From Chloroflexota bacterium (GTDB lineage: Bacteria; Chloroflexota; Anaerolineae; UBA4142), in assembly GCA_016219275.1 (NCBI GenBank), contig JACRBM010000040.1, positions 248,001 to 312,000 on the forward strand: a stretch of 64,000 bases of DNA, written 5' to 3'. The notes beneath the pieces are model-generated. The model worked only from the letters and a program-made list of their open reading frames with translations. It was not told where the DNA came from and made no database searches. Position numbers and translations under genes: made by a program. Shown here in pieces: positions 1 through 64,000 of the stretch. Each line of letters begins with the position of its first letter. The first letter of the stretch is position 1.

Positions 1-1
1 G

Positions 2-61
2 GACGAGTTGCTCGATGCGCTTGGCGTCACACGTCGAATAACAGAACGGGTCGCGGCATAA
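2..61 (+). CDS. C-terminal fragment of an unidentified gene cut by the window edge
   Basis: Frame 2 is open from the window edge and ends at TAA 59-61, giving about 19 residues that start DELLDALGV and end ITERVAA. The peptide is too short to identify. An imperfect palindrome at 67-87 (AACAAG...CTTGTT) follows and could be its transcription end, though it lacks a clear T-run. Another frame is also open here, so coding status is uncertain. Confidence 0.3.
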   Translation, partial: DELLDALGVTRRITERVAA

Positions 62-124
62 CTGGTAAACAAGAACGTGTTCCTTGTTGCCTCACTCGGA
101 CAAGCCGAATCCGAACAAGGCAAT

Positions 125-186
125 CTGGGACACGGATTTTCGCGGATAAAGAAAATATCCGCATTCATCCGCGTTTGTCCGCGTCC
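125..186. repeat. Palindromic intergenic repeat of the CGCGGAT/ATCCGCG type
   Basis: This is an inverted repeat. The left arm begins GGGACACGGATTTTCGCGGA and the right arm ends TCCGCGTTTGTCCGCGTCCC, with an A-rich centre. Related sequences occur at 27411-27472, 34050-34300 and 44290-44390. It lies directly upstream of the rhodanese gene. I see no open frame or protein in it. Confidence 0.6.
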
Positions 187-218
187 CAAAGATACAAACC
201 TCTCGAAAGGCAAATAAC

Positions 219-569
219 ATGAGTCTGCTCTCGCAATTATTCGGACCACCGATTCCCCAACTCGACGCGTCCACGGCAAAAGCTAAACTCGACGAAAAGC
301 CGCGACCGTTTTTGCTCGACGTGCGCGAGCCGGAGGAATTTCACGCGGGGCACATTGCCAACGCCACGCTGATTCCGCTGCGCGATTTAGGGCGGCGCAT
401 CCACGAGTTGCCGCGCGACCGCGCAATCATTTGCGTTTGTCATTCCGGCAATCGCAGTTCGAGCGCGACGCGGCAATTGCTCGCGGCGGGATACAATGTG
501 ACGAACCTGCATGGCGGAATGCTTGCCTGGTCGCGCAGTAACTTGCCGATCAAACAAGGTTCGCGCTAA
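219..569 (+). CDS. Single-domain rhodanese-like sulfurtransferase
   Basis: A 116-residue cytoplasmic protein with one rhodanese domain. The hallmark LLDVREPEEFHAGHI lies near residues 32-46, and the active-site loop CHSGNRS near residue 74 carries the persulfide-forming cysteine. The GGMLAW motif typical of the family end is near residue 100. Such proteins move sulfane sulfur from thiosulfate, persulfides or polysulfide to acceptors. The length is normal for a one-domain rhodanese. The stop is two bases before the exporter pseudogene, so the pair was probably one sulfur-handling transcription unit. The start is preceded by a purine-rich AAGGCAA. Confidence 0.9.
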   Translation: MSLLSQLFGPPIPQLDASTAKAKLDEKPRPFLLDVREPEEFHAGHIANATLIPLRDLGRRIHELPRDRAIICVCHSGNRSSSATRQLLAAGYNVTNLHGGMLAWSRSNLPIKQGSR

Positions 570-571
570 AC

Positions 572-1321
572 ATGCCGGCGTTGTGGCTCGACCTGATGCT
601 GGGTTTTGGTATCGGCTTGTCGCTGGGATTGCTCGGCGGCGGCGGCTCGATTCTCACCGTGCCGGCGTTGGTGTACCTCGTCGGGCAATCGCCGCAAGCT
701 GCCATCACGACCTCGCTCGCGATTGTCGGAGCGAACAGCGCACTCGGCGCGACGTTTCATCACGCGCAAGGCACGCTCAATTGGCGCGTCGCGGTAATTT
801 TCGGCGGCGCGGGGATGCTGGTCGCGTAATTTGCCGCGGGAGTATCGAAATTTTTCTCGCCCGCGATGTTGATGGTCGCGTTCGCAATCCTTATGCTCGT
901 CGTCGGCGCAGTAATGCTCGTACGCCGCGCGGCGACGCCGCGCGCAACCGCGCCGAACTGGACATTGATCATCGCGAGTGGCGCCGGCGTTGGCTTGCTC
1001 ACCGGCATCCTGGGTGTCGGCGGCGGTTTTCTAATCGTGCCCGCGTTGGTGATGCTCGTCGGCTTACCGATGAATCAAGCGGTGGGTACGTCGCTCGTCA
1101 TCATCGCCGCGAATAGCGTCGCGGGATTGCTGGGACATTTGAGCGGAAGTATGTTCGACGTGACGCTCACACTCACTTTCGTCGCGGCGGGTCTCGTCGG
1201 CGCGTTCGCCGGCGCGCGTCTCGCGCATCGCATTTCGACGGATCGCCTGCGCCAAGTGTTTGCGACGTTCGTCATCGTGTTGGCGCTGTTCTTGCTCTTT
1301 GACAATTTTATTGTTGGATAG
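572..1321 (+). pseudogene. TauE/SafE-type sulfite/anion exporter, interrupted by an in-frame TAA
   Basis: Two segments in the same reading frame (572-829 and 830-1321) together make one TauE/SafE family membrane protein of about 249 residues. The first half carries the glycine-rich GLSLGLLGGGGSILTVPAL repeat. The second repeats the signature as GVGLLTGILGVGGGFLIVPA. They are separated only by TAA at 827-829, after GGAGMLVA. Translation continues in frame as FAAGVSKFFSPAMLMVAF, which fits the family well. A second product could start at ATG 866, but half of a two-repeat exporter is unlikely to work alone. Either the gene has decayed by a point mutation or there is a sequencing error. Family members export sulfite, sulfoacetate or similar anions, which suits the rhodanese neighbour. 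Confidence 0.8.
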
Positions 1322-1338
1322 GGTGAGCAAGACTTTGG

Positions 1339-1377
1339 AATCCAGGTTTCCCCGCAGGGGAGAAACCTGGATTTTTT
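1339..1377 (+). terminator. Intrinsic terminator after the rhodanese/exporter unit
   Basis: A hairpin with arms AATCCAGGTTTC and GAAACCTGGATT is followed by a T-run. Its core (CCAGGTTTC/GAAACCTGG) recurs in hairpins at 12588-12618 and, with one change, 54430-54460. Confidence 0.8.
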
Positions 1378-1467
1378 CATTCTATCGTTTCTCAATCATT
1401 TCTCCATCGCTTTTCCACATCGCCGGTTTATAGTGCGGGCAAGAACGTAAATCAAATGGAGGATAAC

Positions 1468-1956
1468 ATGTTGAAACAAATCGCTATTGCCGTGTTGATC
1501 GGTGGATTGGTCGGGATTGTCGCGCTTGGCTTGGGCATGCGCGCACTGACGCCGGCGCCGGCAAACGTGGCGAATCAAGCGCTCGCCGCGCGTGGTCAAG
1601 GCACTGGCGCGCAATTGCGTGGCGGTGGTCAAGGACAAGGGCAAGGCGTCGCGGCGCAAGGTGTGCAATGGACGACGGTGCAAGGCAACGTGATTAGTGT
1701 GGATCAGTACGCGATGACCGTGCAAGCATCGAACGGCGAACAGGTGCGGATTGAAAATCGTCCGTGGTCGTACGCGCTCGAACAAAAATTTTCGGCGAAG
1801 GTTGGCGATCAGATCAAACTAAACGGTTTTTACCAGAACGGTTTGTTCGAAATCGGACAGATGCAGAATCTGTCGAATGGCGTGAACGCGCAGATCCGCG
1901 ATCAATCTGGGCGACCGGGTTGGGCGGGTCGCGGCAATGGCGGCAACGGCGGTTAG
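1468..1956 (+). CDS. Small exported protein with Gly/Gln-rich linker and OB-like domain
   Basis: A 162-residue protein of unknown function. I chose ATG 1468 because GGAGG at 1458-1462 is well spaced for it. An in-frame ATG at 1456 overlaps that ribosome site. A hydrophobic segment at residues 3-25 is a signal anchor. It is followed by an Ala/Gly/Gln-rich linker and, from about residue 65, a beta-rich stretch (VQGNVISVDQYAMTVQ, then VGDQIKLNGFYQNG) that resembles a small OB-type fold. The tail is Gly/Asn-rich. It sits between a terminator and the bc-complex genes, so it could be an accessory of that module, but nothing shows this directly. Confidence 0.65.
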   Translation: MLKQIAIAVLIGGLVGIVALGLGMRALTPAPANVANQALAARGQGTGAQLRGGGQGQGQGVAAQGVQWTTVQGNVISVDQYAMTVQASNGEQVRIENRPWSYALEQKFSAKVGDQIKLNGFYQNGLFEIGQMQNLSNGVNAQIRDQSGRPGWAGRGNGGNGG

Positions 1957-1965
1957 AAATTAGCC

Positions 1966-2059
1966 AACCTTGCGGAGGTTTAGCCAACGAAACGAGTGTG
2001 TTTCGCAAGTGGCAGGAATGTCAATGCGAAACGCGATTCATATAAACCTTCGCAAGGTT
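1966..2059. repeat. Pair of AACCTTGCGGAGGTT / AACCTTCGCAAGGTT palindromes
   Basis: Two copies of a dispersed short palindrome, at 1966-1980 and 2045-2059, bracket about 65 bases with no gene. The same core is seen near 30000, 33550, 33600, 33820, 33860, 33975, 34370, 39900, 53690, 53730 and 63855. Confidence 0.55.
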
Positions 2060-2138
2060 CTTCGCTTCTCCTGACCGTGGGAAGAGTGCGCGTCCTTTCC
2101 GCTTTTTGTGAATCGTTATTTTGCGATGACGGAATGAG

Positions 2139-3536
2139 ATGATGAATCCATCGAATAATTCCCCGCTTTCCATTTGGCAGCGCGTTTGGCGCAGCGCCGT
2201 GCGCGAGCCATTCACCGGCGACCGGCGCAGTCGTCTCCGCTTGGTGATGAATAACCTGGTTTTGCACTTGCACCCGTCCCAGGTTCCGGCGCGCACGCTG
2301 CGCTTTACGTACTCGTTTGGACTGGGCGGGTTGGCTGGCTTGCTCGTCGTGATTCTCGCGGCAACGGGGATGTTGCTCGAAACCGCGTACACCCCTTCGC
2401 CGGACAAAGCGTACACTTCGATTCTCGCGTTGAGCACGCGCATCTGGTTCGGGCAGTTCATCCGCAACTTGCACCACTGGTCGGGCAATTTGATGATCAT
2501 CGTCGTCGCGCTTCATCTCTTGCGCGTCTTTTTCACCGGCGCGTTTCGCGCGCCGCGCGAGTTCAACTGGCTTGTCGGCATCGCGTTGTTGCTGTTGACC
2601 GTGATGGCAAATTTCACCGGCTATCTCTTGCCCTGGGATCAACTCGCATACTGGGCAATCACGGTCGGTTCGAGCATCATCGTCTACGTGCCGTTCATCG
2701 GTAACGGACTGTCAAACGTCTTGCTCGGCGGTCCCGAAATTGGCGCGGCGACGTTGCTCAACTTTTACGCGCTGCACATTTCGATCATTCCGATGGCGAT
2801 GCTCGCGCTGATGAGTTTGCATTTCTGGCGCGTGCGCAAAGACGGCGGGCTGTCACTGCCGCGCGGAGTGGACGAGCCGCCGGTGAGCAAAGATGAAAAC
2901 GTACTGACGGTCGCCGATCTCGTGCGTCCCGAAGCGGTGTGGGCGATGGTGGCGCTTGCCACACTGGTGGTCTGGGCGGCGCTCGTCAACGCGCCGCTCG
3001 AAGCGCTCGCGAATCCGGACGCGAGTCCGAATCCCGCCAAAGCCGCGTGGTATTTTATGGGCATCCAGGAATTGCTATTGCATTTTCATCCGCTCGTCGG
3101 CGCGATCATCATTCCGACACTCGGCTTGCTTGGACTGGGCGCGTTGCCGTACATGGACAGTGATATGAACAGCGTCGGCATTTATTTTCGCTCGCGCCGC
3201 GGACGCTGGCTTGCGTTGTTTAGCGCGGCAACCGGCGTATTGCTCACCGCGCTCTACATCGTGCTGGACGAGTACGTGATTGATTTCGCGGGATGGTTTT
3301 ACGGTTTGCCCGCGCTCGTTTCAAATGGCATCTTGCCGCTGATTCTGCTGATCCTGGGAATCATCGGTTACTATGAATTTGTGCGCCGCGCGTTTCGCGC
3401 GACGAAATGCGAGGGCGTGTTGAGCGTGTTCGTCCTCGTGCTAGCTGGATTCATCGTGCTGACGCTCGTCGGCGTTTTCTTTCGCGGCGCGGGTATGCAA
3501 CTGATGTTTCCGTGGGAAATCACGCCGACGCATTAA
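2139..3536 (+). CDS. Cytochrome b of a quinol:cytochrome c (bc-type) complex
   Basis: A 465-residue polytopic protein fusing the b6-like N-terminal and subunit-IV-like C-terminal parts, as in bc1-type cytochrome b. Candidate axial ligands of the two b haems are His112 or His113 with His213, and His126 with His228 (in NLHHWSGN, VVALHLLRVFF, YALHISIIP and SLHFWRVRK). The quinol-site segment TGYLLPWDQLAYWA follows helix C. About eight or more hydrophobic helices span the membrane. The complex oxidises menaquinol or quinol and passes electrons to cytochrome c while moving protons. The Rieske and cytochrome c genes follow 12 bases apart each, forming an operon. Start ATGATG 2139/2142 is ambiguous by one codon. 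Confidence 0.9.
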   Translation: MMNPSNNSPLSIWQRVWRSAVREPFTGDRRSRLRLVMNNLVLHLHPSQVPARTLRFTYSFGLGGLAGLLVVILAATGMLLETAYTPSPDKAYTSILALSTRIWFGQFIRNLHHWSGNLMIIVVALHLLRVFFTGAFRAPREFNWLVGIALLLLTVMANFTGYLLPWDQLAYWAITVGSSIIVYVPFIGNGLSNVLLGGPEIGAATLLNFYALHISIIPMAMLALMSLHFWRVRKDGGLSLPRGVDEPPVSKDENVLTVADLVRPEAVWAMVALATLVVWAALVNAPLEALANPDASPNPAKAAWYFMGIQELLLHFHPLVGAIIIPTLGLLGLGALPYMDSDMNSVGIYFRSRRGRWLALFSAATGVLLTALYIVLDEYVIDFAGWFYGLPALVSNGILPLILLILGIIGYYEFVRRAFRATKCEGVLSVFVLVLAGFIVLTLVGVFFRGAGMQLMFPWEITPTH

Positions 3537-3548
3537 TGGAGTTGAACG

Positions 3549-4073
3549 ATGACAGAAAATCAACAACGATTGTGCGCTCCCGAATCACTCCATTCGCAAA
3601 CCGGAATTCCGCGCCGCGATTTTTTGCGCCTCGGCTGGACGGCGCTCGCCGGCGTTGCCGTGGTCGAAGCGGGCGTCGTCAGCGTGGGATTCTTTTTACC
3701 GCGTCTCAGCGAGGGTGAATTCGGTGGGGTGTTCAAGTGCGGTGCAGTGGACAAGTTTCCGAACGGTTCGGTGACGCCGTTCAACGAAGGGCGATTCTAT
3801 CTCGTGCGAACCCAGGACGGCGGATTTCTCGCGCTGTATCGCAAATGCACGCACCTGGGTTGCGCAGTGCCCTGGGATCAAACCAAGCAACAATTCATCT
3901 GTCCGTGTCACGCCTCGGTGTTCGACCAAAACGGCGATGTGTTGAACGCGCCCGCCCCGCGTCCACTCGACCTCTTCCAAGTCAACCTTGTCGGCGACCA
4001 AGTCCAGGTGGACACGAGCAAACAAACCCGCCGCGACCGATTCGATCCAACGCAAATCGTATACCCGACTTAG
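3549..4073 (+). CDS. Rieske [2Fe-2S] iron-sulfur subunit
   Basis: A 174-residue protein with an N-terminal twin-arginine-like segment (RRDFLRLGW, residues 22-30) and a hydrophobic anchor to about residue 50. The Rieske domain has cluster ligands Cys100 and His102 in CTHLGC and Cys118 and His121 in CPCHASVF. The Cys105-Cys120 pair gives the stabilising disulfide of high-potential Rieske centres. It moves electrons from quinol at cytochrome b to the cytochrome c subunit on the outer face of the membrane. The gene lies between cytochrome b and the triheme cytochrome c. Confidence 0.92.
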   Translation: MTENQQRLCAPESLHSQTGIPRRDFLRLGWTALAGVAVVEAGVVSVGFFLPRLSEGEFGGVFKCGAVDKFPNGSVTPFNEGRFYLVRTQDGGFLALYRKCTHLGCAVPWDQTKQQFICPCHASVFDQNGDVLNAPAPRPLDLFQVNLVGDQVQVDTSKQTRRDRFDPTQIVYPT

Positions 4074-4085
4074 GATTGGCTAATC

Positions 4086-5354
4086 ATGCGAACACAAATT
4101 TTCATCGGCTTTGTCGCCGCGCTCGTGCTCGTCACAACGCTCGGCGCGTACATGTTCTACGAACCGTACCGTCAAGACCGCGCCCGCGCGGATTTGCTTG
4201 CCGCGCAAATTCGCCAAGGGCAAGTCGTGTTCGCGCAAAATTGCGCGGTCTGTCACGGCGGCGCGGGCGAAGGATTGGGCGCAACGCTTCCGCTCGACAA
4301 TCCTGGGTTGCGCGCGATGGAGTACGACACGCTCTACAAAACGATTGCGCGCGGGCGGTACAACACCGCAATGCCGGCGTGGGGCGTCGCCGATGGCGGC
4401 GCGCTCAACGATGCATCTATCGAGGCGGTGATCGCGTTGATTCAACACGGCGATTGGAATGGGACGCGCCTCGTCGTCGCCGACCTGGGATTGACGCCGC
4501 GCGTACCGGTCAGTGTGACGATTCCGGCGGAGACGCTGAAACTCATCGCGGCATTGCCGGATGGAACGCGCTTGTCGAACGCGGCGCAACTCTACGCGGC
4601 GAACTGTGTGGCGTGTCACGGCGCGAATGGTAAAGGTACCACGCTCGCGCCCGCGCTCAACGATCCACAAGTCCGCACCGACCGCACCGCCGATCAACTC
4701 ACAAAAACAGTCACGCTCGGCTCGCCCGCGACATTGATGGCAGGTTGGAATCAACGTTTGAAACCCGAACAAATCGCCGACCTGGTTTTACTGATTCAAC
4801 GCTGGGACACATTGCCGGCGAACGCGATTCCCGAACCGCCAGCACGACCGATCGTGGTCACGCAGAAAATACTCGATACCGGCAAAACGCTGTTCACCCA
4901 AAACTGTTCGTGGTGTCACGGGGCGGAAGGACAAGGTACGCGTCGCGCGCCCGCACTCAACGTGCAAAACTTTTTCCAAAAAGTGACGAGCGACGCGGCG
5001 ATGGTTCAAATCGTGACGAACGGCGTGCCGAACACGGCGATGCCGGCATGGGGCACGCGCTTGGGCGCATCGGAGATCGAAGCAGTCGTCGCGTACGTGC
5101 GCCAGTGGCAAGCAACCGCGCCAGCCGTCGCCGCGCCGCAAACGACCGGCGGCGGTGGACCGCCGTGGATGCGGAACAATGCCGCGACGAATCCGCAACC
5201 GGTCGCGCCGGGTCAAGCGGGGCAAACGCAATCTGCCGCGCGCGCGCCGATGGATTGGCGACAAATTCTTCTCCTGGGTGTCCCAGGCATCCTGTTGATG
5301 ATCGCGCTCGTGTGGTCGAGTTGGGCGCTGTGGACGTTGCGGCAAAGTCGTTGA
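4086..5354 (+). CDS. Membrane-anchored triheme cytochrome c of the bc complex
   Basis: A 422-residue protein with three cytochrome c domains in a row. The haem attachment sites are CAVCH (Cys53/Cys56/His57), CVACH (174/177/178) and CSWCH (274/277/278). Likely distal methionine regions include YNTAMPAWG and PNTAMPAWG. There is a hydrophobic helix at residues 5-24 and another near residues 392-415, so the soluble domains are tethered at both ends. It probably replaces cytochrome c1 as electron acceptor of the Rieske protein. Canonical bc1 has a single c haem, so three tandem domains is a variant. The third and first domains resemble each other, suggesting internal duplication. Confidence 0.88.
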   Translation: MRTQIFIGFVAALVLVTTLGAYMFYEPYRQDRARADLLAAQIRQGQVVFAQNCAVCHGGAGEGLGATLPLDNPGLRAMEYDTLYKTIARGRYNTAMPAWGVADGGALNDASIEAVIALIQHGDWNGTRLVVADLGLTPRVPVSVTIPAETLKLIAALPDGTRLSNAAQLYAANCVACHGANGKGTTLAPALNDPQVRTDRTADQLTKTVTLGSPATLMAGWNQRLKPEQIADLVLLIQRWDTLPANAIPEPPARPIVVTQKILDTGKTLFTQNCSWCHGAEGQGTRRAPALNVQNFFQKVTSDAAMVQIVTNGVPNTAMPAWGTRLGASEIEAVVAYVRQWQATAPAVAAPQTTGGGGPPWMRNNAATNPQPVAPGQAGQTQSAARAPMDWRQILLLGVPGILLMIALVWSSWALWTLRQSR

Positions 5355-5505
5355 TTCAGGGCGCGTGCCAAGTCGCTTGACGCGTGTCCCGCCATCATTG
5401 CGAGGGCGTTCTTTACCCGAAGCAATCCCCTAAACCAACCCTCTCTCCGTTGTCGTGCGCGTGAACGCGACCTTGCAACAGCCGGGATGTCGCAGAGCAT
5501 CTTTG

Positions 5506-5534
5506 TTGACAGGCATAATCTTCTACCATATAAT
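5506..5534 (+). promoter_or_regulatory. Consensus sigma-70 promoter for the first oligopeptide transporter operon
   Basis: TTGACA at 5506-5511 and TATAAT at 5529-5534 are separated by exactly 17 bases, a perfect consensus. The predicted transcript would start near 5541, about 240 bases before the binding-protein start codon. The rest of the 425-base gap between 5354 and 5781 holds no convincing gene. Confidence 0.85.
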
Positions 5535-5572
5535 CGAACCACTTTGTTGCTATTAACTCACTCGCTCAATCT

Positions 5573-5604
5573 GAAAGGGGGTGGTCGGATCAAAGACGAT
5601 GCTC
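5573..5604 (+). promoter_or_regulatory. Conserved leader block with a strong internal ribosome-binding-like sequence
   Basis: The sequence GAAAGGGGGTGGT followed by GATGCTC closely matches the - strand block at 61807-61838, in the leader of the other oligopeptide transporter (GAAAGGAGGTGGT...GATGCTC). Reading from the GTG in each, the peptides begin MVGSKTML and MVDSRQML. Here the open frame runs 5581-5784 and ends in a TGA overlapping the binding protein ATG. It may be a translated leader peptide, but function is not shown. Confidence 0.4.
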
Positions 5605-5780
5605 CACCACTCGAAAAGCAAAGACAATGAATGTCGCTTTTGCGGCGTGCCGCTACACATTTGTGCGCTTTCCCCGCGTGCACTTGCTTCGCTCTGTTTT
5701 TGCGCGACCCTCGTGTGGTTAGATTCTAATTCATGCCCATGCGTTCCCCATTCGAAAACTCTCAGGAGGAGAAAAGTAAG

Positions 5781-7451
5781 ATGAAAAAGGCAACACTCAT
5801 TCTCGGGCTGATGCTCGTCTTGGTGATGCTCGCCGCGTGCGCCGCGCCGACGGAAGCGCCCAAGCCAACGAGCGTGCCCGCCGCCGCGGCAACGACTGCT
5901 CCCGCCGCGACACAAGCGCCCGCCGCGGTGCGGAATAAAGGCGGCACCTTCATTGATGCCTCATTCGCCGAAGCAGTTTCGCTGCAACCGCTCATCACGA
6001 ACGATACCGCGTCGAGCTCCTATCAGAGCTTTATCTATGCCGCGCTTACGCGCTCGGACCCCAACACCTTGGAAGTGTTAGGGAACCTTTACGAAAACAA
6101 TCCCACGCTTTCTGCGGATGGCGCCAAGTTGATCTGGAAATTAAAGCAGGGTCTCAAGTGGAGTGACGGCACGCCGATGACCGCGAAGGACGTGCAATTC
6201 ACTTGGGACAAGATGATGGAGGAAAAGACAAAATTCCCGGCGAAAAAGTTCTACTCCGATTCCTTCAAGTCGGTCAAGGCGCTTGATGATTTCACGATCG
6301 AGTACGAGTTGACCCAGCCGGGATTCTGCCCGGCGATTCGTAACAGCGCGATCCCCGGTCCCATTCCCATGCACATTTTCAAGGACGTGGACATTAACCA
6401 GAACCCGGCGAACGACAAGCCTCTCGCCATCAACGGCTATTGGAATTTGAAGGATTGGAAAAAAGACGACAACGCGCAATTCGCGCCATCCTATCCGAAT
6501 TTTGTTCGCGGCGAAGCGTTGCTCGATGGATACACGATTCGCATCGTCAAAGACAACACCGTCGCCTTGCAAATGTTCAAGACCCAGGACATTGACATTG
6601 TGACTCCCGATCCGATTGATTGGGATGAAGTCAAAAAACTGCCCTTTGCCGCGACGTATGAATACTATCCCGCCGCGCCATCGTGGACGTATGTCGGCTT
6701 TAACACCGTGAATCCGTTGTTAAGCGATAAAAAGGTGCGTCAAGCGATTTCGCACGCGATCAACAAGCAAGAGTTCGTGGACAAGATTCGCCTCGGCTAT
6801 GCCAAGGTGCAACACTCGAACATCCCCGCGACCTCGTGGGCGTTCACCGACGATGTGCCCAAGTTCAATTACGATGTCGCCAAAGCCAAGGCGTTGCTCA
6901 AGGAAGCGGGCTGGGTTGCCGGTTCCGACGGCATCCTGGCGAAAGACGGCAAAAAATTCCAAATTCGCTTGTTCTACAACGCGGGCAATAAACAACGCGA
7001 GATGATCTCGATCATTACCCAGGATTATCTCAAAGCGGTAGGCATCGCGGCAGAAGTGATTCCGGAAGAATGGACGGCGTACCTAAAACGCGTTCAAGAA
7101 CCGGATCCAAAGAAACGCGACTTTGAGATGTTTGTCCTTGGCTGGTCGGGTGGGATTGATCCATTCGGCACCGGCAATATCTGGAAGTCCAAAGGTTCGC
7201 AGAACTATACCGGTTTCAACAGCGCGGAAATTGACAAACTGTACGACGACGCCGCGGTCGTGCCGGGTTGCAAGCAGGATGACCGCAAGAAACTGTACGC
7301 CAAGATTCAGCAGATCGTCGCCGAAGAACAACCGTACCTTTTCTTGTACACCAATCAATCGCTCATTGGGGTCAACAAACGCATCAAAGTGAACCCGGCT
7401 ACCATCCTGGGTATCAACTACACTCTCGAAACCTGGCAACTCAACAAGTAA
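5781..7451 (+). CDS. Family-5 (oligopeptide/dipeptide-type) ABC solute-binding lipoprotein
   Basis: A 556-residue lipoprotein. ATG 5781 is chosen because AGGAGGAG lies 8-10 bases upstream. The signal peptide ends in a lipobox (VMLAACAAP), followed by an Ala/Pro/Thr linker of about 40 residues typical of Chloroflexota binding proteins. The SBP_bac_5 body contains GLKWSDGTPMTAKDVQFTW near residue 135 and the hinge-region YTGFNSAEIDKLYDDA near residue 485. It captures a peptide or other solute outside the membrane and delivers it to the two permeases that follow. The closest relative in the window is the paralogue at 12663-14318. No ATPase genes lie beside it, so an ATPase pair from elsewhere (for example 54.5-57.7 kb) may serve it. 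Confidence 0.9.
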   Translation: MKKATLILGLMLVLVMLAACAAPTEAPKPTSVPAAAATTAPAATQAPAAVRNKGGTFIDASFAEAVSLQPLITNDTASSSYQSFIYAALTRSDPNTLEVLGNLYENNPTLSADGAKLIWKLKQGLKWSDGTPMTAKDVQFTWDKMMEEKTKFPAKKFYSDSFKSVKALDDFTIEYELTQPGFCPAIRNSAIPGPIPMHIFKDVDINQNPANDKPLAINGYWNLKDWKKDDNAQFAPSYPNFVRGEALLDGYTIRIVKDNTVALQMFKTQDIDIVTPDPIDWDEVKKLPFAATYEYYPAAPSWTYVGFNTVNPLLSDKKVRQAISHAINKQEFVDKIRLGYAKVQHSNIPATSWAFTDDVPKFNYDVAKAKALLKEAGWVAGSDGILAKDGKKFQIRLFYNAGNKQREMISIITQDYLKAVGIAAEVIPEEWTAYLKRVQEPDPKKRDFEMFVLGWSGGIDPFGTGNIWKSKGSQNYTGFNSAEIDKLYDDAAVVPGCKQDDRKKLYAKIQQIVAEEQPYLFLYTNQSLIGVNKRIKVNPATILGINYTLETWQLNK

Positions 7452-7478
7452 CAACCTGTCGAATGTTGACAGTCCATT

Positions 7479-7504
7479 AGGGGCGAGCGCAGTCGCTCGC
7501 CCCT
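7479..7504 (+). terminator. Hairpin between binding protein and permease genes
   Basis: Perfect arms AGGGGCGAGCG and CGCTCGCCCCT with a 4-base loop. It lacks a strong T-run, so it probably attenuates read-through or protects the binding-protein mRNA, giving more binding protein than permease. Confidence 0.6.
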
Positions 7505-7528
7505 ATATTGATTCAAGGGACGAACGTC

Positions 7529-8500
7529 ATGACGCGTTATTTGGTTCGGCGCATTCTCCAAACGATTCCGGTCTTGTTCGTAATCTCGATCATTCAATTC
7601 GGTCTGATCAACGCCGCACCCGGCGGTCCGATCAAACAATATTCGCTCGATCCGAACATCAGCGCGGAAGACATTGCGCGGTTGGAACATGAATTGGGTT
7701 TGGATCAGCCCTTGCCGATTCAGTACTTGCGGTGGATGGGGAATTTTTTGCAGGGGAACCTAGGTTACTCGTATTTTTCACATCGCCCAGTCATCGAGGA
7801 GGTGATGGGGCGTCTGCCGGTCACGATTGAACTCAGTCTCGCCGCGACGCTGATCAGTTATCTCATCGGCATTCCGCTCGGCGTGTACGCCGGTTTGCAT
7901 CGCGGCGGCAGAATTGATCATGTGATTCGCTTTTTTACTTCCCTTCTCAATGCCGTGCCGCATTGGTGGTTGGGTCTGCTCATTCTCATCGCGCTGGCGA
8001 ACATCCGGGTGGCAACCGGCATTCAACTCTTACCGATGGGTCGCGCTGGCACACTCGGCAGAGAAGGATTCGACCTACTCGATTCCTTGTGGCATTTGGT
8101 TCTACCCGCGCTGATGCTCGGCACCGGCGGCTGGGTCGGCTTCGGTCGCTACATGCGTTCCGAGACGCTCGAAGTGCTGGGACAGGATTATGTCCGCACC
8201 GCGCAAGCCAAAGGTCTCGCGCCGCGCGTAGTCGTGTGGCGACACGTGTTGCGTAACGCGCTCATCCCGGTCGTGACGATCTCCGGTGGTTTGCTCGTCG
8301 GTTTACTGAGCGGCTCGGTCATTTACGAAAATATTTTTTCGTGGCCCGGCATGGGGCGTTTGTTGTTCGATGCGACGCTCAAAAAAGATTATCCGATTAG
8401 CATCGGCGTCGCGTACGTGTACACGATCCTGGCAGTGTTCGGACGCTTGATTGCCGATCTCGCGTACGGGTGGGTTGACCCGCGCATACGATACGATTGA
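7529..8500 (+). CDS. DppB/OppB-type ABC transporter permease
   Basis: A 323-residue inner-membrane permease with about six helices. The N-terminal MTRYLVRRILQTIPVLFVIS is typical of OppB/DppB proteins. The EAA coupling loop appears as QDYVRTAQAKGLAPRVVVWR near residue 220, and the end is GWVDPRIRYD. ATG 7529 is preferred over TTG 7508 for the start because it restores the family N-terminus. It forms the heterodimeric pore with the next gene, which starts 13 bases after its stop. Confidence 0.9.
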   Translation: MTRYLVRRILQTIPVLFVISIIQFGLINAAPGGPIKQYSLDPNISAEDIARLEHELGLDQPLPIQYLRWMGNFLQGNLGYSYFSHRPVIEEVMGRLPVTIELSLAATLISYLIGIPLGVYAGLHRGGRIDHVIRFFTSLLNAVPHWWLGLLILIALANIRVATGIQLLPMGRAGTLGREGFDLLDSLWHLVLPALMLGTGGWVGFGRYMRSETLEVLGQDYVRTAQAKGLAPRVVVWRHVLRNALIPVVTISGGLLVGLLSGSVIYENIFSWPGMGRLLFDATLKKDYPISIGVAYVYTILAVFGRLIADLAYGWVDPRIRYD

Positions 8501-8513
8501 GGTGAATTTAGCG

Positions 8514-9431
8514 ATGGCATTCCGTACCCCGAATGATGAATCCCGTTTCGCCGCCGAGAACGCCTCGCGCGGACCCAGCCGTAGTTTTTGGCAGGACACG
8601 TGGCAACGCTTTCGCCGCGATCGGCTTGCGATTGCGGGTGGTCTGGTCTTTTTGTTGCTCTGTTTGATTTCGCTGGCAGCGCCGCTCGTCTCGCAGTACG
8701 TTACCGGGTATGATCCCGACAAGAATAATTTGAGCGAGCAGTGGAAACCCCCGACTGCCAAGCATTGGTTTGGCACCGACGAGTACGGACGCGATTATTT
8801 CACGCGCATTGTGTGGGCGGGACGCGTATCGTTGAGCATCGGCTTTTTCGTCGCGATTGCGAGCGTCGTGATTGGCGTCACGCTGGGTTTGATCGCCGGC
8901 TACTTTGGCGGTTGGATTGACGACTTGCTCCAAGCCGTCGTCAATGTCATCGCGGCAATTCCGTTTCTGCCGCTCCTCATCATCATCGGCTCGATGATTC
9001 GCTTGGACGCGCTGGGGATGGCGTTCTTGTTATCCGTGCTCGGCTGGACCGGCGAACTGCGTCTCGTGCGCGGGCAAGTGCTCTCGGTCAAGCAACGCGA
9101 TTACGTGCTTGCCGCACGCGCCGTCGGCGCGCGCAACGGACGCATCATGGCGCAGCATCTCTTGCCGAACGTTTTTTCGATTGTGCTTGTCATCCTGGGT
9201 TTCGACATTGTCGGCGCGATTCTCACCGAATCGTCGCTGTCGTTCCTGGGTTTCGGCGTCGCGCCACCGACCGCAACCTGGGGCAATATGTTGACCAACT
9301 CCCTGTCGTACTATACGCGCGCACCCTGGCTCGTCGTTTTTCCAGGGATCGCGATTTCGCTCACCGTGCTGTCCGTTTATTTGCTCGCCGATGGATTGCG
9401 CGACGCGATGGATCCGCGTTTGCGGCGCTGA
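8514..9431 (+). CDS. DppC/OppC-type ABC transporter permease
   Basis: A 305-residue permease. An N-terminal cytoplasmic tail is followed by FRRDRLAIAGGLVFLLLCL (first helix), then the typical external loop with HWFGTDEYGRDYFTRIVWAG near residue 83. The EAA loop is KQRDYVLAARAVGARNGRIM near residue 195. The end is DGLRDAMDPRLRR, characteristic of DppC. ATG 8514 is chosen because GAGGTGA precedes it and it avoids a 50-base overlap with the previous gene. It is the last transporter gene before the terminator at 9451. Confidence 0.9.
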   Translation: MAFRTPNDESRFAAENASRGPSRSFWQDTWQRFRRDRLAIAGGLVFLLLCLISLAAPLVSQYVTGYDPDKNNLSEQWKPPTAKHWFGTDEYGRDYFTRIVWAGRVSLSIGFFVAIASVVIGVTLGLIAGYFGGWIDDLLQAVVNVIAAIPFLPLLIIIGSMIRLDALGMAFLLSVLGWTGELRLVRGQVLSVKQRDYVLAARAVGARNGRIMAQHLLPNVFSIVLVILGFDIVGAILTESSLSFLGFGVAPPTATWGNMLTNSLSYYTRAPWLVVFPGIAISLTVLSVYLLADGLRDAMDPRLRR

Positions 9432-9450
9432 TTCCTTTTCGCTTTTCGTT

Positions 9451-9509
9451 AACGACCGCCGATGACCGACCGCCACCATGTAATGCGGTCTGCCGTCGGC
9501 GGTCGTTTT
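9451..9509 (+). terminator. Intrinsic terminator of the first oligopeptide transporter operon
   Basis: Arms AACGACCGCCGA (9451-9462) and TCGGCGGTCGTT (9496-9507) are perfectly complementary and followed by TTTT. An inner GACCG/CGGTC pair extends the hairpin. It covers the upstream ATG candidates of the next gene, which argues for a later start there. Confidence 0.8.
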
Positions 9510-9518
9510 GAGAGACAA

Positions 9519-10565
9519 TTGTTGCGACGCATCAAAATTCTGTTTGCGCTTGCCGTTTGGCTTGTCGCGTGTCAAACCACACCGCCGAACATGTGGCTCA
9601 CGCGCGCGAGTTTGCGCGAGCCGCGCAGTTGGTTTGGCACGGCGACGGTCGCCGGAAAAATCTACGCGCTAGGTGGGATGGTCGGCGCAGATGGCGCGCG
9701 GCGTGATACGAACGAAGTGTTCGATCCGCGCGCGAATGCGTGGAGTACGCTCGCCCCGATGCCGAGCGCACGCGCGTCGCTTGCCGTCGTCGCGGTCGGT
9801 GACACGATTTACGCGCTGGGGGGTTATCTTGAAAACGGCACGACGAATCGCGTCGAAGCGTTCGACACGACGACCGGACGTTGGCGCGCGCTGCCGCCAA
9901 TGCCGACGCCGCGATTCGACCTGAGCGCGAATGTCATCGGCGAGACGATTTACGCGCTCGGCGGATTCGACGACGCCGTGATGAACGTCGTCGAGGCGTA
10001 CGAAACGACGACCCAGCAGTGGCGCGCGCTGCCACCCATGTTGCGCGCGCGTTATGCGTTCAGCAGTCTCGTGCTCGATGGCAAACTCTACGCGTTCGGC
10101 GGTAGAGGCGAACGCGACGCGCTCGACACGATCGAGGTGTTCGATCCGCAAACGCAAACGTGGAGTATCCTCAATACGAAAATTCCAGAACCGATTGCCG
10201 GGTTTGGTACCGTGTACGCCGAGGGCTGGGTGCATGTGCTCAAGTACGACAAACATTTCGCGTACAATCTGCAGACACACGCGTGGCGCACCGATTTGCC
10301 GCCGATGCCGACCTCACGCCACGGCTTGAAAGCCGATTACATTGACGGAGTGATTTACACGGTCGGCGGTTGCTCGACCGGCGATGGCAACTTGTTCGAT
10401 GTGGCGCGAAACGAAGCATTCCCGCTTCATCCTCCGGCGTACCTCACGCTTCGCGGTGCGCCGATGGAATTGCCGACCATCGTTTACCCGGCGATGCTTG
10501 CCGCCGCGATTTTTATTTGGTTCATGTTGCGCCGCGCATTATCGGCGGTGAGTTCGACGCGGTGA
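9519..10565 (+). CDS. Kelch-repeat lipoprotein with C-terminal membrane helix
   Basis: About 348 residues. In-frame ATGs at 9462 and 9483 lie inside the terminator hairpin, so I favour TTG 9519 or 9522, preceded by GAGAG. This also gives a compact lipoprotein signal (IKILFALAVWLVACQ). The body holds five or six Kelch units of about 47 residues, each with a double glycine and spaced Tyr/Trp (IYALGG, then VEAFDTTTGRWRALPPMP; IYALGGFDD; LYAFGGRGE), which would form a beta-propeller outside the cell. A hydrophobic helix (YPAMLAAAIFIWFMLRR) lies at the C-terminus. Kelch propellers bind proteins or sugars. The specific role is unknown. Confidence 0.8.
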   Translation: MLRRIKILFALAVWLVACQTTPPNMWLTRASLREPRSWFGTATVAGKIYALGGMVGADGARRDTNEVFDPRANAWSTLAPMPSARASLAVVAVGDTIYALGGYLENGTTNRVEAFDTTTGRWRALPPMPTPRFDLSANVIGETIYALGGFDDAVMNVVEAYETTTQQWRALPPMLRARYAFSSLVLDGKLYAFGGRGERDALDTIEVFDPQTQTWSILNTKIPEPIAGFGTVYAEGWVHVLKYDKHFAYNLQTHAWRTDLPPMPTSRHGLKADYIDGVIYTVGGCSTGDGNLFDVARNEAFPLHPPAYLTLRGAPMELPTIVYPAMLAAAIFIWFMLRRALSAVSSTR

Positions 10566-10600
10566 TTGGACATTTTTTTTGTGATGCGGTATAAAAGCGC

Positions 10601-10628
10601 CTAGCCACGCCCTTGAGGGCGTGGCTAG
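10601..10628 (+). terminator. Hairpin after the Kelch gene
   Basis: Perfect 12-base arms CTAGCCACGCCC and GGGCGTGGCTAG with a TTGA loop. The tail is A-rich (ATAAAAA), so termination could also act on the opposite strand. The next start codon is only 22 bases away. Confidence 0.6.
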
Positions 10629-10649
10629 ATAAAAATGGAGAATGAACGT

Positions 10650-12569
10650 ATGCGTCGAATCAAATTGCAGAGCGTTTTGTCGCTACTCAGCCCTGTGTCA
10701 TTTCGAGGAGCGGAGCGACGAGAAATCTCTAGCCATGCCGGGATTTCTCGCTTCGCTCGAAATGACAACCTGAGTAGTCACGTTTTGGCGCTTGCTTTAC
10801 TGTTACTCGTCTCGTGCGGTTCGCCCGCCACGCCAACCGGCACGCCCGCGGCGACAGCGCCAGTCCAAATCGTTCCAATCGTTGCGACGCCCGCCGCAAC
10901 CGCCACAGCTACGCGCGCGCCGCGACCCAACCTCGTCCGCGCGAATCTGCCCGGTGATGTCACGACGCTCGATCCCGCCATCGCGTCGGATCCCAGTTCG
11001 CTCGCGGTGATTGAGCAGGTTTTCGTCCCGCTCGTGCGTTTGGATGAAGTGACGAACGAACCGCGTCCCGGCATTGCGACGACGTGGACGATTTCGGCGG
11101 ATGGCAAGACGATCACGTTCAAACTGCGTGGCGACGTGCCCTGGGTCAAGTACGACGCGGCGAAACAACAAATCGTACAAGCGCAATCGTGCCCAGACAA
11201 GAACAAACAGACCAAAGCACGCCTGGTCACGGCGAAGGATTTCGAGTACGGCATTTTGCGCGCGCTCAAGCCGGCGACGGCTTCGCCGTTCGCGCCGTTG
11301 CTCGCCCCGTACCTCGATGGCGCGAGCGCCTACCTGAACGCGGAAACGGCAGACACGACCAAGGTCGGCGTCAAGGCGTTGGACGATGCGACGTTGGAAA
11401 TCAAACTGCGCGAGCCGATCGCGTTCGCGTCCGTGTTGTTGGGTTTATCGGCGACGAGCGCGACGCCGCGTTGGTTGATTGACGGCGACGCGTGCACCCC
11501 GCGCGTGGGCGACAAGTGGAGCGACCTGGCGAACCTGCAAACGTACGGTCCGTTCGTCGTCAAGACATGGACGCGCGGCGCGAATTTGACGCTTACCAAA
11601 AACGCATTTTGGTTCGGCGACGCGACGACGCCCGCACCGGCACTGGAACAAGTCACGTTCACGTTCTTGGATGACGCGGCAGTGATGAATCGCTTTGAAC
11701 GCGGCGAGCTGGACGCGGCGACCGTGCCGAGCGCCGAGTTCGAACGCGTCAAGTCCGACGCAACTCTAGCCAAGTTGTTGACGACCTCGCCGAATCAATG
11801 CACGTACTATTTCGGATTCAACACGCGCGCGCAAGTCGTGAACGACGCGCGCGTGCGCCGCGCCTTGTCGCTCGCGCTCGATCGTAAGACGCTTGTCGAA
11901 AATGGCGTGAAGAATGGACAGACGCCGGCGGGGTGGTTCACGTTGCCGGGCATCAATGGCGCATCCAAAGCGGATGCGAACCTCGGCGTCAAGTTTGACG
12001 CGACAGAAGCCAAGCGCGTGTTGGGTGACTATCTCACAGAAAAGAATCTCTCCGCCGAAAATCTCGACCTCACCTTGGCGTACAACACCATGCCCGGCAA
12101 TCAGAAAATCGCGCACGCCGCGCAGGAAATGTGGAAGAACAACCTGGGTATCACGGTCAAACTCGCTGCGCAAGAGTGGGACGCGTTGAACAAAGCGATC
12201 AAAAGCAAGAACGCGCCGCAGGTCTGGCGCTTTGGTTGGTGCATGGAATATCCGGACGCGCACAACTTTATGCGCGATGTGGTCGCGGCGGGCGGCTCGG
12301 TGAATCCCACGAGCGGCAACGCGCCAGCCGGCGGTTTGAACTGGCGCAATGAGCGGTACGAAGATGCGATCAAGCGCGCCGCAATCGAAAAAGACAACGC
12401 CAAGCGCGTCGAGTTGTACGCACAAGCCGAAAAAATCTTGGTTAACGAAGATGCAGTACTATTGCCCGTCTACTGGTACGCGCGCGGCGTTGTCACGCAA
12501 CCGTGGGTCAAACGCACCTTTGCATTCAACGGGCGCGAACGGTACGAGCGTTGGCAGATTTTGCCGTAG
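10650..12569 (+). CDS. Family-5 ABC solute-binding lipoprotein with a palindrome inserted in its signal region
   Basis: A 639-residue binding protein of the SBP_bac_5 family. Core motifs include IATTWTISADGKTITFKLRG near residue 140 and the C-terminal QPWVKRTFAFNGRERYERWQ. ATG 10650 has GGAG nine bases upstream. The N-terminus is odd: positively charged residues and a short hydrophobic run, then about 30 residues encoded by a palindromic repeat (10683-10777), then the true hydrophobic core and lipobox LALLLLVSCGS. Export may still work with a long n-region, but the repeat has clearly altered the signal. The substrate is unknown. A permease pair is not adjacent. Confidence 0.82.
   Translation: MRRIKLQSVLSLLSPVSFRGAERREISSHAGISRFARNDNLSSHVLALALLLLVSCGSPATPTGTPAATAPVQIVPIVATPAATATATRAPRPNLVRANLPGDVTTLDPAIASDPSSLAVIEQVFVPLVRLDEVTNEPRPGIATTWTISADGKTITFKLRGDVPWVKYDAAKQQIVQAQSCPDKNKQTKARLVTAKDFEYGILRALKPATASPFAPLLAPYLDGASAYLNAETADTTKVGVKALDDATLEIKLREPIAFASVLLGLSATSATPRWLIDGDACTPRVGDKWSDLANLQTYGPFVVKTWTRGANLTLTKNAFWFGDATTPAPALEQVTFTFLDDAAVMNRFERGELDAATVPSAEFERVKSDATLAKLLTTSPNQCTYYFGFNTRAQVVNDARVRRALSLALDRKTLVENGVKNGQTPAGWFTLPGINGASKADANLGVKFDATEAKRVLGDYLTEKNLSAENLDLTLAYNTMPGNQKIAHAAQEMWKNNLGITVKLAAQEWDALNKAIKSKNAPQVWRFGWCMEYPDAHNFMRDVVAAGGSVNPTSGNAPAGGLNWRNERYEDAIKRAAIEKDNAKRVELYAQAEKILVNEDAVLLPVYWYARGVVTQPWVKRTFAFNGRERYERWQILP
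10683..10777. repeat. Palindromic repeat element inside a coding sequence
   Basis: Outer arms CTACTCAG/CTGAGTAG enclose a long inverted repeat whose left arm runs TGTCATTTCGAGGAGCGGAG and right arm CGCTTCGCTCGAAATGACA. A related arm pair (TGTCATTCTGAGGAGC / GCTCAGGATGACA) is inside the mobile element at 44398-44550. It is translated as part of the binding-protein signal region. Confidence 0.75.
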
Positions 12570-12587
12570 CAGTTGGTTGAACCAGCA

Positions 12588-12618
12588 GAAACCAGGTTTC
12601 GCGGAGAAACCTGGTTTC
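12588..12618 (+). terminator. Hairpin between two binding-protein genes
   Basis: Arms GAAACCAGGTTTC and GAAACCTGGTTTC form a strong stem. Each arm is itself nearly palindromic. Only a weak T-tract follows. It separates the binding proteins ending at 12569 and starting at 12663. Confidence 0.6.
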
Positions 12619-12662
12619 TATCGGGTTGGTTTTCACGCGATACGATAGGTTTGAAGGGTAGC

Positions 12663-14318
12663 ATGTTCAAAATAAAAAAAATGATTTTGCTGATTGCGCT
12701 CGGCGTCGTCATGGCGTGGCTAGCCGCTTGCGAAGCGCCCACCCCACCGCCGATCCGGACGCGTGTCGCCGCGAAACCGACGCCGACAGCGACGGCGACA
12801 CGAAACTCTAGGATGTTTATTGATTACGACATCAGCGACGCGGTATCGTTGCAGCCGCTCATCACCAACGATGGCTCGTCTTTCAATCGGCAAGCTTTGC
12901 TCTACGCGAGTTTGACGCGCACCGACCCAGACACTCTCGAAGTGAGAGGTAACTTGTACGAGGACAATCCGACGCTTTCTCCCGATGGTTCCAAGTTGGT
13001 CTGGAAACTCAAGCCGGGTCTCAGGTGGAGCGACGGCGCGCCCTTGACCGCGCGGGATGTGCAGTTTACCTGGGACAAGATGATGGAGGAGAAGACCAAG
13101 TTCCCGGCGAAAAAAACCTATTCCGATTCCTTCAAGTCGGTCAAAGCGATTGACGATCTCACGGTGGAGTACGAACTGACCCAGCCCGGCTTTTGTCCGG
13201 CGATCAGCAACAGCGCGATCCCCGGTCCGATCCCGATGCACGTCTTTAAGGATGTGGACATCAATCAGAACCTGGCGAACGATAGTCCTTCGGTGGTTAG
13301 CGGACTGTGGAAACTTAAAGACTGGACGAAAGACGAGCGCGCGCAATTCGCGCCGTCGAATCCGTACTATGTCCGCGGCGAGGCGCGGCTCGACGGATAT
13401 ACATTTCGCGTCGTGAAAGATAGCGCGGTTGCGCTGGAGATGTTCAAGGCGCAGGAGATTGACATCATTCGACCGGACCCAAGTGACTGGGACGAAATCA
13501 AACAACTCCGGTTTGCTCAGACGTTTGAATATTATCCGGCTTCGCCGGGATGGACGTTCATCGGTTTCAACATGGGGAACCCATCCTTGAGCGACAAGAA
13601 GGTGCGCCAGGCGATTTCGTACGCGATCAACAAACAAGAGTTTGTAGACAAGGTTCGCCTCGGCTATGCCAAGGTGCAGTACTCGAATATCCCGGCAACG
13701 TCGTGGGCGTTCACCGACGACGTGCCCAAGTTCAATTACGATGTCGCCAAAGCCAAGGTGTTGCTCAAGGAAGCGGGCTGGGTTGCCGGTGCGGATGGCA
13801 TCCTTGCGAAAAGCGGCAAGAAATTCCAGGTTCGCTTATTCTACAACGCGGGAAACAAACAACGCGAACAAATCGCGATCATCACCCAGGACTATCTCAA
13901 AGCGGTTGGCATTGCGGTGGAAGTGATTTCGGAAGAATGGCTGGCATACCTGAGGCGGATTCAAGAACCCGATCTCAAGAAACGCGACTTTGAGATGTTC
14001 GTCCTGGGTTGGTCGGGCGGAATTGATCCGTATGGGACCGGCACTATATGGAAATCGAATGGTTCGCAAAACCATACCGGTTTCAATAATGCCGAAGTGG
14101 ACCGGCTTTACGATGACGCCGCGGTAGCGCCGGGGTGCCGACAAGACGACCGCAAAAAGATGTACGCCAAGATTCAGCAGATCGTGGCTGAAGAACAGCC
14201 GTACCTTTTTCTCTACACCAATCAAACACTTGTTGCGGTCAATAAACGTATCCAGGTGAATCCGGTCACTGTGCTCGGTATCAACTACAGTCTTGAGACC
14301 TGGCAACTCGCCAAGTAG
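12663..14318 (+). CDS. Family-5 ABC solute-binding lipoprotein, close paralogue of the one at 5.8 kb
   Basis: A 551-residue lipoprotein. ATG 12663 follows GAAGGG, giving MFKIKKMILLIALGV and the lipobox WLAACEAP. The linker after the lipobox is much shorter than in the 5781-7451 paralogue. From about residue 55 the two proteins align without gaps over most of their length, sharing stretches such as ELTQPGFCPAI, IPATSWAFTDDVPKFNYDVA and EEQPYLFLYTNQ. This indicates a fairly recent duplication. It has no permease genes of its own and may feed the permeases at 7.5-9.4 kb with a different ligand range. Confidence 0.88.
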   Translation: MFKIKKMILLIALGVVMAWLAACEAPTPPPIRTRVAAKPTPTATATRNSRMFIDYDISDAVSLQPLITNDGSSFNRQALLYASLTRTDPDTLEVRGNLYEDNPTLSPDGSKLVWKLKPGLRWSDGAPLTARDVQFTWDKMMEEKTKFPAKKTYSDSFKSVKAIDDLTVEYELTQPGFCPAISNSAIPGPIPMHVFKDVDINQNLANDSPSVVSGLWKLKDWTKDERAQFAPSNPYYVRGEARLDGYTFRVVKDSAVALEMFKAQEIDIIRPDPSDWDEIKQLRFAQTFEYYPASPGWTFIGFNMGNPSLSDKKVRQAISYAINKQEFVDKVRLGYAKVQYSNIPATSWAFTDDVPKFNYDVAKAKVLLKEAGWVAGADGILAKSGKKFQVRLFYNAGNKQREQIAIITQDYLKAVGIAVEVISEEWLAYLRRIQEPDLKKRDFEMFVLGWSGGIDPYGTGTIWKSNGSQNHTGFNNAEVDRLYDDAAVAPGCRQDDRKKMYAKIQQIVAEEQPYLFLYTNQTLVAVNKRIQVNPVTVLGINYSLETWQLAK

Positions 14319-14342
14319 GAAATTCTTCGATTCGCACCATTA

Positions 14343-14413
14343 CCCCCCACCCCGCCCCTCCCCCTGTTCGCCCAAAGTTGGCGAACGAGGGAGGGTCGGG
14401 GTAGGGGCAAACC
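14343..14413. repeat. G/C-strand-skewed palindromic repeat
   Basis: A C-rich left arm (CCCCCCACCCCGCCCCTCCC, then TGTTCGCC) pairs with a right arm (GGCGAACGAGGGAGGG, then GGGGTAGGGG). Similar elements are at 23473-23590, inside 33649-33762, and at 40374-40400. It lies between two binding-protein genes and contains no gene. Confidence 0.6.
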
Positions 14414-14429
14414 TCGCATGGAAGAGAGA

Positions 14430-16112
14430 ATGAGATTTCCCATTTCCGTTTTTGCGTTTTTCGTTTTGTTCGCGATGCTAGCCGCGTGCTCTGCGCCAAC
14501 CGCGACGCCAGTTCCGCCGACTGCAATCACGACGCCAGTTCCGCCAACTGAGACACCAGTGTTGACACCGACCACAACGCCACCCCCTTCGCGCAAGGGT
14601 GGCACGTTGCGTAGCGCGGTCACAAGCGACGCGGTCGGTTTTCATCCGTACCTGACGACCGACCCGGTTTCTGCCGAGTATCAATCGCGCGTGTTCGCGA
14701 GCGGTTTGTTTCGTCGTGATCCGCAATCGTTGCAGTTCGTTCCAAATATGGCGAACACGTGGACGGTGTCGGACGACGGCAAGACGTTCACATTCGACTT
14801 GCGCCGCGATATGAAATGGAGTGATGGCAAGCCGATCACCGCGCACGATTTTGCGTGGACGTTCGAGCAAGCGAATCGTCCGCAAAATAATTATCCGTAC
14901 CGCGCGAGTTTTGAATCCATCGCGTCATTCGTTGCAAAAGACGATTACACGCTTGTGACGACACTCAAGCAAACGGCATGTGTCGGGCTTGAGCTTGCCG
15001 ACCCAGTGACGCCGTTGCCGAAACATATTTGGGAAAAATACAGTTGGAGCGACCCGGCGAAGAATCCGGAAATATTGAAACCCAGCGTCGTGTCCGGGCG
15101 ATTCACGGTCAAGCAATGGCAACGCGATACCCAGATCGAATTTACGCGCAACGATGCGTTCTGGCGCGGCGCATCGAATCTCGACGGCGAAATCGTGCGC
15201 GTCGTGCCAGACCCGACAACCCAACTGCAATTGCTCAAGAGCGGTGAACTCGACGTTGTGCCTTTGCAGATTAGCGATGTTGCCGAGGCAAAGAAAAGCG
15301 ACACGCTCAAATTGTATCAATGGAATTCCGCCGCCGCCGCATGGAATTTTGTCGGTGTCAACTTGCGGCGCGCGTTTCTGCAAGACGTCGCGATGCGGCG
15401 CGCGCTCGCGTACGCGATGCCGCGCCAAGATATCGCGGACAAGGTGTTTGCCGGTCTGCAAAAACCGCTCGCCTCGTTTATCGCGCCGGCGAATCCGTTC
15501 TACAATCCTGGGGTCGCGCCGTACGAGTACAACATCGCGCGCGCCAGAGATACGTTGGCGCAAGCCGGTTATCGTTTCGACGCCAGCGGCAAGTTGCTGG
15601 GCAAGGATGGCAAACCCGCGCCGCGCTTGAAAATTATGGTGAACACCGATAATCGTCCGCGCGAAGATACGAGTCTGATGCTTCAAGCCGAGTTGAAAAA
15701 AATCGGCGTCGAGTCGGATGTGACCGGGTTGGATTTCCAGTTATATCTCGAATATCTCAAGAAACCACCGTTCGATTATGACCTCTACTTGCTCGGTTGG
15801 CGCGGGACGATTGATCCGCACTGGTCGAGTCAACTGTGGAGCGAAGCCGCGATTCCCGATGTGAACACCGGCGGCTACATCAACAAACAAGTCGAAGCGT
15901 TGTACGCCAAAGCGAACGCCGCGCCGTGCGACCTCGACGCGCGCAAGCAAACGTATCACGAGATCCAAAAAATCGTCGGCGATGATGCGCCATACCTGTT
16001 CTTGACCTACACGCCGGGTTGGCTGTTTCTCAACAAGCGGGTGATCCCGAACGAACCGACCGCGCTCGGCATTGATTATCTGCCGGAAAAGTGGTACATC
16101 GGCGTACCGTAA
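14430..16112 (+). CDS. Family-5 ABC solute-binding lipoprotein
   Basis: A 560-residue lipoprotein. ATG 14430 is preceded by GAAGAGAG. The signal ends in AMLAACSAP and is followed by a Pro/Thr linker made of near-repeats of TPVPPT. The mature part begins SRKGGTLRSAVTSDAVGFHP. The family segment MKWSDGKPITAHDFAWTFEQ lies near residue 135. It is more distant from the 5.8 and 12.7 kb paralogues than they are from each other. It is the last of four family-5 binding proteins in this cluster and is closed by a terminator at 16116. The substrate cannot be told from sequence. Confidence 0.87.
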   Translation: MRFPISVFAFFVLFAMLAACSAPTATPVPPTAITTPVPPTETPVLTPTTTPPPSRKGGTLRSAVTSDAVGFHPYLTTDPVSAEYQSRVFASGLFRRDPQSLQFVPNMANTWTVSDDGKTFTFDLRRDMKWSDGKPITAHDFAWTFEQANRPQNNYPYRASFESIASFVAKDDYTLVTTLKQTACVGLELADPVTPLPKHIWEKYSWSDPAKNPEILKPSVVSGRFTVKQWQRDTQIEFTRNDAFWRGASNLDGEIVRVVPDPTTQLQLLKSGELDVVPLQISDVAEAKKSDTLKLYQWNSAAAAWNFVGVNLRRAFLQDVAMRRALAYAMPRQDIADKVFAGLQKPLASFIAPANPFYNPGVAPYEYNIARARDTLAQAGYRFDASGKLLGKDGKPAPRLKIMVNTDNRPREDTSLMLQAELKKIGVESDVTGLDFQLYLEYLKKPPFDYDLYLLGWRGTIDPHWSSQLWSEAAIPDVNTGGYINKQVEALYAKANAAPCDLDARKQTYHEIQKIVGDDAPYLFLTYTPGWLFLNKRVIPNEPTALGIDYLPEKWYIGVP

Positions 16113-16115
16113 ATG

Positions 16116-16157
16116 AGACCCGAAGGGTTTTCACGGAGCGAACCCTTCGGGTCTTTG
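16116..16157 (+). terminator. Intrinsic terminator after the binding-protein cluster
   Basis: Arms AGACCCGAAGGGTT and AACCCTTCGGGTCT are followed by TTTG. The same ACCCGAAGGG/CCCTTCGGGT core is used at 28475-28509 and 59712-59745. Confidence 0.75.
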
Positions 16158-16250
16158 CTTGAGTGACATTTGTCCTTGCGCGAATGTTCCGCGTACGCTA
16201 CGCTGTGCCAGGCGCGCTTGATCGCGCAATTCGATGTTTGAGGTGGCACT

Positions 16251-17348
16251 ATGAAATTTTCGCGTCTCCCGGTTCTCGCGCTGGGGATGTTCGCGTTGCT
16301 CGCGGCAATGTGGGCGGGCTTGTTGCGTCTCGATTGGAAATTCCCCGAACTCGCGCCTTCGCTCGCGCAATTGCACGGTCCGTTGATGATCTCCGGATTT
16401 TTCGGCACGGTCATCAACATCGAGCGCGCGGTCGCGCTGAATCAGCGCCGTTATTGGCTCGCGCCAATGTTGAGCGGCATCGGCGCGCTTGTGACGATTT
16501 CCGGACTCGCGCCTCAACTGGGCATCGCACTGCTCACGCTCGGCAGTCTCGGTCTCGTCATCATCTTTGGCGTCATCGTGCGGCGTTACGCCGGACGCGA
16601 CACGCTGACGATGGCAATCGCCGCGCTCGTGTGGCTGGTCGGCAACGTAATGTGGTTCGCCGAGTATCCGCTGTGGCGCGTCGCGCTGTGGTGGATGGCG
16701 TTTCTCGTGCTGACGATTCTGGGCGAACGGCTCGAACTGGCGCGTCTGATGCGACTCGACACGCGCGCGAAAAATCTGTACGTTGTTTCTGCCGCGCTGT
16801 TGCTTGCGGGTCTGGTCTTGAATCTGAGCGCGGGATGGATTCTGCCGAGCGACTGGGTTGAACTCAGCGCGCGCGTCGCGGGCGCGGGTTTTCTCGCGAT
16901 TGCGTTGTGGCTCTTGCGCTACGACATCGCGCAGAAGACGATCAAGCAAACTGGCTTGACGCGATTCATCGCGGTCTGCTTGCTCGTTGGGTACGTGTGG
17001 CTAGGCATCGGCGGCGCGTTGCGTGTCGTGTTCGGCGTGGGGAGTGGGTGGCAGGGTGACGCGCTGTTGCACGCGGTTCTGCTCGGCTATGTGTTCTCGA
17101 TGATTTTCGGTCACGCGCCGATCATTTTCCCGGCGATATTGAATCGCGCGATTCCGTACACGCCGACGTTCTATCTTCATCTGGTTTTGCTTCACGTATC
17201 GCTCGTCGTTCGTGTCATCGCCGATCTGTTGGATTTGCGCGAGGCGCGGATGTGGGCAGGGATGTTCAATGTGATTGCGATTCTGCTGTTCTTATTCGCG
17301 ACGGTGCGCGCAATGCGATTGGGCAATCCCAATCGCATTGGAGTTTGA
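16251..17348 (+). CDS. Polytopic membrane protein, possibly NnrS-like
   Basis: A 365-residue protein with about ten to twelve hydrophobic helices and short loops. GAGGTGGCACT precedes the ATG. Histidines occur within predicted helices, notably in AQLHGPLMISGFFG near residue 42, LLHAVLLGYVFSMIFGHAPI near residue 275 and FYLHLVLLHVSLV near residue 305. That spacing of buried His residues is reminiscent of haem-copper-binding membrane proteins such as NnrS, but I cannot confirm the family. It stands alone between terminators. A respiratory or nitric-oxide-related role is only a suggestion. Confidence 0.6.
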   Translation: MKFSRLPVLALGMFALLAAMWAGLLRLDWKFPELAPSLAQLHGPLMISGFFGTVINIERAVALNQRRYWLAPMLSGIGALVTISGLAPQLGIALLTLGSLGLVIIFGVIVRRYAGRDTLTMAIAALVWLVGNVMWFAEYPLWRVALWWMAFLVLTILGERLELARLMRLDTRAKNLYVVSAALLLAGLVLNLSAGWILPSDWVELSARVAGAGFLAIALWLLRYDIAQKTIKQTGLTRFIAVCLLVGYVWLGIGGALRVVFGVGSGWQGDALLHAVLLGYVFSMIFGHAPIIFPAILNRAIPYTPTFYLHLVLLHVSLVVRVIADLLDLREARMWAGMFNVIAILLFLFATVRAMRLGNPNRIGV

Positions 17349-17424
17349 AATTGCGCCTTTCTTTTTTCGCCACTGAATCGCGCGGAAACACACAGAAAAT
17401 TTCTTGCGCTGATTCTAAGAATTT

Positions 17425-17453
17425 TTGACAATCTGTCTTGACCAACCTATAAT
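17425..17453 (+). promoter_or_regulatory. Consensus sigma-70 promoter upstream of the secreted nuclease
   Basis: TTGACA 17425-17430 and TATAAT 17448-17453 have a 17-base spacer, a perfect consensus. Transcription would start near 17460, just before the structured region at 17479-17570. Confidence 0.85.
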
Positions 17454-17478
17454 GATTGTCGAATAACGGATGCATTGA

Positions 17479-17570
17479 GGCTCGACTCGGTCATCGTGGA
17501 CGCCAGAGGGTCGAGAGGAGCGAATGGCGTAACCGACCGTGCTCACGCGCAAGCGTGACACGGTTTTTTA
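17479..17570 (+). ncRNA. Candidate structured leader RNA: pseudoknot followed by intrinsic terminator
   Basis: CTCGAC (17481-17486) pairs with GTCGAG (17510-17515). Inside that loop CGGTC (17488-17492) and ACGCC (17500-17504) can pair with GACCG (17535-17539) and GGCGT (17526-17530) downstream, making a pseudoknot. A terminator follows: arms ACCGTG-C-TCACGC and GCGTGACACGGT, GCAA loop, six T residues (17536-17570). The pseudoknot strand GACCG overlaps the terminator arm by four bases, so the two folds exclude each other, as in terminating riboswitches. I do not recognise a known class. It could instead be a short standalone RNA or an HDV-like fold. Confidence 0.5.
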
Positions 17571-17655
17571 TTTGCTCGTTGGACTCGGTCAACTTGTTCT
17601 CTTGTGATGCAACCATTTTCGCAAATTCATAAACTTTGACTCGAGGAGAATTTCA

Positions 17656-20595
17656 ATGAGAACGCGAACGTTGCCCAGGTGGACAGTGCGACAGGCGCTG
17701 TTTGTACTTGTCGCCGGCATTGTGCTCGGAATTGCTGGCTCAACGCCAAGTGAAACCCAAGCCTTGTCAACGAACATTGTCATCAGCCAAGTGTACGGTG
17801 GTGGTGGCGGCTCGGGCTATTATTTGTATGACTATGTAGAGTTATTCAATCTAGGGACATCAGCGGCTTCACTGACCGGCTGGTCCCTTCAGTACGGTTC
17901 GGCGACGGGAAACTTTGGTAGTAGTTCGTCCAATATCTATGCCTTTCCGGCCGGCACAACCATCCAACCCGGGCGGTATTTGTTGGTCCAGTTGGGTTCT
18001 GCCGGCTCATCGGGTGCCAATCTGCCCGTAACACCTGACCTAATTACCACCAACTTGAGTATGTCTCAAGCAAGTGGCAAGGTCGCATTAGCCAGCATTA
18101 CCTCAGCACTTGGATGTGGTGCGACAGCAACTCCTTGTGCTCTTCCGAATGCCAACATTGTTGACCTGGTTTCGTATGGCGCGGCAAACAACGCTGAAGG
18201 CGGAGCAACGATCAACAACAATACCGCATTGACTAATCAACAAGGCGGTGTGCGGAAATCGAACGGTTGTCAGGAGACCGATAACAATAATAGCGATTTC
18301 AATGTCTTGAGCGGCGTGGCTCTCGTTGCGCGCAACTCTTCTTCAGCATCAAACGTTTGTTCGGGCGGCATTACTCTCTCGATCAACGACGTCACCGTGA
18401 CCGAAGGGAATAGCGGAACGACGACCGCGACTTTTACCGTCAGTCTCTCCGCGCCGGCGGGCGCGGGCGGCGTCACGTTCGACCTTGCTACGGCAGACAA
18501 CACGGCGACGACCGCGAACAATGACTATGTGGCGCGAACGTTGACCGGTCAAACGATTCCGTCAGGCAGTTCCAGTTACACGTTTAGTGTGATGGTCAAC
18601 GGTGACACCACGGCTGAATCGAATGAAACCTTTTTCGTCAATGTGACGAGTGTCGTCGGCGCGACGCTCGCCGATGGTCAAGGCACTGGCACGATCAACA
18701 ACGACGATGTCGTCATCACCACGCGCATTCGCGACATTCAAGGTTCGGTGCACATCTCGCCTTTGAACGGCACTGCTGTGACGAACATCCCCGGCATCGT
18801 GACCGCATTGCGCGCGACCGGTTTTTACATGCAAGACGATACGCCCGACGCGAACGATGCAACGTCGGAAGGTATTTTTGTTTTCACCTCGTCCGCGCCG
18901 ACTGTCAGCGTGGGCGCAAGTGTGTTGGTCAACGGCACGGTGACCGAGTACCGCGCCGGCGCGAACGGACTCACGTTGACCGAGATCACCTCGCCGAGTG
19001 TCACGACGCTTTCGACCGGCAACACGCTTCCTGCCGCGATCGTTATCGGCAGTGGCGGACGCGTGCCGCCGACGACCGTAATCAATGATGATGGCACCGG
19101 GAATATCGAGTCCAGCGGCACGTTCGACGTTGCGACGGATGGCATTGACTTTTACGAATCGCTCGAAGGGATGCGCGTGCAGATCAATAACGCGGTGGTC
19201 GTTGGACCGCGCGTAGAATACACTGGGACGACACCCAACCGCGAGATTCCGGTCATCGGCGACAACGGCGCGAGCGCGAGCATCCGCACCACGCGCGGCG
19301 GCATCGTCATTCGCTCGAGCGACTATAATCCCGAACGCATCATCTTGAACGATCTCATTACCGGTGTGTCACCTTTGCCGGTCGCGAACGTGGGCGATAG
19401 TTTTGCGACGGTTGTCGGCGTGATAGACTATAACTTTGACAATTACAAACTCCAAGTCACGACGCTGCCTACGCTGGTGTCCGGCGGATTGGCGCAAGAG
19501 ACGACGACCGCGCAAACCGGCAGTCAGTTTTCCATCGCGACGTTCAACGTCGAGAACCTCGACCCGAACGATGGCGCGGCAAAATTCGCCGGACTCGCCG
19601 CGCTCATCGTCACGAATCTGAGATCACCGGATATCATCGCGGTCGAAGAAGTGCAAGACAACAACGGCGCGACGAATGATGCGGTCGTGACTGCTAACAC
19701 AACGTGGAGCACGCTCATCAACGCGATTGCGACTGCCGGAGGTCCGACGTACCAGTATCGCGATATCAATCCGGTGGACGATCAAGATGGCGGCGAACCT
19801 GGCGGCAACATTCGCCAAGGTTTTCTGTTCCGCACCGATCGCGGCTTGGCGTTCGTAGATCGCGCGGGCGGCACTTCGACCGCCACAACGACCGTCAATA
19901 ATGTGGGCGGTGTGCCGCAGTTGTCGTACAGCCCAGGACGCATTGATCCTAGTAACGCGGCGTTCAGCGCGAGCCGCAAGCCGCTCGCCGGCGAATTCAC
20001 GTTCGGCGGCGCGACGCTCTTTGTCATTGCCAATCACTGGAATTCGAAAGGCGGCGACATGCCGCTGTACGGATACACGCAGCCGCCCACACTCACTTCG
20101 GAATCGCAACGCGTGCAACAGGCAACCGTCGTGCGCGATTTCGTTTTGAACATTCTGGCGATTGATGCGAACGCGCGCGTCGTCGTCCTGGGTGACTTGA
20201 ATGATTTCGAATTTTCGACGCCGCTGACGACGATCAAGAACAGCGGCATGATGAGCGATATGCTCGAGGTCTTGGCGCAGAACGAACGCTACTCGTACAT
20301 TTATCAAGGCAACTCGCAGGCGTTGGAGCATATTCTCGTGACGTCGGCGCTCGCTTCTCGTCGCCAACGCGTAGACGTGGTTCACGTCAATGCCGAGTTT
20401 GTGACGCGGTGGAGCGATCACGATCCCATGGTCGCGGTCTTCGATCTGTCCGCGCCGACGGCGGTCACGTTGTCCCAGTTTGACGCGCACGCGAACGACG
20501 CGCGCGTGAGCGTCGTCGTGCTGTTCGCGCTCGTCGGGGCAGGGGCGAGCATCATCGCATGGCTAAGCGAGCGCGGGCGCAAACCCAGTCCCTAG
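17656..20595 (+). CDS. Secreted multidomain extracellular nuclease (lamin-tail, Calx-beta, endonuclease/exonuclease/phosphatase)
   Basis: A 979-residue exported protein. GAGGAG lies ten bases before ATG. Domains in order: signal peptide (1-37); lamin-tail domain (about 38-230, starting TNIVISQVYGGGGGSGYYLY); Calx-beta domain (about 237-350); an OB-like nuclease-associated region (about 355-615); an endonuclease/exonuclease/phosphatase domain (about 622-930) with FSIATFNVENLD, a catalytic Glu in VEEVQD, NHWNSKGGD, LGDLNDFEF and WSDHDPMVAVFD; and a C-terminal helix with a basic tail. It likely degrades extracellular DNA for nutrients or phosphate. The first 700 bases are lower in GC and use different codons from the rest, suggesting a mosaic gene. 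Confidence 0.88.
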   Translation: MRTRTLPRWTVRQALFVLVAGIVLGIAGSTPSETQALSTNIVISQVYGGGGGSGYYLYDYVELFNLGTSAASLTGWSLQYGSATGNFGSSSSNIYAFPAGTTIQPGRYLLVQLGSAGSSGANLPVTPDLITTNLSMSQASGKVALASITSALGCGATATPCALPNANIVDLVSYGAANNAEGGATINNNTALTNQQGGVRKSNGCQETDNNNSDFNVLSGVALVARNSSSASNVCSGGITLSINDVTVTEGNSGTTTATFTVSLSAPAGAGGVTFDLATADNTATTANNDYVARTLTGQTIPSGSSSYTFSVMVNGDTTAESNETFFVNVTSVVGATLADGQGTGTINNDDVVITTRIRDIQGSVHISPLNGTAVTNIPGIVTALRATGFYMQDDTPDANDATSEGIFVFTSSAPTVSVGASVLVNGTVTEYRAGANGLTLTEITSPSVTTLSTGNTLPAAIVIGSGGRVPPTTVINDDGTGNIESSGTFDVATDGIDFYESLEGMRVQINNAVVVGPRVEYTGTTPNREIPVIGDNGASASIRTTRGGIVIRSSDYNPERIILNDLITGVSPLPVANVGDSFATVVGVIDYNFDNYKLQVTTLPTLVSGGLAQETTTAQTGSQFSIATFNVENLDPNDGAAKFAGLAALIVTNLRSPDIIAVEEVQDNNGATNDAVVTANTTWSTLINAIATAGGPTYQYRDINPVDDQDGGEPGGNIRQGFLFRTDRGLAFVDRAGGTSTATTTVNNVGGVPQLSYSPGRIDPSNAAFSASRKPLAGEFTFGGATLFVIANHWNSKGGDMPLYGYTQPPTLTSESQRVQQATVVRDFVLNILAIDANARVVVLGDLNDFEFSTPLTTIKNSGMMSDMLEVLAQNERYSYIYQGNSQALEHILVTSALASRRQRVDVVHVNAEFVTRWSDHDPMVAVFDLSAPTAVTLSQFDAHANDARVSVVVLFALVGAGASIIAWLSERGRKPSP

Positions 20596-20620
20596 ATCCT
20601 TTGCGCGAAAAAATTCGCGC

Positions 20621-20650
20621 GCCGCCACCTTTCGGTGGTGGCGTTTTTTT
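20621..20650 (+). terminator. Intrinsic terminator of the nuclease gene
   Basis: Arms GCCGCCACC and GGTGGTGGC with a TTTC loop, followed by seven T residues. A second small AAAAAATTCGCGC hairpin precedes it. Confidence 0.9.
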
Positions 20651-20685
20651 GTGGGCACGCCGCGCCCAAGAACAAAAATTCCGTC

Positions 20686-20743
20686 TTGACAAAGCATCCA
20701 ATTTGTGTGATACTCGCATTAGTTTGTTGGGCGTCCAAACAAA
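20686..20743 (+). promoter_or_regulatory. Promoter and probable operator of the ROK regulator/sugar operon
   Basis: TTGACA 20686-20691 and GATACT 20709-20714 are 17 bases apart. The interrupted palindrome TTTGTTGG-gcgt-CCAAACAAA (20723-20743) spans the expected transcription start and abuts the GTG start codon. This is a natural place for autoregulation by the ROK protein, but binding is not shown. Confidence 0.65.
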
Positions 20744-21976
20744 GTGAATAACCAACTCCGTCTTCCTAAAACCGGCGACCAGATGCTGGTGCGGCGTTTG
20801 AACACCGCCATTATTTTGGATTGCTTGCGACTGAATGCTCCTCTCTCCCGTGCGGCGATTTCGAGTCGCACCGGCTTGAATCGCAGCACGGTCTCAAGCA
20901 TCGTCAGCGCGCTCGTCCGCGATGGGTTGGTGCGCGAAACCGAATTTCAGAAAGACAAACTCGGTCGCCCGGGCTTGTTGCTCGAACTCAGTCCGGATGG
21001 CGCGTGCGCGATTGGCGTACAACTGGGCGTGGATTTCATCTCGATCATGCTTGCCGATTTTGTCGCCAAGCCCATCTGGCGCAAACGAGTTGCGATAGAC
21101 TCAACGCTCAAGCAATCGGCGATTATCAAACGCGCGGGCGACCTGATTCAAGAGGCGCTCGCGCAAGCGCGGCGGCGCAAATCGCGCCCGCTGGGTATCG
21201 GCGTCGGCGTGCCCGGCTTGGTCAATCTGCAACAGGGCACGATCGCGTTCGCGCCAAACCTGGGATGGTCCGAGGTGCCCTTTCGCGAGATCTTTGTCAA
21301 ACGCTTCGGGATGCCCGTCTTTGTCGAAAACGACGCCAACGCGTCGGCGCTCGGCGAGTACTATTTCGGCATCGCGCGCCAGGTCAACGATTTTATTTTT
21401 TTGACCGCGGATGTGGGCATCGGCGCGGGTGTGATCCTGGGCGGCAAATTGTTTCGCGGCAACCGCGGCTACGCCGGCGAAGTCGGACACATGTCGTTCG
21501 ACCCGAACGGCGAAATCTGCGGCTGTGGCAGACGCGGGTGCTGGGAATCACTCGTTAGTCCGCGCGTGGTGATTCGCCGCATTCGCACGGCGTTGCGGAG
21601 CAACGGCAAGCGCAGCGCGATCCGCGAACTGGTGGACAACCGGTTGGACGATATTACTTTCGACGTTGTGTTGCAAGCCGCCAATGCCAACGATCCGCTC
21701 GCGCGCGCCACGTTGGAAGAGGTCGCGCAATGGTTGGGAGTTGGCATTGCGAATCTCGTCAACGCGTTCAATCCCGAATTGATCGTGCTGGGTGGCGCGC
21801 TCGCGCGGGCAAGTAACATCCTCACCCCGATCATCGAAACGACGGTGCGCGAGAACGCGCTCAAGCAACCGCACGAATCGCTCAAAATCGAAACCTCGGT
21901 ATTCGGCTCGGAGGCGTGTGTGATTGGCGCGGCGGCGATAGTACTCGATGAGATATTGCGATACCCTTTTCCGTAG
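20744..21976 (+). CDS. ROK-family transcriptional regulator
   Basis: A 410-residue protein starting at GTG 20744. An N-terminal MarR-like helix-turn-helix (residues 14-65, with PLSRAAISSRTGLNRSTVSS) is fused to a ROK sugar-kinase-like domain (about 80-400). The ROK signature is complete: GIGAGVILGGKLFRGNRGYA near residue 226, then GEVGHM and the zinc-binding CGCGRRGCWE near residue 250. Such XylR/NagC-type proteins repress sugar genes and release DNA on binding a sugar or sugar phosphate. It heads a probable operon with the sugar transporter about 100 bases downstream. Confidence 0.9.
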   Translation: MNNQLRLPKTGDQMLVRRLNTAIILDCLRLNAPLSRAAISSRTGLNRSTVSSIVSALVRDGLVRETEFQKDKLGRPGLLLELSPDGACAIGVQLGVDFISIMLADFVAKPIWRKRVAIDSTLKQSAIIKRAGDLIQEALAQARRRKSRPLGIGVGVPGLVNLQQGTIAFAPNLGWSEVPFREIFVKRFGMPVFVENDANASALGEYYFGIARQVNDFIFLTADVGIGAGVILGGKLFRGNRGYAGEVGHMSFDPNGEICGCGRRGCWESLVSPRVVIRRIRTALRSNGKRSAIRELVDNRLDDITFDVVLQAANANDPLARATLEEVAQWLGVGIANLVNAFNPELIVLGGALARASNILTPIIETTVRENALKQPHESLKIETSVFGSEACVIGAAAIVLDEILRYPFP

Positions 21977-22074
21977 ATCATCCTAATCCAGGAGGTGATG
22001 TTGAGCCAAGTCAAGTAACCGGTCGCTGACAAGATGAATGTGAACCCGTAAAATCAAACTCAAGGAGGAGAGAA

Positions 22075-23391
22075 ATGTCTCGTAACATTCGCTGGGCGAT
22101 GATGGTCTGCCTGGCATTGATCGTTCTTGCGCTTGCCGTCGCGTGCGCACCCGCGCCGACCGCAGTTCCCCCCACCGCCGCACCCGCGGCAAAACCAACG
22201 GACATGCCCAAGCCGGCTGGTGGCGGCAAGCTCGAAATGTTCTCGTGGTGGACTGCCGGTGGTGAAGCCGACGGCTTGAATGGCATGTTCGCCGCGTACA
22301 AGAAACAATATCCCAGTGTCGAGATCGTCAACGCGACCGTCGCCGGCGGCGCGGGCACGAACGCCAAAGCGGTGATGACGACGCGTCTGTTCGGCGGCGA
22401 TCCGCCGGATTCGTTCCAAGTTCACGCCGGCCTCGAAGTCGCAACCTACACTCCCGACAAATACCTTCAACCATTGGACGACATCTTTGCATCCGAGGGC
22501 TGGGACAAGGTCTTTCCGAAAGACCTCTTGACCTTGCTCAAATACCAGGATCACTATTGGTCGGTGCCGGTGAACATTCACCGCGCGAATGTCATGTGGT
22601 ACAGCAAAAAAGTTTTCACCGACAACAAACTCGAAGCGCCCAAGACGTTTGACGATTTCTTCAAGGTCGCCGACGCGCTCAAAGCCAAAGGCATCGTCCC
22701 ATTCGTGATGGGCGACAAAGAGGGCTGGGAATCCGGTCACGTCTTTGAGACCGTCTTGATCGGCACGCTCGGCGCGGATGGCTATCGCGGTCTGTGGACG
22801 GGCAAGACCGCGTGGACCGATCCCAAAGTCACCGAAGCATTGAACAATTACAAAAAGATGCTGTCCTACACCAACACCGATCACGCCGCGCTGACCTGGG
22901 ATGGCGCGGGTGAGTACTTGCTCAATGGCAAGGGCGGCATGCAAATCATGGGTGACTGGCAAGACGGCTGGTTCACCTCCAAGAAATTCACGGATTATGG
23001 CTGGGCGCCCGCTCCCGGCAACAGCGGTATCTTCGACGCACTGTCTGACTCGTTCGCGATGCCCAAGGGTGTGAAGAATACCGACAACGCCAAGAACTGG
23101 ATCAAGGTCGCCGGTTCGAAAGCCGGTCAGGAAGCCTTCAATCCCAAGAAGGGTTCGATCTGCGCGCGCACCGACTGCGATCAATCCTTGTTCAACGCGT
23201 ATCTCCAATCCGCCGGTAAGGATTGGCAATCGAACGCCCTGGTGCCGAGCGTTGTGCATGGCGCTGCCGCATTCGAAAAATGGGCAACCGCGTACAAGGA
23301 CACGATGGCATTGTTCGTGACCAGCGGCGATGTTGCCAAGACGCAAGCCGCGTTGGCGCAAAACTGCAAAGACGCCGGCGTCTGCAAATAG
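22075..23391 (+). CDS. Family-1 (carbohydrate-type) ABC solute-binding lipoprotein
   Basis: A 438-residue lipoprotein preceded by AAGGAGGAG. The signal ends with ALAVACAPAP, followed by a short Ala/Pro linker. The body is an SBP_bac_1 fold: KLEMFSWWTAGGEADGLNGM near residue 46, VNIHRANVMWYSKKVF near residue 163 and MQIMGDWQDGWF near residue 290. The size and motifs match sugar-binding proteins of the glucose/mannose (GtsA-like) group. It delivers sugar to the two permeases that follow, after a hairpin and a palindromic repeat in the 200-base gap. Confidence 0.9.
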   Translation: MSRNIRWAMMVCLALIVLALAVACAPAPTAVPPTAAPAAKPTDMPKPAGGGKLEMFSWWTAGGEADGLNGMFAAYKKQYPSVEIVNATVAGGAGTNAKAVMTTRLFGGDPPDSFQVHAGLEVATYTPDKYLQPLDDIFASEGWDKVFPKDLLTLLKYQDHYWSVPVNIHRANVMWYSKKVFTDNKLEAPKTFDDFFKVADALKAKGIVPFVMGDKEGWESGHVFETVLIGTLGADGYRGLWTGKTAWTDPKVTEALNNYKKMLSYTNTDHAALTWDGAGEYLLNGKGGMQIMGDWQDGWFTSKKFTDYGWAPAPGNSGIFDALSDSFAMPKGVKNTDNAKNWIKVAGSKAGQEAFNPKKGSICARTDCDQSLFNAYLQSAGKDWQSNALVPSVVHGAAAFEKWATAYKDTMALFVTSGDVAKTQAALAQNCKDAGVCK

Positions 23392-23413
23392 TTCGTTTCC
23401 GCTCGTAGAGTAT

Positions 23414-23442
23414 AGCGAGGCAGTCGCGCAGACTGCCTCGCT
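23414..23442 (+). terminator. Hairpin after the sugar-binding protein gene
   Basis: Perfect arms AGCGAGGCAGTC and GACTGCCTCGCT, loop GCGCA, then TCTTAAAA. It probably limits read-through into the permeases. Confidence 0.65.
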
Positions 23443-23472
23443 CTTAAAATCGGGAGATGTAACTGTAAGCCC

Positions 23473-23590
23473 GCCTCAACCCTCACCCCCGCGCTTCGCG
23501 CGTCCCCTCTCCCCTCTCCTGTTTTGCCACGTCATTAACGACGCGGTAAAACAGGAGAGGGGAGAGGGGGTTGGGGGGAGTGGGGTGAGG
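23473..23590. repeat. Long C-rich/G-rich palindromic repeat
   Basis: The left part (GCCTCAACCCTCACCCCC, then CTCCCCTCTCCTGTTTTGCC) is mirrored by the right part (GGTAAAACAGGAGAGGGGAG, then GGGGTGAGGC). It lies inside the sugar transporter operon between the binding protein and first permease. No gene is present. Confidence 0.65.
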
Positions 23591-23604
23591 CAATGGAGAT
23601 GTCT

Positions 23605-24540
23605 ATGGCTCAAGCAAGCATTGCCGCGCCGCGCAAATCGAAAGGTTGGCTCAAGACCGACCGACTCTTGGCGTTCGTGCTGATCGCGCCCTCCGTCATT
23701 GCGATCGCGGTTTTCGTGTACGGCTTTATCGGCTTTACCACGTTCGCGTCGTTCACGAAATGGGACGCACTCTTGCCGGATTTTTCGCTCGTCGGCTGGC
23801 GCAACTATGAAAAACTTTTCGATACCACGCGCTTTCAAATTGATCTCGGCAACACGGTTGTCTTTACGATTCTCTTCCTCATTGCTTGCCTGATGCTGGG
23901 ATTTATGCTCGCAGTCTTGCTCGACCAGCGCATTCGTTTTGAAGGATTATTTCGCAGTGTCTTTCTTTTTCCGCTCGCGATTTCGTACATCGTGACCGGC
24001 GTGGTGTGGCGCTGGCTGTTGAACCCGGGAAGTGTGCAGTTGGGTAGCACCGGTGTCAACCTGTTGTTTGAAAAAGTCGGTCTCGATTTTCTCAAGAACG
24101 GTTGGTACACCGATCCGAACATTGGCATCAAAGCCGTGGTGATCGCGGCGACCTGGCAAATGTCCGGCTATGTGATGGCGATGTATCTTGCCGGGATGCG
24201 CGGCATTTCGGAAGATTTGCGCGAAGCCGCGCGCGTGGATGGCGCGACCGAAGTTCAAGTGTACCGCCACATCATCCTGCCGCTCTTGCAACCGATCACG
24301 CTCGGCGCGGTTATCATCCTGGGACACATGTCGCTGAAAATTTTCGACCTGGTTGTTTCGATGACCGGTCCTGGTCCGGGATTTTCGTCCGACGTGCCCG
24401 CGTTCTTTATGTGGGACACGACTTTTCGCGGCAACAATTTCGCACAAGGCGCGGGCATCGCGACGATTCTCCTCATTTCGGTCGCGGTGTTGATCGTGCC
24501 ATATCTCATCTACAGCACGCACACGGAGGCAGAAGTATGA
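23605..24540 (+). CDS. Sugar ABC transporter permease (MalF-like)
   Basis: About 311 residues with six helices. ATG 23605 is preferred because GGAG at 23595-23598 is six bases upstream. In-frame ATGs at 23593 and 23599 overlap that site. The EAA coupling loop reads EDLREAARVDGATEVQVYRH near residue 210 and is followed by IILPLLQPITL, typical of MalF-type permeases. The C-terminal end overlaps the next gene by four bases (ATGA), indicating translational coupling. The operon has no ATPase, so a shared MsmK-type ATPase is likely. Confidence 0.9.
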   Translation: MAQASIAAPRKSKGWLKTDRLLAFVLIAPSVIAIAVFVYGFIGFTTFASFTKWDALLPDFSLVGWRNYEKLFDTTRFQIDLGNTVVFTILFLIACLMLGFMLAVLLDQRIRFEGLFRSVFLFPLAISYIVTGVVWRWLLNPGSVQLGSTGVNLLFEKVGLDFLKNGWYTDPNIGIKAVVIAATWQMSGYVMAMYLAGMRGISEDLREAARVDGATEVQVYRHIILPLLQPITLGAVIILGHMSLKIFDLVVSMTGPGPGFSSDVPAFFMWDTTFRGNNFAQGAGIATILLISVAVLIVPYLIYSTHTEAEV

Positions 24541-25415
24541 CCGCGCAAAATCCCGCTCGTCAAAAAAGTTTGGCGTCGCACTTGCCGCGCGCGATCATTT
24601 ATCTCATCCTGATCGCGTTCGCGGTCTTTTATCTTTTGCCGGTGTACGTCCTGCTCATTACCGGGATGAAGGGATATACCGAAGTCAGTCTGCACTCGAT
24701 GTGGGACTTGCCGCGCGCATTCGCCTTTGACAGTTTTGCCAAAGCCTGGTTCGGCAGTCCGGCGGAAGGGTTTCGCGGCTTGGGCGATAATTTTTGGAAC
24801 AGCATCCAACTCGCCATTCCGGCGACGATCTTTTCCGCGATGCTGGGTTCGATGAACGGCTACGTCTTATCCAAGTGGAAATTCAAAGGATCGAATACGC
24901 TGTTCATGCTCTTGCTGTTTGGGATGTTCATTCCGTACCAAAGCATTTTGATTCCGCTCGTGCTATTGGTGCAAAAGATGGGGCTGTACGGCACGATCCC
25001 CGGTTTGATTTTCGTGCACACCGTGTACGGCATTCCGATCACCACACTGATCTTTCGCAACTATTACGCGACGGTGCCTTCGGAACTGATCGAAGCGGCG
25101 GGGATGGATGGCGCGGGCATCCTGGGAATTTACTGGCACATCATGTTCCCACTTTCGCTCCCCGGTTTTGTCGTCGTAATGATCTGGCAATTCCAATCGG
25201 TGTGGAATGACTTTTTGTTCGGCGTCATCATCACGAGCCGCCCGGCGGTGCAACCGATCACCGTCGCGTTGAACAATCTTGCCGGCAGTTACATCGTCGA
25301 GTGGAACGTGCAAATGGCTGGGTCGCTACTCGCCGCGCTGCCGACGATGCTGATCTTTATCTTCCTGGGGCGCTACTTTATGCGCGGTTTGCTCGCCGGC
25401 TCGCTCAAGGGCTAG
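24537..25415 (+). CDS. Sugar ABC transporter permease (MalG-like)
   Basis: A 292-residue permease beginning at the ATGA overlap with the preceding stop. Six hydrophobic helices start at IIYLILIAFAVFYLLPVYVL. The EAA loop is PSELIEAAGMDGAGILGIYW near residue 180 and is followed by HIMFPLSLPGF. The sequence ends RYFMRGLLAGSLKG, the usual C-terminus of MalG/UgpE-like subunits. It pairs with the upstream permease. Confidence 0.9.
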   Translation: MTAQNPARQKSLASHLPRAIIYLILIAFAVFYLLPVYVLLITGMKGYTEVSLHSMWDLPRAFAFDSFAKAWFGSPAEGFRGLGDNFWNSIQLAIPATIFSAMLGSMNGYVLSKWKFKGSNTLFMLLLFGMFIPYQSILIPLVLLVQKMGLYGTIPGLIFVHTVYGIPITTLIFRNYYATVPSELIEAAGMDGAGILGIYWHIMFPLSLPGFVVVMIWQFQSVWNDFLFGVIITSRPAVQPITVALNNLAGSYIVEWNVQMAGSLLAALPTMLIFIFLGRYFMRGLLAGSLKG

Positions 25416-25496
25416 AAGAATTGCCGAATTTCGATTTTTGATTTATGATTGACCGGAAGGTGCGAGACGCGACAGCGTGCTTCGCGCCTTTGTCAT

Positions 25497-25528
25497 CTGA
25501 ACACTGAATACTGGATACTGAACACAAA
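25497..25528. repeat. Short degenerate tandem repeat (GAACACTGAATACTG type)
   Basis: Imperfect 7-8-base units (GAACACT, GAATACT, GGATACT, GAACACA) lie immediately before the HAD gene. The reverse complement of the tract at 36701-36774 is the same family. Confidence 0.5.
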
Positions 25529-25530
25529 CA

Positions 25531-26331
25531 ATGGAAATCATTAACAACCGATCCGCGCGCGCGCCTATTCGCGTCGCGATTTTCGATTTTGACGGTACGC
25601 TCTCGCTCTTGCGAAGTGGCTGGACCCAAATCATGCACGCGCTCATGTTCGATGAATTGAGTCGAACTCCGCGCCACGAAGACGCCGCCGCGCTCGATGG
25701 GTTCATCACCGATTTGATTTACAGCACGTCGGGTCAACAAACGATCTATCAAATGATTCGCCTGGCAGAAGAAGTTGAGAAACGCGGCGGCGCGCCGGAC
25801 ACGCCGCAAGCGTACCTGCAAAACTTTTCCGAGCAACTCGTCGCGCGCGTCAATGCGCGGATTATCGCGATAGAATCCGGCGCGAACACGCCCGCCGATT
25901 GGCTCATCCCAGGTACGTTGGAATTCTTGCAAGCCCTCGCCGCACGAGGCATCACGTGTTATATCGTCTCCGGCACCGGCGAAAATTTCGTGCGCGATGA
26001 AGCGGCATTGCTCGGTATCGCGCCGTACTTTGCCGGCATCTTTGGCGCGCACGCGGACTACAAAAATCATTCCAAGAAAATCGTCATCGGCAAACTGGTC
26101 GCGCAACACGCTTTGCAACCGGGCGAACTCGTGACGTTTGGCGACGGCGCGCCGGAAATCGCGGACACCAAAGCCGTTGGCGGCGTCGCGATTGGCTTGG
26201 CAACCGACGAAGAAAAACGTGCGGGCATCCATCCGCAAAAACGCGCGGTGCTGGTTCAAGCCGGCGCGGATGTGATCGCGCCGGACTTTTGCGACCGCGC
26301 CGCGTTGATTGAGTATTTGTGGTACTCCTGA
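25531..26331 (+). CDS. HAD-superfamily hydrolase
   Basis: A 266-residue soluble hydrolase. Motif I, VAIFDFDGTLSLLRSGW, contains the nucleophile and acid/base aspartates (near residues 17-19). Motif II is the serine in CYIVSGTGENF near residue 149. A lysine region (KNHSKKIVIGKL) and motif IV VTFGDGAPEIADTK near residue 205 complete the set. It probably dephosphorylates a sugar phosphate or related metabolite. It follows the sugar permeases and precedes the synthase-like and PfkB genes, suggesting one pathway. A short degenerate repeat in front of the start leaves no clear ribosome site. Confidence 0.85.
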   Translation: MEIINNRSARAPIRVAIFDFDGTLSLLRSGWTQIMHALMFDELSRTPRHEDAAALDGFITDLIYSTSGQQTIYQMIRLAEEVEKRGGAPDTPQAYLQNFSEQLVARVNARIIAIESGANTPADWLIPGTLEFLQALAARGITCYIVSGTGENFVRDEAALLGIAPYFAGIFGAHADYKNHSKKIVIGKLVAQHALQPGELVTFGDGAPEIADTKAVGGVAIGLATDEEKRAGIHPQKRAVLVQAGADVIAPDFCDRAALIEYLWYS

Positions 26332-26394
26332 GTTGTTTGATAAAAGACAACCATAGATTCCACAGATTTTGTTTTTATCCGTGAAATCCGTGCA

Positions 26395-26428
26395 ACACTT
26401 GCCCTGGCGGGAACGCAAGTGCCAGGGT
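26395..26428. repeat. 34-base palindromic repeat, copy 1
   Basis: The sequence ACACTTGCCCTGGCGGGAAC... with CTTGCCCTGG and the later CAAGTGCCAGGGT as partners is identical over 34 bases to 44339-44372. Copy 1 sits directly upstream of the gene starting at 26455. Confidence 0.75.
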
Positions 26429-26454
26429 CTGTGGTTTATGCGCTTGAGGTTAGA

Positions 26455-27420
26455 ATGCCATATCTAATGTTTGACCGCAGCCGATTGCGCGTGCTTCCGC
26501 TCGCCGATCGCGTGCACGACATGCAACTTGCCGAAGTGCTTGCGCTCGACGCGCAAACGCCGCCGTGCGACGATCCGCAACTCGCGCAAATTGCGGAACG
26601 GATGATTCGCGCGCGCGCCAGCCATCGTCCGGTGATTTTGATGATGGGTGCGCACGTCATCAAGACCGGCTTGTCGCGCTTTGTAATTGACTGGATGGAG
26701 CGCGGGATCGTTACACTCGTCGCGTTGAACGGCGCGGGCGTGATTCACGATTACGAACTCGCGCTCATCGGCGCAACGACGGAGAGTGTCGCGCGGTACA
26801 TTCGCGAGGGACAATTCGGGTTGTGGCGCGAGACCGCGCGCATCAACGACATTGTCGCGGCGGGCAATCGCGAAAACCTAGGTTACGGCGAAGCGGTCGG
26901 GCGCGTGATCGAAGAGGAAAAATTTCCGCATCGCGACGCGAGCATTCTCGCGGCGGGTTATCGTTTGCGCGTACCGGTTACCGTTCACATCAGCATCGGT
27001 TACGACATCACGCACGAGCACGCGAATTGCGACGGCGCGGCAATCGGCGAAGCATCGTATCGCGATTTTTTGATTTACACGAACGCGATCACGCAATTGC
27101 AAGGCGGTGTGATGCTGAATTTCGGCACGGCGGTGATGGGACCCGAAGTGTACTTGAAGGCGCTCGCGATGGCGCGCAATGTCGCGCAGCAACATGGCGA
27201 ACGCATCAACGAATTTACGACCGCCGTGTTCGATCTGCAAGACCTCGGCGGCGACGCGCATCACGAAGCGTCGAAAGACCAAGCGGCGTACTATTTCCGC
27301 CCGTACAAAACGATCTTGGTTCGCACCGTCGCCGACGGCGGCGAAAGTTTCTATGTGCGCGGCGAGCACCGGGCGACGCTCCCGGCATTACATCGGCAAG
27401 TTGGAATGGGACGCGGATGA
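26455..27420 (+). CDS. Unassigned enzyme, weakly deoxyhypusine-synthase-like
   Basis: A 321-residue cytoplasmic protein. ATG 26455 follows TTGAGGTTAGA. The N-terminal half includes RPVILMMGAHVIKTGLSRFV (near residue 72) and LVALNGAGVIHDYELALIGA (near residue 98), which resemble NAD-binding segments of deoxyhypusine-synthase-like Rossmann proteins. I cannot see the catalytic lysine motif of true deoxyhypusine synthase. Other distinctive pieces are VHISIGYDITHEHANCDGAA and MLNFGTAVMGPEVYLKAL. Lying between a HAD hydrolase and a PfkB kinase, it may act on a phosphorylated sugar. The family assignment is tentative. Confidence 0.55.
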   Translation: MPYLMFDRSRLRVLPLADRVHDMQLAEVLALDAQTPPCDDPQLAQIAERMIRARASHRPVILMMGAHVIKTGLSRFVIDWMERGIVTLVALNGAGVIHDYELALIGATTESVARYIREGQFGLWRETARINDIVAAGNRENLGYGEAVGRVIEEEKFPHRDASILAAGYRLRVPVTVHISIGYDITHEHANCDGAAIGEASYRDFLIYTNAITQLQGGVMLNFGTAVMGPEVYLKALAMARNVAQQHGERINEFTTAVFDLQDLGGDAHHEASKDQAAYYFRPYKTILVRTVADGGESFYVRGEHRATLPALHRQVGMGRG

Positions 27421-27472
27421 ACGCGGATGGACGCGGATTTTTATTTTTTATCCGCGCTCATCCGCGTCCAAT
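27411..27472. repeat. Palindromic repeat of the CGCGGAT/ATCCGCG type
   Basis: The left arm (GGACGCGGATGAACGCGGAT) and right arm (ATCCGCGCTCATCCGCGTCC) surround a T-rich centre. The left arm overlaps the last codons and stop of the preceding gene. It is related to 125-186. Confidence 0.65.
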
Positions 27473-27483
27473 TTTTTGACACA

Positions 27484-28464
27484 ATGAACATCTCCGAACT
27501 TGAAAACCTACTCGCGCGATTTCCCGCGCTCACACTCCTCGTCCTCGGCGATTATTTTCTCGACTACTATCTGGAGATTGATTCGTCGCTCGCGGAGATT
27601 TCGCTGGAGACCGGACTGGAGGCGCACCAGGTCGTGCAAACGCGCGCGCATCCCGGCGCGGCGGGCACGGTCACGTCGAATTTGCGCGCGCTCGGCGTCA
27701 ACGTCATCGCGCTCGGCGTAATCGGCGATGACGGCAACGGCTATGAATTGCAACGCGCGCTCCGGGAAACCGGCGTGGACATTGCGCCGCTGATTGTCTC
27801 GCGTGAACGCGTCACGCCGACGTACACCAAGCCCCTGCGCGACAGAATTGAACTGAATCGGCTCGACATCAAGAATCGCGTTGCGCTCGCGCCTAAGATC
27901 GAAAATGATCTCATCGCGCGCGTATGCGAAACGCTTCGCGTGCCGCGTGTGAATGGCATCGTTATCGTTGACCAGGTTCACGAAGACGTTGGCGGAATCG
28001 TGACGACACGCGTGCGTGAAGAAATCGCGCGGGTCGCTGAATCGAAAATCGTCGTCGTCGAATCGCGCGCGCGGTGCGGTGAATTTCGCAACGTGATCGT
28101 GCAAGCGAATCTGGGCGAGGCGAAACGCGCGACGGGGTTGGAGAGCATTGAGGCGTGCGGCGCGGAATTGCATCGTCGCACGAATCGAATCGCGTACATC
28201 ACCGCCGGCGCAAATGGCATCTTTGTTTTCGATGACCTGGGATGCGCGCAAATCCCGGCAATCCCAGTTTCCGAACCGATTGACACGGTTGGCGCGGGCG
28301 ATAGTGTGCTCGCCGGATTCACCGCGGCAATCTGCGCCGGCGCAAACGTGCGCGACGCGGCGTACATCGGTAACCTCGTCGCGTCGGTGACGATTCGACA
28401 AATCGGTACGACCGGCACGGCGACGCCGCAACAACTGCTTGCCGCGCAACGCGCTATAGAATGA
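27484..28464 (+). CDS. PfkB/ribokinase-family kinase, heptose-kinase (RfaE/HldE)-like
   Basis: A 326-residue kinase. ATG 27484 lies after the palindromic repeat, and no strong ribosome site is visible. The N-terminal LLVLGDYFLDYYLEI resembles RfaE/HldE kinases. PfkB signature 2 near residue 272, DTVGAGDSVLAGF, contains the catalytic aspartate (anion-hole GAGD). The length fits a kinase domain without the HldE nucleotidyltransferase half. It probably phosphorylates a sugar or sugar phosphate with ATP, in a pathway with the adjacent HAD and synthase-like proteins. The exact substrate is open. The bidirectional terminator at 28475 closes the operon. Confidence 0.8.
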   Translation: MNISELENLLARFPALTLLVLGDYFLDYYLEIDSSLAEISLETGLEAHQVVQTRAHPGAAGTVTSNLRALGVNVIALGVIGDDGNGYELQRALRETGVDIAPLIVSRERVTPTYTKPLRDRIELNRLDIKNRVALAPKIENDLIARVCETLRVPRVNGIVIVDQVHEDVGGIVTTRVREEIARVAESKIVVVESRARCGEFRNVIVQANLGEAKRATGLESIEACGAELHRRTNRIAYITAGANGIFVFDDLGCAQIPAIPVSEPIDTVGAGDSVLAGFTAAICAGANVRDAAYIGNLVASVTIRQIGTTGTATPQQLLAAQRAIE

Positions 28465-28474
28465 ACGCAAACAA

Positions 28475-28509
28475 AAACCCGAAGGGTCTGGGAGACCCTT
28501 CGGGTTTTT
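28475..28509. terminator. Bidirectional terminator between convergent genes
   Basis: Arms AAACCCGAAGGGTCT and AGACCCTTCGGGTTT with loop GGG, with T-runs on both strands (AAAAA on the left, TTTTT on the right). It separates the PfkB gene from livF. Confidence 0.9.
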
Positions 28510-28516
28510 CGTCCTG

Positions 28517-29227
28517 TCACAATCCCAGGTACGCTTTGCGGACACTTTCCATCTGGCGTACCTTTTTCGCTTCGCCCTCGGTTTCGACGCGCCCGTTGTT
28601 CATCACGTACGCGTAATCGCTGACCGCGAGCGCCATCTGCACGTTCTGCTCGACGAGGAGCATCGTGTAACCTTGCCCCTTGAGTTTCTGAATTACTTCG
28701 AACAGATTCATCACCAACAGCGGCGACAAGCCGAGCGACAATTCGTCGAACATCAGTACTTTGGGCTGGCTCATCAAGCCGCGCGCAATCGCGAGCATTT
28801 GTTGCTCGCCGCCGGAAAGCGTGCCGGCGATTTGCGTACGGCGTTCTTTCATGCGCGGCAATAGTTCAAATACCCAGTCGAGATTTTTCTGATACTCGCC
28901 GCGCGCGCTATTGGGAGTCGCGCCCATTTCGAGATTTTCGAGCACGGACATATCGGTGAATAGTTGCCGCCCTTCGGGCACGAGCACCAAACCCGATTGC
29001 ACTTTTTCGTGCGGCGAAAGGTGCGTCACATCGCGTCCATCGTAGACGACGCTCCCTTTCCACGCCGGCACCAGCCCCATCACCGCGCGCAACAGGGTCG
29101 TCTTGCCGCTCCCGTTCGAGCCGACGAGCGTCGTCAACTTACCCTGCTCTAAACGGAGCGAGACGCCCCACAGGATTTGTACTTCGCCGTAACCGGCTTG
29201 GACGTCCTTGACTTCAAGTGTACTCAT
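28517..29227 (-). CDS. livF: Branched-chain amino acid ABC transporter ATPase LivF
   Basis: A 236-residue ATPase of the LivF type. Walker A is GSNGSGKTT (near residue 37), the signature is LSGGEQQML (near residue 138) and Walker B is VLMFDELSLGL (near residue 158). The C-terminal helix ends RKAYLGL, a LivF hallmark. The ATG overlaps the livG stop by four bases, showing coupling. It powers import of branched-chain amino acids or related solutes through LivHM. Last gene of the five-gene operon. Confidence 0.95.
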   Translation of the reverse strand: MSTLEVKDVQAGYGEVQILWGVSLRLEQGKLTTLVGSNGSGKTTLLRAVMGLVPAWKGSVVYDGRDVTHLSPHEKVQSGLVLVPEGRQLFTDMSVLENLEMGATPNSARGEYQKNLDWVFELLPRMKERRTQIAGTLSGGEQQMLAIARGLMSQPKVLMFDELSLGLSPLLVMNLFEVIQKLKGQGYTMLLVEQNVQMALAVSDYAYVMNNGRVETEGEAKKVRQMESVRKAYLGL

Positions 29228-29991
29228 CCTGCGCCCTCCAAGAAACGTTCCGCGATTTTGGGATCACCCAGGTACGCTTCGATCACTTGCGGATTGTTGG
29301 ACACTTCAGCCGGGGTGCCTTCCGCGACTTTTGCGCCGTAGACGAGCACGACCACACGGTCGGAAAGATTCATGACCGCATGCATCAAGTGTTCGATCAT
29401 CAGGATCGTTACGCCTTGCTTGCGAACATTGCGAATCACTTCGACCATGCCCGCAACTTCTTGCGGATTCAGACCGGCAAGCACCTCGTCGAGCAGGAGC
29501 AGAATCGGTTTCTGCGCGAGCGCGCGCGCGAGTTCGAGCCGTTTCTTTTGCGCGACGTTGAGTTTGCTCGCGAGCATATCGCGTCGGTCGGTCAGCCCAA
29601 CCGATCCGAGCACCTGATCGGCGACGTGCGCCGCCGCGCCGAGCGAAAGATTTTCGCGACCGAAGCACGCGCCAATTGTCACGTTCTCGTGCACGGTCAA
29701 TTCGGCGAGCGGGCGCACGATTTGATGCGTGCGCGAGAGACCGCGCTTGGCGAGTTTGAACGGCGGCAAGCCGGTCACATCTTCGCCGCGAAAAATCACC
29801 TTGCCGCTCGTCGGCGCAAACACGCCGTTGATCGCGTTGAACATCGTCGTCTTGCCCGCGCCGTTCGGACCGATCAGACCCAGGATTTCGCCTTGCTGGA
29901 TCGTGAAATTTACCTTGTCCAACGCGAGCAAACCGCCAAAGCGTCGGCTGACATCTTCGACTTTGAGAATTTCCGAGGGGACGGTAGTCAT
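29224..29991 (-). CDS. livG: Branched-chain amino acid ABC transporter ATPase LivG
   Basis: A 255-residue ATPase. ATG 29991 is chosen because GGAGG is eight bases upstream and the ATG overlaps the livM TGA. Walker A is GPNGAGKTT. The LivG-specific stretch RTHQIVRPLAELTVHENVTI follows. The Q-loop/signature region reads NVAQKKRLELARAL in place of the usual LSGGQ. Walker B is ILLLLDEVLAGLNP. The replacement of LSGGQ by NVAQKK is common in LivG-like proteins but is the atypical element here. It forms a heterodimer with LivF. Confidence 0.93.
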   Translation of the reverse strand: MTTVPSEILKVEDVSRRFGGLLALDKVNFTIQQGEILGLIGPNGAGKTTMFNAINGVFAPTSGKVIFRGEDVTGLPPFKLAKRGLSRTHQIVRPLAELTVHENVTIGACFGRENLSLGAAAHVADQVLGSVGLTDRRDMLASKLNVAQKKRLELARALAQKPILLLLDEVLAGLNPQEVAGMVEVIRNVRKQGVTILMIEHLMHAVMNLSDRVVVLVYGAKVAEGTPAEVSNNPQVIEAYLGDPKIAERFLEGAG

Positions 29992-30956
29992 TCGAGGAAC
30001 CTCCGCAAGGTTGGAATGCGTTGACGCAACCAACCAACAACCCCGGCGGTTACGAACAGGACGATGATGAGCAATAACAGACCCGAGATAACCAGGTGCG
30101 CGTTGCTAAAAATGGGATCGGTGATCAAGAATCCGCGCAAGCGTTCGTAGACGAATGCGCCGACGATGGGACCGGTCACGGTGCCGAACCCACCCAGCAT
30201 CACCATCACCAGCGCTTCAATCGAACGATGCAATTCGAACGCGGGTCCCGGTTCGATGTTGCCGTTCTTGAAGAAAAAGAGCGCGCCGGCGAGCGCGGGG
30301 AAAAACGCCGAGATGGTGTACGTCATTACTTTGGCGCGCGCCGGGTCAATGCCCAGCACCATCGCGGTATCCTGGTCTTCGCGGATCGCCATCAGACTCA
30401 ACCCGAATTTGGATTTCTTGATGACGAAACTCGCGGTGATCGTCAACAGCGCCACCAAGATGATGCCATAGTACGCTAGTTGCGATGCGCTCTTGGCTCC
30501 ACCGTAGGCATCGTACACCGAGAATTGCAAGAGCATGCCCACCGCACCGCCCAGCGCGTCCACGTTGGTGACGAGCGTGCGAAATGCTTCGTTGATGCCA
30601 ATCGTCGCGAGCGCAAAGTACGCGCCGCGCAAACGCAACACCGGCATTCCGATCAGAAACGCGATCAAACTCGCGATGCCGCCGCCGATGAGCGCGGCGA
30701 GCACAAAGTTGAATTGCAAGGTCTGGATCAGATAGAACGCGGTGTATCCCCCGATGCCGAAGAAAACAATGTGACCGAAACTCACATAGCCGGTGTAGCC
30801 CATAATGATATTGACGCTGGAGGCAAGCGTCACGAGCATGAGAAGCACAAAGAGTTCTTCGCGCAGCGCCGGCAAGTTGCCGAAGACCGGCATGAGCGCC
30901 ACACCCAAGACGACGAACCAGATGATCCAGAGTGAGGGATTGGTTAGCGATTTCAT
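29988..30956 (-). CDS. livM: Branched-chain amino acid ABC permease LivM
   Basis: A 322-residue permease with eight to ten helices. The segment MGYTGYVSFGHIVFFGIGGY (near residue 52) and the later MLGGFGTVTGPIVGAFVYE (near residue 252) are characteristic of LivM. The start codon follows the livH stop with no gap. It forms the membrane channel with LivH. Confidence 0.93.
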   Translation of the reverse strand: MKSLTNPSLWIIWFVVLGVALMPVFGNLPALREELFVLLMLVTLASSVNIIMGYTGYVSFGHIVFFGIGGYTAFYLIQTLQFNFVLAALIGGGIASLIAFLIGMPVLRLRGAYFALATIGINEAFRTLVTNVDALGGAVGMLLQFSVYDAYGGAKSASQLAYYGIILVALLTITASFVIKKSKFGLSLMAIREDQDTAMVLGIDPARAKVMTYTISAFFPALAGALFFFKNGNIEPGPAFELHRSIEALVMVMLGGFGTVTGPIVGAFVYERLRGFLITDPIFSNAHLVISGLLLLIIVLFVTAGVVGWLRQRIPTLRRFLE

Positions 30957-31817
30957 CTAGCGCGCTCCCAACAGACCGTTCGGACGGAACAACAGGATCA
31001 AAATGAACACGACGAATTCGAACACAGGCACGTAACTCACGGGCATGAAAATCGTGGTGATACTTTCGAGCAAACCGATAACGATACCACCGAGCAATGC
31101 GCCGGTCGGATTGCCCAATCCACCCAGGACGACGATGACAAAACTTTTGGTTTCGAGTCCGCCGCCGGAGAGAACGGTGAATCCAAAGAGCGTCGCGAGC
31201 AGAGCGCCGGATACCATCGCCAACACGGTGCCGATGCCGAAACTCAACGCCAGCGCCCAAGTCGAATTGATGCCCATCAACTCGGCGGCGGAGCGATTGT
31301 TCGCCACCGCGCGGATGGATTTGCCGATGTGCGTGCGATAGAGGAAGGCGTAGAGTGCGCCGGTAACGAGGAGGGCGATCAACACGGCGACGACGCGCGT
31401 GCCGAGCACCGTGATTGTGCCAGCGCGAAAGGCGGGGAGTTCAAGCGAGAGACCGCGCGGGCTGGTGGAGAAAATGATCGTCAACGCGCCGATGAGCATC
31501 ATATTCACCGAGAACGTTGCGAGCAAGGTCGTCAATTCCGGCGCGTTGATGACGCGATGCACCGCGACAAAGTACGTGACGACACCGGTTACGAGTCCCA
31601 GCACGATGACAATCGGCAGAGCGAGATAGGGATTGATACCCAGGTTTTGGCTCAGCACCAGGACGGCGAACATACCCATCACGATGAAGGGTCCGTGACC
31701 GAGGTTGATCACTTTCATCACGCCGAAGATCAGCGTCAATCCCATCGCCATCAAGCCGAAGACGAATCCGAGCGTCAATCCATCAATGGACGACGCGATC
31801 AGGACTTCAAAGTTCAT
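30957..31817 (-). CDS. livH: Branched-chain amino acid ABC permease LivH
   Basis: A 286-residue permease. ATG 31817 has GAGAGG about eight bases upstream, and a GTG six bases earlier is less likely. LivH features include LMAMGLTLIFGVMKVINLGH (near residue 25), NNRSAAELMGINSTWALALS near residue 175 and VLGGLGNPTGALLGGIVIGL near residue 230. It pairs with LivM. The gap to livK contains tandem repeats. Confidence 0.93.
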   Translation of the reverse strand: MNFEVLIASSIDGLTLGFVFGLMAMGLTLIFGVMKVINLGHGPFIVMGMFAVLVLSQNLGINPYLALPIVIVLGLVTGVVTYFVAVHRVINAPELTTLLATFSVNMMLIGALTIIFSTSPRGLSLELPAFRAGTITVLGTRVVAVLIALLVTGALYAFLYRTHIGKSIRAVANNRSAAELMGINSTWALALSFGIGTVLAMVSGALLATLFGFTVLSGGGLETKSFVIVVLGGLGNPTGALLGGIVIGLLESITTIFMPVSYVPVFEFVVFILILLFRPNGLLGAR

Positions 31818-31833
31818 TGCCACCTCTCTGTGG

Positions 31834-31914
31834 TAAGTTGAATAGTGAGATAGTGCAACAGTGCGATAGTTGAACTAGCCAACTATCGCACTATCGAGCT
31901 AGAAAACTAGCGCA
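31834..31914. repeat. Degenerate tandem/palindromic repeat (ATAGTGCGATAGTT type)
   Basis: Units such as AATAGTGAGATAGTGCAACA and its partner CAACTATCGCACTATCG form a loose palindrome of 7-8-base units between livK and livH. The tract at 38817-38904 is the same family. No gene is present. Confidence 0.55.
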
Positions 31915-33324
31915 CTATTTGCGAAGTTGTCCGTCTGCCGATTTTGCTTCGAGAGGCCAAACGATGTTGGTGATCAACTTGCCAGAGGCGTCCTTTTGCC
32001 ACTGCATATAGACCATATCGTGGGCGACTTGCTTGCCATGCGTCTTGGCTTCGGTGCTGAACTTGATGACGCCGTAGAACGTCATCAGATTCATCTTGTC
32101 GAGCGCGGCGACGATTTTCGCCGGGTCAACACTGTCGGCGTCTTCAATCGCTTTTTGGAGGAGCAAGCCCTGCGCGTAACCGCCCGCCGAGTGATAGGAC
32201 GGCGAGTCTTTGTACTTGGCGACGTACGCGTCCGTGAATGCTTTGACGCTCGGACCGTAGTAGGGGATGTTCGCGGCTTTGGCGGATTCGGCGCTGTACG
32301 TGACCTGCGGTTCCCATTGGCTGGGTCCGATAATGTACTGCGCGGCATCGCCAATATCTTTGAAGGTGGGTTCCGGCGGCGCGACCAACAAGGTGACAAA
32401 GCGCACCGGAGTCTTTTTATCGTACAGTTGCTTGGCAAAAGTCGTGCCATCGGCAAAGTGACCGCCGCCTAAAATCGCATCGGGATTCGTCGCACTGATC
32501 TTGTTGATAAACGGCGAAAAGTCGGTCGAGCCGGTGTCGTACCCTTCGAACATGACGACGTTCAAGCCCTTGCCCTCGGCGTAGGGTTTCAGCGCGTTGG
32601 CAACCGAGGTGGAGAACGAGTCTTTTTCGTACACGATCGCGATCTTTTTCGCGGTCGGATCAATTTTCATCAACATGTCCGCCGCACCGGTCAGGTAGCG
32701 GCTCGCGGGCGTGTACAACTGGAACGTATTTTTGAAACCTTGTTCCATGGTAACGTCATCCGCCGCGCCGGCGGTGATCATTACTTTGCCGTTCTGTTCG
32801 CCAACGACGGCGGCAGCGCGGGCGAGACCACTGCTGTACGGGCTGAGGAGGAAATCGGCTTTGTCTTCGTTGATGAGTTTGGCGTAGAGCGCTTGCACGC
32901 GGTCGGTCTTGCTTTCGTCGTCGTAGAACTTCATTTCCGGCATGTAGAGGGTACCGTCTTTCAACTTGATGCCGCCGGCTTTTTTCACATCATCCAGCCA
33001 CAATTGCAAGCCCTCGACCTGTTTCTTGGAGGCAACTTGTTGCGCGCCGGTTTGAGACGCGGTAAAGCCAATCAAGAGTTTCTTGGCTTGCGCGGCGAGC
33101 GCGGAGGTTGCCGCCGGTTTAGTCGCTTCGGGCGCTTTGGTTGCCGCGGGAGCGGTGGTTGCTGCCGGGACAGCTGTGGGAGCGGGGGCTTTGGTCGGTT
33201 CAACGACCGGGGCTTTGGTGGGCGGAGCGGAGGTTGGAGCGGCTGTCGGCGCCGCACAGGCAACGATGATCAGTCCCAAGGTCAGCAGGATACCGATCGT
33301 CAACACACGTAACTGGTTGCGCAT
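31915..33324 (-). CDS. livK: Branched-chain amino acid-type binding lipoprotein (LivK family)
   Basis: A 469-residue lipoprotein preceded by AAGGAGAAGAAG. The signal ends in LGLIIVACAAP and is followed by an unusually long linker of about 60 residues rich in Ala, Pro, Thr and Lys (repeats like APAATKAPEAT). The Peripla_BP_6 domain begins KKLLIGFTASQTGAQ. Later motifs are YSSGLARAAAVVGEQNGKVM and DAILGGGHFADGTTFAKQL. It captures the solute for LivHMGF. The ligand might be a branched-chain amino acid, another amino acid or a small organic acid. Confidence 0.92.
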   Translation of the reverse strand: MRNQLRVLTIGILLTLGLIIVACAAPTAAPTSAPPTKAPVVEPTKAPAPTAVPAATTAPAATKAPEATKPAATSALAAQAKKLLIGFTASQTGAQQVASKKQVEGLQLWLDDVKKAGGIKLKDGTLYMPEMKFYDDESKTDRVQALYAKLINEDKADFLLSPYSSGLARAAAVVGEQNGKVMITAGAADDVTMEQGFKNTFQLYTPASRYLTGAADMLMKIDPTAKKIAIVYEKDSFSTSVANALKPYAEGKGLNVVMFEGYDTGSTDFSPFINKISATNPDAILGGGHFADGTTFAKQLYDKKTPVRFVTLLVAPPEPTFKDIGDAAQYIIGPSQWEPQVTYSAESAKAANIPYYGPSVKAFTDAYVAKYKDSPSYHSAGGYAQGLLLQKAIEDADSVDPAKIVAALDKMNLMTFYGVIKFSTEAKTHGKQVAHDMVYMQWQKDASGKLITNIVWPLEAKSADGQLRK

Positions 33325-33479
33325 TCTTCTTCTCCTTTTCCTTTTGCGCGTCTTTGCGTTTTTCTCCGAGACACTGAGGTGCCGTTCAAAAAGGGCAGCG
33401 AACCCTGAGGTCTGCTTGCATCACCCTTTCTCACAGGAATTGAGATGTAGAGCGTGTGCCAAAATTAGATGTTAGGGCT

Positions 33480-33508
33480 ATTATATCCAGTAGAAGAAAA
33501 TAAATCAA
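33480..33508 (-). promoter_or_regulatory. Promoter of the livKHMGF operon
   Basis: On the - strand TTGATT (33503-33508) and TATAAT (33480-33485) are 17 bases apart, about 155 bases upstream of the livK start. This lies in the gene-free stretch 33325-34430, which otherwise holds only repeats. Confidence 0.8.
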
Positions 33509-33532
33509 ATTTGTTGCGATTATTGGGTGTGC

Positions 33533-33634
33533 GTCAAGTTTTTGGGTGGTAAAAAACCTTGCGAAGGGTGAACGGCAATCATATTTGATTTGTCGTCAAA
33601 ATCTTCGCAAGGTTGAGTGTTCCAAAATTTTGAC
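33533..33634. repeat. About 102-bp palindromic repeat (family R1), copy 1
   Basis: Ends GTCAAGTTTTTGG and CCAAAATTTTGAC are inverted, and inner AACCTTGCGAAG/CTTCGCAAGGTT pairs with them. The centre reads GGCAATCATATTTGATTTGT. It is nearly identical to 33790-33892, and a third copy (53557-53757) is split by an insertion. Confidence 0.85.
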
Positions 33635-33648
33635 GGACGCCCCGCCGA

Positions 33649-33762
33649 GCACGGCGTTTCAAAAGTCGCTTGACTCACTTGCCAACCTAACCCCCAACCC
33701 CCTTCCCTATAAGGGAAGGGGGCAGGGGGATGGGTCTGCAAATGACTTTTGAAAAACCGTGC
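33649..33762. mobile_element. Palindromic mobile-type element with 8-bp target duplication
   Basis: This is a 114-bp element with inverted ends GCACGGCGTTTCAAAAGTC and GACTTTTGAAAAACCGTGC. It is flanked by the direct repeat CCCGCCGA (33641-33648 and 33763-33770). The centre holds a C-rich/G-rich palindrome (CCCCCTTCCC-tataa-GGGAAGGGGG). It lies between R1 copies 1 and 2. There is no transposase, so any movement would need an enzyme from elsewhere. Confidence 0.7.
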
Positions 33763-33789
33763 CCCGCCGAGTCGGCAACAGGGGTGTGC

Positions 33790-33892
33790 GTCAAGTTTTT
33801 GGGTGGTAAAAAAACCTTGCGAAGGGCGAACGGCAATCATATTTGATTTGTCGTCAAAATCTTCGCAAGGTTGATTGTTCCAAAATTTTGAC
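33790..33892. repeat. About 103-bp palindromic repeat (family R1), copy 2
   Basis: Same structure and sequence as copy 1 with a handful of differences. The upstream flank GGCAACAGGGGTGTGC is shared with copy 3 (GGCAACAGGGATGTCC). Continuing to 33970 is about 75 bases in which I see nothing. Confidence 0.85.
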
Positions 33893-33970
33893 GGACGCCC
33901 GCGATTATTTGCGACAAAATACGAATCCAACCGCCAAGCGGATGGATTCGTGTGTCATTCAATTGCACAG

Positions 33971-34377
33971 CCATCCTTGCGAAGGTTGCCGAAACACCTA
34001 CGAAAGCAACGATTCTTGGCAAAGCAATACCTTCGCCAATTTATTCCTTCATCCGCGAATCTCACGAATCTTCGCTCATTTTGTTTTTTATTCGAGACTG
34101 TAGCATGCCCGCCGGTAAAATGGCAATTGAAATTGCCCCGCGTGAGCCGTTGGCTGGTCGCCCGCCTACGCCGGCGAATTTCGCGTCCACGAAGGTGGAC
34201 GCCCGGCAGAACACCCACCAAGGGCGATTTCAATCGCCCCTGTCGGTCGCCATGCTACACTGTCTTTTATTCGCGGGATTCGCGTTATTCGCGGATCAAT
34301 TTATGATATTGGCGAAGGTGTTGGCAAAGGAAACTGCATTTCAATCCAACACGCGTTCGAACCTTCGCAAGGGTAAG
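33971..34377. repeat. Nested long palindrome between livK and the DUF2270 gene
   Basis: Outer arms carry CCTTGCGAAGG, ATACCTTCGCCAAT and ATCCGCGAATC, and are mirrored by GATTCGCGTTATTCGCGGAT, ATTGGCGAAGGTGTTGG and CCTTCGCAAGG. In the middle sits a second palindrome (34099-34259) with ends TGTAGCATG/CATGCTACA and internal CAATTGAAATTGCC and GGGCGATTTCAATCGCCC. The outer palindrome is related to 44257-44577. No gene is present. Confidence 0.7.
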
Positions 34378-34430
34378 CGCTAGACCCATTCAGACCCACG
34401 TGGTCAGAAAAAGTTTGAAACCCCGGCGGG

Positions 34431-35159
34431 CTAGTCTTTGCCGGACATCCGTTCGTGAATTATTTGATCGAGCCGCGAACGATCAAACACCTCACCCACC
34501 GAACGGCGCATGGGCACTGTCAGCAAGCCCATGCCGAAAAATAGCGCGAGAAACGCCGCCATCACGCCGATGACGATTTCTCCGCCGATCGGTCCAATCG
34601 CGCTGCGCGGCACGAACGCTTCCCAGGATGTAATGGAGGTCGGTTGCGTAACATTTTTCAAAACCCAACTGGCGACGAGCGTGAGAAAAATCCAACTATA
34701 GTTGCGTCGAAAGCGGCGACCCAGGGCTTCCCACAACGAGATCGGAAACTGCGGGTGGCGCAAACTCTCCGCCAGTTTGGTCGCCCAATCGGCTGCGGGT
34801 TCGTACGGCGGCACCAACATCGCGGCAAAAAAATTCTCTTCCATCAAGCGCGTGCGGTACGCCCACAGTTCGTAATAGCGGTCGCGCCGCGCCTCGATGA
34901 ACAGAAAGAGCGCGATCAAGATCAGGTTGATGATGATGACGCCGTGATGATGGTCCGGCGACGACAAGGAAAACGAAATCGCCGCGCCGGCGGTGATGAT
35001 TGCCCAGTTGGTCGTCGCATCCAAGCGCGTGCGCCACACATTCGACCGTTGAATTTCGGCGCGATAGAAATGGACGAACGCGGTGTTGAATTCGCCGGTC
35101 TTCAAGTCGCGTCCGCGAAAGGTCCAAAGGGGTTCGAGTTCGGGTTGTGGCTCTGTCAT
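34431..35159 (-). CDS. DUF2270-family membrane protein
   Basis: A 242-residue protein with a soluble N-terminus (about 40 residues, including FVHFYRAEIQRSNVWRTRLD near residue 30) and four hydrophobic helices in two pairs (about 48-65 and 73-90, then about 150-165 and 195-220). The charged stretch IEARRDRYYELWAYRTRLME lies between the pairs. This pattern matches predicted integral membrane proteins of DUF2270. Function is unknown. Its start overlaps an upstream TAA (TAATG), and a consensus promoter lies at 35294. It is probably separate from the hydrogenase operon. Confidence 0.75.
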   Translation of the reverse strand: MTEPQPELEPLWTFRGRDLKTGEFNTAFVHFYRAEIQRSNVWRTRLDATTNWAIITAGAAISFSLSSPDHHHGVIIINLILIALFLFIEARRDRYYELWAYRTRLMEENFFAAMLVPPYEPAADWATKLAESLRHPQFPISLWEALGRRFRRNYSWIFLTLVASWVLKNVTQPTSITSWEAFVPRSAIGPIGGEIVIGVMAAFLALFFGMGLLTVPMRRSVGEVFDRSRLDQIIHERMSGKD

Positions 35160-35293
35160 TACGGTTGTTCCTGCAAAAGCATGGCGGCGTCGAGCAAATC
35201 GCCCAGGGTGATGCTGATGATGGAATCGCCCGCGCGCGCTAGATCGCGGGAATGCCTGGCGCGTGGTTTTCTATCTTGGACTAGTCGGTGTGT

Positions 35294-35322
35294 ATTATCG
35301 GCGGGGGATTGTCTTTTGTCAA
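35294..35322 (-). promoter_or_regulatory. Near-consensus promoter for the DUF2270 gene
   Basis: On the - strand TTGACA (35317-35322) and GATAAT (35294-35299) are 17 bases apart. The leader to ATG 35159 is about 130 bases and contains a short coding-like frame ending at TAATG, of uncertain meaning. Confidence 0.8.
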
Positions 35323-35372
35323 ACGAGGTACGCGGGAAAGGAATTAGCGCGCGGGCGCGCGCCCGCGCCAGT

Positions 35373-36209
35373 TCAACCAGCGATTAGGTTTCGACGGTTA
35401 ACTCGTTCAACGAGGTCGAGCGTTAGCCGCAGATTGCGCTCGACGACGAGGGAATGCTCGTCGTGAACCTGACGCAAGTTCATCATCCGCAGCGCGCCGC
35501 CGCATTTAGCGCACGCGGAAACCAGGATGGCTGGGGCATCGGTCGCGGCGCTGGTGAGTTGATCGGGGTCATCGCATCCACAGAGCGGACAGGCGGAGCG
35601 CCAAAACGTCCATTCGAAATCGCACCGCGAACAGATTAGCCGGCGCGCGCCAGTCTCTTTTTCGAACGCGCCAAAATCCGGTTTGCCGCCGCACACTGGA
35701 CAGCGCGGGCGATACCACGTGCTCGCGTCCACATACGCGCCGAGCGATTTGGCGTACTTGCGCAACGTTGGATGCAACGCTTGATTGAAAACAAAGGCAA
35801 GGAGTAAATCCGCTGCGCCATGCTCCCTGCCTCGCTCTATGCGCTCCTGGTCGAGATAACGTTCCGCCACGTTGGCAAGCGACGCGTACTCGTGGCACAA
35901 CCAATCGCGAATGTCTTCGAGTGTCGGCGCCCACTCTGGGAAATGGTTCGCTGTGACCAGACAGATCCGATGGCAGAGCGTCGCCAACACCATGCGGTCT
36001 ATCTCGATTTCCGCTGGACACAGAATCGGCTGCCATTGTTTCAAGCGCGCGAGGGCTTGGCTCGCCTGGGTCTCGCAATCGCCGCGGCGGGGTTCGGCGC
36101 GCGCTTGCAGGGCAAGCATCGCGAGCCAATACGCGACGACGCCGGAATGATTCGCGCGGTTCGCGGCTTGCGCGTACAGTTTTTCCCGAATGCGATCGTA
36201 ACCGATCAT
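35373..36209 (-). CDS. fdhE: FdhE-like formate dehydrogenase accessory protein
   Basis: A 278-residue soluble protein. The C-terminal half holds zinc-binding or rubredoxin-like Cys pairs in order: CPVCGG (near residue 171), CSRCDFEW (near residue 193), CPLCGC and CAKCGG. This is the FdhE pattern. FdhE helps maturation and quality control of Tat-exported formate dehydrogenase. Unusually, this copy sits at the end of the hydrogenase/Hdr operon, and a second copy (44630-45439) sits in the formate dehydrogenase operon. It follows the cyclic-nucleotide-binding gene by nine bases. Confidence 0.85.
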   Translation of the reverse strand: MIGYDRIREKLYAQAANRANHSGVVAYWLAMLALQARAEPRRGDCETQASQALARLKQWQPILCPAEIEIDRMVLATLCHRICLVTANHFPEWAPTLEDIRDWLCHEYASLANVAERYLDQERIERGREHGAADLLLAFVFNQALHPTLRKYAKSLGAYVDASTWYRPRCPVCGGKPDFGAFEKETGARRLICSRCDFEWTFWRSACPLCGCDDPDQLTSAATDAPAILVSACAKCGGALRMMNLRQVHDEHSLVVERNLRLTLDLVERVNRRNLIAG

Positions 36210-36218
36210 CGTCCCTCT

Positions 36219-36680
36219 TTACGCGGGTTGGCGCGCCGCCGCCAATTCCACGCGCGCAAAGTGTAAGCGTTCGATTGAGATTTGCGCGACCTGGCGCATC
36301 AACGCATAGCCCATTTTGCAGTCCACTTCGCACAGCGCGCGCAACGCCTTGGCTTCGACTTGGAGGATGCGGCTGGGACTGGCGACCCGCGCGGTAGCGG
36401 TGAGCGTGTACGGCTCGATAAGCGCGGAGATGCCGAACGCTTCACCGATGCTCACATCGCCGACGAGAAATTGATCTTTGGGATCGCCGCTTGCGGCGTA
36501 GTACAAATCCACACTGCCTTCCATCAGCAAATAGAGCGCCTCGACCGGTTGCCCTTCCGCAAACAGAATCGTGTTCGCATCCGCTTGGATTTCTTCGGTC
36601 ACCATCGCAATCGCTTTTTGCTGATCCTCATTCAAGCAACAAAAGAACGGATAGCGGCGGAGAACTTCGGGGGAAATCAT
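36219..36680 (-). CDS. Cyclic-nucleotide-binding-domain protein without DNA-binding domain
   Basis: A 153-residue protein made of one cNMP-binding beta-roll: YPFFCCLNEDQQKAIAMV, then TILFAEGQPVEALYLLMEGS near residue 38 and VGDVSIGEAFGISALIEPY near residue 73. The C-terminal helix ends around residue 150 with no helix-turn-helix, so it is not a complete Crp/Fnr regulator. In this operon it could sense a nucleotide or redox signal and act by protein contact. The canonical phosphate-binding RxS is not evident, so the ligand is uncertain. Confidence 0.8.
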   Translation of the reverse strand: MISPEVLRRYPFFCCLNEDQQKAIAMVTEEIQADANTILFAEGQPVEALYLLMEGSVDLYYAASGDPKDQFLVGDVSIGEAFGISALIEPYTLTATARVASPSRILQVEAKALRALCEVDCKMGYALMRQVAQISIERLHFARVELAAARQPA

Positions 36681-36700
36681 GGCTCCTCCTTGAGATTAGT

Positions 36701-36774
36701 TAACAGTGAACAGTGAACAGTGAACAGTGGGACAGTGGGACAGTGTTCAGTATTCAGTATTCAGCGTTCAGTCA
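36701..36774. repeat. Tandem repeat of 7-8-base units (AACAGTG / TTCAGTA)
   Basis: About four AACAGTG units, two GGGACAGTG units and several TTCAGTA units occur in a row, with mirror symmetry (CACTGTT/AACAGTG type). It overlaps the last codons and stop of the hydrogenase protease gene. Related to 25497-25528. Confidence 0.65.
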
Positions 36775-37240
36775 ATTGAGTGATAACAAGACGAACCGCG
36801 TCGGGAATCGCGCGCGCGACGGCAGGCGAGAGTTCTTCGGAAAAATCGTACACCTGTTGGGATTCGATTCCGACGATGACAATGGCGCGCGGCAACATCG
36901 CACCCATTTGGCGTCCGACCTCTAGCGCGGTTTGCAAATTCGTTTCGTGCGCCGAGGCGAGATGGCTCGCGGCATCCTTCGGCAAATTCTCCAAACGAAA
37001 GCAACTCACACTGCCTTGCGACGCACGCCCGGTGTTGATCGCGTCCACGATGATCACGCGCTCGTAACCGACGAGGCGTTCCATCAACGACAAGCCGCCG
37101 CCGGCGTGATAGTCTATTTCGTATTGCGTGTAGCGCGCCGCGTTGGCGTCAAGCGACGCGGCGACTTGTTCGACGATACGCCAGCCCACGCCATCGTCAC
37201 CGAGAAGTGGATTGCCGAGACCGAGAACAAGTACTTTCAT
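36761..37240 (-). CDS. Hydrogenase maturation endopeptidase (HyaD/HycI family)
   Basis: A 159-residue protease. ATG 37240 is chosen over TTG 37258 because the family begins MKVLVLGLGNPLLGDDGVGW. The nickel-sensing residues are the Glu/Asp and His typical of the family (DDGVG near residue 16, VDAINTG near residue 66). It would remove the C-terminal peptide after DPCFGCATH of the large subunit next door once nickel is inserted. The gene ends inside a tandem repeat. Confidence 0.88.
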   Translation of the reverse strand: MKVLVLGLGNPLLGDDGVGWRIVEQVAASLDANAARYTQYEIDYHAGGGLSLMERLVGYERVIIVDAINTGRASQGSVSCFRLENLPKDAASHLASAHETNLQTALEVGRQMGAMLPRAIVIVGIESQQVYDFSEELSPAVARAIPDAVRLVITQLTER

Positions 37241-37337
37241 CGTATCAAGCAATTCCAACGGCAGGGGTGCAAGGGAGTAGGGGGGCAGAGGAGAATTCGG
37301 TACGCTCCCCTGCTCCTCTGCCTCTCTGCTCCCCGGC

Positions 37338-38804
37338 TTAACAATGTTGCTTTAGAACCTCAACCACCTCGCCGCGCGCGTCGCGCACCGTCACTTGCAG
37401 CGGCATCTGACCTGGGAACGAATGCGTCGCGCATCCGAAACACGGGTCGTACGCGCGGAACGCCATCTCGACGCGATTCAACATGCCTTCGCTAACGATC
37501 GTTCCTTTTTTGATGAAACTCGCGGCGGCTTTTTTGATGCTCATGCTGATCGGCGCGTAATTGTTAGTCGTGCCGACGATGAGATTCACCTTCGTCAGAA
37601 TACCGCGTTCGTCCGTCCAATAGTGATGCGTCAGCGTCCCGCGCGGCGCTTCGACAATGCCGACGCCTTCGGTCGGCGTTTCGGTTGGTATCGCGCGGAA
37701 ATTATCGGACGTAATTTCCGGATCAGTCGCCAGTTCGACCCAGCGTTCCGCCGCGTACAACAATTCGATCAGGCGCGCCCAGTGCGTCGCGAGGCGTTGG
37801 TGCACCGGCTTGCCGCCGAGTGCGTTGTAGAACTTGTCGTACTCGGCTTGCGCGAGCGGCGTCGCCATGCCGTCCGCCGCGTTGAGCCGCGAGAGCGGCG
37901 TCGCGCTGTACACGCCGGACTCGACGCCGTCGGTAAAACCATTCCAACCGATTTTCTTAAGGTACGGAAATTTCAAGTACGTCCACGGCTCGACGCGCTC
38001 GGCAATCCAATCGGGATACTCGTGCGGCGCGTACTTGCCGATGCGTTTGCCCTCCGGGTCAACCACGCTGACCAAGCCGTCGTAGAAATTCACCTTGTTG
38101 TTCGCGTCCACCGTGCCGATAGAGTACGTGCGATGCATATACGCATCGCCCAGCACCAAGTCCACGTACGCCTTGTTGCTCAACACAATGTCGCCGAACA
38201 ATTTCAAACTGAACTGCGCGAACTCGATTGCCCAGCGACCCAGTTTTTCGATTTCGACGCGCTGTTCCTCGGTGATACCTTTCGACAAGCCGCCGGGAAT
38301 CGAAGTGCAGGGATGCACCTTGCGCCCGCCGATCATTTCGATGACGGTGTGCCCGGCGCGGCGCGCCTGAATCACCTTGCCGCCGATTTCGAGTCCGACT
38401 TTGTGAATGACACCCAGGATGTTGCGTTCGGCGACCGGCGCATCGGGACCCATCACGAAATCGGGACCGCCGAGCGCGTAGAAATGCGTCGTGTGATCGG
38501 TGACGTAGAACGCGCTGTACAACAACTCGCGCAACAGTTTTGCCGGACGCGGCGGGTCAAGGTGATACACCGCGTCGCACGCCTTGGCGGCTGCCATGTG
38601 ATGCGCTTCAGGGCAAACGCCGCAGATGCGTCCGGTTAGCACCGGCATTTCCTCGACGGGACGACCGACGCAAAAGCGTTCAAACCCGCGTAGTTCGGGA
38701 ATCTGAAAGTACGTATTCGCGACATCGCCTTCGTCGTTCAAGAAAATTTCGATCTTGCCGTGACCCTCTAATCGCGTTATCGGATCTATTGTGATTCGTT
38801 GCAT
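37338..38804 (-). CDS. mvhA: [NiFe] hydrogenase large subunit, MvhA-like (group 3)
   Basis: A 488-residue catalytic subunit. ATG 38804 follows GGAGGAAAC. The N-terminal motif L1 is GRICGVCPEAHH with Cys61 and Cys64. The C-terminal motif L2 is DPCFGCATH with Cys455 and Cys458, followed by 27 residues expected to be cut off on maturation. The four cysteines bind the NiFe centre. Together with the adjacent small subunit, MvhD and HdrABC it matches F420-non-reducing (Mvh-type) hydrogenases that pass electrons from H2 to an electron-bifurcating heterodisulfide reductase. The protein is cytoplasmic, with no signal. Confidence 0.9.
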   Translation of the reverse strand: MQRITIDPITRLEGHGKIEIFLNDEGDVANTYFQIPELRGFERFCVGRPVEEMPVLTGRICGVCPEAHHMAAAKACDAVYHLDPPRPAKLLRELLYSAFYVTDHTTHFYALGGPDFVMGPDAPVAERNILGVIHKVGLEIGGKVIQARRAGHTVIEMIGGRKVHPCTSIPGGLSKGITEEQRVEIEKLGRWAIEFAQFSLKLFGDIVLSNKAYVDLVLGDAYMHRTYSIGTVDANNKVNFYDGLVSVVDPEGKRIGKYAPHEYPDWIAERVEPWTYLKFPYLKKIGWNGFTDGVESGVYSATPLSRLNAADGMATPLAQAEYDKFYNALGGKPVHQRLATHWARLIELLYAAERWVELATDPEITSDNFRAIPTETPTEGVGIVEAPRGTLTHHYWTDERGILTKVNLIVGTTNNYAPISMSIKKAAASFIKKGTIVSEGMLNRVEMAFRAYDPCFGCATHSFPGQMPLQVTVRDARGEVVEVLKQHC

Positions 38805-38816
38805 GTTTCCTCCGTC

Positions 38817-38904
38817 TAGTTCGATAGTTCGATAGTGCAATAGTGCGATAGCTGAACGACCTAGTATGACAACTAACGCACTAACCAACTATTGCACTAA
38901 CGCA
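38817..38904. repeat. Degenerate tandem/palindromic repeat (GATAGTGCAATAGTG type)
   Basis: Seven-to-eight-base units AGTTCGAT, AGTGCAAT and AGTGCGAT occur on one side, with complementary ATTGCACTAACGCACTAT on the other. It fills the gap between the small- and large-subunit genes. Same family as 31834-31914. Confidence 0.6.
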
Positions 38905-39885
38905 CTATCCTTTCCACGCATCCTTGCTCGCGCGTAACAGTGACCCAGACATGCCAAACCGATAAAACATTCCGGCTGGGTCGGGGATGCCGTCGAGGAT
39001 TTGTTCGACCTGCTTGGGATCGCGCGCGTCAATGACCGACGCGACCGCGGAGAGCAAGCGCGCACCCTGATCCATCGCGCCGTCCGTCGCGCCGTAACAT
39101 CCCACGCACGGCATACTCGCGGTCGGACACGCCGCACCGCAACCGCCGCGCGTCGCGGGTCCGTTGCACAACACACCTTGTTCGAGCAAGCACAGCGTCG
39201 GATCGGGTTTGATGTCTTGGATGCGAACGAACTGCGTGATCTTTTTCTCGTTGCGCGCGCGCTGACATTCTTCGCACACAGTCGAGGCGCCCGCGCCGAT
39301 GACCGCGCCCTTGGGCGGCAACTCGGCTTTGCCTTGCAACACCTGGATCACCAAATCAATCACCGCCGCGATTTGATGCGATTCGGGCGGACAGCCCGGC
39401 ATATAGTAATCTACAGGCACGACTTGTTCGAGCGTTTTCACAACGGGATACATTTCCGGAATCGTGATTTCGCCTTCGGGCATAGTCCAACGCGTTTGCG
39501 GCAGGATGTGGTTCGGGTTCTCCGTCGAAATGGTATTGAACGCGGTGTCGAAGATGGATTGTTTGTCGCTGAGATTCGCCAGCGCGGGGATGCCGCCCTC
39601 GGTCGCGCACGCGCCGAACGCGACGAGCAGTTGCGATTTACGGCGCAGCAAGCGTGCAATGTGTTCGTTCTCGTCGTTGCGAATCGCGCCGTTGAACAAG
39701 GTCAATAAGATAGACTTGTCCTCCATCGCTTGTACATCTTTGTATTTCGCGTCCATTGCGACGGGCCAAAACACGACGTCGAAATTCGCGTCCACGTCGA
39801 GAATTTTTTCGTGCGTGTTCAGCACCGCGATTTCGCAGCCGCCGCACGACGCCGACCAGTACATTGCGAATTTAGGTTTGCTCAT
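38905..39885 (-). CDS. mvhG: [NiFe] hydrogenase small subunit, MvhG-like
   Basis: A 326-residue iron-sulfur subunit. ATG 39885 follows GGAGGAGGTG and overlaps the mvhD stop. Cluster ligands include SCGGCEIAV (near residue 14), FGACATEGG (near residue 92) and YMPGCPPES. The C-terminal third adds many cysteines (CEECQRAR, then CGAACPTASMPCVGCYG), more than in a minimal small subunit, likely ligating extra [4Fe-4S] centres. No Tat signal, so it is cytoplasmic. It links the NiFe site to MvhD. Confidence 0.9.
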   Translation of the reverse strand: MSKPKFAMYWSASCGGCEIAVLNTHEKILDVDANFDVVFWPVAMDAKYKDVQAMEDKSILLTLFNGAIRNDENEHIARLLRRKSQLLVAFGACATEGGIPALANLSDKQSIFDTAFNTISTENPNHILPQTRWTMPEGEITIPEMYPVVKTLEQVVPVDYYMPGCPPESHQIAAVIDLVIQVLQGKAELPPKGAVIGAGASTVCEECQRARNEKKITQFVRIQDIKPDPTLCLLEQGVLCNGPATRGGCGAACPTASMPCVGCYGATDGAMDQGARLLSAVASVIDARDPKQVEQILDGIPDPAGMFYRFGMSGSLLRASKDAWKG

Positions 39886-40358
39886 GCGGGCACCTCCTCC
39901 AAACCTTGCGAAAGTTGCTCGCTCTGCGCCTTCGCAAGAGTCCGGCGCGTGTGCCAATTGAGCGGACCGAGCGCGCGGACTTGCTCGACGATTTGGGTCG
40001 CCTGCTCGGCAAAGTACGCGCCTTCCGCCGCGCTCGCCCAAATCAGTTTGATGCGTTGCGGCTCGATGCCGAACGACGCGAGCAAACGTGTGAGCAACAG
40101 ATACCGGCTTTGCGTCTTGTAATTTTGTTCGAGGTAATGGCAATCGCCGGGATGACAACCGCTAATCAGCACGCCATCCGCGCCGTCCGCAAACGCTTTC
40201 AACACGAACGTTGGATCCAATCGCCCCGAACACATCAAGCGAATCAAACGCAAGTTTGGCGGATATTTCATCCGTCCCAGCCCAGCCATGTCTGCCGCGC
40301 GATAACTACACCAGTTGCAGGTGAATCCGATTATCAATGGTTCGAATTTGTCAGGCAT
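39882..40358 (-). CDS. mvhD: MvhD-like iron-sulfur protein linking hydrogenase to Hdr
   Basis: A 158-residue protein with the MvhD pattern: EPLIIGFTCNWCSYRAADMA (near residue 6), RLIRLMCSGRLDPTFVLKAF (near residue 38) and SGCHPGDCHYLEQN (near residue 65). These Cys pairs bind a [2Fe-2S] cluster that passes electrons from MvhAG to HdrA. The last codons are encoded by the AACCTTGCGAAAG/CTTGCGAAGGC repeat, and the stop overlaps the mvhG ATG. It lies about 120 bases after hdrA, across a palindromic gap. Confidence 0.92.
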   Translation of the reverse strand: MPDKFEPLIIGFTCNWCSYRAADMAGLGRMKYPPNLRLIRLMCSGRLDPTFVLKAFADGADGVLISGCHPGDCHYLEQNYKTQSRYLLLTRLLASFGIEPQRIKLIWASAAEGAYFAEQATQIVEQVRALGPLNWHTRRTLAKAQSEQLSQGLEEVPA

Positions 40359-40373
40359 ACTTATCCTCCATAT

Positions 40374-40476
40374 TCCCTCCCCTGTCGAAGACGGGGGAGG
40401 GTAGGGTGGGGGTCGTAACGCGGGGACAGTCGGCGCGGAACCCTCGTCACGAGCACGCGCGCTATCCCCGCGTTCT
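40374..40476. repeat. Two adjacent palindromes between hdrA and mvhD
   Basis: CCCTCCCC-TGTCGAAGAC-GGGGGAGGG (about 40377-40400) is followed by AACGCGGGGA (40417-40426) and its partner TCCCCGCGTT (40465-40474), with a small CTCG/CGAG stem inside. They may act as an RNA-processing or attenuation structure inside the operon. Confidence 0.6.
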
Positions 40477-40479
40477 CAC

Positions 40480-42510
40480 TCATGCTGGGACGGGTTCGGT
40501 CGCCTCAGTGATGGGAACGCCATTCTCCATCAACAGTCCGCGCAACTGTGCCAACACCTGGTCGTTGCTGAACACCGTGCCGCTGATCGCGCCGGCGGGG
40601 CACGCGGCGACGCAGGTACCGCAGCCCTGGCACAACGCCGGATTCACTTCCGAGTACGCGCGGTTGCCGTTGTATTTCGCGACGAACGTGATCGCGTTGA
40701 ACGGGCACAGGTTGTTGCAGATGCGACAACCGGAACAATGTTCCTTGTCAATGCTCGCGCGCACCGGTTCGAGCGAAATTTGCTTCTGCTGAATTTTGCC
40801 GATGACGCGCGCTGCCGCCGCAGCGCCTTGCGAGACCGCCGCCGGAATATCCTTCGGACCCTGGGCACAGCCCGCGATGTAAATGCCTTCGGTCATCGTC
40901 GCGACCGGATCGAGCTTGGGATGTTTCTCGATGAACCAGCCGTTCATGCTGCACGAGATGCCGAAAATCTTGCCGACTTGTTTCGCGTCCGCGCGCGGTT
41001 CCAGCCCCACTGAAAGAATCACCATATCCACCGGGATACGGCGTTGCTGTCCGATGAGCGTGTCCTCTGCCTGAATGATGAGTTTACCTTCCTCGCCCGG
41101 CAAGCGCGCGGCATCGGTCACTTCGGCGACGCGCCCGCGCACGAACAGCGTTCCTTCCTCGAGCACGCGTTGATAGAATTCGTCGTAATCCTTGAACGCG
41201 GTGCGAATGTCGAGATAAAAGTTGTACACGGTCGCGCCGGTTTTTTCCTTGACCAGGTGCGCGAATTTCAAACTCTGCATACAACAGATATTCGAACAAT
41301 AATTGTTGTGCCGCTTGTCGCGACTGCCGACGCAGTGAATGATGCCGACGGTTTTTGGTACGGTCACGCCATCGCGCAAAAAGATTTTGCCGCCGGTCGG
41401 TCCCGCCGCGTTCGTCAATCGCTCGAATTCGAGACTCGTGAAGACGTTGGCGAGGCGACCGTAACCGTACTGCGGAATGCGGCGCGCGTTGAAGAGATCG
41501 TAGCCGGTCGCCAGAATGATGTTGCCGACTTGCAAGGTCAGCGTCTCGTCGTGTTGTTTGAAATCAATCGCGCCGGTCGGACAGAATTTTTCGCACGCCT
41601 TGCACGTTCCTTTTTGAAAGAACGTGCAATTCGCGCGATCAATCACCGGATATTTCGGAATCGCTTGCGGGAACGGTTTGTAGACCGCTTTGCGATAACC
41701 CAGCCCGGCTTCGAAAACCTGGTCTACCACTTTTTTCGGACACTTGTCCTGGCATACACCGCACCCGTTGCACAAATCGGTGTTGATGTAGCGCGCTTTG
41801 CGTTTTACGGTCGCAGTGAAATTGCCAACGTATCCATCCACGTTCGTCACTTCGCTATAACTCAACAGCGTGATGTTGGGATGGTTGCCGACCGAAACCA
41901 TTTTCGGCGTGAGAATGCACGCGGAGCAATCGAGCGTCGGGAATGTTTTGTCGAACTGCGCCATGTGTCCGCCGATGGACGGCTCACGCTCCACGAGATA
42001 GACCGGCGTGCCGCTGTCCGCGATTTCGAGCGCGGCTTGAATGCCGGCGACTCCGCCGCCGACGACCATCGTCGCCGGATGAATCGGCACGCGGAGCGGT
42101 TCGAGCGGTTCGTGATATTCCACACGTTCGACCGCGCCGGAGATCAACGCCATCGCTTTCTCGGTCGCGGCGAGCGAATCGGTGTGCACCCAGGATACTT
42201 GCTCGCGAATCGAAACGAGTTCGCACAGATAGCCGTTCAGCCCGGCGCGGGCGCACGCGTTGCGAAACGTTTGCTCGTGCAAGTGCGGCGAGCACGCGGC
42301 GACGACGACGCGCGTCAGTCCCAGTTCCTTGATGTCTTTTTCGATCATCTCTTGACCGGGACTGGAGCACATGAATTTGTAATCGCGCGCGATGACGACG
42401 CCGCGCGGTTTGAGTCGTTCGCCCGCCCACTTCGCCGTGTTCTCGCAATCCACCATGCCGGCGATGTTGCTGCCGCAATGACAAATATAAACGCCAATGC
42501 GTTGAGTCAT
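40480..42510 (-). CDS. hdrA: Heterodisulfide reductase subunit A (HdrA)-like flavoprotein
   Basis: A 676-residue cytoplasmic protein. The N-terminal part has IGVYICHCGSNIAGMVDC (near residue 5). The FAD-binding segment is MVVGGGVAGIQAALEIADSG (near residue 147), then VEREPSIGGHMAQFDKTFPT with LDCSACILTPKM. [4Fe-4S] motifs are CNGCGVCQDKCPKK (near residue 250), CSGCRICNNLCPF and CQGCGTCVAACPAG. HdrA is the site of flavin-based electron bifurcation in methanogen Mvh-Hdr complexes. Here, in a non-methanogen, the disulfide or other second acceptor is unknown. The full length and both C-terminal ferredoxin-like motifs are present. Confidence 0.92.
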   Translation of the reverse strand: MTQRIGVYICHCGSNIAGMVDCENTAKWAGERLKPRGVVIARDYKFMCSSPGQEMIEKDIKELGLTRVVVAACSPHLHEQTFRNACARAGLNGYLCELVSIREQVSWVHTDSLAATEKAMALISGAVERVEYHEPLEPLRVPIHPATMVVGGGVAGIQAALEIADSGTPVYLVEREPSIGGHMAQFDKTFPTLDCSACILTPKMVSVGNHPNITLLSYSEVTNVDGYVGNFTATVKRKARYINTDLCNGCGVCQDKCPKKVVDQVFEAGLGYRKAVYKPFPQAIPKYPVIDRANCTFFQKGTCKACEKFCPTGAIDFKQHDETLTLQVGNIILATGYDLFNARRIPQYGYGRLANVFTSLEFERLTNAAGPTGGKIFLRDGVTVPKTVGIIHCVGSRDKRHNNYCSNICCMQSLKFAHLVKEKTGATVYNFYLDIRTAFKDYDEFYQRVLEEGTLFVRGRVAEVTDAARLPGEEGKLIIQAEDTLIGQQRRIPVDMVILSVGLEPRADAKQVGKIFGISCSMNGWFIEKHPKLDPVATMTEGIYIAGCAQGPKDIPAAVSQGAAAAARVIGKIQQKQISLEPVRASIDKEHCSGCRICNNLCPFNAITFVAKYNGNRAYSEVNPALCQGCGTCVAACPAGAISGTVFSNDQVLAQLRGLLMENGVPITEATEPVPA

Positions 42511-42513
42511 GGT

Positions 42514-43497
42514 TTACTCCTCCTGCCCCGGCATTTCCGGCATCGGCAGCGCCTCTTTCGATTTGCGCGGCGGGCGCGCCGGTTTTTCCTCAGCGGGTGG
42601 CGGTACTTCAACGCCGAGGCGCGCCAACGCCGGACGCGCGTCCACGATTTCCGAACCGATACCCAGGGTTGCCGCGTTCATGCCGAATGCCAAGCCCATC
42701 ATCTGCGTAAAGTACAGCACGGGCACGTGATAGTTCGATTTGTAGAACCGATTCATCGCGCCCTGAAAGCCGTCGAGGTTCAGTTGACACATCGGGCACA
42801 CGGTCACGATCATGTCGGCGTTGTAATCCGCCGCGCCCTTGACCAAACGCTGAATCAAATCGAACGCGACCGATTCGCTGATCTGGGTCATGTGTCCGCC
42901 GCAACAGTGCGCTTTCATTGGATAGTCCACGACTTCCGCGCCCAATACCTTGAGCAATTTGTCGAGCGCGGTCGGATATTCCGGATCGTCTACCTGTCCG
43001 TAGAACGCGGGGCGACCGATCAAGCACCCATAGTACGGCGCGATGCGTAAACCCTTGAGCGGTCTGGTCACGCGTTGCGCGACCGCGGCGTACCCGACAT
43101 CATTGACGATCACGTCGAGCAAGTGCCGCGTCTTGATCGAGCCAGGTTTGTACTGCAAGCCGGCTTCGGCGAGCGCGAGGTTCACTTTCGTCGCGAGCGA
43201 CGCATCCTCGGTCAAGTACGTGTCGGCTTTGCACAAGTTGAGATAGCACGCGCTGCACGGCGCGATCATTTCGGTGAAATGATCCATCCGCGCGGCGAGC
43301 GCGAGATTGCGCGCGACGAGCGCGTACGCCGCCATCCGATTCAACGCGATGTACTCGGTCGCGCCGCAACAATTCCAATCGTCCACTTCGGTTAACTCGA
43401 TGCCGAGCGGCGGGGTCACGGCGAGCGTGGACTGCCAGTACGGAAAACCTGCCGCGCCTTTTTCGAGCGAGCAACCGGGAAATACGCTGTACTTCAT
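42514..43497 (-). CDS. hdrB: Heterodisulfide reductase subunit B (HdrB)
   Basis: A 327-residue protein. ATG 43497 follows GGGAGG and overlaps the hdrC stop. Two CCG domains are present: DWNCCGATE (near residue 41) with APCSACYLNL, and YYGCLIGRP with KAHCCGGHMTQI (near residue 196) and VCPMCQLNL. In methanogen HdrB these cysteine sets bind paired noncubane [4Fe-4S] clusters that reduce the disulfide. The C-terminal tail after residue 290 is Pro/Lys/Glu-rich and extra to the family. The stop lies three bases before hdrA. Confidence 0.92.
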   Translation of the reverse strand: MKYSVFPGCSLEKGAAGFPYWQSTLAVTPPLGIELTEVDDWNCCGATEYIALNRMAAYALVARNLALAARMDHFTEMIAPCSACYLNLCKADTYLTEDASLATKVNLALAEAGLQYKPGSIKTRHLLDVIVNDVGYAAVAQRVTRPLKGLRIAPYYGCLIGRPAFYGQVDDPEYPTALDKLLKVLGAEVVDYPMKAHCCGGHMTQISESVAFDLIQRLVKGAADYNADMIVTVCPMCQLNLDGFQGAMNRFYKSNYHVPVLYFTQMMGLAFGMNAATLGIGSEIVDARPALARLGVEVPPPAEEKPARPPRKSKEALPMPEMPGQEE

Positions 43498-44093
43498 GCG
43501 GCGCCTCCCATGATTTGCGCGTCGTCCTGGGTTTCCAACTCTTTGGCTTTGGCGAGGATCGCTTTCAGTCCGTCCATGCCCTTGATGCGTTTGGGCGTGA
43601 AACTGATGCGTCCTTTCGTGACCATACTCACACCCATGTCGGCGATCTTGAACACGCCGAACGGATTGTGCCGCAGCATGTGTTGCGACATCAGACCCAG
43701 TTCGAACGCGCGTCCATAACTCTCGACGGTTGCGATAAACGTCTTGGAAAAATCCGGCGCGGTCGAATCGTCGAACAACTTGGTCTTGACGGAGAAGCGC
43801 TTCAAGGTGTACATCAGATCGGTGACGTGCACCTCTTGCGGACAGCGCACCATGCAATAGTAGCACGACACACAAAACCAGGGCGTGTTACTCTGCAGGA
43901 CTTGATCTTTCATCCCCGCGCGTACCATCGCGAAGAGTTGCCGCGGGGTGTGGCGCATGTCGGGACCCGAAGGGCACGAGCCGCCGCACGTGCCGCACTG
44001 AATACACATCACGAGGCGCGGATCGCCGGGGGTGGCGGCAACGACTTGATCGAGGAATGTGATCGGGCGTACCGCCGGCGTGGTTTGGTGCAT
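43494..44093 (-). CDS. hdrC: Heterodisulfide reductase subunit C (HdrC)
   Basis: A 199-residue iron-sulfur protein. ATG 44093 follows AAGGAGGG. The longer open frame to 44270 runs into the promoter region and is rejected. Two [4Fe-4S] motifs are CIQCGTCGGSCPSGP (near residue 30) and CVSCYYCMVRCPQEV (near residue 74). It passes electrons between HdrA and HdrB. First gene of the hdrCBA-mvhDGA operon. A shared regulatory region lies about 110 bases upstream. Confidence 0.92.
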   Translation of the reverse strand: MHQTTPAVRPITFLDQVVAATPGDPRLVMCIQCGTCGGSCPSGPDMRHTPRQLFAMVRAGMKDQVLQSNTPWFCVSCYYCMVRCPQEVHVTDLMYTLKRFSVKTKLFDDSTAPDFSKTFIATVESYGRAFELGLMSQHMLRHNPFGVFKIADMGVSMVTKGRISFTPKRIKGMDGLKAILAKAKELETQDDAQIMGGAA

Positions 44094-44180
44094 AAAACCC
44101 TCCTTGCTAGCGAGCGAATCCACTGGGGAGTCGAACAAAACCAAACTGAGATGAAACCTCCGCGTTCCATCCTGACTACA

Positions 44181-44250
44181 GTCTACGCCATCTCGCGTTC
44201 TACGACTATCGGTAGATGGCAGTATTTTGCCTTGCAGAGTTTCGGTATTT
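44181..44250 (-). promoter_or_regulatory. Promoter/operator region of the hdr-mvh operon, shared with the fdh operon
   Basis: Three blocks match the region at 50673-50742 with identical spacing: GTCTACGCCATCTCGCG (44181-44197), CTATCGGTAGAT (44206-44217) and TTCGGTATTT (44241-44250). Read on the - strand the last two contain TACCGAT and TACCGAA, resembling NarL-type heptamers. TAGACT is a possible -10. No good -35 is seen, as expected for an activator-dependent promoter. Confidence 0.65.
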
Positions 44251-44338
44251 AAGAACAATACCTTCGCCAAATCGTTTTCGCCCGTTTTTTATCCGCGTAT
44301 AACGCGAATCTCCGCTAATTTTTAAATTCATTCGCGTT

Positions 44339-44372
44339 ACACTTGCCCTGGCGGGAACGCAAGTGCCAGGGT
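44339..44372. repeat. 34-base palindromic repeat, copy 2
   Basis: Identical over 34 bases to 26395-26428 (begins ACACTTGCCCTGG, ends CAAGTGCCAGGGT). It sits near the centre of the larger palindrome. Confidence 0.75.
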
Positions 44373-44397
44373 TCGCGTTATTCGCGGATGAATTTAT

Positions 44398-44550
44398 GCA
44401 ATACCGCAAAACTCACTTTTTGTCATTCTGAGGAGCGGCTCTTGAAAACGCGCAACCAAGTGAATTCAAACAAGCGACGAAGAATCTCGCCAGTTGCTTG
44501 AGCGATCCTTCGCTTCGCTCAGGATGACAAAGCGAGTTTTGCGCTTTTGC
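44398..44550. mobile_element. Palindromic mobile-type element (family M) with 8-bp target duplication, nested in an older palindrome
   Basis: 153 bp with 22-base inverted ends GCAATACCGCAAAACTCACT and (reverse-complemented right end) GCAAAAGCGCAAAACTCGCT. It is flanked by GAATTTAT at 44390-44397 and 44551-44558. The related uninterrupted site at 34296 reads CAATTTATGATATTGGCGAA without the insert. The interior is a second palindrome with TGTCATTCTGAGGAGC and GCTCAGGATGACA. No transposase is encoded. Confidence 0.8.
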
Positions 44551-44586
44551 GAATTTATGATTTTGGCGACGGTGTTGTAAAAATAA

Positions 44587-44615
44587 AGACCTTTCAGGTG
44601 TGCCCTGAAAGGTCT
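44587..44615 (-). terminator. Intrinsic terminator of the fdh operon
   Basis: Arms AGACCTTTCAG and CTGAAAGGTCT with loop GTGTGCC. On the - strand it is followed by TTTATTTTT. It lies 14 bases past the stop of the second fdhE. Confidence 0.85.
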
Positions 44616-44629
44616 GACTATCTTACCCT

Positions 44630-45439
44630 TTACACTCCGACGTATCCCTTATCGCGCGCCGCCACATCCATTCCAAGCGTCAGCACGCGTTCCGCCGCCA
44701 AGATAGCCGGCGGTTCCATGTAGCGCGCGTCAATCGCTTTGAGATAGCGTTGGCATTTGTCGCACACGTACAGCCAGTACCCCGCGTCCTCAAAGTAACT
44801 GTCCGCGCCGTCGCCGCAGAACGGACAGCCGACGCGGCTGAATCGCCATTCGGTATCGCACCGCGAACAGAGCAGACGCCGCGCATCACCCTTTTCCAGC
44901 GCGGCGAAATCCGGCGCGCCACCGCAAAACGGACACGACCCCAGATACCACGGCGCGCTGGCGAGCCACGATTGCCAACGTTCCGCCTCGGCGCGGAGGA
45001 AGGGACGCAAGGTGTGATTCAGCGCGACACGTGCCAGCGGAAACTCTGGATTATTTTCGGCGTCCGCGATTTCTTCATCGGCGAGGTACGCGCCGACGAG
45101 CGACACGAGCCGCTCCGCCGGCAACTGAGCGATGCATGCAATCGCCTCTGCGAGGTCGGCGCGGTGCGTGGCGATGATGAAGCAGACCTGGGTCCATAGT
45201 TCGGCGACGCGCGCCGCGTCCGGTTGCCACGCGAGCAGAGTAAGTAACGGTTCGCCGCGATCGAGCGCGCGCGCGGCGCTCTCGCCGTCTAACGCGCGCG
45301 CGGCATTGGCAAACGCGATCGGCGCGCGCGCTTGAGCTTGGATCAAATCCGCGTGCAACGCGATGACATCAACCAGGTCGGGATGTGCCGACCTGGCTTG
45401 ATCTAACGCGGAAAGAATGCGCGAATAACTGGCAATCAT
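44630..45439 (-). CDS. fdhE: FdhE-like formate dehydrogenase accessory protein (second copy)
   Basis: A 269-residue soluble protein. The C-terminal Cys pairs are CPFCGGAPDF (near residue 173), CSRCDTEW, CPFCGDGAD and CDKCQRYLKA, the same arrangement as the copy at 35373-36209, although the sequences are clearly diverged. It probably assists maturation of the formate dehydrogenase encoded by the same operon. Its start directly follows the NrfD-type gene stop. The last gene before the terminator. Confidence 0.88.
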   Translation of the reverse strand: MIASYSRILSALDQARSAHPDLVDVIALHADLIQAQARAPIAFANAARALDGESAARALDRGEPLLTLLAWQPDAARVAELWTQVCFIIATHRADLAEAIACIAQLPAERLVSLVGAYLADEEIADAENNPEFPLARVALNHTLRPFLRAEAERWQSWLASAPWYLGSCPFCGGAPDFAALEKGDARRLLCSRCDTEWRFSRVGCPFCGDGADSYFEDAGYWLYVCDKCQRYLKAIDARYMEPPAILAAERVLTLGMDVAARDKGYVGV

Positions 45440-46639
45440 TTATTCGGACGCCATCACGCCTGCCGATTGCGCTCCAACCGGTTGCATTGCAGTTCGTGGT
45501 TCAACCAGCGCGGGGTGATGTTCGTCTTCAAACAAGGGGAGATATCGCGCCGCGAGCGCAAACGCTACGACCATCGCCGACAGCACACCGAGCTGAATCG
45601 CCACTTCCATCCAGCTGGGCGTGTACTCGTACCCGGCAATCGGCAACATTGCGAAAAGCGTGGTGTCGAAGCGATTGAGAAACACGCCCGCGAGCACGAC
45701 CGCGCCGCCGAGAAACGACAAGGGGCGACTCATCCGTACGCGCTCGCGCGTGAACAACGCGATCGGAATGACGCCGAACAACACGATTTCACCGACGAAG
45801 AGCCAACTGTACGTCGCGCTCGTCCAGATGAGCGTAAACTCACCCGCCGCCAACAACTCGCCGAGACGCAACACCCAGTAAAACGCCACCGCCCAGGGCA
45901 AGATCAACCCCAACTCTGCGATGATTTTTTGATTCAGACTCCGATGAAAAGCCAGGTGGCTCCACATCGTCGCGCAGATTACCGTCGCCATCCCTGCCGC
46001 GATGGACGAGACAAAGAACAACACGGGGACGAATGGCGTGTACCACAACGGATGCAAACGATGATCCATCACGAGAAACATACTGCCCAGCGAGGACTGG
46101 TGCAAGGTGGACAGCGTTGCGCCGGCGATGATCAGCGGCATCGTAATCTTTTTGACGAAGGCAAGCGCGCGATGCCACTTTAGTTTCTGCAAAACGACCG
46201 GGCTAAACTCGGCGAACAGGATCGCGCTATAAATCGCGATGCACCAACTCACTTCGAACAACGCCGAGTTGATGTTGGGGTAGATGAAAAAATGATACGC
46301 GCGATCCCAGCGTCCCAGGTCGAACGCGAGGATCACGAGCACCGAGAGATAGCCGAGCAGACCGGTGAGAACGGTGAGCCGCGTGGCTTTGTGCAATTCT
46401 TCGATTTGAAAAATGTACACAATCGTCGCGAGCGTAAACGCGCCGCCGGAAAACGCGACCATGAACAGATCAAAGCCGATCCAGATGCCCCACGGATAAC
46501 CGTCGTTCAAGTTCGTCGTGGGACCCAGCCCGACCAACAGCCGATACAAGGCGATGCCGGTGCCAAAGAGCGCGAGCGCGACAAACGGATAAAGCCAGCG
46601 CGGTTGACTCACGGCTTCTTTGAGAATGCGCTTAACCAT
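45440..46639 (-). CDS. NrfD/HybB-type quinone-reactive membrane anchor subunit
   Basis: A 399-residue polytopic protein of about ten helices. ATG 46639 follows GGGGAGGTT and overlaps the 3' end of the iron-sulfur gene by eight bases. The N-terminal LLVGLGPTTNLNDGYPWGIW and GFDLFMVAFSGGAFTLATIV (near residue 50) are typical of HybB/NrfD proteins, as is VMDHRLHPLWYTPFVPVLFF near residue 195. No haem ligands of cytochrome b type are needed in this family. It passes formate electrons from the iron-sulfur subunit to quinone, replacing the FdnI type b-haem anchor. Confidence 0.88.
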   Translation of the reverse strand: MVKRILKEAVSQPRWLYPFVALALFGTGIALYRLLVGLGPTTNLNDGYPWGIWIGFDLFMVAFSGGAFTLATIVYIFQIEELHKATRLTVLTGLLGYLSVLVILAFDLGRWDRAYHFFIYPNINSALFEVSWCIAIYSAILFAEFSPVVLQKLKWHRALAFVKKITMPLIIAGATLSTLHQSSLGSMFLVMDHRLHPLWYTPFVPVLFFVSSIAAGMATVICATMWSHLAFHRSLNQKIIAELGLILPWAVAFYWVLRLGELLAAGEFTLIWTSATYSWLFVGEIVLFGVIPIALFTRERVRMSRPLSFLGGAVVLAGVFLNRFDTTLFAMLPIAGYEYTPSWMEVAIQLGVLSAMVVAFALAARYLPLFEDEHHPALVEPRTAMQPVGAQSAGVMASE

Positions 46640-47441
46640 GATGAACCTCCCCGTCATTTTCGGTGTGGGCGCGCAACGCGGCAACCTTGCGCCGGCGATT
46701 GATCGTCCAATAGACGCCGCTCAACACCAGCGCCATCCCGGTTGCCACCGTCGGCGTGAGATGGATGACTTGATTGTTCAATTCCACCGGCGACCGGTCG
46801 GGCAAGACCGGAAAGCCCACTTGCTCGAACGGCACGGGCGAAATGTACAGCCACGAGGTGCCGCCGACTTCGTGCTCGCCGTAGACATGTTTGACGTACT
46901 TGCCCGGATTGGAATAGATGCGATGGTTCGCGATTTCGAGCATTTCTTCGCGGGTGCCGTACTTGAGCGCGCCGGGCGGGCAGGTCTTGGCGCACGCCGG
47001 TTGCTCGCCCGCGTCGAGGCGATCCACGCAAAAGTTGCACTTGGCGATGAGCGAGAATTGTTTGTTCCACTCGAACATCGGCACGTGAAACGGGCATGCG
47101 TACTGACAGTAACGACAACCGATGCACCGCTCCGCATCGTAGACGACGGGACCATCTTCGCGCTGAATCAGCGCGCCGACGGTGCACGCGGATACGCACG
47201 AGGGCGTGGCGCAGTGCATACATTGCCGCTTGGCGAAAATCCAATTCATCTTGTCGCCCTGTTCGAGTTCGTGAAACTCGATGAGCATAAACGTCCGGTT
47301 GTTGCGTTTGATTGGATTTTGATACGAACCCAGGTTGCGCGTCTTGTCGCTAGGCAAGTCTTGCCACTGCTTGCAGGCAACCTGGCAACCGCGACAGCCA
47401 ATGCACTTGGCAAGATCAACGAGGACTGCATGTTTTGCCAT
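46632..47441 (-). CDS. fdhB: Formate dehydrogenase iron-sulfur subunit
   Basis: A 269-residue protein with four cysteine clusters: CIGCRGCQVACKQW (near residue 13), CMHCATPSCVSAC (near residue 74), CIGCRYCQYACPF (near residue 107) and CNFCVDRL ... CAKTCPPGAL (near residue 136). These bind four [4Fe-4S] centres in a wire from the Mo/Sec subunit to the membrane. A C-terminal helix (VATGMALVLSGVYWTINRRR) anchors it, as in FdnH. It has no signal of its own and would be exported with the Tat-borne catalytic subunit. Confidence 0.92.
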   Translation of the reverse strand: MAKHAVLVDLAKCIGCRGCQVACKQWQDLPSDKTRNLGSYQNPIKRNNRTFMLIEFHELEQGDKMNWIFAKRQCMHCATPSCVSACTVGALIQREDGPVVYDAERCIGCRYCQYACPFHVPMFEWNKQFSLIAKCNFCVDRLDAGEQPACAKTCPPGALKYGTREEMLEIANHRIYSNPGKYVKHVYGEHEVGGTSWLYISPVPFEQVGFPVLPDRSPVELNNQVIHLTPTVATGMALVLSGVYWTINRRRKVAALRAHTENDGEVHHG

Positions 47442-47445
47442 TGTG

Positions 47446-50400
47446 TTATCCCTCCGCCTTTTTCACGTCCACCAAGAACGCCTTGTATTCGGGAATGCCG
47501 GTATTGCCGTCGCCAATGTGCGGCGTGATGTCGTTGGTGATGTCACCCGTCGCGATGCCTTGCCAGCCAAAGTGCCAGGGCATCCCGATTTGGTGTACGG
47601 TTCTGCCGTCCACTGTCAACGGCTTGAAGCGCGCCGTGACCACCGCGACGCCGGAAATTTTTCCGCGCGCCGACGAGACAACCACGCGGTCACCGTTCTT
47701 GATCGCTTTCTCCTTTGCCAACTCTTTGCTGATTTCGACAAAGAGATCGGGTTGCATTTCGGCAAGCCACGGCAGCGTCCGGCTCATCGCGCCGGCTTGC
47801 CAATGTTCCGTCACGCGATAGGTCGTCGCGATGATCGGAAACTTGTCGCGGGTACCCAGCCGATTGCCGATTTCCTGCTCCTTGTCCGTGTTATACGCTT
47901 TGACGACCGGGTTGCACTGTGCCCCGGAAACGCAATTCACGATGGGCGATTCGAACGGTTCGTAATGTTCCGGCAGAGGACCTTCGTTCAGTCCTTTGGG
48001 CGCGAACAACCAACCCTTGCCGTCCGCCTTCATAATGAACGGGTCGGTGCCGGCTTGCGCGCCGAGACCTTTGGCGGTGAGATCGGCTTTGGCAGTCGGC
48101 GCTTTGGTCGCGGCAAAGTCGGGCACGTCGTATCCGACCCAGGATTTTTTCTCCGCATCCCACCAGATCAGTTTTTTCTTTTCCGACCACGGTGTGCCGT
48201 CCGGGCGCGCCGCCGCGCGATTGTAGAGAATGTGGCGATTGGCGGGCCACGCCCAACCCCAGAACGGATACATGCCCAGGTCGCCTGGGTCTTTTTGTCC
48301 GCGCCGTTTCGCCGCCGGCATCACCTTGCCGTTGCCATCATCCGCCGACGCGAAATAGCCAGAGTAAATCCAGGTGCCGCATGCAATCGCATCGAAGTTT
48401 GCCGCCGAGGCAATCGTCGCAAACGACGGAAGCAACTTGCCTTTTTCGATCAACACTTTGCCGCTCGCGTCCTTCACTTCATCGAGCGCATAGCCGTTGA
48501 TTTCGCGCGCCACGCGTTCGGCATCCGGCGGCGCGCCGTAATCCCACACCACGTCGAGAATCGGGCGGTCTTTATCATCCGCCGAACTCTTGTACAGGTC
48601 CTTGAGTTTTTTAACGAGTTCGGTGAGAATCCAAATATCTTCTTTCGCGTCGCCGGGCGCGGAGGCAACCTGGGAACGCCATTGGATGCGGCGACCGCTC
48701 GTGACGACACTGCCGGCTTTTTCCATCGCGTCCGCCGCGGGGAGCATGAACACTTCGGTCTTGACGTTCTTGGGATCAACGCCCGGCGCGCGCCAGAACG
48801 ACGCGGTCTCCGTCTCGAACAAGTCCATCACGATGAGCCAATCGAGATTGGCGAGCGCACTGCGTTCGCGGCGCGCGTTCGGTCCGGACACGGCAGGATT
48901 CTGCCCCATACAAATCAAGCCATTGATGTTGCCTGCGTACATCGCCTCGAACAACGGAATCCAGGAATAGTTGCCGCTGACTTTGGGCAAATAGTTGTAC
49001 GCGTAATCGTTTTCTTTCGTCGCCTTGTCGCCGTACCATGCTTTGAGCAAGTTCACGATAAAGCGCGGTCCGTTCGACCAGTACGAGGTCGTGTCGAATT
49101 TCGCGGAGAAGGTTGCCAGGTCAGGCAACTTGTCGGTTGGCGCGCCGAGATAGCCGGGCAAGTCTTGATACAACAGCGCCATATCGGTTGACCCTTGCAC
49201 GTTCGATTCGCCGCGCAGCGCGTTGACGCCGCCGCCGGGCAGACCGATGTTGCCGAGCAACAACTGGAGAATCGCCATCGAGCGAACATTTTGCGTGCCG
49301 ACCGTGTGTTGCGTTTGTCCCATCGCGTACAGAATCGTGCCCGATTTGTCCGCCGCGCCGGTCGCGCAAAACGTCTGCGCCACTTGGAGGAATTTTTCTT
49401 TCGGCGTGCCGCACACGCGCTCGACCAGTTCGGGCGTATAGCGCGCATAATGTTTCTTGAGATGCGCGAACGCACAGTTCGGATCGTCGAGCGAACCGGC
49501 TTGCTTGAACGCCGTCACTTCAACTTCTTTGCCATCCGCGCCAGTTACTTTTTGTTTTTCGATTTGATATTGCCAACTACTCGTATCGTAAACCGCGCGG
49601 GACGCATCAAAGCCGGAGAAATAACCGTCGAGCTCGGCGGGACCGCGGTACGTCGGATTGATGAGCGTCAGCGCGTTCGTGTACGCCTTGACATACTCTT
49701 CGTTGTAGAGTTTATTCTGCACCGCGTAATTGATGAGTCCGCCGAGGAACACAATATCCGTTCCTGCGCGCAGTGGTGCGTAGTAATCCGCCGTCGCCGC
49801 CGAGCGGGTAAAGCGCGGATCCACGACGAGGAGTTTCGCGCCCTTTTCGCGCGCCTTGTTGATCCAGAGAAACGAAGCGGGATGATTTTCCGCCGGATTG
49901 CCGCCGATGACGAGCAGACAATCGCTGTTCTTCAAATCCACCCAATCGTTCGTCATCGCGCCGCGACCATACGTGGGGCCCAGACCGGCCACCGTGGCGC
50001 TGTGTCAGATCCGTGCCTGATGTTCGAGCCACACGACTCCCAGGGTGCGCGCGAATTTGCTCGCGAGATAACAATCTTCGCTGTTGTTCGCCGCACCGCC
50101 AAGCCACGCGATGCCTTCGGTCCGATTCACGGTGACGTTCTTGTCGCCCACCTTGATTTGCTTGGTGAAAGTCTTGTCGCGCGTCTCTTTGATGCGCGTG
50201 GCAATCTGCTCGACCGCCCAATCCCAGGGTTTTTCTTCCCACTTGTCCGAGTTGGGCGCGCGATACATCACGTGCTTTAACCGGAGCGGGCTGTTCGAGA
50301 GTTGCGTCACGGCAACGGATTTGGGATCGAGCGCGCCGCGATTGATGATATGTTCGCTGTCCCCTTCACAGTTGATGATGTGCCCCTTGGCATCCGTGGC

Positions 50401-50589
50401 GACGACCAACCCGCACCCCACCGAGCAAAAGGGGCAGATGGTATGTGACTCACCAATCTGTTTGTGCAGGGGAAACTTGCGAATCTCGCCGGCGGCGGAG
50501 GCAGAACCGGCAACCGCCGGCAAAAGCATCCCTCCCGTTGCGAGGAGGGAGGACTTGAGGAATTGGCGACGTGACAAATCGAAACTCAT
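47446..50589 (-). CDS. fdhA: Selenocysteine formate dehydrogenase catalytic subunit (FDH-N/O type), UGA read as Sec
   Basis: 1047 residues if the in-frame TGA at 50005-50007 is read as selenocysteine (residue 195). The flanks match FDH exactly: VWLEHQARI before and HSATVAGLGPTYGRGAMTN after, as in the FdnG stretch NQARV-Sec-HGPTVA. A Tat signal (SRRQFLKSS, residues 6-14) is followed by the [4Fe-4S] motif CPFCSVGCG near residue 52 and a molybdopterin domain with VIGGNPAENHPASF. It oxidises formate to CO2 (or the reverse) outside the cytoplasm. Automatic calling splits it into two genes. A SECIS-like hairpin follows the UGA with the E. coli fdhF spacing. Confidence 0.93.
49971..50007 (-). promoter_or_regulatory. 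Bacterial SECIS-like element at the FDH selenocysteine codon
   Basis: On the - strand the UGA is followed by 18 bases and then GGUCU (49982-49986) in a hairpin loop, closed by GGCC/GGCC or by CC/GG and GUGG/CCAC. E. coli fdhF has GGUCU at the same 18-base distance from its UGA (from memory of that sequence). SelB would bind here. No sel genes or Sec tRNA are in the window. Confidence 0.8.
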
Positions 50590-50672
50590 GTGTTCTCCTT
50601 TGAGCAGTCGTGTCGGTTATCGAATTATCGGCAAATGCGAATGTATATTTAGGATCAAACACAACGCGCCCA

Positions 50673-50742
50673 GTGTACGCCATCACGCGTGTTTCGCCTA
50701 TCGGTAGATTTCGGTATTCTGGGATACAGAGATTCGGTATTT
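50673..50742 (-). promoter_or_regulatory. Promoter/operator region of the fdh operon, shared with the hdr-mvh operon
   Basis: Contains GTGTACGCCATCACGCG (50673-50689), CTATCGGTAGAT (50698-50709) and TTCGGTATTT (50733-50742), with spacings of 25 and 35 bases identical to 44181-44250. An extra TTTCGGTATTC at 50709-50719 gives three TACCGA-type heptamers on the - strand. TACACT is a possible -10. The block lies about 110 bases before the fdhA start, as it does for hdrC. Confidence 0.7.
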
Positions 50743-50754
50743 GCGAATACAAAA

Positions 50755-50780
50755 ACCCTCCCGACAGTTGTCGGGAGGGT
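50755..50780 (-). terminator. Intrinsic terminator of the response regulator gene
   Basis: Arms ACCCTCCCGAC and GTCGGGAGGGT with a 4-base loop. On the - strand TTTTTGT follows. It separates the two-component genes from the fdh promoter, so fdh is a distinct transcription unit. Confidence 0.85.
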
Positions 50781-50815
50781 CCGAGAGAAATCGCGGCGCG
50801 GGTAGACGAACGTGG

Positions 50816-51469
50816 CTACTCGACGCTCACAATGCCGTTACGAATCGCGTACTTGATCAATTCCGCGCTGTTGTGAATTCCCAGTTTCTCCATAATGTTC
50901 GCGCGATGCGTGTCCACGGTCTTGACGCTGATAGACCAGCGCTCGGCGATTTCGCGGCTACTTAATCCTTCCGCCACGAGACGCACGACATCGCGTTCGC
51001 GCTCGGTCAAAACCGATTGTTCGAGTGAACTCGCGTTCGGCGCATCGGCGAGCGCGTTCACGACCAGATGTGTAATGCTCGGCGGCAGGTACGCGCCCGA
51101 GTCGTGCACCGCGTGGATGGCGTGGATCAACTCGTTGGCGCGCGCGCGTTTGCTGATATAACCAACCGCGCCGGCTTGCAAGAGCGGCATGATGTACTCT
51201 TTGTTCTCGTGTTGCGTCAGCACCAACACGCGCGTGTCGGGAAATAATTTGTGAATCTCACGCGTCGCGTCCAAGCCATTCATCACCGGCATCGTAATGT
51301 CCATCAACACCACGTCGGGCTTGAGCTGGGTCACCGCGTCAATGGCTTGTTTGCCATCCACCGCTTGCCCGATGATCTTGATATCTTTTTGGTGCGATAG
51401 AAGCGAGCCGATCCCTTCACGCACGATGGCGTGATCGTCAACGAGCAGAACTCGAATCGGTTTGGACAT
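50816..51469 (-). CDS. NarL/FixJ-family response regulator
   Basis: A 217-residue regulator. ATG 51469 follows GGAGGGTGACC and lies inside the kinase 3' end (32-base overlap). The receiver domain has VLLVDDHAIVREG (acidic pair near residue 11) and VVLMDITMPVMNG with the phospho-acceptor Asp near residue 55. The LuxR-type helix-turn-helix is LTERERDVVRLVAEGLSSRE near residue 150, followed by ISVKTVDTHRANIMEKLGI. It is the partner of the adjacent kinase and, from position, the likely controller of the fdh and hdr-mvh promoters. Confidence 0.92.
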   Translation of the reverse strand: MSKPIRVLLVDDHAIVREGIGSLLSHQKDIKIIGQAVDGKQAIDAVTQLKPDVVLMDITMPVMNGLDATREIHKLFPDTRVLVLTQHENKEYIMPLLQAGAVGYISKRARANELIHAIHAVHDSGAYLPPSITHLVVNALADAPNASSLEQSVLTERERDVVRLVAEGLSSREIAERWSISVKTVDTHRANIMEKLGIHNSAELIKYAIRNGIVSVE

Positions 51470-53411
51470 GGTCACCCTCCTCGATGGTATCGGCGACATT
51501 GGATGGATCGAGCGGCACACTCAGGCGCACCACCGTCCCAGCATCGGGCGCGGCGTGAATAATCAGTTGACCGCCTACTGCATCCATCCGTTCGCGCATT
51601 CCCATCAAACCCAACCCGCGCTGGCTATCGGTATTGCTGTACACGCTGTTCACATCAAAGCCCTTGCCATTATCGGTAATCGTGACTTCCAAACAATCGG
51701 GCAGGAATTCAAAGACGAACTCGGCGCGCGATGCGCCGGAATGGCGCGCGATGTTATTGATCGCTTCCTGCACCACGCGAAAGAGCGCGCTCTCGACCGG
51801 GGAAGACAAACGGCGCGCGTGCCCGGCTTCGCGCATCCCAAAACGAATCGGCAAGCCATTGAAACGCAATTCGGCGCACCAGCGTAGCGCTGAAATCAAA
51901 CCCAAATGGTCGAGCATGGTCGGACGTAAATCCGCGATGATGCGATGGATCTCTTCAAGCGCGGTGTTGGCGAGTTCGTGCATCCGTTCCAACTGCGGTC
52001 GGATTTCCGGCGCGGTCGTGGTTTCCGCCGCATCGTCCAACGCGTAGGACAAGCCGGTAAGCACCTGGCAGGTTTCGTCGTGCAAATCGCGCGAGATGCG
52101 TTTGCGTTCTTCCTCCTGCGCCGCAAAGATTCGCCGCAACAATTCGCCGCGCACGTGTTCTTTGCGTTGCAACTCGCCGTACAAACGCGAGATCTCGCTC
52201 TTGGCTTGCTCGACGGCAGTGGTGCGCTCGCGCACACGCGTATCCAATTCGCGGTTCCAGGTTTGGATCTTGGCGATGGAATCTTTCAGTCGCAGACGCA
52301 TCGTGTCGAAGGACGACGCCAACGCGCCGATTTCATCGTGCCCTTCGACGTTTAGAGGCGTGTCGAGATCGCCGTCGGCAATGCGTTGGGTGGCGGCGGT
52401 CAATGCTTGGACTGGCGTAATCACACTGCGCGTCGTGAGGTACACCAGAATCAATGCGCCGATCAGCATGATCGCCATCAGCGCAAAAATGCGTAGTTGT
52501 AATTGGCGGATGGAGCCGAACACTTCGTCCTCGCTTTGGCGAACCGTGACACCCCACTGCACGCGTTCGAGCGGCGCAAAGGCGAGGACTTCAGCACGGG
52601 GCTGGGACGCAGTCGGCGTAGCGTGACAATCATGGCAGGTCGAGACCGCCGGGCGCTGATCGCGAATCAACGCCGCAAGCGCATCGCCGTGATCGCTCGT
52701 CTGACCGATGTGTTCGGGACGCGTGCTGATGAGAATATTTCCACCCAGATCAATCAGCTCGAGATAACCCGTCTCACCTAATCCAATCGGGTGGGTGAAC
52801 AAACGAAGATGCGGACTGGTTAGATTGAGCGGGATGACCAGCGCACCTTTGACCTGATTGTTTTCATCGCGGATGGGCGTCGCGGCAATCGTGGTCGAAC
52901 CCAGGACGCCGAGCGGTCGCGTATAGCGCGACACGGCGAAGGATTTGCCGTCGAGCACATCCGCGATCGAGGCAAAATGACCGAAGGAAACGGTTGCCGT
53001 CAGAGGAGGAAGCGCGGCGACGACATCCCCGCGGCGATCAAGGAGAAAAACCTGGGTCGTGTAGAAATCAAGTCGTTGGGAAGCCCGCCTGAGCGCCACA
53101 CTGATACTCGCGGCGTCCGTCCAGATAGATTGCGCCGCCGCATCCGTCAGCACATCTTGCACGCCGGCAAGCACATAGTCAACGTGCCGGGCGGTTGCCT
53201 GTGCGAGGATCACGCGCTCGTGCTGAGTGCGCTGGATGTTTTCATTCAACGCCGCCGTGCCCAGGTACGTGAACAATCCAACCAGCGCAATGATCCCAAC
53301 CACGACAATCGCCGCCATCTTGGCGCTCAACCCAATGTTGTGCCAGCGCCACCGGACGATGCGCTGAGGTAACCCCGACAGCATGTGCACACGCGTTTTT
53401 GGACTGCACAT
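51438..53411 (-). CDS. Sensor histidine kinase (HisKA_3 type) with a CxxCH motif in its sensor domain
   Basis: A 657-residue membrane kinase. The first helix is at about 30-52, a Cache-like extracytoplasmic region at about 53-305, the second helix at about 306-326 and HAMP at about 327-378. HisKA_3 carries ISRDLHDETCQVLTGL with phospho-acceptor His444. The ATPase has NNIARHS, DNGKGF and GLGLMGMRERM. In the sensor region STCHDCHATPT (Cys259, Cys262, His263) is a perfect haem c attachment motif, unusual for a Cache domain and suggesting redox or gas sensing. The start is uncertain: an in-frame ATG lies nine codons in. It overlaps the response regulator. Confidence 0.9.
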   Translation of the reverse strand: MCSPKTRVHMLSGLPQRIVRWRWHNIGLSAKMAAIVVVGIIALVGLFTYLGTAALNENIQRTQHERVILAQATARHVDYVLAGVQDVLTDAAAQSIWTDAASISVALRRASQRLDFYTTQVFLLDRRGDVVAALPPLTATVSFGHFASIADVLDGKSFAVSRYTRPLGVLGSTTIAATPIRDENNQVKGALVIPLNLTSPHLRLFTHPIGLGETGYLELIDLGGNILISTRPEHIGQTSDHGDALAALIRDQRPAVSTCHDCHATPTASQPRAEVLAFAPLERVQWGVTVRQSEDEVFGSIRQLQLRIFALMAIMLIGALILVYLTTRSVITPVQALTAATQRIADGDLDTPLNVEGHDEIGALASSFDTMRLRLKDSIAKIQTWNRELDTRVRERTTAVEQAKSEISRLYGELQRKEHVRGELLRRIFAAQEEERKRISRDLHDETCQVLTGLSYALDDAAETTTAPEIRPQLERMHELANTALEEIHRIIADLRPTMLDHLGLISALRWCAELRFNGLPIRFGMREAGHARRLSSPVESALFRVVQEAINNIARHSGASRAEFVFEFLPDCLEVTITDNGKGFDVNSVYSNTDSQRGLGLMGMRERMDAVGGQLIIHAAPDAGTVVRLSVPLDPSNVADTIEEGDHVQTDSSSAR

Positions 53412-53556
53412 TCGGACGTCTTCTTTCGGATTCAGCAGGCGCGAAACAAAAGCGACTTATCCTAAACGAATCAATGTTCATTCATCCAGCCACGTACGTG
53501 AATATTGTACTGCGAATCACGGCGCAAGTCAAAAGAACTTGGCAACAGGGATGTCC

Positions 53557-53757
53557 ATCAAGTTTTTGGGTGGTGAAAAAACGCAATACCGCAAAAGTCA
53601 CTTTGCCTGAGCGTGTTTTGAGCGTGATTCATGCAATTCTGAGTGTGCCCAAAGTGAGTTTTGCGCTATTGCGAAAAAACCTTGCGAAAGTTGAACGGCA
53701 ATCATATTTGATTTGTCGTCAAAACCTTCGCAAGGTTGAGTGTTCCAAAATTTTGAC
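53557..53757. repeat. Palindromic repeat family R1, copy 3, split by an insertion
   Basis: The left part (TCAAGTTTTTGGGTGGT) and right part (CTTGCGAAAGTTGAACGGCA through CCAAAATTTTGAC) reconstitute the 102-bp R1 unit once 53583-53672 and one 8-base duplicate are removed. The rest of the gap 53412-53877 shows no gene. Confidence 0.8.
53583..53672. mobile_element. Palindromic mobile-type element (family M), short copy with 8-bp target duplication
   Basis: 90 bp with inverted ends GCAATACCGCAAAAGTCACT and (reverse-complemented right end) GCAATAGCGCAAAACTCACT. It is flanked by GAAAAAAC at 53575-53582 and 53673-53680. The empty equivalent is seen in R1 copies 1 and 2 (GGTAAAAAACC). It shares termini with 44398-44550 but has a different, shorter interior. 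Confidence 0.85.
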
Positions 53758-53877
53758 GCACACACTTGCAACCGCCCTGTCTGCGACATGGTTCAATGCG
53801 ATTAGCGCGTGTGGGTTGGGATGCAAGGCGATACACGATTCGTTGCGGCGTTTCCCCGAATCCAAAAGCAAAGCGGA

Positions 53878-54405
53878 TTAACGCGTCGCGCAACCAAGCG
53901 CCTCCGCGGCTTGGCGAATGCCGGCGTTCGATTTCAAGCGCAACGCGCTCGCCCAGTAATCGCCCGCGTGACCGCCGAATATCGAACGCGTTTCGCCGAA
54001 CGGACCGGTGAGCGGAATGAACAACGTATCCGGTTCGCCAAATTTATAGGCGACGTGAATCTTGACACGCTTGGGATACGTCACTTCGAGCGCGCGTTGT
54101 TTCTCGCGATAATCGCGCAACGAGTCCGGCGGCAAGCCGTACGTCGGATCGTAACCGTCAATCTGCGACAACGCGGCGTTGAGCGCGCGCGTCAGCTCGT
54201 CGAACCCAGGTTGTCCCGGCGTGATCGTGACGCGGCAGCCCTCGCGATAAACCACGATGCTCTTAGGCGTCTCATTAAAATACGGCAGAAACCACAACGG
54301 ATCGCCGTTCGCCAGCGAGCTGCTACAAAAAACTAGTCCACCGATCATTACAATCAGAACGAGAAATAAATCGCGCAAGTTGAATCGAACCGTCTCTAAA
54401 TCCAT
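53878..54405 (-). CDS. Small membrane-anchored protein of unknown function
   Basis: A 175-residue protein with an N-terminal helix (LRDLFLVLIVMIGGLVFCSS, residues 11-30) and an outside-facing domain that includes DPLWFLPYFNETPKSIVVYR, ITPGQPGFDELTRALNAAL near residue 61 and ALEVTYPKRVKIHVAYKFGE near residue 104. I do not recognise the family. The sequence is well formed, with codon use like its neighbours, so it is likely a real gene. It stands alone between a repeat region and the oligopeptide operon. The terminator at 54430 isolates it. Confidence 0.65.
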   Translation of the reverse strand: MDLETVRFNLRDLFLVLIVMIGGLVFCSSSLANGDPLWFLPYFNETPKSIVVYREGCRVTITPGQPGFDELTRALNAALSQIDGYDPTYGLPPDSLRDYREKQRALEVTYPKRVKIHVAYKFGEPDTLFIPLTGPFGETRSIFGGHAGDYWASALRLKSNAGIRQAAEALGCATR

Positions 54406-54429
54406 TTGACTTGTCTCATACCTTCGCCA

Positions 54430-54460
54430 GAATCCAAGTTTCTCGAAGAAACCTGGATTC
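54430..54460. terminator. Hairpin terminator between the oligopeptide operon and the small protein gene
   Basis: Arms GAATCCAAGTTTC and GAAACCTGGATTC with loop TCGAA. A-rich on the right (TAAAA). It is the third use of the CCAGGTTTC-type stem. Confidence 0.7.
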
Positions 54461-54529
54461 TAAAAGCGTCACTTGCACCCAACAAAAAAAGGCGACTCTC
54501 CAGCCGCCCTTTTCAACAGACGAAACCGA

Positions 54530-55549
<1,020 letters not shown>

Positions 55550-55573
55550 TTGAGTTTTGATTGCTCCGCAGAA

Positions 55574-56638
55574 TTATCGCTCACGTACTTCTAGCGTGAA
55601 TGAATGAATCGCCGACGTGCCGTCCGGAAAAACGTCGCTCAGAATGCCCGCCCTCGCATCATCCTGGGTTGCGCCGGCGCGATCCGTCGCGCGCGCCATC
55701 AAGGTGTAGCGTCCTGCCGCGACATCGCGCCAACGCCAGCCCCACGGCGTCCACACGTACGGCGACGGCGCGGGCGTGATCGTCGTCGCGTGCCAGGTTG
55801 CGCCGGCATCGGTACTGACGTCCACCGCACGAATGCCGATCGCGTTCGTCTGCGCGTACCCCGCGATCAACAGGTCGCCGCGCGCGGGCGTCGTGCCTTG
55901 GCGCGGTTCCTGGATTCCCGAATTGAGTTTGATCGTCGCGCGCCGCGACCACCCCTTTTGTTCCCAGGGACCGAGTTTGTCTTCGTTCGTCACTTCGATG
56001 CTGGTAATCCATTTGGGTTGTTTCTGTCCATAGACGCCGGGCAAAAGCGCGCGCAAGGGAAAGCCGTGTGACAAGGGTAGCGGCTGGTCGTTCATCGCGT
56101 ACGCGAGCAACGCGTGCTCCTCCAGCGCGGTCGCCAGCGGCACGGTCGTGAAATAATCGTCCACACCGCCAATCGTCACGAACTGCGCGCGCGTGTCTAC
56201 GCCCGCGCGCGTCAGCACATCGCGCAACAAAATGCCGCGCCAGTTCGCGTTGCCGATGAGATTACCGCCCACCGGATTCCCAATGCATTCGAGCGTGTGC
56301 ATCGTCGTGATTGCTGGTAGTGCTTTCACCTCGTCGAGCGTGAGACGCATCTCGTCGCGCACGAGACCGTACACAAACAGTCGCCACGAATCAAGACCAA
56401 TACTGGGAAGGTCCGCATATTTCACGGTGTAAAAATCTTCGTTGCGCGTAATCCAGAGCGGCAAGGGCAATGCTTGCTTCGGGTCCAGCGTGAATTTGCC
56501 CCCGTCCGTCTGCGGACCCGCTACCGGCGTCGGCGTTGGAATAGTTGTTGGCGCGCAGGAGACAAGTCCGCCGCTGGCGAACACGACGAGGCCGCTGGCG
56601 CTGATTGTTAAAAATTCACGACGCGTTAAACGTCGCAT
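55574..56638 (-). CDS. Sulfite-oxidase-family molybdopterin oxidoreductase, Tat-exported
   Basis: A 354-residue protein with Tat motif TRREFLTISASG (residues 5-16) and a possible lipobox GGLVSCAPT. The SUOX molybdopterin domain contains MHTLECIGNPVGGNLIGNAN, where the cysteine near residue 117 should ligate Mo, and LSHGFPLRALLPGVYGQKQP near residue 180. A dimerisation-like C-terminal domain (AVDVSTDAGATWHATTITPA) follows. It lacks a haem domain, so its acceptor is unknown and its substrate may be sulfite or another oxyanion or oxidised sulfur compound. It sits inside the oligopeptide transporter operon. Confidence 0.85.
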   Translation of the reverse strand: MRRLTRREFLTISASGLVVFASGGLVSCAPTTIPTPTPVAGPQTDGGKFTLDPKQALPLPLWITRNEDFYTVKYADLPSIGLDSWRLFVYGLVRDEMRLTLDEVKALPAITTMHTLECIGNPVGGNLIGNANWRGILLRDVLTRAGVDTRAQFVTIGGVDDYFTTVPLATALEEHALLAYAMNDQPLPLSHGFPLRALLPGVYGQKQPKWITSIEVTNEDKLGPWEQKGWSRRATIKLNSGIQEPRQGTTPARGDLLIAGYAQTNAIGIRAVDVSTDAGATWHATTITPAPSPYVWTPWGWRWRDVAAGRYTLMARATDRAGATQDDARAGILSDVFPDGTSAIHSFTLEVRER

Positions 56639-56652
56639 GGTTCATTATTTTC

Positions 56653-56707
56653 GTAGGGGCAGGGTTTGTCCCTGCCCAAATTGGGCAACCACAAGGGTCG
56701 CCCCTAC
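56653..56707. repeat. Palindromic repeat (GTAGGGGC / GCCCCTAC)
   Basis: Ends GTAGGGGC and GCCCCTAC enclose a smaller GGGCAGGG/CCCTGCCC stem. It lies between dppF-like and sulfite-oxidase-like genes and holds no gene. Confidence 0.6.
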
Positions 56708-56716
56708 CAATAAATG

Positions 56717-57694
56717 TTACGCGTAATGGCACGCCGCCCAATGCCCAGGTTTCACCTCGCGCCATTCCGGTTCCTTGACATCGCACTGCCCGCGCACCGC
56801 GATGGGACAACGCGTGTGAAAGCGACAACCAGACGGCGGCTTGAGCGGCGACGGCACATCGCCGGTCAGCACGATGCGTTCGCGCTTGAGCGTCGGGTTG
56901 GGTTCGGGAATCGCAGACAACAGCGCCTTGGTGTATGGATGCAATGCGTCGGCGAACAACAACTTGGTCTCCGCGAGTTCCACGATCTTGCCGAGGTACA
57001 TCACCGCGATGCGATCGCTGATGTACTTGACGACCGCGAGGTTGTGCGCGATGAACAAGTACGTCAGACCCAGTTCTTTCTGCAAGTCCTTCAACAAATT
57101 GAGCACTTGCGATTGAATCGAAACGTCGAGCGCGGAGACCGGCTCGTCGCACACTACGAACTTGGGGTGCAGAATCAACGCACGCGCAATGCCGATGCGC
57201 TGGCGCTGCCCGCCGGAAAATTCGTGCGGGTATCGGCGCGCGTACTCGGGGCGCAACCCGACGCGCATCATCATTTGCGTCACTTGCTTTTTGCGTTCCG
57301 CCGATGTGAACGCGCTGTGCACGCGCAACCCTTCGCCGATGATTTCGCCAATCGGCATGCGCGGATCGAGCGAACCGTACGGGTCTTGAAAAATGATCTG
57401 CATATCTTTGCGCGCGGTTTTAAGTTGATTGCCACCCATCCGAAACACGTCTTGCTGTTCGAAGGACACTTGCCCGCCGGTCGCCGGCACCAAACGGAGA
57501 ATCGCGCGACCAGCCGTCGTTTTACCGCAGCCCGATTCGCCGACCAAGCCCAGCGTTTCGCCTTTGCGTAAATCGAACGAAATGTGATCCACCGCGCGCA
57601 CATTGGCGACGACGCGCTGGAGCACTCCGGCGCGCACGGGATAATAGACGACGAGATCGTTCACGCGGACGAGCGTATTGTTTTCAGTTGACAT
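56717..57694 (-). CDS. Oligopeptide/dipeptide ABC transporter ATPase (DppF/OppF type)
   Basis: A 325-residue ATPase. Walker A is [13 protein letters not shown] (near residue 54), the signature [15 protein letters not shown] near residue 161 and Walker [15 protein letters not shown]. The C-terminal extension has [19 protein letters not shown], the DppF cysteine set. The start lies six bases after the upstream permease stop. With the DppD-like partner it energises the permeases at 57.7-59.7 kb and perhaps those at 7.5-9.4 kb. Confidence 0.92.
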
Positions 57695-57700
57695 GGCAGA

Positions 57701-58594
57701 CTAGACCTTCATCCGAGGATCGAGCGCGTCGCGGAGACCATCGCCCATAAAGTTGAACGACAACGAGGTGATAAAAATGAAAAAGCCGGGGAGCACCGCT
57801 TTCCACGGCGCGAGGAACATGTCGCTCTGCGCGTTTTGCAACAGATTGCCCCAGGTCGCGGTCGGCAGTTGCACGCCAAAGCCGAGAAAACTTAACGCCG
57901 ATTCGGTGATGATTGCCGCGCCGACCGCCAACGTCATCGCGACGATGATCGGCGCGAGCGCGTTCGGCAACATGTGCCGCACGATGATTTCAAAGTGCGA
58001 TACGCCGAGCGCGCGCGCGGCTTCGGCAAATTCCTGACCGCGCAAGGACAGCACGACGCCGCGCACGACGCGCGCCGAACTCGTCCAACTCAGCGCGACC
58101 AGAATGCCGATCAACATCGGCACGCCGCCGCCTTTGAAGAACGACGCGAGGATGAGCAGAATCGGCAATTGCGGCATGGTCAAAATCAGATCAACCAGGC
58201 GCATCAAGATCGTATCTACCCAGCCGCCGAAATAACCGGAAATCGCGCCGATGGTCATGCCGATCAGCGTCGCGCCTATCGCGACGCTGAAACCGATCGA
58301 GAGCGAAATCTGCCCAGCAAATAACAAGCGCGAGAGCAAGTCGCGACCCAGTTCGTCGGTGCCAAAAATATGTCCCGCAGTTGGACCTTGATTACGATTG
58401 ACCAGGTCCTGGGTGAGCGGATCGTACGGTGCGATGATACTGGCGAATGCCGACAACGACAACAGGGCAACAATGATCACCATGCCCATCAAAGCAAGGC
58501 GATGTCGGCGAAACCGCCGCCAGACCATCGCGGCTTGCGTTTCCTCCTGGACATTTTCCAGGTCGAGCGGCAATTCTAGTTCGGCAACTGACAT
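57701..58594 (-). CDS. Oligopeptide-type ABC transporter permease (DppC/OppC type)
   Basis: A 297-residue permease. ATG 58594 follows GAGGTCGTT, and a GTG seven codons upstream is less likely. An N-terminal soluble tail is followed by FRRHRLALMGMVIIVALLSL. The external GHIFGTDELGRDLLSRLLFA lies near residue 78 and the EAA loop RGQEFAEAARALGVSHFEII near residue 190. It ends DGLRDALDPRMKV. It pairs with the upstream DppB-like subunit. Confidence 0.92.
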   Translation of the reverse strand: MSVAELELPLDLENVQEETQAAMVWRRFRRHRLALMGMVIIVALLSLSAFASIIAPYDPLTQDLVNRNQGPTAGHIFGTDELGRDLLSRLLFAGQISLSIGFSVAIGATLIGMTIGAISGYFGGWVDTILMRLVDLILTMPQLPILLILASFFKGGGVPMLIGILVALSWTSSARVVRGVVLSLRGQEFAEAARALGVSHFEIIVRHMLPNALAPIIVAMTLAVGAAIITESALSFLGFGVQLPTATWGNLLQNAQSDMFLAPWKAVLPGFFIFITSLSFNFMGDGLRDALDPRMKV

Positions 58595-58612
58595 AACGAC
58601 CTCATGGTTAAA

Positions 58613-58645
58613 CACTACGCACTACGCACTACGCACTACGCAGTA
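58613..58645. repeat. Heptamer tandem repeat (CACTACG)
   Basis: About four exact CACTACG units in a row followed by a degenerate CAGTACG and GTATTCCGTATTTCGT, in the gap between the two permease genes. Confidence 0.75.
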
Positions 58646-58670
58646 CGTATTCCGTATTTCGTGGCGCGGG

Positions 58671-59699
58671 TTACGAGTACTTGATGCGCGGGTCAACGAC
58701 AGTGTAGAGCACATCGGCGAGCAAGTTCGCGATGACGACGAGAATCGCGCTGATGAGCAGAAACATCATCAAGACCGGATAATCGCCGCGCGTGAGCGCG
58801 TTGATGTACATGCGCCCCATGCCATTCCACGCGAAAATCGTTTCGGTGATCACCGCGCCGTTGAACAGCGTCGGCAGCGAGAGCACGACAATCGTGATGA
58901 TGGGAATCAGCGCGTTGCGGAGCGCGTGCTTGGTGATGACGAGCCGCTCGACGACGCCTTTGGCGCGCGCGGTGCGGACGTAATCCTGGCGCAACACTTC
59001 GAGCATGCTCGACCGCATATAGCGGCTCCACGACGCCATCTGAAACAGACTCAACACAATCGCGGGCATGATGAGATGTTGCGCGAGATCGAAGAAGGTA
59101 CCCTTGTCCGGACCGAACAATGATTCGTTGCCGCCGGGCGGCAACGCGGGCAAGCCCCACGCTTTGAACTGCAATGAGAAAACAAGAATCATCATCAAGC
59201 CGAACCAAAAGACCGGCATCGCCACGCCGATGAAAGAGAACGCGGTCAGCACATAATCGAGCAAACTGTACTGCTTGACCGCGGCGATAATGCCAATTGG
59301 GATGGCGAAAATCAGCGAGATCAACAGCGCGGTACCCGAAAGCATCAGCGTGTTGCCGATACGCGTCGAGAACAATTCCATCACCGTGACGCCTTGCGCC
59401 ACTTTCCACGATTCGCCCCAGTCGCCGCGAATGATGCCTTTGCGTTCGCCGCCGTCGTACCAATCATCGCCGGCAATCCAAATGAGGTACCGAATGTGCA
59501 ACGGTTTATCGAGACCCAGCATTTTGGTCAGGCGTTGGTAATCTTCGGGCGTCAGCGCGGTTTCACGGCTCGTGCCCTGCTGGGTGTACTCCCACAGTGG
59601 ACCGCCGGGCGCGAGATTCAACAACATATAGATGAGGAAAGATGAAACCACGACCACGAGTACCATCTGAACGAAACGACGAACGAGATAACCTGTCAT
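58671..59699 (-). CDS. Oligopeptide-type ABC transporter permease (DppB/OppB type)
   Basis: A 342-residue permease. ATG 59699 follows GGGAGAAGCG, and the open frame extending upstream covers a hairpin and is rejected. The N-terminal MTGYLVRRFVQMVLVVVVSS is typical. The EAA loop is RQDYVRTARAKGVVERLVIT near residue 245. The end is LYTVVDPRIKYS. The periplasmic loop with TRETALTPEDYQRL is longer than in the 7.5 kb paralogue. Confidence 0.92.
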   Translation of the reverse strand: MTGYLVRRFVQMVLVVVVSSFLIYMLLNLAPGGPLWEYTQQGTSRETALTPEDYQRLTKMLGLDKPLHIRYLIWIAGDDWYDGGERKGIIRGDWGESWKVAQGVTVMELFSTRIGNTLMLSGTALLISLIFAIPIGIIAAVKQYSLLDYVLTAFSFIGVAMPVFWFGLMMILVFSLQFKAWGLPALPPGGNESLFGPDKGTFFDLAQHLIMPAIVLSLFQMASWSRYMRSSMLEVLRQDYVRTARAKGVVERLVITKHALRNALIPIITIVVLSLPTLFNGAVITETIFAWNGMGRMYINALTRGDYPVLMMFLLISAILVVIANLLADVLYTVVDPRIKYS

Positions 59700-59711
59700 A
59701 CGCTTCTCCCA

Positions 59712-59745
59712 AGACCCGAAGGGTTTTCGAAAGCCCTTCGGGTCT
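59712..59745. terminator. Hairpin between binding protein and permease genes
   Basis: Arms AGACCCGAAGGG and CCCTTCGGGTCT with a TTTTCGAAAG loop. No long T-run, so probably an attenuator or mRNA-stabilising hairpin, like 7479-7504 in the other transporter operon. Confidence 0.65.
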
Positions 59746-59805
59746 AGCGCCCACAAACAAAAACGTGGCGGGTGCGCGCGTGCGCGCACCCGCCGGGTTG
59801 AGATG

Positions 59806-61686
59806 CTATTGTTTGATGTCGAATTCTTCGATGTTGTAGATTTCACCCGCCGTCGGATCGGGTTTGAAATTCAACACGCGTGGATTGGTCGCGTGGACGT
59901 TGATGCGTTGGTACAACGGCAAGATCGGCAACTCTTTCGAGATGAGGGAAAGCGCCGCGCTGGCATTCTTGGCTTGGCTGTCGCGATCCATCGAAGAGAG
60001 ATACCCGGTGTACGCTTTGTCAAAATCGTTGTTGCACCAGAACGTGTTGTTCTGACCCGCCCACGTCATTTCCTTGGTCGGCGTTTCGCCGCAGGTGTAC
60101 ACCAACAACGTCGGTTGTGGTCCAGCGACCCAGGCGAACAGCATCAGGTCAAAGTTGCCGCTCATATAGTCGCTGTCCTTGCCGCGACCAAAGAGCACGG
60201 TCGCCGGCGGAAAGTCGAGTTTGACTTCGATGCCGATCGTCTTCATGTTCGCTTGGAAAATCTGCATAACCGCTTCGCGCGGTTTGTTGCCGGCGGTCGT
60301 GCTGATCGTCACCGAGAAACGTTGACCGTCTTTCGCGCGCACGCCATCGGCGCCTTTCTTCCAGCCCGCCGCGTCGAGCAATTCTTCGGCTTTCTTGGTG
60401 TCGAACGCGTACTTGGTGATCGCAGCGGCATCCTTGGGATACGCCCAGTGCGTCGTCGGCACCGTGGTATCCATCAAGTTGCTTTTGCCGAACAGAATCT
60501 TGTCGTTCATCTCTTTGCGATTCGTGCCGTATGCCATTGCTTGGCGCACACGCGCATCGCTAAAGAAATCGGGGCGCGGCTTGGGCGCTTTGGGACCCGC
60601 GACGTTAAAGTCAATATGTTCCCAGGTCGAACCGGCGATATAGTACGGTTTGACCAGACCGTTCTTCTCCGCTTGATCGAAGAACGGGATCACGTCGGTG
60701 TTCAACGCGTCCTGTGTCCCAATATCGCATTGACCGGCGATCAATTGCGCTTGCAGTTGGTTCGTGTCCGGGATAAAGCGGAAGATCACACGGTCCACTT
60801 TCGGAAGACCTTCACTCGCGCGCCAATAGTTCGGATTCTTTTCGAGTTCGATGCGGTCGCCGGAGACCCAGTTTGTCACGCGGAACGGACCGAAACCGAC
60901 CGGCTTGCGTGCGTACGGGCTGGACTTGACATCCTTAGGCGCGACGCCCTTCAACACATGCTCGGGGAGCGGGTTGAAGATGTTGGTGTAGTAGAACCCA
61001 TCCACGTAGCCGGGAATACCCGTCCACTCGACCGTCACATCGTCTTTGGCAACGAATGAAGTCGTGCGATCAATCAAAAAGCGGCTGGTCACGCCAGAGT
61101 CCTTGTCTTTGTAGGTGTTGTACCCAAAGACCAAATCCGACGCCTTGAGCGGTTGACCATCCGACCACTTGAGACCAGGTTTCAACTTGAACGTGACGAC
61201 CATCTGATCCAGTTCATCATCTTTTTCGGCTTTGACCACGGTGCCTGCCGCGTTTTGAATCATGTCGCCGGCTTTGACTTTGACTTTACCCACTTTGGCG
61301 TCGCCGTCTTTGATATTTGGCAGCTTGGCAAGACCGGCGGGTTGATAGTCATAGTTCACCTGATCAATGAACGCGACCGCGCCACCTTCCCATACACCGG
61401 CTTGCGCGACAAAGCGCGCGACCTGCATGCTTGTCCCGTTCTGATAGAGCGATTCGGGTTCCTGCGCCATGCAGACGACGAGCGTCTTGAGCGCCGGCGG
61501 CTTGGTCGCCGCGGGGGCTTGCGTAGGCGGCGGGGTCGCGGTGATGACTTTTTCAACCACTTGCGGCGTACCCGCGATGACGACGGTTTCTCTCACGACT
61601 TGCGGCGGCGGCGCGGTCGGCGCGGCGCATGCCGCTAACAAGGCGATAACGAACAACGTCATCAGAATCAAGCTTACCTTTTTCAT
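59806..61686 (-). CDS. Family-5 (oligopeptide-type) ABC solute-binding lipoprotein
   Basis: A 626-residue lipoprotein. ATG 61686 is chosen because GGAGGAGAAGG is well placed. The open frame extends upstream into the leader. The signal ends VIALLAACAAP and is followed by a Pro/Thr/Ala linker. The mature body shows LKPGLKWSDGQPLKASDLVF near residue 180 and NPLPEHVLKGVAPKDV near residue 240. It feeds the DppBC permeases and DppDF ATPases downstream, so this operon is the only complete oligopeptide-type transporter in the window. Confidence 0.92.
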   Translation of the reverse strand: MKKVSLILMTLFVIALLAACAAPTAPPPQVVRETVVIAGTPQVVEKVITATPPPTQAPAATKPPALKTLVVCMAQEPESLYQNGTSMQVARFVAQAGVWEGGAVAFIDQVNYDYQPAGLAKLPNIKDGDAKVGKVKVKAGDMIQNAAGTVVKAEKDDELDQMVVTFKLKPGLKWSDGQPLKASDLVFGYNTYKDKDSGVTSRFLIDRTTSFVAKDDVTVEWTGIPGYVDGFYYTNIFNPLPEHVLKGVAPKDVKSSPYARKPVGFGPFRVTNWVSGDRIELEKNPNYWRASEGLPKVDRVIFRFIPDTNQLQAQLIAGQCDIGTQDALNTDVIPFFDQAEKNGLVKPYYIAGSTWEHIDFNVAGPKAPKPRPDFFSDARVRQAMAYGTNRKEMNDKILFGKSNLMDTTVPTTHWAYPKDAAAITKYAFDTKKAEELLDAAGWKKGADGVRAKDGQRFSVTISTTAGNKPREAVMQIFQANMKTIGIEVKLDFPPATVLFGRGKDSDYMSGNFDLMLFAWVAGPQPTLLVYTCGETPTKEMTWAGQNNTFWCNNDFDKAYTGYLSSMDRDSQAKNASAALSLISKELPILPLYQRINVHATNPRVLNFKPDPTAGEIYNIEEFDIKQ

Positions 61687-61806
61687 TTTGTTCCTTCTCC
61701 TCCTGGAAATTGACCTTGGACGACAGAACCATACACTCGTACGAGTTTGTCCTTCTTGGACATTCGCGCGACCTCGCGCGATAAGCAGAGTACTTGCGCC
61801 GGGCAA

Positions 61807-61838
61807 GAGCATCTGTCTGGAATCAACCACCTCCTTTC
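61807..61838 (-). promoter_or_regulatory. Conserved leader block, partner of 5573-5604
   Basis: On the - strand GAAAGGAGGTGGT is a near-perfect complement of the 16S rRNA 3' end, followed by GATTCCAGACAGATGCTC. It starts about 60 bases after the predicted transcription start and about 150 bases before the binding-protein gene. The frame from its GTG is open into the binding protein. Confidence 0.45.
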
Positions 61839-61903
61839 AAAAACAGAACAAATGTGCCGACACGTAGTCGTCATTGTGCTACGCTCGACACCAAGTTGCA
61901 CTG

Positions 61904-61931
61904 ATTATATGGAAATCGGGTACGCTGTCAA
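61904..61931 (-). promoter_or_regulatory. Promoter of the second oligopeptide transporter operon
   Basis: On the - strand TTGACA (61926-61931) and TATAAT (61904-61909) are 16 bases apart, about 22 bases past the dehydrogenase stop. The leader is about 210 bases. Confidence 0.8.
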
Positions 61932-61953
61932 CGGCGACGGTTTTTTCGCGCGT

Positions 61954-63825
61954 TTACTGTTCGCCCAACAACAACCGATACAACGTTCGCGTCGCGAGCA
62001 AATCCGCGGTGATCGCGCCAAGGAGTTGCCCATCGGGCGAAAGCACTGGCAACGCCGAGATGCCGTGTTGTTCGAGGCGCGTGACGACTTCGAGAATGCT
62101 GTCATGCGGTCCGCAACTCACTACCTCGCGCGACATTACCTCGTCCACGCGGACGCCGGCAATCTTGCCGCGCGCCGCGGCTTGCGTAATATCCCAATCC
62201 GTCACAATGCCGACGACGCGACCGTCCGATGCAAGCACCGAGAGAATATCCGTATTCTTTTCGATGAGCACGCGCGCGGCATCTTGCACCGAACTATCGA
62301 GCAGCGCCGTCGCCATCGCGATCATCACCTCGGACGCGACGCGGTGACTTTCGCGGCTGACGATGCGGCGAATGCTAATGCGTTCCGCGACCTGGCACGG
62401 CAATGCGTCATCCTCCTCAACCAAGCCGTCCACCAACTCGACCATATTTTGCCGAATCACGTGATCGCGTTTTTTCTCCGCCGCGCCGCGCCGTTGTTCC
62501 GCGAGTTGTGCGAACTGCGCGGCGTGCTGCTTGAGCCACTGCTCCACCGCCGCGCGATTACCGATCATCGCGTCCGGAATCTGCAAATCCTGGGGCGTTG
62601 GAATCATTCGCTCGTGCGCGGCAAAAATCACGCCGCCGGAATTGACCAGGTAATCCGTCGCGATCAACGTGCCGCGTTCCTGATACACGCGACGTTCCAT
62701 TTTGCGCCGCGCGGCTTTGCGTTTCGGATCCGGCGAGTACGTATTCGCGCCTTCGATGACCATCGTCCAGCGTCCCATCTTGTCCACCGTGATCGAAGGA
62801 TGTGACGATTCGTCCACGTCGAGATAGTTTGGTTGTGGCGCGGCAGGAATCAGCGCGAACGTAGACTCGCGCAACAAATCATCGCGCGCGCTGGAGAATT
62901 TCAAGGTGGGGCAACCGGCGTCCGGTCCGTCGGGATGCGCGAGAAAGTATGGCTTGGCGACGAGCGGATTTTGTTTGCGGAGCGCGAGCAAGAGCGGCAC
63001 GTCGAGACCGGATTCGCAATACAAATAACCGGTCGCGTCGCTGATGCCGACGACGCGCGGCGCGTTCTCTTTTTCGGCGAGCAAGCGCGCCACGTTCGCG
63101 CCGACCGCGCCGAATCCTTGCACGATCACGGACACTTGATCCCACGCGGGAATTTGCACGTTGCGAAATTGCGGCAACACACGCAAGCGTTCGGCTTCAC
63201 GATACAACGCTTCGAGCGCGATGACACAGCCGCCCGCCGCCGCGCCGAGTTGGTCAATGCGATTGCCGCCCATCTCGACCGGTTTCGAGACGACCGCGTC
63301 GAGACCGTTTTCAATCGCGATCGTTTTCATGTCCTGGTCGTTCGTGCCGACATCCGGACCGGGATTGTAGAGCCGGACGTAGCGGCGCAACAAATGCGCG
63401 AATCCGCACACGACCTCGGTGTGCTGCGCCGGCGAAAGGTTCGTCGGCGCGACAATGCCGGACTTGCCGCCGCCGTAGGGCAAATCCGCCGCGGCGTTTT
63501 TCAACGTCATTCCGCGCGCGAGATTGTGAATCGCCGTCGGCGTCACGTCGGGCAACATGCGAATGCCGCCCATCGAAGGCAGACCCATCGCGACATTGTC
63601 CACGACGAGATAACCACCAACCTCCAGCGACGCGCGCTCGTTCCACATGCACACGACGAGACGCGGACCCAGGTTGTCCACTTCAATGCCCAGACGATGC
63701 AACAGCTCGACATCCTGGGATGTGAATTCGAGGTAGACCAAGCCATCGTCTTCGATGCGCCGCGCCTGCAAAACGTGCTCGGGCAAGAGATCACGCAAGT
63801 ACTCGTTCATTCGTTGGGGTAGCAT
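61954..63825 (-). CDS. Glu/Leu/Phe/Val-type amino acid dehydrogenase fused to two CBS domains
   Basis: A 623-residue protein. AAGGAG is five bases before ATG 63825. The dehydrogenase part covers about residues 1-430: MGLPSMGGIRMLPDVTPTAI near residue 80, then LKNAAADLPYGGGKSGI with Lys109 and Lys121 in the substrate-binding and catalytic positions, then the NAD-binding VIVQGFGAVGANVARLLAE near residue 243 and ATDYLVNSGGVIFA. After a charged linker, two CBS repeats (about 497-620) include VLASDGRVVGIVTDWDITQA and VLSPDGQLLGAITADLLATR. CBS pairs often bind adenine nucleotides, so energy-sensitive control of glutamate-type deamination is plausible. Most family members are 410-450 residues and lack CBS domains. 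Confidence 0.88.
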   Translation of the reverse strand: MLPQRMNEYLRDLLPEHVLQARRIEDDGLVYLEFTSQDVELLHRLGIEVDNLGPRLVVCMWNERASLEVGGYLVVDNVAMGLPSMGGIRMLPDVTPTAIHNLARGMTLKNAAADLPYGGGKSGIVAPTNLSPAQHTEVVCGFAHLLRRYVRLYNPGPDVGTNDQDMKTIAIENGLDAVVSKPVEMGGNRIDQLGAAAGGCVIALEALYREAERLRVLPQFRNVQIPAWDQVSVIVQGFGAVGANVARLLAEKENAPRVVGISDATGYLYCESGLDVPLLLALRKQNPLVAKPYFLAHPDGPDAGCPTLKFSSARDDLLRESTFALIPAAPQPNYLDVDESSHPSITVDKMGRWTMVIEGANTYSPDPKRKAARRKMERRVYQERGTLIATDYLVNSGGVIFAAHERMIPTPQDLQIPDAMIGNRAAVEQWLKQHAAQFAQLAEQRRGAAEKKRDHVIRQNMVELVDGLVEEDDALPCQVAERISIRRIVSRESHRVASEVMIAMATALLDSSVQDAARVLIEKNTDILSVLASDGRVVGIVTDWDITQAAARGKIAGVRVDEVMSREVVSCGPHDSILEVVTRLEQHGISALPVLSPDGQLLGAITADLLATRTLYRLLLGEQ

Positions 63826-64000
63826 CTTTGCTCCTTTGGACGTGACTACTCAACTTTGCGAAGGGTTGTGACCTTTGCAAGGTTAGGTTGCGCTGAACAA
63901 AAATCGCCGCGCTACCGCGAGGGCAACTCGGCGTTGGGCAACGCTACGCAGGTAGCGAACTCGATGTATCCAGTTGTTTTGATTCTAACTCGAAAGCGCC
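63826..64000. other. Gene-free stretch at the window end
   Basis: Contains the dispersed repeat core (ACTTTGCGAAGGGTT and CTTTGCAAGGTTAGG, about 63853-63888) and an upstream region of the dehydrogenase. I see no coding frame. Confidence 0.4.

Follow-up and report, generated by a model that had tools for sequence, protein, structure and literature searches.

Nezha, NEMIS, RUP, ERIC and similar elements are listed as bacterial MITEs (PMC3733652), and the element described here is likewise short and non-coding, has terminal inverted repeats, duplicates its target and occurs as dispersed intergenic copies alongside a partner IS whose ends match its own. It differs from them in that its core itself belongs to a free-standing repeat family of the REP-like kind. 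Among insertion sequences, the Mutator-like prokaryotic group (p-MULT) comprises IS256, ISH6, ISLre2 and ISKra4/ISMich2/ISAzba1 and is defined by a DDE triad with a C/D-x2-H motif 11-19 residues after D2; its members have 18-39 bp inverted ends with a terminal C, generate 8-9 bp duplications and, in the five described families, carry a helical insert of 99-138 residues between D2 and E (PMC3942029). REPs of the CGTC/TGTC type have a TGTC tag followed by AT, a stem of 8-9 bp, a loop of 4-5 nt and a CCA-like tail; no dedicated transposase is known for the TGTC-tagged ones, and REP dimers have been noted inside longer palindromes (PMC3733652).

We studied a stretch of 64,000 nucleotides (hereafter the window) from a 6.16-Mb draft genome in 107 contigs, whose relatives are Chloroflexi/Anaerolineae-like. 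We found that a 153-bp unit in the window is a MITE, that is a non-autonomous DNA transposon, which recently jumped into an older and different MITE. An insertion of this sort is in itself of a known kind, and the unusual feature is the REP-like palindrome that serves as its core. The features of the locus are as follows.

44256 to 44577, plus strand: host element, an older MITE ("MITE-H") with ends CAATACCTTCGCCAAA and TTTGGCGACGGTGTTG; 161 bp once the 153-bp insertion and the 8-bp duplication are subtracted
44340 to 44371, plus strand: 32-bp REP-like palindrome CACTTGCCCTGGCGGGAACGCAAGTGCCAGGG in the host, between tandem copies of TTCGCGTTA (44331-44339 and 44372-44380)
44390 to 44397, plus strand: left target duplication GAATTTAT; most uninterrupted host copies have one GAATTTAT at the same place
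44398 to 44550, plus strand: 153-bp MITE, with near-identical copies at five further insertion sites in the genome
44398 to 44419, plus strand: terminal inverted repeat on the left; of the 25 bp from here to 44422, 24 are identical to those of the full IS at its left end
44421 to 44529, plus strand: core TGTCATTCTGAG...CTCAGGATGACA, of a free-standing REP-like repeat family with relatives in G010 and other genomes
44529 to 44550, minus strand: right terminal inverted repeat, reading GCAAAAGCGCAAAACTCGCTTT on that strand
44551 to 44558, plus strand: right target duplication GAATTTAT
53575 to 53680, plus strand: second MITE, 90 bp (53583-53672), with the same ends and an 8-bp duplication GAAAAAAC, without the TGTC core
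34025 to 34323, plus strand: further MITE-H-type element, 299 bp, with a 6-bp duplication; its right end is the comparator used in the initial annotation

The initial annotation had described an 8-bp duplication around a 153-bp unit with 22-base inverted ends and a different palindrome as its interior, and this description holds: GAATTTAT is exact on either side, the two ends are inverted over 22 nt with 86% identity, and the core fills the space between them. The element is palindromic throughout and has no coding capacity, and an Rfam search of its region gave no match. At up to three mismatches, the end motif has four matches in the 64-kb window, where 0.01 would be expected; two of these lie outside the 153-bp unit and bound the 90-bp element with its exact duplication.

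Among the matches listed, the 153-bp MITE occupies six insertion sites in the genome with 94-100% identity, and the other genomic copies stop at the same bases. The 8-bp duplications are exact at each of the five sites for which both flanks are visible (GAATTTAT, CTTTTTTG, GAATAAAC, GTTTTTTC and GTTTTATC), the last of these belonging to a complete copy on C53 (94% identity). Because the MITE is repeated in the genome, seven contig ends stop inside it; pairing these ends by their flanks recovers three sites across assembly breaks (C11/C73 with CTTTTTTG, C33/C46 with GAATAAAC and C77/C72 with GTTTTTTC), and the end on C74 has no partner. When C11 and C73 are joined and the element is removed together with one duplication, a solute-binding-protein frame is whole (Pfam SBP_bac_8, E 3e-41), whereas with the element in place the same gene runs into a stop after about 11 codons. 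Further empty sites are provided by eleven paralogous MITE-H copies that carry the 32-bp palindrome (91-98% identity, among the matches listed) and in which the GAATTTAT region is free of the 153-bp insertion. The window copy and the contig-end copies differ at one position (99% identity), which indicates that the burst of this MITE is recent. A preference for palindromic targets was considered and dropped, only one insertion in this genome lying in the host family and another in a gene.

The initial annotation saw no transposase nearby. This holds for the locus itself, but elsewhere the genome contains at least ten occurrences of an IS that has the same ends. At ten further contig ends GCAGTACCGCAAAACTCACTTTTTG precedes the beginning of a transposase gene, six more hold the transposase C-terminus with the right end, and four pairs of IS flanks show exact 8-bp duplications (C9/C82 GTAATTAC, C10/C29 CTATTTAC, C32/C58 GTTTTTTC and C81/C49 GGAAAAAC). 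The IS interior is absent from the draft assembly, the transposase of this genome being readable at the two ends and in one deleted copy only; a deletion derivative of the IS is found on C16. The IS is complete in a relative (G016), where it spans 1,802 bp with a 581-aa open reading frame and is flanked by a duplication of 7 bp, not 8 bp.

The 581-aa transposase scores 24.5 bits against Pfam PF00872 (Transposase_mut, Mutator family; cut-off 21) and 30.1 bits against NCBIfam NF033543 (IS256), the latter being far under the 150-bit cut-off and placing the protein outside the IS256 family proper. In the alignment of three homologues, namely this transposase and two divergent ones, D170, D226, C247xxH250 and E482 are invariant. 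Judged by its sequence, the IS thus encodes a divergent transposase of the Mutator/IS256 superfamily (p-MULT-like). With p-MULT elements it shares the DDE triad and the C-x2-H motif, ends of the form GC...GC that start with G (the terminal C lying on the other strand) and the duplications of 8 bp, exact in the four pairs above. It differs from them in the distance between D226 and E482, which is about 255 residues compared with an insert of 99-138, and its C-x2-H motif, about 20 residues after D2, falls just outside the published 11-19. Since none of the five described families has so long a D2-E stretch, we place the protein in the superfamily and not in a named family, and it is probably a divergent branch of p-MULT. 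A PDB sequence search with the transposase returned chance matches only.

The discrete ends and copies, the 8-bp duplications, the empty sites and the IS with the same ends and a transposase gene were all observed directly. Together they bear out the proposal, made from the window alone, that a small non-coding element had actually transposed, and the discrete copies, duplications and matching IS identify the unit as a MITE that is most likely mobilised in trans.

When 84,980 species genomes were scanned by pattern, 110 stretches were found, nearly all of them in Chloroflexi/Anaerolineae drafts. Over all fetched loci, and counting distinct end pairs 55-400 bp apart, in-register 8-bp duplications were exact in 37 of 67 pairs and had at most one mismatch in 51 of 67, compared with 7 identical 8-mers out of 4422 in a mismatched-flank control that combined flanks of different elements. 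The target motif is SWWWWWWS, with G/C in 89% at both outer positions and A/T in 85-93% at the six inner ones. When the end pairs are clustered, the interiors vary while ends and duplications stay constant, as predicted if one transposase family recognises the ends. A literature search on the core sequence, on MITEs in Anaerolineae and on MITE-captured REPs found no paper describing the 153-bp MITE family.

Several members of the wider family show features of their own. A Lake Pavin MAG (G060, JAPLHB01; e.g. L091, L149, L160) holds a large and variable MITE family of 136-330 bp, in which p-MULT ends enclose mosaic REP-like interiors. In a related MITE on C44 of G006 (L064 / L130), the left end GCAATACC is replaced by TCAATCCC, which equals the octamer that follows the right duplication and creates a 16-bp direct repeat that could be due to gene conversion or mis-templated repair. 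End pairs of the family also occur outside Chloroflexi, in Desulfamplus magnetovallimortis (L123) and Armatimonadetes (L096); they have no exact 8-bp duplication, and horizontal transfer is possible.

The MITE would be moved by this IS rather than by a close relative. A different transposase, with ends that fit GCAATAGCGC... better than those of this IS, could be proposed on the grounds that one end of many MITEs is of the GCAATAGCGC type and that several MITE-rich genomes lack a transposase match (none was found in the MITE-bearing genomes G002, G037, G060 and G061). We consider this unlikely, because the near-perfect match of the first 25 bp to the IS left end includes bases past the shared terminal repeat, and because the multicopy IS of this genome yields duplications of equal length at the same target motif. 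Speaking against this IS, the right end of the MITE is diverged from the IS ends, agreeing by inspection at 17 of 21 positions.

Next we considered the core, TGTCATTCTGAG...GGATGACA (TGTCA...TGACA), which is found in other genomes in a free-standing repeat family without these ends; in G010, free-standing relatives have 72-76% identity over about 110 bp and are devoid of the 153-bp MITE ends. On both sides the core reads TGTCAT, that is the TGTC tag followed by AT, and its hairpin ATCCTGAGCGAAGCGAAGGAT shows, by inspection, a stem of 9 bp that contains two mismatches, and it lacks a CCA tail. The core shares with CGTC/TGTC REPs the TGTCAT start, the ATGACA end, the inverted arrangement and the sets of imperfect hairpins, but its stem is broken by mismatches and the CCA tail is missing, so that the comparison is one of likeness: at the sequence level, the core resembles TGTC-tagged REPs. 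MITEs with p-MULT ends and a TGTC-type core are present in G000, G006, G002, G060 and G061, and as CGTC in G037; as a rule, on at least one side, the end sequence runs for 20-23 bases and the core then follows directly. The MITE may have acquired its core from the free-standing repeat family.

REP-like cores were also found in other settings. Three copies of another element in the genome of the window, with TATACTG ends, contain the same kind of TGTC core. These TATACTG...CAGTATA elements (G000 C14:17255-17406, C44:32997-33146 and C96:2903-3054; L256-L258) have counterparts in G060 (L219, L221, L222), and may be IS630-like with a TA target. For cores without p-MULT ends, inverted flanking sequence exceeded the 95th percentile of the mismatched-flank control in 14 of 57 cases and the 99th in 9 of 57, an excess which indicates that REP-like cores lie inside other palindromes more often than by chance. 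In a nearest-neighbour comparison that does not decide between one capture and several, 13 of 58 free cores were nearest to a carried core and 3 of 50 carried cores nearest to a free one, a mostly assortative pattern with some mixing.

The membership of the core in a free-standing REP-like family, together with the adjoining 32-bp palindrome that resembles a REP insertion without target duplication, could suggest that a REP-like palindrome was inserted by a REP/IS200-type (RAYT, HUH) mechanism, the GCAATACC ends being simply part of the palindrome. HUH transposition (IS200/IS605) produces no target duplication, whereas here each 8-bp duplication begins precisely where a GCAATACC end stops, elements with unrelated interiors (clusters 1 and 3) have the same ends and duplications, and an IS with a DDE transposase has these ends as well, which makes such a mechanism highly improbable. 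The 8-bp repeats and inverted ends could instead stem from dispersed repeats that recombined or underwent gene conversion, with no transposition. This fits the position of the site inside a dispersed repeat and the near-identical repeats that break the assembly, but hardly any credence can be given to it when the flanks at the other sites are unrelated, when each of those sites has an exact 8-bp duplication of its own and one is inside a gene, when none of the examined sites share flank sequence beyond the duplication, and when the control pairs are so rarely identical.

The palindrome that hosts the insertion belongs to a second MITE family, unrelated to the 153-bp MITE. MITE-H elements have the ends CAAYACCTTCGCCAAA / TTTGGCGAAGGTRTTG and measure about 121 bp, rising to about 162 bp when the 32-bp REP-like palindrome is present, and exact flanking direct repeats of 4-7 bp accompany 17 of 26 copies examined, compared with 2 of 650 mismatched-flank controls; the copy in question (44256-44577) has an imperfect duplication only (TTTAAGAA / TAAAAATA). 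The initial annotation had matched this host to an uninterrupted region at 34290-34320, which is indeed of the same repeat family, as the end of the 34025-34323 element, but is a diverged copy with CAATTTAT at the target. The stacking of repeat layers that it reported is real and goes one layer further, through the 32-bp palindrome in the host. This palindrome sits at the same place in 12 MITE-H copies and is absent from the shorter ones, and the 153-bp MITE is present in this copy only, which gives the order host MITE, palindrome, 153-bp MITE. One MITE-H copy (L208) has the tandem TTCGCGTTA without the palindrome, and this repeat therefore need not be a target duplication.

The 32-bp palindrome also occurs free elsewhere, including window positions 26396-26427. 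In most copies seen (26396-26427, 44340-44371, L309, L310, L311, L312, L313, L314, L315) it lies inside other repeats or palindromes, among them TGTC-type and GTCATTGCGAG-type units, and a clear target duplication is lacking. The MITE-H-type element at 34025-34323 contains yet another inserted palindrome, ACTGTAGCATG...CATGCTACACTGT.

An FdhE-like gene (44630-45439, minus strand) and a 4Fe-4S HdrC-like gene that starts near 44093 (minus strand) flank the 153-bp element, which sits in the intervening gap. A hairpin at 44587-44615 followed by a T-rich run on the minus strand resembles an intrinsic terminator, and the element lies downstream of it. As a single strand, the element folds better than 200 of 200 shuffles (z -3.9), and the operon downstream may be affected.

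Collectively, it is very probable that the MITE consists of the ends of an IS256/Mutator-superfamily IS around a REP-like core, and that the IS transposase of the genome moved it in trans into an older MITE. Under this explanation, the terminal inverted repeats of the p-MULT-like IS would enclose the TGTC-tagged REP-like palindromic core, and full-length IS copies in the same genome would supply the transposase. By homology, the enzyme would bind the MITE ends of about 22 bp and then cut, and the element would be joined to a staggered 8-bp SWWWWWWS target whose repair leaves the duplication. At this locus it landed in a GAATTTAT within the right arm of the older MITE, an unrelated element in which a 32-bp REP-like palindrome was already present.

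Taken together, these results document in an uncultured lineage a recent MITE transposition with its partner IS, target motif and empty sites, at a locus where palindromes are nested, a MITE with a REP-like core lying inside a MITE with a different REP-like palindrome. More tentatively, and with considerable doubt, MITEs might be a general vehicle that spreads TGTC-tagged REP-like palindromes in Chloroflexi, these having been captured several times by different ends (p-MULT in at least five genomes, TATACTG, ATTATCGG and others), amplified, and left as seemingly free repeats once the ends decayed. The recurrence of REP-like cores inside MITEs is, although unproven, the part worth following: should such hitch-hiking of REP-like cores prove general, it would supply a testable explanation for the movement of REPs that have no known transposase, which PMC3733652 leaves unanswered.
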